From Spirogloea muscicola (lineage: Eukaryota; Streptophyta; Zygnematophyceae; Spirogloeales; Spirogloeaceae), in the NCBI GenBank assembly GCA_009602725.1, contig WELB01000087.1:107122-146170 (forward strand): DNA of 39,049 nucleotides. Reading direction: 5' to 3'. Shown here in pieces: positions 1 through 39,049 of the stretch. Both the position numbers and the translations under genes were made by a program. Under the pieces are notes generated by a model. That model was not told the origin of the DNA. It did no database searches and saw nothing but the letters and a program-made list of their open reading frames with translations. Numbering within the stretch: the first letter of the stretch is position 1; every line of letters begins with the position of its first letter.

Positions 1-53
1 GCGGCAGCGGCGGCGCCGCGCGGCCATGCGCGGAGCCGCGCCGCGCCGCCGCC

Positions 54-16398
<16,345 letters not shown>

Positions 16399-17228
16399 CC
16401 ATTTCTATTCATTCTTTCTTTCTCATTGTTGATCATAGTTCTCTTGAAGCCAAGGTGGCTGCCTTGACATCCAACGATGCAGTCATACTGCCTTTGTCAT
16501 GCAAGCAGCCCTATTGGGCTGCTCTAAGTATATGTGCGATACCAGATTAAATATACTGAAAAGTTGGGGCTCATGTAGTCATTGTGCTCAGAGCTGTTCA
16601 TAGAGTCATTCTGCAAGTCCCTCAGAAGCTAATGCAGCCGAAGTAGAGAGATCAGTATGAGTCTATGTGAGTGGGTGCATAATGTGCTGCGAGACCCTTC
16701 ACTATAGCATGCCCTGCAAAGTTGCGAGCATGAAGGTGTGCAAAAAGAGCGGTTGAGAACCCAAGCCACAGGAGCTTTCAGCATGACATGTTGTGTACAA
16801 ATTATTCTGCATCGATGTCCCTCAATGAGAGACTACCTATGGCACGGACTATTGCCAGCCAAATAATTCCTACAATGGTCTGCTCAGAGATTTGAGGGAA
16901 AGAAGACCAGTCTTGATCATGTCTGCGATGTGATGCTGTACGTATGCTGCTCACAAACTCAAATATAACATATTGTTATATGTTGGGCAGCTGCTGACAA
17001 TCATCAGGACATAGCTTGAAGCATCCACATTCGCTCATGATATCTATCATAAATATGAACGTGACACCTGTTAAAATGGTGCTGCTCCTAATCGCTTGAC
17101 TTCTTCTTCCTAGGAACAGATTGCTCATACCAAGGATCAAAAGTGGAAAGATTCAACTGCAGGGTGCAAAAATTCAACTGCAGAGATACTGTACACAATA
17201 AAAGCTCCCTGCTATTTCAGTGTTCCTC
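16399..17228. other. Intergenic spacer between convergent genes
   Basis: This 830-bp AT-richer spacer holds the 3' ends of the BEACH gene (+) and the aldo-keto reductase gene (-). No ORF of note was seen. A small palindrome (TATAAC-ATATT-GTTATA) lies at about 16965-16981, and a 12-bp direct repeat (ATTCAACTGCAG) occurs twice at about 17152-17184. Neither has a clear function. Confidence 0.6.
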
Positions 17229-19771
<2,543 letters not shown>

Positions 19772-20110
19772 GGCGGCTGCCCCGCGCACGGCGGCGGCGG
19801 CAGCGGCGGCGGCGGTGGCGGCGGCGGGCTCGCGGGGCTCGGTCCAGAGCAAGAAGCTCAGAGCTGAGCTGCCTCCTTGCAGCTGCTCAGTGGGGAAAGA
19901 GGGCGTGTGAACCAACTGACGGAAGAGAGTGGTTCAAGGTAGTGAGGCTCTTCCAAGGTGGGCGGGTGCTGGCAAGAGCAGTGGCCAAGTGGCCAAGTGG
20001 CCAGCGGCGTAGCCGTTTGGTCCACTCCTTCTGTTTGGATGCAACAGCCACACAGCGGTACACGGCTCAGCTCCTCTCGAACATCACGACAGTCACTCTG
20101 AGCGTCACCA
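19772..20110. promoter_or_regulatory. Upstream region of the aldo-keto reductase gene
   Basis: This region lies 5' of the minus-strand reductase. A GC-rich Ala-coding stretch (19772-19912) could be 5' UTR or an N-terminal extension. Further out there is only a short tandem GGCCAAGT (about 19981-20000). No defined promoter element could be recognised. Retrotransposon debris begins at 20127. Confidence 0.35.
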
Positions 20111-20459
20111 TGATGTCCGGAAACGTACTCTGTTCATTCTTTTTTGGGCTGGCTGTTCCAGCCCATATTCTCAATGGGCGAGCCCTTCTTCTTGGCTCTT
20201 CATCAACGTGCAGGGCGCGCTCTAAGTCAGGCCTCCGGCTTTCGTGGCGGCGCTCCAGCTCCCCAAGTTAGCTTGTCAGATTTGTTTGTGCTCACCCGTG
20301 GGTACTAATGTCATCTTAGGTACCTTAGATTAGGTCTCCGTATTATGTAGCATTGTTTAGTCTGCACTCGACTCTGCCTGAACAATGTATTGGCTTGAAT
20401 TGGCCTCCCTTTCAATTCATGCGCCCCGCGCGCCCTTCTCTCTTGATGTCCGGAAACGT
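20111..20459 (+). mobile_element. Chimeric retrotransposon insertion (family A tail + family B end) with 16-bp target-site duplication
   Basis: The 16-bp sequence TGATGTCCGGAAACGT occurs at 20111-20126 and again, perfectly, at 20444-20459. Between them lies a 317-bp insert with two parts. The first, 20127-20192, is the last 66 nt of family A, including the hairpin GGGCTGG...CCAGCCC. The second, 20193-20443, is the 3' end of family B, whose reading frame ends LHQRAGRALSQASGF...SLSDLFVLTRGY-stop at 20308, followed by a 135-nt 3' UTR ending in a CT-rich terminus. One duplication around two joined pieces means they were inserted together. Confidence 0.85.
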
Positions 20460-20598
20460 CACCGCCACCGCTGCCGCGGCGTCGAGCGTGTACGGAGGCG
20501 CGTGAGGGTCACGTGCCTCTGCCGACGTGGTTGTCCGCGGGGGTGTGCAACTGCCCAGCGTCTTCTTCTCTGTGGGCTTCCTTTTCCTTTTCCTTTTC

Positions 20599-20815
20599 CA
20601 GAGCCCTCGCTGCTGCCTCTGGCTCTGGCCAGGGGACCCACTTCCAGGAGCCCAGCATCTCTGATCTGCGGCTGCTTAGCAGGGGTTACTGAGTGTCTCG
20701 TAGCTGCTTTGTTTCTGTTTCTTAGCGCTCCCCTGGCCCCCTTCTCGTACTCTGTTCATTCTTTTTCGGGCTGGTTGTTCCAGCCCCTATTCTCAATGGG
20801 CGAGCACTTTCTTCT
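20599..20815 (+). mobile_element. 5'-truncated family A non-LTR retrotransposon 3' end
   Basis: Carries the last codons of the family A ORF (the end reads SDLRLLSRGY in the consensus; stop TGA at 20690-20692), the 3' UTR, the hairpin GGGCTGG-TTGTT-CCAGCCC (about 20769-20787) and the terminal ATGGGCGAGCACTTTCTTCT ending at 20815. The 5' break sits in a TTTTCC repeat at about 20599. No clear target-site duplication was found; only about 6 bp (TTTCCT) could match. A further degenerate tail is visible at about 20870-20915. Confidence 0.8.
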
Positions 20816-21032
20816 TTTCCTCCCAGCTCTGCTTGGAAGAGCTGTTTGTGTTGCGGTCAGGCTGCGATTTTACACATTCTTTTCCTGGGCTGGCCAATCA
20901 TAGCCTCGCCCTTGTACTGGAAGAGTCTCTATTCCCTTCCCTACAGCCACTTCTTCTTTCTTCCCTCTTCAGGCTGCGGTCTTGTGCCTGTTAAGCAGGC
21001 GCAGTCGTCTGGCTTGCAAAGTAGAGGTTATA

Positions 21033-21470
21033 AGAAGGGCTCGCCCATTGAGGATAGGCCTGGAAAAAGCCAGCCCAAAACAATATCAATATAGGACGAG
21101 AAGGGGCCAGGGGAAGCACAAAGAATCACAAGCACAAGAAGAAACTAAGCAGCTACGAAGCACTCAGTAACCCCTGCTAAGCAGCCTCAGGTCAGAGAAG
21201 CTGGGTTCCTGGAAGCGGGTCCCCTGGCCAGAGCCAAAGGCAGCAGCGAGGGCTCTTCCGGCACGCAGGTGCAGCGCGCAGGCCATAGACGGCTGCAGCA
21301 AGACGGCCAAGCGCATGCAGTACACCTGCGCTAGCGACCCGGCTGCATGGAAATCCACCGGCTCCCCATGGAAGCCGGTGGACGATGGCGTGACGTGAGA
21401 GCTGGTTGAGCAGCTCGAGCCACCGAGCGCCCATCGCTCCGTGCGTGTCGATGGCGAGCGGGAGAGGTTA
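21033..21470 (-). mobile_element. Family A retrotransposon 3' end, minus strand
   Basis: Minus-strand copy from about 21470 (5' break) to about 21033 (3' terminus). The encoded end includes AVSLQ-like and LSR-GY blocks; the stop is at 21164-21166. The frame is damaged by small changes, as the ORF is split between two frames near 21340-21440. Its 5' break is adjacent to the 3' terminus of the next copy (21480-22020), in the same orientation with at most a few bases between. Confidence 0.8.
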
Positions 21471-21479
21471 TTGAGAAAA

Positions 21480-22020
21480 GAGAAAGGGCTCCCATTGAAA
21501 AATAGGGGCTGGAACAGCCAGCCCAAAAAAGAATGAACAAAGCACAAGAAGGGGGCCAGGGGAAGCACTAAGATAGACAAGCACAAAAAGAAACAAAGCA
21601 GCTACGAATCACTCGGTAACCCCTGCTAAGCAGTCGCGGGTCAGAGATGCTATGCTCCTGGAAGTGGGTCCCCAGGCCAGAGCCAGAGGCAGCAGCAAGG
21701 TCTCTGCTAGCACGTAGGTGCAGCGCGCGGGCCATAGCCTCTGCAGCGAGACGGCCAAGCGCACGCGGTTCACCTGCGCGAGCGACCCGGCTGCAGGAAA
21801 GTCCACCGGCTCCCCATGGAAGCGGCGGGCGATGGCGAGGCTGGCGAGCTGGTTGAGCAGCGCGAGCCACCGAGCGCACAGCGCCCCCATGGGTGTCAAT
21901 TGCCACGGGAAGAATTCGTCGTCCTGCGGATGATCAGCATTATTGAGCTCTTTTGCCCGAGCGGCGCAGGCGACCGCGTACCCAGCCTCGATGGCACAGT
22001 GGGCACACAGGGGGGGTGGG
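21480..22020 (-). mobile_element. Family A retrotransposon 3' end, minus strand, stop codon lost
   Basis: A longer minus-strand copy: the encoded fragment starts near CAIEAGYAVACAARAKELNN (about 22015-21955), passes NADHPQDDEFFPW, and runs to a C-terminal RGY where the usual TGA is changed, so the frame reads on. The hairpin and terminus lie at about 21480-21540. At about 21475 the terminus abuts the truncated 5' end of the neighbouring copy. Confidence 0.8.
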
Positions 22021-22192
22021 AGTGCTCACTCGCAGATGTTATGTAAAGAGCATAGGTTCGTCCTTTTTGCCTCCCTTTCAATGTCATGCGCGCCGCGCAC
22101 CTTCTCTCCTTTTTGCTCCGTCGGCCCATTTAAGACCTTGCACAATTCTTTGTGCGGGCCTCTCATAGCCATTGCCTTGCATTGAAGAATGA

Positions 22193-22245
22193 AGGGCTCG
22201 CCCATAGAGGATAGGGGCTGGAAAAGGCCAGCCCAGAAAAACCCT
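22193..22245 (-). mobile_element. Solo family A tail, minus strand
   Basis: Only the last roughly 50 nt of the element are present: GGGCTCGCCCAT on the plus strand, then GGGGCTGG-AAAAGG-CCAGCCC, a 7-bp hairpin with a 6-nt loop. No coding sequence remains. Confidence 0.7.
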
Positions 22246-22299
22246 GTTTCTTCTGGCCATCGGCGAAGGGTGCAGTGCCAGCCTTCTCTGCTTGAGCTG

Positions 22300-22465
22300 C
22301 GATGCTGCAAATTTCCTCGATTCTTTGTTTGCGCCGGTCGCTCCCATTTCTTCGGCCTGCCGCTCGTGGCAAAGAGGCCAAGTACAGTGACCATTCCGGA
22401 AGGGAACAACTTCGTTCACTGGCCATCGATGTGCACGGGGCTCTCGGGTCCACGAGCCATGGTCG
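22300..22465 (+). pseudogene. Fragment of a non-LTR retrotransposon ORF (endonuclease region)
   Basis: The frame reads ARGKEAKYSDHSGREQLRSL followed by AIDVHGALG. This matches the conserved K-YADHPP-D-F-LAID-HGAL block of the intact family A frame (about 26220-26300) and the family C copy at 24860-24945. Sequence on both sides does not continue the frame, so it is a relic. Confidence 0.65.
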
Positions 22466-24126
22466 ATGTAGTTCTGGAGGCGTACATGAGTCCAGCATCG
22501 ACTTACATTGCTGGCCACGCTGTGTGTAAGTGCAGAACAGAGAACCCCCCTTCCCTCGTATCTCTTTCTTTGCCCAATGCGCTGATAGCGTTGTGTGAAA
22601 TACAGGCTCTTGCCACCCGTCTTTGACGCTGGTGTATGCAGTCGCTTTCATAGTATGTGACCCTCCTTCAATGTATCTCTCGTTGCATTCCATCATTACT
22701 TGCTTTCCAATGCATTTTGCACGACTCATGACCAGTCGTTCTAAAGATTAATGACTCACAGACCGTACTGATGCGGTATGCCCTCATGTTCTCCCTCAAA
22801 TCACACCATCGTCATGGAAGCATTTGCTGACCTGCATGAGTTGGTGGGCCAATGACCCTATCTTTTTCCATTGGAAGGTGCAGCTCAATGAAGAGAGCAG
22901 TGAAGTGGGCATGTTTATTTTTGACGTGCCTATCTGCATATCAAGTATATCTGTGAGAATCACCAGCATTTAGGCTGTAAAATGCACTTGCGTGCTGGTT
23001 GACTGACTAACAGAGATAAGCCGATATTGTGATGACACTTTCAAGGGCTAATTTATTGAGTCATTCAGAGATGATCGAGCTAGAAGGCCAATGTTCTCTG
23101 CTCAAGTCGAGATTGTAAAAAGAGTCGTCTGTTCAGTATAGATCCAATGCCTACGCTTCAGCATGTCAGTTATCAATGATATGTCATTTGAGCAACTCCT
23201 TGCGCTCCAGGCCCCCCCTCTTTGATGTGATACTTGTTAAGACGGTTTCATTGGCTACAGATGCTGCAAGCGGCCTTTACCGAGCCTTTGTTGGGTTAAG
23301 TAGATAAGTGGTACTTACGCATTGGTCATTACGCCCTAACATCGAGGCGCAATATGGCTTGTCTGCAGTCTGGATAGCAGGTGCAATGCTTGCATCACAA
23401 ATGAGCGGACAGCTGAAGCAGGTGGTACCCACTGTGCTGCTCCCCGGTGTGAAGCTTCGAGGCGCCACAAACTTTTCTAGGCTAAAGAAACTGAAAACAG
23501 CTCTTTTCAATTGACAGCAGTGGCTGTGAGAGGCCAGCCCAAGTAAGTGGACAAGGTCTGAAAAACCGCCTGGCGCAATAAACAGAATTTAGAGTGCTAA
23601 GATGTCAGCAAGTGGGCTCTTAGTAACCTCTAGTCAGTAAGGCTGCATGACGCTGGGGCATGTTGCCAGGGCATGTTGGCCATCACTATGCAGTAGGTAG
23701 ATTGTTGGCCGCGAACTTTCTCAGAAAGATATTGGCATCTTGACAACGGCACCATGAGGTGCATGCCGGTCAGCACCTCAGAGCTGTGCGTACAGGAAGC
23801 CCTGCAAATGACCTCTTGCAGGAGGTTCATACAGTCATGGCACACGTAGCTTTTGACTATCACATCATGCCGACATTGTTAAAGCTCATACTTCATTATT
23901 ATCAAACAGTTGGGAAACCGCAACTGATTTTCGACTGCCCCCTTATATCTCACTGCGCTCCTGCAGGAGGCTCTTCTAACCCTAGTATTTGATCTAATCT
24001 CTTCTTGCCATGGTCCCGCTTTTGCAAAGCGTGGATGTTGGGCACTCCATCAGGGGCCAGATTACGGAAGTGGTTGGGTCGCTGTACATGACTCGCTCTC
24101 ACAGTTGTGTCAAGTTCTGGCCGCCT
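22466..24126. other. Gene-poor stretch
   Basis: About 1.66 kb of AT-richer sequence. The open frames present (longest about 77 codons) show no family resemblance, no splice pattern and no codon signal I could recognise. A faint GGCCAGCCCAAGTAAG near 23531 may be a decayed retrotransposon tail. Otherwise I see nothing. Confidence 0.5.
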
Positions 24127-24374
24127 CCTTCATGCAGGGTGCGCTCTAAGTCAGGCCTCCGGCTTTCGTGGCGGCCCTCCAGCTCCCCAAGTTAGCTTGT
24201 CGGATTTGTTTGTGCTCACCCGTGGTAATGATGTCACCTTAGGCACCTTTTTAGGTCGCCGTCTTAAGTAGCCCTGTTTGATTTGCCCTAGACTCTGCCT
24301 GAACAATGTATCGGCTTGAGTTGGCCTCCATTTCAATTCACGCGCCCTGCGCGCTTTCCCCCCCTTCATGCAGG
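24127..24374 (+). mobile_element. Family B retrotransposon 3' end with 12-bp target-site duplication
   Basis: CCTTCATGCAGG occurs at 24127-24138 and 24363-24374 and encloses a 5'-truncated family B end. The reading frame is ALSQASGFRGGPPAPQ then VSLSDLFVLTRG; the final Tyr-stop seen in the other copy is mutated. The 3' UTR is about 85% identical by eye to 20309-20443 and includes TGAGTTG-GCCTCCATTT-CAATTCA, in which the stem is kept through a G-T pair. Part of the left duplication (TGCAGG) is also element sequence, so the true duplication may be shorter. Confidence 0.78.
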
Positions 24375-24784
24375 ACAGTCTGTTACTTAAGCAGCATGTG
24401 TACTTCAGTTTTAGATATCTATCAAAATGTTCAGTGATTGATTTCTCGCAGATGTAAGGCCGTATAAGGGGCTTGAGATCGCTTCAACTCCGTGGCTGCA
24501 CAACCAGTGACTCACATCGCCTAGACCTCTTGGCAGGTGCAGATGGTACCCACTACCCCCGAATCATGTAACTCAAGATAGATGTTGGTGCTCTTGAAAA
24601 TCCCCCCAATTCGAGGTAAGCGCAGGTTGGTTGACGGATTGCCTTCGATGTACACCAGCCTGTGTTCATCTGTGAGCTCTTGTTTACAGTGATCAGCATT
24701 ACAGTAGGCGTCGCTTGCTGAGTACTTGATGGTCTTGTGTAAGCTAGGCGTGGCCTCATGACAAAGAAAATGACTTGAACATGA
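24375..24784. other. Unassigned spacer between retrotransposon copies
   Basis: About 410 bp without a recognisable gene. A minus-strand frame across 24553-24924 is the shadow of the family C element and its flank. Nothing else is seen. Confidence 0.45.
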
Positions 24785-25415
24785 TTAGAAGGGGCAATTG
24801 TTGCCTCCGCCAATGCCTCCAAGTCGGCGGCGACCGCTGGGCATGCGGTCGCTTTGGCGGCCCGGGGCAAGGAGCGGAAGTATGCAGACCACCCCCCAGG
24901 CGATGAGTTCGCGGCCCTTGCCATAGACGTCCACGGGCTTATGGCCTTCCTGATGGCAGCGGCTGGCTGGATCTCCTCCAGCGGCTTGCCCGGCAGGAGA
25001 ACAGGCAGGCCATGGAGCGGCGGCCGGGTCCGCCAGGGGGGCTACCCGGCTTCAACGCGGCCGGCTCCCTGGCCCAGGTCTTCCGGATGCGGCTCTCCGT
25101 GTCCCTTCAACGCTCCCTCGCTCATGCCGTCCACTCGCGCGCGGGCCGTGCTCTTGTTGCTGCTTCCGGGTCTCGTCTGCCTGCATCTTTTCCAGCTTCG
25201 AGCTACTCTGACCTGATGTGCTCACCTGCGGGTAGTGAGCTTCCTGTGATTTCGTCATGTCTCGTTGTCTAAATGCCTAGCTGTGTGTTTCCCTTCTTTT
25301 CGGCACCTGTTGTAGCTCTTTGAATTTTGTCCATTCTTTTTTGGCTGGCTTCTGCCAGCCCCTCTCTTCTATGGGCGAGCACCTTCTTCTCTTCTATGGG
25401 CGAGCTCATTCTTCT
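24785..25415 (+). mobile_element. Family C retrotransposon 3' end, frameshifted
   Basis: A third related family. One frame reads GHAVALAARGKERKYADHPP and AALAIDVHG. After a frameshift (about 24950-25010) a second frame reads FNAAGSLAQVFRMRLSVSLQ and RAGRALVAASGS up to SYSDL, then a one-base slip destroys the usual end. The 3' UTR has the hairpin GGCTGGC-TTCT-GCCAGCC (about 25350-25367) and a terminus present twice in tandem (CTTCTATGGGCGAGC..., 25365-25415). It ends exactly where the next family A fragment starts. Confidence 0.78.
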
Positions 25416-25620
25416 GGCTCTGGCCAGGGGACCCACTTCCAGGAGCATAGCATCTCTAATCTGCGGCTGCTTAGCAGGGGTTACTGATCAATCGTAGCTG
25501 CTTTGTTTCTTGGTGTGCTTGTTTCTCTTAGCGCTTCCCCTGGCCCCCTTTTCCGTACTTTGTTCATTCATTTTTGGGCTGGCTTTTCCAGCCCCTATAC
25601 TCAATCGGCGAGCACTTTCT
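25416..25620 (+). mobile_element. Family A retrotransposon 3' end (middle of a three-element chain)
   Basis: Begins inside the codons for SGSG (GGCTCTGGCCAGGGGACC), keeps the RGY-stop (GGTTACTGA), the 3' UTR, the hairpin GGGCTGG-CTTTT-CCAGCCC (about 25576-25594) and the terminus ending near 25620. It is directly preceded by the family C terminus and followed by another family A copy, all in the same orientation. Confidence 0.8.
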
Positions 25621-26449
25621 ATTTTTAGTGTTGGGCACGGGAGCACCTTTGGCCGCGGCCGGCGTCGACAAAGCCGCCTACACCACCGTCGTACTGCAGC
25701 TCCCTGAGGCCGACCAGCGCGGGCGCGCGAGACTCCTCTCTGCCTCGTCCCCGGGAGCAGCGGCGTGGCTTCAGGCCCTCCCCCTCACCGACGCCCTCAC
25801 GCTTCCCGATGAGGTCTTCCGTACTGCAGTCCACAGGCTCCTGGGCTTGCCGCCTCCTTGTCTCCAGGGCGTGCGACAATGTGCATGCGGCGAGCGAGGG
25901 GCCGAGTCTGGGGAGCTAGCCCCCCACGTCCTGCGCTGCGCTCACGGCGGCGAGCGGACGGCGGCCCACGACCGCCTCCGCGATGCCATGCATGGCATCC
26001 TGGCGGAGGCGGGCTTCTCGGTGGCTGCGGAGCACTCCGGCGTCATGCCGCTACAGGAGAGGGCCGACGGTGTCCACGGCCGGCGAGTCGACCTGGTGGC
26101 CACCCCACAGGCCGGCGGGCCACGTCTTCTCCTGGACGTGGTGACCACCGACGCCTTCGACCGCTCCCACCCAGTCCAGTGTGCCACCCAGGCTGGGTAT
26201 GCGGTCGAAGGCGCCGCTCGCGCAAAGGTGACCAAGTACGCCGACCATCCGCCAGCCGACGCGTTCTTCCCTCTGGCTATCGACACCCATGGGGCGTTGG
26301 GTGCTCGGTGGCTCGAACTGCTCCACCAACTTGCTCGTCACGCCGTTGCCCGCCGCTTCCATGGGGAGCCGGTGGACTTCCCCGCCGCCGGGTCGTTGGC
26401 CCAGGTGTATCGCATGCGCCTGGCCGTCTCGCTGCAGAGGTCCATGTTT
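25621..26449 (+). pseudogene. C-terminal part of a non-LTR retrotransposon polyprotein: zinc knuckle and restriction-like endonuclease region
   Basis: Longest retrotransposon frame in the window, open from about 25634 to the assembly gap. It starts after the reverse transcriptase: the segment with RARLLSASSPGAAAWLQALP and VHRLLGLPPP is typical of the region following RT. A CxC...HxxxC knuckle (CACGERG ... HVLRC) comes next. The PD-(D/E)XK-like block RRVDLVATP ... RLLLDVVTTD and KVTKYADH follow, then the conserved tail FHGEPVDFPAAGSLAQVYRM. The reading matches restriction-like-endonuclease (R2/CRE-type) elements; this is inference from motif order. The rest, including any stop, lies in the gap. 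Confidence 0.78.
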
Positions 26450-27302
26450 NNNNNNNNNNNNNNNNNNNNNNNNNNNNNNNNNNNNNNNNNNNNNNNNNNN
26501 NNNNNNNNNNNNNNNNNNNNNNNNNNNNNNNNNNNNNNNNNNNNNNNNNNNNNNNNNNNNNNNNNNNNNNNNNNNNNNNNNNNNNNNNNNNNNNNNNNNN
26601 NNNNNNNNNNNNNNNNNNNNNNNNNNNNNNNNNNNNNNNNNNNNNNNNNNNNNNNNNNNNNNNNNNNNNNNNNNNNNNNNNNNNNNNNNNNNNNNNNNNN
26701 NNNNNNNNNNNNNNNNNNNNNNNNNNNNNNNNNNNNNNNNNNNNNNNNNNNNNNNNNNNNNNNNNNNNNNNNNNNNNNNNNNNNNNNNNNNNNNNNNNNN
26801 NNNNNNNNNNNNNNNNNNNNNNNNNNNNNNNNNNNNNNNNNNNNNNNNNNNNNNNNNNNNNNNNNNNNNNNNNNNNNNNNNNNNNNNNNNNNNNNNNNNN
26901 NNNNNNNNNNNNNNNNNNNNNNNNNNNNNNNNNNNNNNNNNNNNNNNNNNNNNNNNNNNNNNNNNNNNNNNNNNNNNNNNNNNNNNNNNNNNNNNNNNNN
27001 NNNNNNNNNNNNNNNNNNNNNNNNNNNNNNNNNNNNNNNNNNNNNNNNNNNNNNNNNNNNNNNNNNNNNNNNNNNNNNNNNNNNNNNNNNNNNNNNNNNN
27101 NNNNNNNNNNNNNNNNNNNNNNNNNNNNNNNNNNNNNNNNNNNNNNNNNNNNNNNNNNNNNNNNNNNNNNNNNNNNNNNNNNNNNNNNNNNNNNNNNNNN
27201 NNNNNNNNNNNNNNNNNNNNNNNNNNNNNNNNNNNNNNNNNNNNNNNNNNNNNNNNNNNNNNNNNNNNNNNNNNNNNNNNNNNNNNNNNNNNNNNNNNNN
27301 NN
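26450..27302. other. Assembly gap (N run)
   Basis: 853 undetermined bases. The retrotransposon frame enters it on the left; the promoter/5' UTR of the lumen repeat-protein gene leaves it on the right. Frames drawn through the N are artefacts. Confidence 1.
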
Positions 27303-27613
27303 GCGTCCGACGTGGTTGCGCCACGCGGCGGCCACGCGGCGGCCTGCCGGCGCGCTGGACGCCACGTCAGCCGCCGCCCGCCCGGCCCGGACCAGGCTCC
27401 GGCGGGCGGGGCCCTCTCGCCTCGATCAGCACGTAGCCGTGACCGCCGCCTCGCCTGCGGCTCAGCCCGCCGGCCCCGAGCGGGAGCTACAGGCCCCCCT
27501 GGCCAGCTTACATGTCGTGAATCTGGCCGCCATTTCCGAACTGCAGCCCAACCTCAGCTCCCCAGCCAACCATCCAGCCAAGCGGAAGCCAGCAAGCTCC
27601 TCCTCGCAGCACC
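27303..27613 (+). promoter_or_regulatory. 5' region of the lumen repeat-protein gene
   Basis: GC-rich at the gap edge, then a pyrimidine- and CCAGC-rich leader up to the ATG at 27614. It is likely 5' UTR plus the proximal promoter, cut off by the gap. No TATA box or other defined element is recognised. Confidence 0.45.
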
Positions 27614-30600
27614 ATGGCGTCCTCCACCCTGCAGGCCGCCTCCGTGATCAGCGGCGTCCCCGTTGGCCAGGCCAGCGCCAGCGAGTTCTGCGGGAAGCAG
27701 GTCCGGCCGTCCGTGGCGGCCGTCGGCCCCGTTCGCACCAAGCACGCCGTCTGCGTTCGTGCCAAGGTACTTTCGGGAATATTCAGCTCCTGAATTGGAT
27801 GAATTTAGCAGCCTGACTACTTTGGAATCTGGCCTGCAGGTTATCTGTTGTGCAAGAATCGCATGACGTTGAGATATATATATATATATAACCGCGCTCT
27901 CTTGAACTGGCTTCATCTCAACTCTGCAGGCTCAGGACAATGAGGCTCCCAGCCGCCGAGCTGTGCTGCTGGCAGCTGCTGCTGCTGCTGCTCTTGGAAA
28001 CAGCAGCACAGCCAAGGCCGACAACCCAATTGGCATTGGCAGCGCTGGCGTTGGTGGCCGATCTGATAGCAGATCTGCAGGCCAGGCCACCGCTCAGAAG
28101 GCGGGGGCCATCTTCAGTGGTGCCGGCAAGCTAGACAAGAAGGACGTCAAGGATTCACCAACTAACAATGAGAGCGGCATTGCCCAGAAGTGAGCCTTGC
28201 CAGTCAGACTGAGCACAGCAACACAATCAGCCTGCTCCAGCAGTAGTAGGCAGATGCACGAGACTTTGAAATTAACGACTGCTATGTTATTGCAGGGCTG
28301 GCAGTGGCATCCGAGACCTCAACAACAAGGGCTCTGGCAATAGCCGCAACGCAGTCAGGAAATTCAGCGATGTTGGTGATATTGCTGGTGATGTCAATGT
28401 ATGTGTCTTGCACAAAGTATCATGTGGTCTGCCCTGGCTGTGCACAAACGTGGAAAGTTTCACCTTTGAGCATGACAGCAGCTGCTTGCTGCTATTTTGA
28501 TGGCTGAGGAAAGTTACACGCTCTGACATTTGATAGTAAATTCAGTCAGTGATCCGGCTTCCTTATGTGCGAACAGGATACTGTGAGCAACTCCGTAGGT
28601 CAGGGTCGGAGTGAGGGTCAGGGCTTCCTCGACAATATTGCCGAGGTCAGGCAATCCAGTGTTTCATCTCTGGACCATGAAGCTGCTGATTCAACGCACA
28701 CATCGAGCTCCTGCACGGAATTTTTACATGCCAGCTGTTGTTGGAAGCTAGGTGGATCGATTTCGACAGAGAGCGATGAGCACAGCAGTACATGGAAGCA
28801 CTTCTGCTCGTCTCTCTGAGGCTTTCTTCTCAAGCTTACTGGTGAATGATCTGTTTCCTTGTGCAGGGAGTGAAGAACGCTGGTAGCAGCAGCAACAACA
28901 ACCAGGACTTTGCCTCAAACTACGGTCAGGGTGGCCAGGATCAGAGGGAATCCAAGGGCCTCTTCGGCTTGGGTGGCCAGAACCAGTCCAATGGCCAAAA
29001 CCAGTCCAAGGGCCTCTTCGGCCAGGGCGGAGGGAAGAAGTCACCGGAGGCCAGCTCGACCAATGAGTCCGCTGACTTCGCTCGGGGTGAGGCAGACATT
29101 GTTGGCGGTGTAAGGTCCAACGCTGACAACGCACAGGGACAGTCGAAGGGCCTCTTCGGCCAGATCAAGGACAGTGTCTCTGGCAGTGCTGATGCCGCCA
29201 AGTCTGCAGCTGACAGTGCCCAGGGCCAGTCTGGGGGGTTGTTCGGCCAGGCCAAGGACACGGTCGACAGCGGGATTGACGCTGCAAAGTCTGCAGCCGA
29301 CAATGTACAGGGCCCAGGCAGGAATTTGTTCGGCCAGGCCAAGTCGGCCGCTGATGATATCCAGAACCAGTCTGGTGGCTTGTTTGGCCAGGCCAAGAAC
29401 AAGGTCAGCAGTGACATCAACAATGCCAAGTCTGCTGCTGATGACGCGCAGGGCCAATCTCGGGGTCTCTTTGGCCAGGTCAAGAACAAGGTCAGCAGCG
29501 ACATCAACAACGCCAAGTCTGCAGCTGATGACGTGCAGGGCCAGTCCAGGGGTCTCTTTGGCCAGGTCAAGAACAAGGTCAGCAGCGACATCAACAACAC
29601 CAAATCTGCAGCTGATGACGTGCAGAGCCAGTCTCGGGGTCTCTTTGGCCAGGCCAAGAACAAGGTCAGCAGCGACATCAACAGCGCCAAGTCTGCAGCA
29701 GACAATGCTCAGGGCCAGTCCAGGGGCCTCTTCGGCCAAGCCAAGTCAGCAGCTGATGATGCCCAGGGCCAATCGCGGGACCTATTCGGTCAGGCCAAGA
29801 GTGCAGTCGAGAGTGGTATTGATTCTGCGAAGTCGGCAGCTGATGATGCCACCGGTCAGGGCCAGGGTTTGTTCAGCCAGGCCAAGAACAAGGTCAGCAG
29901 CGACATCAACAACACCAAGTCTGCAGCAGATAATGCTCAGGGCCAGTCTAGTGGTCTATTCGATCAGACCAAGAATGCAGTAGATGATGTTACCGGTCAG
30001 GGCCAGGGGTTGTTCGGTCAGGCCAAGAACAAGGTCAGCAGCGACATCAACAACGCCAAGTCTGCAGCAGATAATGCTCAGGGCCAGTCCAGGGGTCTCT
30101 TTGGCCAGGTTAAGTCAGCAGCTGAGGATGCCCAGGGCCAGTCGCGGGACCTTTTCGGTCAGGCCAAGAATGCAGTTGATGATGCCACGGGTCAGGGCCA
30201 GGGTTTGTTCGGCCAGGCCAAGAACAAAATCAGCAGTGACATCAACAGAGCCAAGTCAACAGCTGACAATGCTACCAGGGGCCAGTCTGGAGGCCTCTTT
30301 GGTCTTGGGGGCCAGGCCAAGAACAAGGTTAAAAGTGACATCAACAGTGTGAAGTCCGCAGCTGGCAATGCTACCCAGGGTCGATCAGGGGGCCTCTTTG
30401 GCCTTGGAGGCCAGTCAAGTGGAGACCAGGGGGTGAAGAATAAGGTCAGCAGTGACATCAACACATTCAAGTCCCAAGCCAAGAATGCCACAGGTGGTGA
30501 TGGTGAGGGGCTTCTGGGCAACATCAAATCTGGCATCCAGGTGCGCAACAACATTGGTAGTTCCACATCCTGCTTTGATTTGAAGTCGAGGGATAATCAC

Positions 30601-30813
30601 GTGTCGATCATCTTGGGTTTTTTCTGTTAGTTGCTTCTTGCTGCAGACTGTGACAATAAAAATGTTGTACTTCTGGTATGATTGTTGTTGACAACATCAA
30701 TGTCTCGTGGCCACTTCTTTGTAGTGTTCTGTCCACCCCTGCTCTATGTTTTGTAAATTATTCTGATTCACAATTTGATTGTTATTACCTTGCAGGACGC
30801 TCTTGGCCAGTAA
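27614..30813 (+). CDS. Thylakoid-lumen-targeted GLFG/LEA-like repeat protein (758 residues, six exons)
   Basis: Exons 27614-27766, 27930-28189, 28296-28398, 28577-28645, 28867-30540 and 30796-30813 join in phase. Residues 1-51 are a Ser/Ala/Val-rich chloroplast transit peptide ending VCVRAK. Exon 2 opens with a twin-arginine lumen signal (SRRAVLLAAAAAAALGNSST, RR at 60-61) cleaved after AKA (79-81). The mature part begins DNPIGIG, is Gly/Ser/Asn-rich and disordered, then carries 18 tandem repeats of the type GLFGQAKNKVSSDIN-NAKSAADNAQ (29137-30540). Repeats with AK/SAAD amphipathic segments resemble group-3 LEA proteins, so a protective role in the lumen under cold or drying is conceivable but unproven. 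If the last intron is not used, translation ends at 30630 instead, after 30 other residues. I do not recognise a named family. Confidence 0.85.
27874..27891. repeat. AT dinucleotide microsatellite
   Basis: A run of AT repeats in intron 1 (27767-27929) of the lumen repeat-protein gene. No function is inferred. Confidence 0.95.
29137..30540 (+). repeat. Coding minisatellite: 18 units of 87 or 54 bp
   Basis: Each unit starts with GQ(S)xGLFGQ and ends with a Gln/Thr-rich joint. Long units have 29 residues (e.g. GQSRGLFGQVKNK + VSSDINNAKSAADDVQ); short units have 18 (GQSRGLFGQAKSAADDAQ). The short form lacks exactly 11 residues of the long form. Some units use GQGLFGQ after ATGQ, and the last two have GLFGLGGQ inserts. 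Neighbouring units such as 29457-29543 and 29544-29630 are nearly identical in DNA, so the array is evolving by unequal exchange. Frames on the other strands across this array are shadows. Confidence 0.92.
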
Positions 30814-31249
30814 GGTCTTGATGTTGTGCAAGTACATGTTGTCCACAACTAGAAAGCGGAGAGGTTGCTTAATAGGAATCATGAGTAGAGACTCTTTCAA
30901 CCAAAAAAAAGGCGGATGCCAAATTTGCATGTAACAATGTTGTGCTGAGAGGTCCATACAGTTGCCTCTTGACTATTGGGCAATTTCATGTTGTTTGGAT
31001 CATACCTGACTTTATGTTGTCAAATGCATCCAAGCTTAAACAACACACATTTTGCTGTTGCATGTTTTTCTTTATTAGAGAAACAGTGTACAGAGTTTGA
31101 CTATCTCTTTTCTTCAACCTCGTGATACTGACATAAACAACACAAAAGCTCCTTCATAGTGAGGCAACCGCTGTTATAGAACGGATTGAGAGTCAAAAGC
31201 TAAAAGCTCTCTACCTGAACAAAGTAGGACATTTTCAGAAAAGATCATG
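30814..31249. other. 3' flank of the lumen repeat-protein gene
   Basis: AT-rich and without a credible ORF; presumed 3' UTR and spacer. TGTAA, the usual chlorophyte polyadenylation signal, occurs at about 30752 (inside the proposed last intron) and about 30931, so either 3' end is possible. Retrotransposon relics start at about 31250. Confidence 0.4.
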
Positions 31250-31715
31250 CCTGTGGCTGTTTAGCCCAGAGAAAGTACAGAGTTCGAACGGGCCAGAGAA
31301 GAAATAAACCACAGTGCCACTCAGAAGGAGCCACTGGATGTTCAACATCCCGTTGAACAGCCGCAAGTCAGAGAAATTGGTCTCCAGCTAACGGGTCCCC
31401 TGTCTGTAGCCAGAAACCTTGCAGCCAAGCGACCTGCACGCAGACGCGATATCTGTGGCATTGATTGTCGCAACAGTACTGACAGGCACATGCGATACAC
31501 CTGGGCGAGAGAGCCTGCCGCCTTGGAGTGGTGTGCTCCCTTATTGTCGTCATGGCACGGCGCTGCGCGCTAGCCGGTGCAGAAGCTCGAGCCACCAAGC
31601 GCCGAACGTCCCGTGGACGTCGATGGCGAGGGGGAAGGTATCCTCCTCTGGCGAATGATCAGCGTACTTTGCCTCCTTGCCTTGAGCGGCACTGGCCACT
31701 GCATGCCCTGCCTTG
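31250..31715 (-). mobile_element. Diverged retrotransposon 3' end, minus strand
   Basis: On the minus strand the translation includes AKYADHSPEEDTFPLAIDVH and WWLELLHRLAR (about 31690-31560), matching the K-YADHPP / WLELLHQLAR blocks of the intact family A frame at 26220-26350. Further 3' the frame is broken, and a weak terminal-UTR resemblance extends to about 31255 (GGCTGTTTAGCCC). Confidence 0.65.
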
Positions 31716-31984
31716 GAGGCAAATAGAGTGGGAATGGCGTGGTTGAAGGCCTGTCGCGACCATGGCTGCTACGAGGGGCATTCCATCAATCAAAGCAAGG
31801 CTGAAAGGAAACTTCTGTCAGTAGACGGCGATGGCTGCGATGGGCCATGCCCAAGAGTAAGTAAGAGGCCGACCCAAAGAGAAGTGGAGTGTGCACTAAG
31901 TGATCGAGGGCCTGAGTGGCCTACGTCCACTCCCAGGGCTGAAAAGAAGATGCGAAAGGAGGTGCCAGGGAGAACTCTTCCAGT

Positions 31985-32600
31985 AGAGGGTTTTGGCTGT
32001 AATTGGCAAGCCCAAAAATAGAATAGACAAATTTCGAAGGGCCCAGAGTAGCTATGAAGCACACTAAGACCCACGTGGCCACTGGGTGCTCAATATCCCC
32101 TGTTGAACTGCCATATATCAAAAGAAACTAGTCTCCGGGTACCGGGTCTCCTGTCTAAAGCCAGAGCTGAGGTACGAGCGATAGCGGGACTGTTGTATGG
32201 TCACTGGGCTCGTCGAAAACGTGGGGGCCTCATTGAGAGAAGTGGCTCTCCCAATGGGGCCAAGGGCTATGAGAAGCCAGCCCGAAAAGATCGACAAGGT
32301 TCGCCGGGACCAAACTACGAAGGGGCCAAAAGCGCAATCTCAAAACTGGGGTAGGATGAATCACTCAAGAACAACGAGTGAGGAGCCTCATGTCTGACAG
32401 ACTAGCTGGCGGATAACAATCCCCCTGACGAAAGCCAGAGGCAGCAGCGAGAGCACGGTCAGCACGCAAGTGCAAAGCGTGGGCCATGGACCCCTGAAGG
32501 GATCTGGATAGTCGCATGCGGTACACCTGGGTAACGAGCCAGCGGCGTTGAAGTCAGCCTGCTCACCGCGCCTACGGAACACAGCGCATCACGCAAGCCT
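31985..32600 (-). mobile_element. Two or more diverged retrotransposon fragments, minus strand
   Basis: The segment 32390-32585 translates on the minus strand to GEQADFNAAGSLPRCTACDY, related to GEPVDFPAAGSLAQVYRM, and continues as a frameshifted relic. A tail remnant (GAAGCCAGCCCGAAAAG) is near 32271. A second, older fragment is at 31985-32175 (GGGTCTCCTG...AAAGCCAGAGC). All show the same orientation as the other copies in 31250-33300. Confidence 0.55.
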
Positions 32601-32627
32601 AGCTAGCAGTCAAGCCACTGGGGCCCG

Positions 32628-32927
32628 AGAAGAAAGTGCTCGCCCATTGAGAGTAGGGGCTGGAAAAGCCAGCCCAAAAAAGAATCAACAAAGGACTAGA
32701 AGGGGGCCAAAGGAAGCGCTAAGTAAAACAAGCACACAAAGAAACAAAGCAGCTACGGATCAAGAGAGCCCCGTGCACATTCACGGCCAGAGGTACGAAC
32801 TCGTCCCCAGCCGGGTGGTCAGCGTGTTTGGCCGCCTTGCTGCGAGCAGCGTTCGCCGCAGCATGGCCAGCCCGCAATGCAGAAAGCCCCGGCCTCATTG
32901 GGCTTGGCCGGGCCGTTCAAGCCGGAA
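32628..32927 (-). mobile_element. Retrotransposon end with internal deletion, minus strand
   Basis: The terminus and hairpin (32628-32690) and 3' UTR are followed in the 5' direction, at about 32764, directly by codons for ARSKAAKHADHPAGDEFVPL and AVNVHGAL. About 300 nt of C-terminal coding sequence and the stop are missing, so codons are fused to the post-stop UTR. The upstream limit, about 32927, touches the terminus of the next copy. Confidence 0.72.
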
Positions 32928-33157
32928 AGAAGAAAGTGCTCGCCCATTGAGAATAGGGGCTGGAACAACCAGCCCGAAAAAGAATGAACAGAGTACGAGA
33001 AGGGGGCCAGGGGAAGCGCTAAGAAACAGAAACAAAGCAGCTACGAGACACTCAGTAACCCCTGCTAAGCAGCCGCAGATCAGAGATGCTGGGCTCCTGG
33101 AAGTGGGTCCCCTGGCCAGAGCCAGAGGCAGCAGCGAGGGCTCTGCCGGCACGAAAG
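32928..33157 (-). mobile_element. Family A retrotransposon 3' end, minus strand
   Basis: Terminus AGAAGAAAGTGCTCGCCCAT at 32928-32947, hairpin GGGGCTGG-AACAA-CCAGCCC, the 3' UTR, the RGY-stop and about 25 codons to a 5' break near 33157. It is nearly identical to 20599-20815 and 38797-39049. Its 3' end adjoins the 5' end of 32628-32927. Confidence 0.8.
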
Positions 33158-33182
33158 TGGCTCTCCTGCTGCAAAGGTGACC

Positions 33183-33300
33183 CGTTCAGTAACCACTAGT
33201 CAGCACATGGAGGTAAGGGGGGCGAGGTCTGTGAGAAAAGCCAGCCCGAAAAGAATTGACACGGTCCGAAAGCGGCCGAGAAGCGCTGAAAGATGTGAAT
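33183..33300 (-). mobile_element. Decayed retrotransposon tail, minus strand
   Basis: Holds TCAGTAACC (end of the ORF), GAAAAGCCAGCCCGAAAAG (half of the hairpin) and CCGAGAAGCGCT, in the order expected of a minus-strand family A 3' UTR but diverged and internally shortened. It lies directly upstream of the second lumen-protein gene. Confidence 0.5.
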
Positions 33301-33353
33301 GAAGGCCAAAAAGGAACCATGTCGAATGGCAGCTGGAAGGGTGCCACGCGTCC

Positions 33354-34616
33354 ATGCCGCCACGTCACAACTGGCTTGGCCTACCCAGCCGCCTCTCAAC
33401 ACAAGCAACCACATTTTCCCCTCGTCTCGACCACCACCACCCCGGCCTGCCGCGCGCACGACGCCGCCGCCGCCGCCGCCGCCGCCGCCNCGCCGCTCCG
33501 GCGGCGCCGTGGTGCCCTGGCCTCTGCGCCGTCGCCCGGGCCCAGGTGCCGCGCCGCCGCACAACCTCGCGCCGCAGCTGGGCAAGTGCGGCGCGCGTCC
33601 GTGGCCTGAGCTTGCGTCAATGGCAGCTCGTCTTGCAATGGCGTTCGTTTGGGCCTCGTTGCGAGCTCAATGGTGGTGCGTGTGGTGCAGAGGTCCGAGG
33701 ACGTCGCCGTCGCCGGCAGGCGCGAGCTGCTCCTGGCGGCAGCGGCCGCTGCGGCGCTGGCGAGCTCCGGCAAGGCCAGGGCCGACAGCAACGGCATCGT
33801 CGGCAAGCAGGACCAGGCCGTCTTGGAGCAGAACAAGACCAACCCGGCCACCATTGCCAAGAGGATGGTGAAGAGCCTGCCCTACATCCGTCGCTGGCTC
33901 CCTGACTCTGCTGCTACAGTATGCTGCCTCCTTGATTATGGCATTCTTCATCTGCTTATGCTCGTCTGCAGCTGATGACTTCTGTAAGCACTGACTCACG
34001 CACTTCTTCATATTGCCGGTCTTGCAGTTTGCTGCGCAGGATCCTGAGGAGAAGGTTTTCAAGGAAGTTGAGGAGGTAAGGCATTGACGACGTCCTTTGG
34101 CACGTTAATGTGAGCTTTTCTGGGTCTTGAGCAGCGCAAGTAACATTGTCCGCTTGCACATATGTAAAGTTACCCACTACAACCGAGGCTATTGACTCAC
34201 TAGTCTAGGGCTTTCTGCACATCCTTCATTTACACATTTCACAAGACAAGGACTGATGTTCGGAGGTCTTCACTTGGCAATCGGAGCAGTCGGCTACAAA
34301 GGAGTCACTAGCCAAGGGTGGTGGTGACCTGGGTGAATTTGTGAACTCAACCACCGACGCGTACACAGATGAAGCCAATATCACGGAGGAGAAGGCAAAG
34401 AAGTCAGGAAAGGTGGGCACTCGTATCAAGGGTCGATGAGGCTGAGAATGTTGGAGACCTAAGCCTACAATAGATTCTTGATTGAAGACCATCTGGGATG
34501 CTTGTTTGGCCAGCTACTAAAGCGACTATTGCATGCTACATGTTGACCCCTCCCGCTTACCTGTTCGACGAACTGAACTGTTGATCTGCCACTTGCAGGG
34601 GTGGTTTGGCTTTTAG
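33354..34616 (+). CDS. Small TAT-targeted thylakoid lumen protein (start unresolved)
   Basis: The first exon should end at 33545 (LCAVARAQ|GTGCCG), but its beginning crosses a GCC run with an N at 33490, so the start near 33354 is only a guess. Later exons join in phase: 33691-33918, 34028-34075, 34290-34412 and 34599-34616. Exon 2 gives RSEDVAVAGRRELLLAA, a twin-arginine signal with an Ala-rich core and cleavage after ARA. The mature protein (about 105 residues) begins DSNGIVGKQDQ, contains TIAKRMVKSLPYIRRWLPDS and FAAQDPEEKVFKEVEE, and ends KKSGKGWFGF. If the last intron is not used, it ends at 34439 (KVGTRIKGR). It has the same plan as the lumen repeat-protein gene 2.5 kb upstream: transit exon, TAT exon, 18-nt last exon. 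The function is unknown; the protein is charged, helical and Gly-rich toward the end. Confidence 0.72.
33462..33490. repeat. GCC trinucleotide run ending in an N
   Basis: About nine GCC units followed by one undetermined base. The true length, and so the reading frame of the transit-peptide exon, cannot be trusted. Confidence 0.95.
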
Positions 34617-35553
34617 ACAGCACTAGCAAATCGGTGTGGCAAGCATGACTGCAAGGCTATAAGCAGAATGTCTACCCTTTTCAGTGCTTTCTATTGGTCA
34701 CAGAGTGTGGCTCAAGCAATAAGCAGATTGTTGTACTGTCCGCTCTCTCACAGGTTATGTCTAACACATGGGTGTGATGCTACGCTGCTGATGTTGCTCA
34801 ATGTCCAACACTTACCCAAGTTCAGCTTGCTCGTGTCATCAATGTGATCCTATTGTGTAATCTTACTGCCTCTCAAGCTAAAGCATTCTTTGTGAGGCTC
34901 TCGATTAACCAACTTTTATGGACATTACAGAATCCAGAAAAAAGTTCATGCAAGTACCTCATGAGTACTCACTAACACTTGCCACTTCGAGAATCACAAT
35001 TATCAAAATGGTGGTGTCCATATTGGTGGTGGAGTACATTTTCACCTTGTCAAGCCAAATAGTCTGGACAACTTCTACTTATCAAGAACTCGAGCTCAAT
35101 TGACTACCTTACAGATTGTACAACTGCTCACATACTGTGCAGCTCATCCTGACGTAAGCAAGAAAACCACCTGCAGTGCTGCAATGTCTCACTCATGTAC
35201 ACTCAAAACAACCATCAACATCCGCTGTAAACACCGACCACTTCTTCCTTCGACAAGTTTAAGCTTCACCTGCAATGTCAGACACCTCACCTTAAAAGCA
35301 TAGCACGGGGATGTTTGTGAAGAGTCAAACTTTGAAGTGAGGCCAAAATTGTTGAGGTAAAGAGCTTCATGATGTCGCTCTAGATAACTTCTCTGCTTTT
35401 AAAACAGCTACCCTACTTCCATCATGGGGTTGTAGAAGGGGCGTACTCTACTGGCCAGGATTACTGTGCACATTCACCCCCACTTTGCTCAGGTACATGG
35501 CACTCTGGGCCTGCATGTGAGCACACACTTGAGCATCTGCATACACTCGCTAT
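34617..35553. other. Spacer between convergent genes
   Basis: AT-rich, 937 bp, between the ends of the small lumen-protein gene (+) and the phosphoesterase gene (-). Open frames of 60-70 codons (34918-35303) show no family features. TGTAA at about 34856 (+) and TTACA at about 35109 (TGTAA on the minus strand) could be the two polyadenylation signals. Confidence 0.5.
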
Positions 35554-37842
35554 TTACTTGTGGAGGCCAGAGAAAACGGCAGCAGAGGAAGAGCTTCCAA
35601 GGCGGGTGAGGCCCCAGTTGTCCTCAATAGTGCGCAGAAGGGAGAAGTGAGTGTAGCTGGTGGTGTCTGCAGTGCTGGTGTGCACAACTGGTCCCAGCTG
35701 GCAGGCATACACCTGTATGTGGTTCCAAATTCCAACACTAAGCACCCAGGAACAACATTCTGTAACATGCAAGCTTCTTTCTGCCCACTGATTGAGCATC
35801 AGGAAGGCAAATGCGTCATCTCAACTGAGGAGCTCTCGAAAAGGTAATGGGCTTGGCATATACCTGGTTGCCTGAGATGCCCTCATTCTCATCGAAGGTG
35901 ATGAACACTAGAGTATTGGTAATAAAATTCGGGTTGCTGAGCTTGGAAGTGAGGAATATCTTCAGCCAGTTGCTGGCATATGTCACGCTCGTGTCATGGC
36001 CGTCGTTGTTCTGCAGTACATGTGCAATCTCATTAGCAGATATGCTTTTACAGCCAGAGACAGACTGCTCAGGTTGTACAGCAAAGCAAGTACTATGATA
36101 GTCCCATGAGCTTATCAAAATACTGTTACCTGAAGAAGACAGTTTACCTACTTTCCTCATTCTTCTTCTAGTCAGTACTGCCAGCACTATTCTGGCGTGA
36201 TTTTTAACGCTTCCAACAAGAGATATTGCGAAGCAAATATCGGAGGCACGGGGGAAGGTACTGACAAGGTTAGGCGTGTAGAAGGCAAACTGTGGCACAG
36301 CGTTGTTAGCAATGTCAGTGTTCAGCTGGTTGGCGTTGACGATGTGTGATGTGCAGCGGGCATTGTTGCCACTGATGCTGGTGAAGGACATGAAGGGGTT
36401 GTGCTTACTGCAAAGGAACAACTTCAAGTCAGCAGACTGGCAGCCTATATATAGCAAATCCGCCTGAAACACACGCGCTACTTCAAGCTGAATGCAGGGT
36501 TGAAATGTTCGCTTCTAGACGCTTTTTGACACCATCACCAAGCATACCAAGAGCAAGAGCAATGCACACTGTTTGCAGCACCAACATCCAAACTTCATAA
36601 TCAGGTTGTGGCAGGGTAGGGTGTGATACCAACCGGACATAGCCGCCACTTGCGGATGTGCTCGTGTAGCACGAGGTGGTACCAGGGTAATTCCTGCAAC
36701 AGCATGTTGTTAGTACGGCTGTGTCGCAACCAGGGTTGTATGAGATCTCACAACACCTGTGCTTAAGTGCAGACGGAATGGCTAATGTTGACCACTCAAC
36801 ACAAAGAGTCTCTGACAGGGGGCACTTACTCCTGGTATGCCTTCCACGAGATGCCACGAGCCTCAAGGAGGTCAGTCAGCTGCTGGGAGTTGTAGTTGAC
36901 ATTGGCATCACTGGTCAAGCCAAAGGTACTGCCGGCGATCATGGCAATATAGTTGGGCTGCAGTGAAGCCGCATGTTAGGCATTAGGCCTGTCAGCTGCA
37001 TGCTGAATGTTAATAGAGCGGTGCAACTTAAGCATAGCAGCAGAGCAGAACTGCTTGCAAAGTACTTAAACAATTGCTTGGACTCGGAAGAATGTCACAC
37101 CTCCGAAGGGTGGGAGACAGCATGATAGTTACTCAGCAGGCGGCCTTGGGGATTGGTGCTGGTCGTTAGGCTCTTCAAGTATGGGTCAGCAATAGCAGAG
37201 GCATAATTCTGCCACAACACAAAGCGCGTCAAGCTGTGAGCCACAAGTGAGTGACTTACAAGCCAGCTTGGACACAGGCTGTGGCCCTCAACATGAGACA
37301 GTGCGAGCTTGCAGGGGCACAAGGCCCGAATTGACAGAGCTCCCTGAAAGGACAGCATGCTCGATACAGGAGCAGGCCTAGCTTTTTCAGCTTTGGTGCA
37401 CAGAGAAGCATGGCGGATGAGGAAGCTCGACAAGCAGGCGCAGTGCTACAGAAGTGCACTGTAGTTGTTGCAAGGCTTGAGACGGTGGAGTTGCAAGGCT
37501 TGAGACGGTGGAATAGCACTTGCCGTGTTCTCAAGGACGATGACGAAGACCCGGTCGAAATAAGTACCTGCAAGAAGGCCCTCTCATCTGGCTCAGGACT
37601 TCACAGAGGGCCCCTTCTCACCGACAGCGACTCCAAAGACGAGGTGCAGATTCGAGAGAATTTCTGGAGGTATGCGGGTCCTGCTGCGGCTGCCGCTGGG
37701 GCTGAGCAGCATCGTGGGTCGACACGGCCAGCGCTGGGGAACGCTGCCTGACCTCCGCCGAGCGGTGCTCACCGGAGACGATGGCGTGGGCGCCGGCGGC
37801 GAGGGAGACGAGGACGAGGAGGAGCGCAGCGGCGGCGGCCAT
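35554..37842 (-). CDS. Secreted phosphoesterase (acid phosphatase / phospholipase C-like family), eight exons
   Basis: Minus-strand exons 37842-37773, 37567-37524, 37208-37101, 36957-36830, 36693-36634, 36407-36266, 36010-35864 and 35712-35554 join in phase to 285 residues. Residues 1-20 form a signal peptide (MAAAAALLLVLVSLAAGAHA). Family blocks follow in order: YFDRVFVIVLENTNYASA, HPSEPNYIAMIAG, LLEARGISWKAYQE, YPGTTSC, HNPFMSF, NNDGHDTSVTYASNWLK, FITFDENEG and LLRTIEDNWGL. These are the metal-binding and active-site landmarks of the phosphoesterase superfamily (PF04185 type) that holds fungal acid phosphatases and bacterial/plant phospholipases C. The substrate is not predictable. The protein is likely extracellular or vacuolar, as for phosphate scavenging. 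Intron 2 begins with GC (37523-37522). The gene looks intact. Confidence 0.92.
37468..37513. repeat. 23-bp tandem duplication in intron 2 of the phosphoesterase gene
   Basis: TTGCAAGGCTTGAGACGGTGG plus two bases occurs twice head-to-tail (37468-37490 and 37491-37513, one mismatch), ending about 10 bp from the proposed GC donor at 37523-37522. Confidence 0.9.
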
Positions 37843-38007
37843 GGCGACGGAGGGCTCCCGAGCCTCGTTGGGTCAGCTGGGGTTGCAGAGTGAGCTCGGC
37901 GATACGGCACCGGGCCTTCAGAAGGCAAAGCTTCTCCTGATAGAAAGGAAAGATGCGCATAGAATTGGAGGAGCAGCAGAGCCGAGTCGGTACCGTCTGT
38001 ACCAGGC

Positions 38008-38089
38008 CAGATGAATGAGAGAAGGCGCGCGGGGCGCATGAAATGAAACGGAGGCCAATTCAAGCCGACACATTGTTCAGGCAGATGAA
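38008..38089 (-). mobile_element. Family B retrotransposon tail, minus strand
   Basis: About 70 bp: CGCGCGGGGCGCATG, then AATGAAACGGAGGCCAATTC and CATTGTTCAGGC, the reverse complement of the family B 3' UTR at 20375-20443. CAGATGAA on both sides (38008-38015, 38082-38089) may be a short target-site duplication, but CAGA is also element sequence. It lies 170 bp upstream of the phosphoesterase start. Confidence 0.65.
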
Positions 38090-38182
38090 AGAAGGAAGTG
38101 GCTGGCAGATGAAGGGAGAGCTTTCCGCAGGATGGGGCTGATCGCAATGGGAAGAAAGCGAAATAAGAACAAAGGCACCACC

Positions 38183-38309
38183 ACTAGGCGAGGTTTCTGT
38201 TACTTAGCGCTTCCCCTGGCCCCCTTCTCGTACTCTGTTCATTCTTTTTCGGGCTGGTTGTTCCAGCCCCTATTCTCAATGGGCGAGCACTTTCTTCTAC
38301 TAGGCGAGG
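38183..38309 (+). mobile_element. 105-bp family A tail with 11-bp target-site duplication
   Basis: ACTAGGCGAGG at 38183-38193 and 38299-38309 flanks an insert of 105 bp (38194-38298) made only of family A 3' UTR. It includes the hairpin GGGCTGG-TTGTT-CCAGCCC and ends GGGCGAGCACTTTCTTCT. This copy fixes the exact 3' terminus of the family. Confidence 0.85.
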
Positions 38310-38436
38310 AAGGGCCCGCGCTTTCCAGTTTCCAGCTGCCTTCCAGCTTCCGGGCAGCGGGCGGGGCGGGCTGGTGGGAGGTACGGGAGCGAGGTAACCC
38401 GGGCGCGCGGGCGTGGCGCTTCCCCCCCCAAAAGAG

Positions 38437-38507
38437 AGAGAGAAGGCGCGCGGGGCGCATGAATTGAAAGGGAGGCCAATTCAAGCCAATACATTGTTCA
38501 GGCAGAG
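38437..38507 (-). mobile_element. Family B retrotransposon tail, minus strand (second copy)
   Basis: GAGAAGGCGCGCGGGGCGCA followed by TGAATTG-AAAGGGAGGC-CAATTCA and ACATTGTTCAGGCAGA. It has a perfect 7-bp stem and GA repeats at the terminus (CT repeats on the element strand). No clear target-site duplication is seen, because the flanks are simple GA sequence. Confidence 0.72.
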
Positions 38508-38796
38508 AAAGGGGAAGCAGGTGACGTGCATTTGTCAATGTGCTTGCCTTTATACTTGGCCACACATGGCCTCCCCATCTCTTAATACACACCTCTTTCC
38601 TCCAAAGGCAGCCCCCGGACCCCCGGCCCGAAGATGCCCCGGCTGCTCCTCCCCCGGTCTCCACCGGCTCCGCCCGGGCGGTGGCCGGCGGGGCGTGCTC
38701 CTGGGCTAGTGGGGGGCGCCGAGAGGGGGGTGCCCGTGCCTCCCGGAGTGGCACCTCTTAGCTACTTCAGTCTGCAGCCATTGCCCCTTTCGACAG

Positions 38797-39049
38797 AGCC
38801 GGTAGACTTTCCTGCAGCCGGGTCGCTGGCGCAAGTGTATAACATGCGCTTGGCCGTCTCGCTGCAGAGGTCCATGGCCCGTGCGCTGCACCTTCGTGCC
38901 GGGAGAGCCCTCGCTGCTGCCTCTGGCTCTGTCCAGGGGACCCACTTCCAGGACCCTAGCCTCTCTGATTTGCGGCTGCTTAGCAGGGGTTACTGAGTAA
39001 TTTGTAGCTGCTTTCTTTCTTTGTGTGCTTTGGTTTCTTAGCGCTTCCT
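38797..39049 (+). mobile_element. Family A retrotransposon 3' end, running off the window
   Basis: The frame EPVDFPAAGSLAQVYNMRLA, then SMARALHLRAGRALAAASGS and LSDLRLLSRGY-stop (TGA, 38994-38996) is intact. The 3' UTR is cut by the window edge before the hairpin. This is the cleanest version of the conserved C-terminus in the window. Confidence 0.85.

Follow-up and report, generated by a model that had tools for sequence, protein, structure and literature searches.

The closest described relatives in kind of the protein considered here are the group 3 LEA (LEA_4) proteins, including COR15A of Arabidopsis and mitochondrial LEA proteins, with which it shares 11-residue modules, hydrophilicity, and possible disorder. 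COR15A is described as folding into amphipathic helices when water is scarce and as protecting the membranes of chloroplasts (PMC7215670); it resides in the stroma (PMC7215670, PMC2292704) and is itself without a significant match to the LEA_4 model PF02987 (PMC2292704). In Chlorella vulgaris, HIC6 and HIC12 are described as hardening-induced, LEA-type algal cryoprotectants (PMC3749462). Perilipin 4 is described as a repetitive helix of great length that keeps to one register and has an asymmetric polar face, a charge asymmetry proposed to be the basis of side-by-side helix packing (PMC6164224).

We analyzed a 39,049-nt stretch of Spirogloea muscicola DNA (hereafter, the window), to which all positions below refer. 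The repeat-protein gene, C87, occupies positions 27614 to 30813 of the plus strand, from the ATG at 27614 to a TAA ending at 30813. Its six exons, with GT/AG borders and an unbroken reading frame, encode a 758–amino acid (aa) product. Two collinear sister genes, C63 and C177, were found in the genome, where one upstream neighbor is likewise present three times, together with a more distant relative, C62 (~45%), which has the same signal layout and units made of GLFGQ and 11-mers.

Exon 1 (27614 to 27766) encodes the start codon and 51 aa whose composition suggests a chloroplast transit peptide; it is 94 to 97% conserved among the sister copies. Exon 2 (27930 to 28189) opens with a predicted lumen signal (27930 to 28019, ...SRRAVLLAAAAAAALGNSSTAKA^D), and the mature protein is predicted to start at 28020. 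The N-terminal region of the mature protein continues in exons 3 (28296 to 28398) and 4 (28577 to 28645) and is followed by the repeat exon 5 (28867 to 30540), which at 1674 nt has precisely the 558 codons given in the initial annotation. Exon 6 (30796 to 30813) adds DALGQ and the stop codon and is conserved in C63 and C177. Since exons 2-3-4-5 are already fused in L014, an intronless partial retrocopy elsewhere in the genome in which junctions 2-3, 3-4, and 4-5 are all joined, splicing does connect the signal exon with the repeat exon, as had been claimed. The joining of exons 1 and 2 is predicted from the reading frame and borders, both conserved in three genes. Among the sequences compared, neither of the two outcomes that the initial annotation had named as refuting it came to light.

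The repeat array (28957 to 30507, plus strand) contains 19 linkers that match [GDN]LF[GSD], of which 18 fit [GD]LF, 14 are exact GLFG motifs, and 11 are GLFGQ; the earlier count of 18 repeats was thus off by no more than one. Of the 18 spacings that separate the C87 linkers, nine measure 29 aa and six measure 18 aa, and the other three are 46, 30, and 33 aa. Because 15 of them correspond to a 7 + 11 or 7 + 22 layout, the 11-mer modules proposed initially are correct. At the DNA level, tandem repeats of 54, 87, 99, and 141 base pairs are present in the array. Spacings in the sister genes are still mostly 18 and 29, units of C62 contain prolines, and the recurrence of the layout in three other intact genes indicates, at the sequence level, that it is not due to chance. 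The mature C87 protein (677 residues) is near neutral in net charge, hydrophilic (GRAVY −0.79), and predicted to be largely disordered in water; with 15.8% Gly plus Asn and Ser, its composition is poor for helix formation. In a charge-hydropathy analysis, three of the four mature family proteins fell on the disordered side by a narrow margin and C62 fell on the ordered side.

Linker spacings of 18 and 29 residues amount to whole helical turns, and ~440 residues are therefore amphipathic in a single register. The stretch in question comprises 439 residues (residues 290 to 728, encoded at 29149 to 30465, plus strand), with a best angle of 99.4 degrees per residue when angles were scanned in 0.1-degree steps, equally for data and controls. 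Its hydrophobic moment is 0.278, compared to a mean of 0.080 and a maximum of 0.132 in 1000 shuffles. Since plain shuffling also destroys the repeats, randomization of lengths is a fairer test; the maximum then rose to 0.202, and none of 1000 length-randomized versions reached the C87 value. The moments of C63 (0.267) and C177 (0.257) were likewise reached by 0 of 1000, although the sister genes do not count as independent samples. The register of C62 is weaker (0.184), has a different angle (102.5), and is marginal at 1 of 1000.

In C87, 60 of 72 Leu, Ile, Val, and Phe residues lie within 60 degrees of the hydrophobic direction, while the back face carries 32 of 44 acidic residues and 44 of 61 glycines. 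Lys and Arg are concentrated in the two flanking bins (41 of 49) but mainly on one flank (32 versus 9), which departs from a clean class A pattern; 34 of 80 Asn and Gln residues lie on the opposite flank. The register peak is sharp, the moment being 0.102 at exactly 100 degrees, and a single rigid 439-residue helix therefore needs a very constant twist. Single units are weakly amphipathic (shuffle P of 0.01 to 0.34 for seven peptides; 0.04 for the 29-mer and 0.08 for the 18-mer). Two AF2 models were of low confidence (mean pLDDT of 50.5 and 40.3), and in one of them long helices run through GLFG. With the whole-turn spacings, this led us to reject a turn as the first choice: GLFG is probably not a turn, contrary to the "GLFGQ turn" of the initial annotation, whose amphipathic 11-mer modules are supported by both spacings and moments. 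In addition, the Apo-CII model PF05355 exceeded its cutoff of 22.1 in all three sister exons (30.2, 30.8, and 27.0 bits), in favor of an amphipathic helix, and gave no match in C62.

We next compare these features with those of LEA proteins. An amphipathic helix with a period near 98 to 100 degrees and organelle targeting are shared with LEA_4, and the register of LEA_4 open reading frames (ORFs) of the same genome is alike (moments of 0.188 to 0.220; z of 3.7, 4.4, and 5.7 versus shuffles), the three controls being 93 to 94% identical to L028 and hence not independent. In contrast to LEA_4, the family has GLF linkers, a lower charged fraction (0.18 to 0.21, with 0.21 in C87, versus 0.37 to 0.39), a longer register (287 to 439 residues versus 176 to 185 in the tested ORFs), and a lumen signal. 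In a Pfam listing that leaves out most matches above E 0.1, PF02987 gave no match for the C87 repeat exon at E up to 10 or for three relatives at E up to 1, although it does match LEA_4 genes at other loci of this genome. The absence is not decisive because COR15A is likewise unmatched. The LEA-like protecting role proposed initially stays the best hypothesis; formal LEA_4 membership, as judged by the Pfam model, was rejected. Chlorella is a chlorophyte, whereas the host here is a streptophyte, as indicated by PsbO; HIC6 and HIC12 were compared by description only, and the available description mentions no GLFG linkers.

We consider it somewhat more probable than its competitors combined (roughly 0.55) that the C87 product is a LEA-like disordered protectant of the thylakoid lumen, which upon drying or freezing would adopt the shape of a giant amphipathic helix along the lumen-facing side of the membrane. 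The precursor would enter the chloroplast by means of its transit peptide, and the twin-arginine signal would then direct it across the thylakoid membrane and be cut after AKA. Upon water loss, freezing, or the appearance of lipid packing defects in the lumen, a very long amphipathic helix may form. Because 7-residue GLFG linkers and 11-residue modules give whole turns, Leu, Phe, Val, Ile, and Ala make up one continuous stripe, which in the folded helix would point toward lipid, with lysines at the stripe edges (mostly one) and most acidic residues and glycines facing away. Such a helix would coat the lumen-facing leaflet and prevent membrane fusion, leakage, and aggregation; the Leu-Phe pair of each linker may serve as a strong membrane anchor, and alanine and valine as weak filler.

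The same register evidence would be expected of a constitutive coat or spacer, i.e., a perilipin 4–like giant helix that shapes or stabilizes thylakoids or sets lumen width and has no role in stress. As in perilipin-type helices, hundreds of residues are amphipathic in one register in C87 (439 residues), and its asymmetric flanks (Lys/Arg, 32 of 49; Asn/Gln, 34 of 80) resemble the charge asymmetry proposed for the packing of perilipin 4 helices (PMC6164224). One Leu-Phe pair per unit would also make the helix more hydrophobic than usual LEA helices. The data do not separate the coat from the stress reading, but protectants typically share such a hydrophilic and possibly disordered makeup, and we regard a constitutive coat as rather unlikely. 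C87 further differs from perilipin 4 in unit length (18 or 29 residues versus 33) and in predicted surroundings (the bilayer-bounded lumen versus lipid droplets), and the 15 Pfam families listed for the C87 exon with E up to 10 do not include perilipin.

The GLFG motifs themselves suggest another explanation, in which Leu-Phe-Gly linkers cohere as in GLFG nucleoporins and a condensate or gel fills the lumen. The Nucleoporin_FG model PF13634 exceeded its cutoff of 32.2 bits in three of the four family exons (45.8 in C87, 37.7, and 63.1; C177 scored 32.1), and C87 has 14 exact motifs. However, the charged fraction is just 0.01 to 0.07 and no register is seen (moments of 0.051 to 0.072; z of −1.0, −1.2, and −1.1) in three FG-repeat ORFs from this genome, a set that is not independent because two members are 92.7% identical, and linker spacing in the family follows helical turns, which makes a condensate improbable. 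On charge content and register, comparison with these ORFs also led us to reject a nucleoporin. The nucleoporin-like reading of GLFG in the initial annotation is therefore not supported despite the PF13634 matches: the family is set apart by charged linkers, a helical register, and a bipartite plastid/lumen signal, whose predicted presence in all four genes argues against a nuclear pore location.

This bipartite signal, with RR, a hydrophobic core, and AxA, was found in all four intact family genes, and a phase-0 intron lies at the border of transit peptide and lumen signal in both subfamilies. The signal of C62 is of the RR...AxA kind, but its letters differ from those of the sister genes. 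PsbP is a standard cargo of the twin-arginine translocation (Tat) pathway, and in the fetched stretch of one of six PsbP loci of the same genome (L036), an RR...AxA signal of the same type is seen; no convincing signal was found for PsbQ in L016 and L017, loci with N runs. The transit peptide and RR lumen signal of the initial annotation thus match the PsbP style of this genome, and the C87 protein is predicted to be located in the thylakoid lumen. The presence of a lumen signal was the reason to set aside a Rubisco-linker or pyrenoid matrix protein, which had also been considered.

Tat is reported to tolerate only about 100 to 120 residues of unstructured FG repeat (PMC6708511). Export of a disordered chain of ~680 residues is therefore problematic and would go beyond reported limits. 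Poor handling of long unstructured chains by Tat (PMC6708511) could mean that the signal is misread and that the protein acts in the stroma or at the inner envelope, for which the stromal COR15A offers a precedent (PMC7215670, PMC2292704). Against this, which we find quite improbable, stands the occurrence of RR, a hydrophobic core, and AxA in all three sister genes and, with different letters, in C62, in a PsbP-type arrangement. Only tentatively do we propose the boldest form of the lumenal protectant reading: that >500 largely unfolded residues pass through Tat, past the reported limit, and then line the inner thylakoid face as one single amphipathic helix, up to about 66 nm long, as the lumen's own protection against drying or freezing.

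A functionless repeat expansion, suggested by varying product lengths of the sister genes (758, 671, and 588 aa) and by truncated copies on C94, C101, and C6, is barely credible given four genes without inner stops, the retained spacings, and dN/dS of 0.15 to 0.23 among the three sister genes in exons 1 to 4 and the repeat exon alike (0.15 to 0.20 in exon 5). By this measure, the three sister genes are under purifying selection. The upstream region/5′ untranslated region (27303 to 27613, plus strand), preceded by an N run (26450 to 27302), is kept in both sister copies; its identity (94.5% to C63 and 95.5% to C177) is about that of exons and above that of introns (76 to 88%) and the 3′ flank (74 to 75%) in the same comparisons. 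It contains two ACGTGG-core sites per copy in the three copies, which are not independent.

A match on C185 (31% identity) proved to be a different YDKTKQQAGE repeat protein and was removed from the family. Scans with two short seed peptides each yielded 344 and 48 pattern matches in genome_contigs (prokaryotic) and 40 in viral_contigs, none of which was confirmed. Searches of PDB gave only matches at E 0.18 and 1.3, and NCBIfam gave seven for two proteins, none at cutoff. In a literature keyword search, we found no report of a GLFG repeat in the thylakoid lumen, of a LEA protein with thylakoid lumen and twin-arginine, or of FG repeat with chloroplast and LEA protein; none of the matches listed joined a LEA protein with the thylakoid lumen, and the green-alga matches were off-topic by title.

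COR15A, a LEA protein of chloroplasts for which protection of membranes has been published, is described as stromal, and a lumen-targeted counterpart would differ in this respect. Keeping a helix in register by alternating 7- and 11-residue modules amounts to a design rule, for which other proteomes can be scanned. The family also poses a clear test for Tat: whether plants pass a long, unfolded, GLFG-rich chain through this pathway. If the lumen-targeted version is true, an alga close to land plants would have separate protection for its inner thylakoid face.

The gene lies at positions 27614–30813 (+) of the window, where the initial annotation had placed it, and consists of six exons with GT/AG borders encoding a 758-residue protein without frame breaks. 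Exon 1 (27614–27766) encodes 51 transit-peptide-like residues, and exon 2 (27930–28189) carries SRRAVLLAAAAAAALGNSSTAKA, followed by D. After exons 3 (28296–28398, ending in AAT) and 4 (28577–28645) come the repeat exon 5 (28867–30540, 558 codons) and exon 6 (30796–30813), all on the + strand. The predicted mature protein, from D82 onward, comprises 677 residues (67.9 kDa, pI 8.89, GRAVY −0.79) and is devoid of Cys, Trp, His, and Met.

To identify relatives, we searched the same genome (153 Mb); since the best candidates alone were scored, the family count is a lower bound. Two sister genes, designated by their contigs as C63 (671 amino acids) and C177 (588 amino acids), have the same six exons as the window gene (C87), while a distant gene, C62 (649 amino acids), has two exons and ~45% identity across the repeats. 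Truncated copies are present on contigs C94, C101, and C6, the C94 copy having one frame shared with a retroelement end. Pattern-seeded scans of prokaryotic and viral contig collections confirmed no relative. The PsbO exons of the genome gave five best-scoring chains with E values of 1e-71 to 3e-66, which we take to be from land plants, followed by a presumably green-algal chain at 7e-56; the host is therefore a streptophyte.

The initial annotation left in doubt whether the signal exons are joined to the repeat exon. In an intronless partial copy on C101 (locus L014, 623–1372, −), both ends of which run into unrelated sequence, exons 2-3, 3-4, and 4-5 are already joined, and the junction strings present there are absent from the window. 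The 3-4 junction string is spelled AAG, as in the sister genes. By appearance, a spliced transcript gave rise to this retrocopy, and the splicing of exons 2 to 5 is thereby shown; the exon 1-2 join is predicted from the conservation of frame, exon borders, and coding sequence across three genes.

An upstream window open reading frame (ORF; 9553–11409), presumably part of a BEACH/WD40 gene, has three matches in the genome (E up to 0.001). Since these fall on the three sister-gene contigs, each 15 to 17 kb away from the repeat exon, the sister genes derive from a regional or whole-genome triplication. The Spirogloea muscicola genome has reportedly undergone triplication. A row of long ORFs at 2034–16398 (+), one of them matched on C87, C177, and C63, is seemingly one large gene, by appearance BEACH/WD40/FYVE. 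Among the three sister genes, dN/dS is 0.15 to 0.23 for exons 1 to 4 and 0.15 to 0.20 for exon 5. Identity to the window copy is 89 to 97% in exons, 76 to 88% in introns, and 74 to 75% in the 3′ flank. The 311 upstream bases (27303–27613) are 94.5 and 95.5% identical to the sister copies, which could reflect constraint or gene conversion. This region contains two ACGTGG cores, one overlapping CCGAC (0.18 to 0.24 expected by shuffle; the copies are not independent), and C62 has a single ACGTGG core; the sites resemble plant drought/cold elements. An 853-N run (26450–27302) immediately precedes this conserved promoter region, and a retroelement-like ORF (25532–26449, +; end QVYRMRLAVSLQRSM) lies just upstream of the gene. 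Similar pieces lie upstream of the C63 copy and, by eye, of C177, and it is with an end of this kind that the truncated C94 member is in frame; the corresponding loci are L009, L010, and L012.

Exon 5 contains 19 [GDN]LF[GSD] linkers spaced by 18 residues (six times), 29 residues (nine times), and 46, 30, and 33 residues (once each), where 18 = 7 + 11 and 29 = 7 + 22. At 100° per residue, 18 residues make 5.0 turns and 29 make 8.06, so all linkers fall on nearly the same helix face. When C87 residues 290–728 are taken as a single helix, the hydrophobic moment reaches 0.278 at 99.4°, compared to a mean of 0.080 (maximum 0.132) in 1000 shuffles and 0.130 (maximum 0.202) in 1000 versions in which every unit was lengthened or shortened by no more than 3 residues. 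This peak is sharp, the moment being down to 0.102 at exactly 100°. The moments of C63 (0.267) and C177 (0.257) were each equaled by 0 of 1000 length-randomized versions, and that of C62 (0.184 at 102.5°) by 1 of 1000. In C87, 60 of 72 LIVF residues lie within 60° of the hydrophobic direction and 62 of 63 Ala between −120° and +60°. K/R residues occupy the two flanking bins (41 of 49) asymmetrically, 32 versus 9, and the back of the helix carries 32 of the 44 D/E residues along with 44 of the 61 Gly. With a rise of 1.5 Å per residue, a straight 439-residue helix would be ~66 nm long.

The initial annotation likened the GLFG repeats to nucleoporins and the helices to LEA proteins. Three FG-repeat ORFs of the same genome, two of them 93% identical, have moments of 0.051 to 0.072 (z of −1.0, −1.2, and −1.1 versus shuffles) and 1 to 7% charged residues. 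Three LEA_4 ORFs (L028, L029, and L030, on C83, C279, and C164; 93 to 94% identical to L028 where compared, and probably another triplicated set) reach 0.188 to 0.220 at 98.7°, with z of 3.7, 4.4, and 5.7. The four family proteins give z of 17.7, 12.6, 10.6, and 8.4; the lower LEA_4 values are partly due to shorter length. The Pfam Nucleoporin_FG model is over cutoff in three of four family exons and LEA_4 in none of the four. Despite this, the register and charge controls indicate that the family is LEA-like in design and unlike FG nucleoporins; the nucleoporin likeness is thus not upheld, and the LEA likeness holds for the register but not at the level of the Pfam model. Apo-CII, a lipid-binding helix family, is over cutoff in the three sister exons and is not among the matches listed for C62. 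A YDKTKQQAGE-type repeat ORF (L013, 2014–2637, −; 207 amino acids), LEA-like by eye, is a different repeat protein and was dropped as a family member.

AF2 predicted exon 5 helices at 67–147, 151–245, 256–364, and 372–475 plus three shorter ones, continuing across the GLFG linkers, all at low confidence (mean pLDDT 50.5); for C62, helices were shorter, also at low confidence (40.3). The authors of a tardigrade LEA study considered long AF2 helices of low confidence to be compatible with a protein that passes from disorder to helix (PMC10808001).

Lumen delivery of the repeat protein is predicted from its signal. PsbP of the same genome has a signal of the same kind before AYGQAANVFG, presumably its mature start, and in C62, RRTAMLALSSATIALDALVGGQSVEAA precedes W and a phase-0 intron occupies the equivalent position with respect to the signal. 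Tat export of the repeat chain is problematic, as Tat reportedly passes unstructured FG repeats only up to ~100 to 120 residues, and a short hydrophobic stretch halts export (PMC6708511). Either the repeat chain adopts a helical or bound state while in the stroma, or it takes another route, or Tat capacity is extended.

There are two precedents: COR15A for folding-driven chloroplast membrane protection, acting from the stromal side (PMC7215670), and perilipin 4, which forms a coat as a giant helix whose polar face is asymmetric (PMC6164224). The present data are compatible with both a constitutive coat and a stress protectant. The repeat protein is predicted to reside in the lumen and to be disordered while hydrated; as a stress protectant, it would fold on the membrane upon water loss, and the folded protein would be protective.
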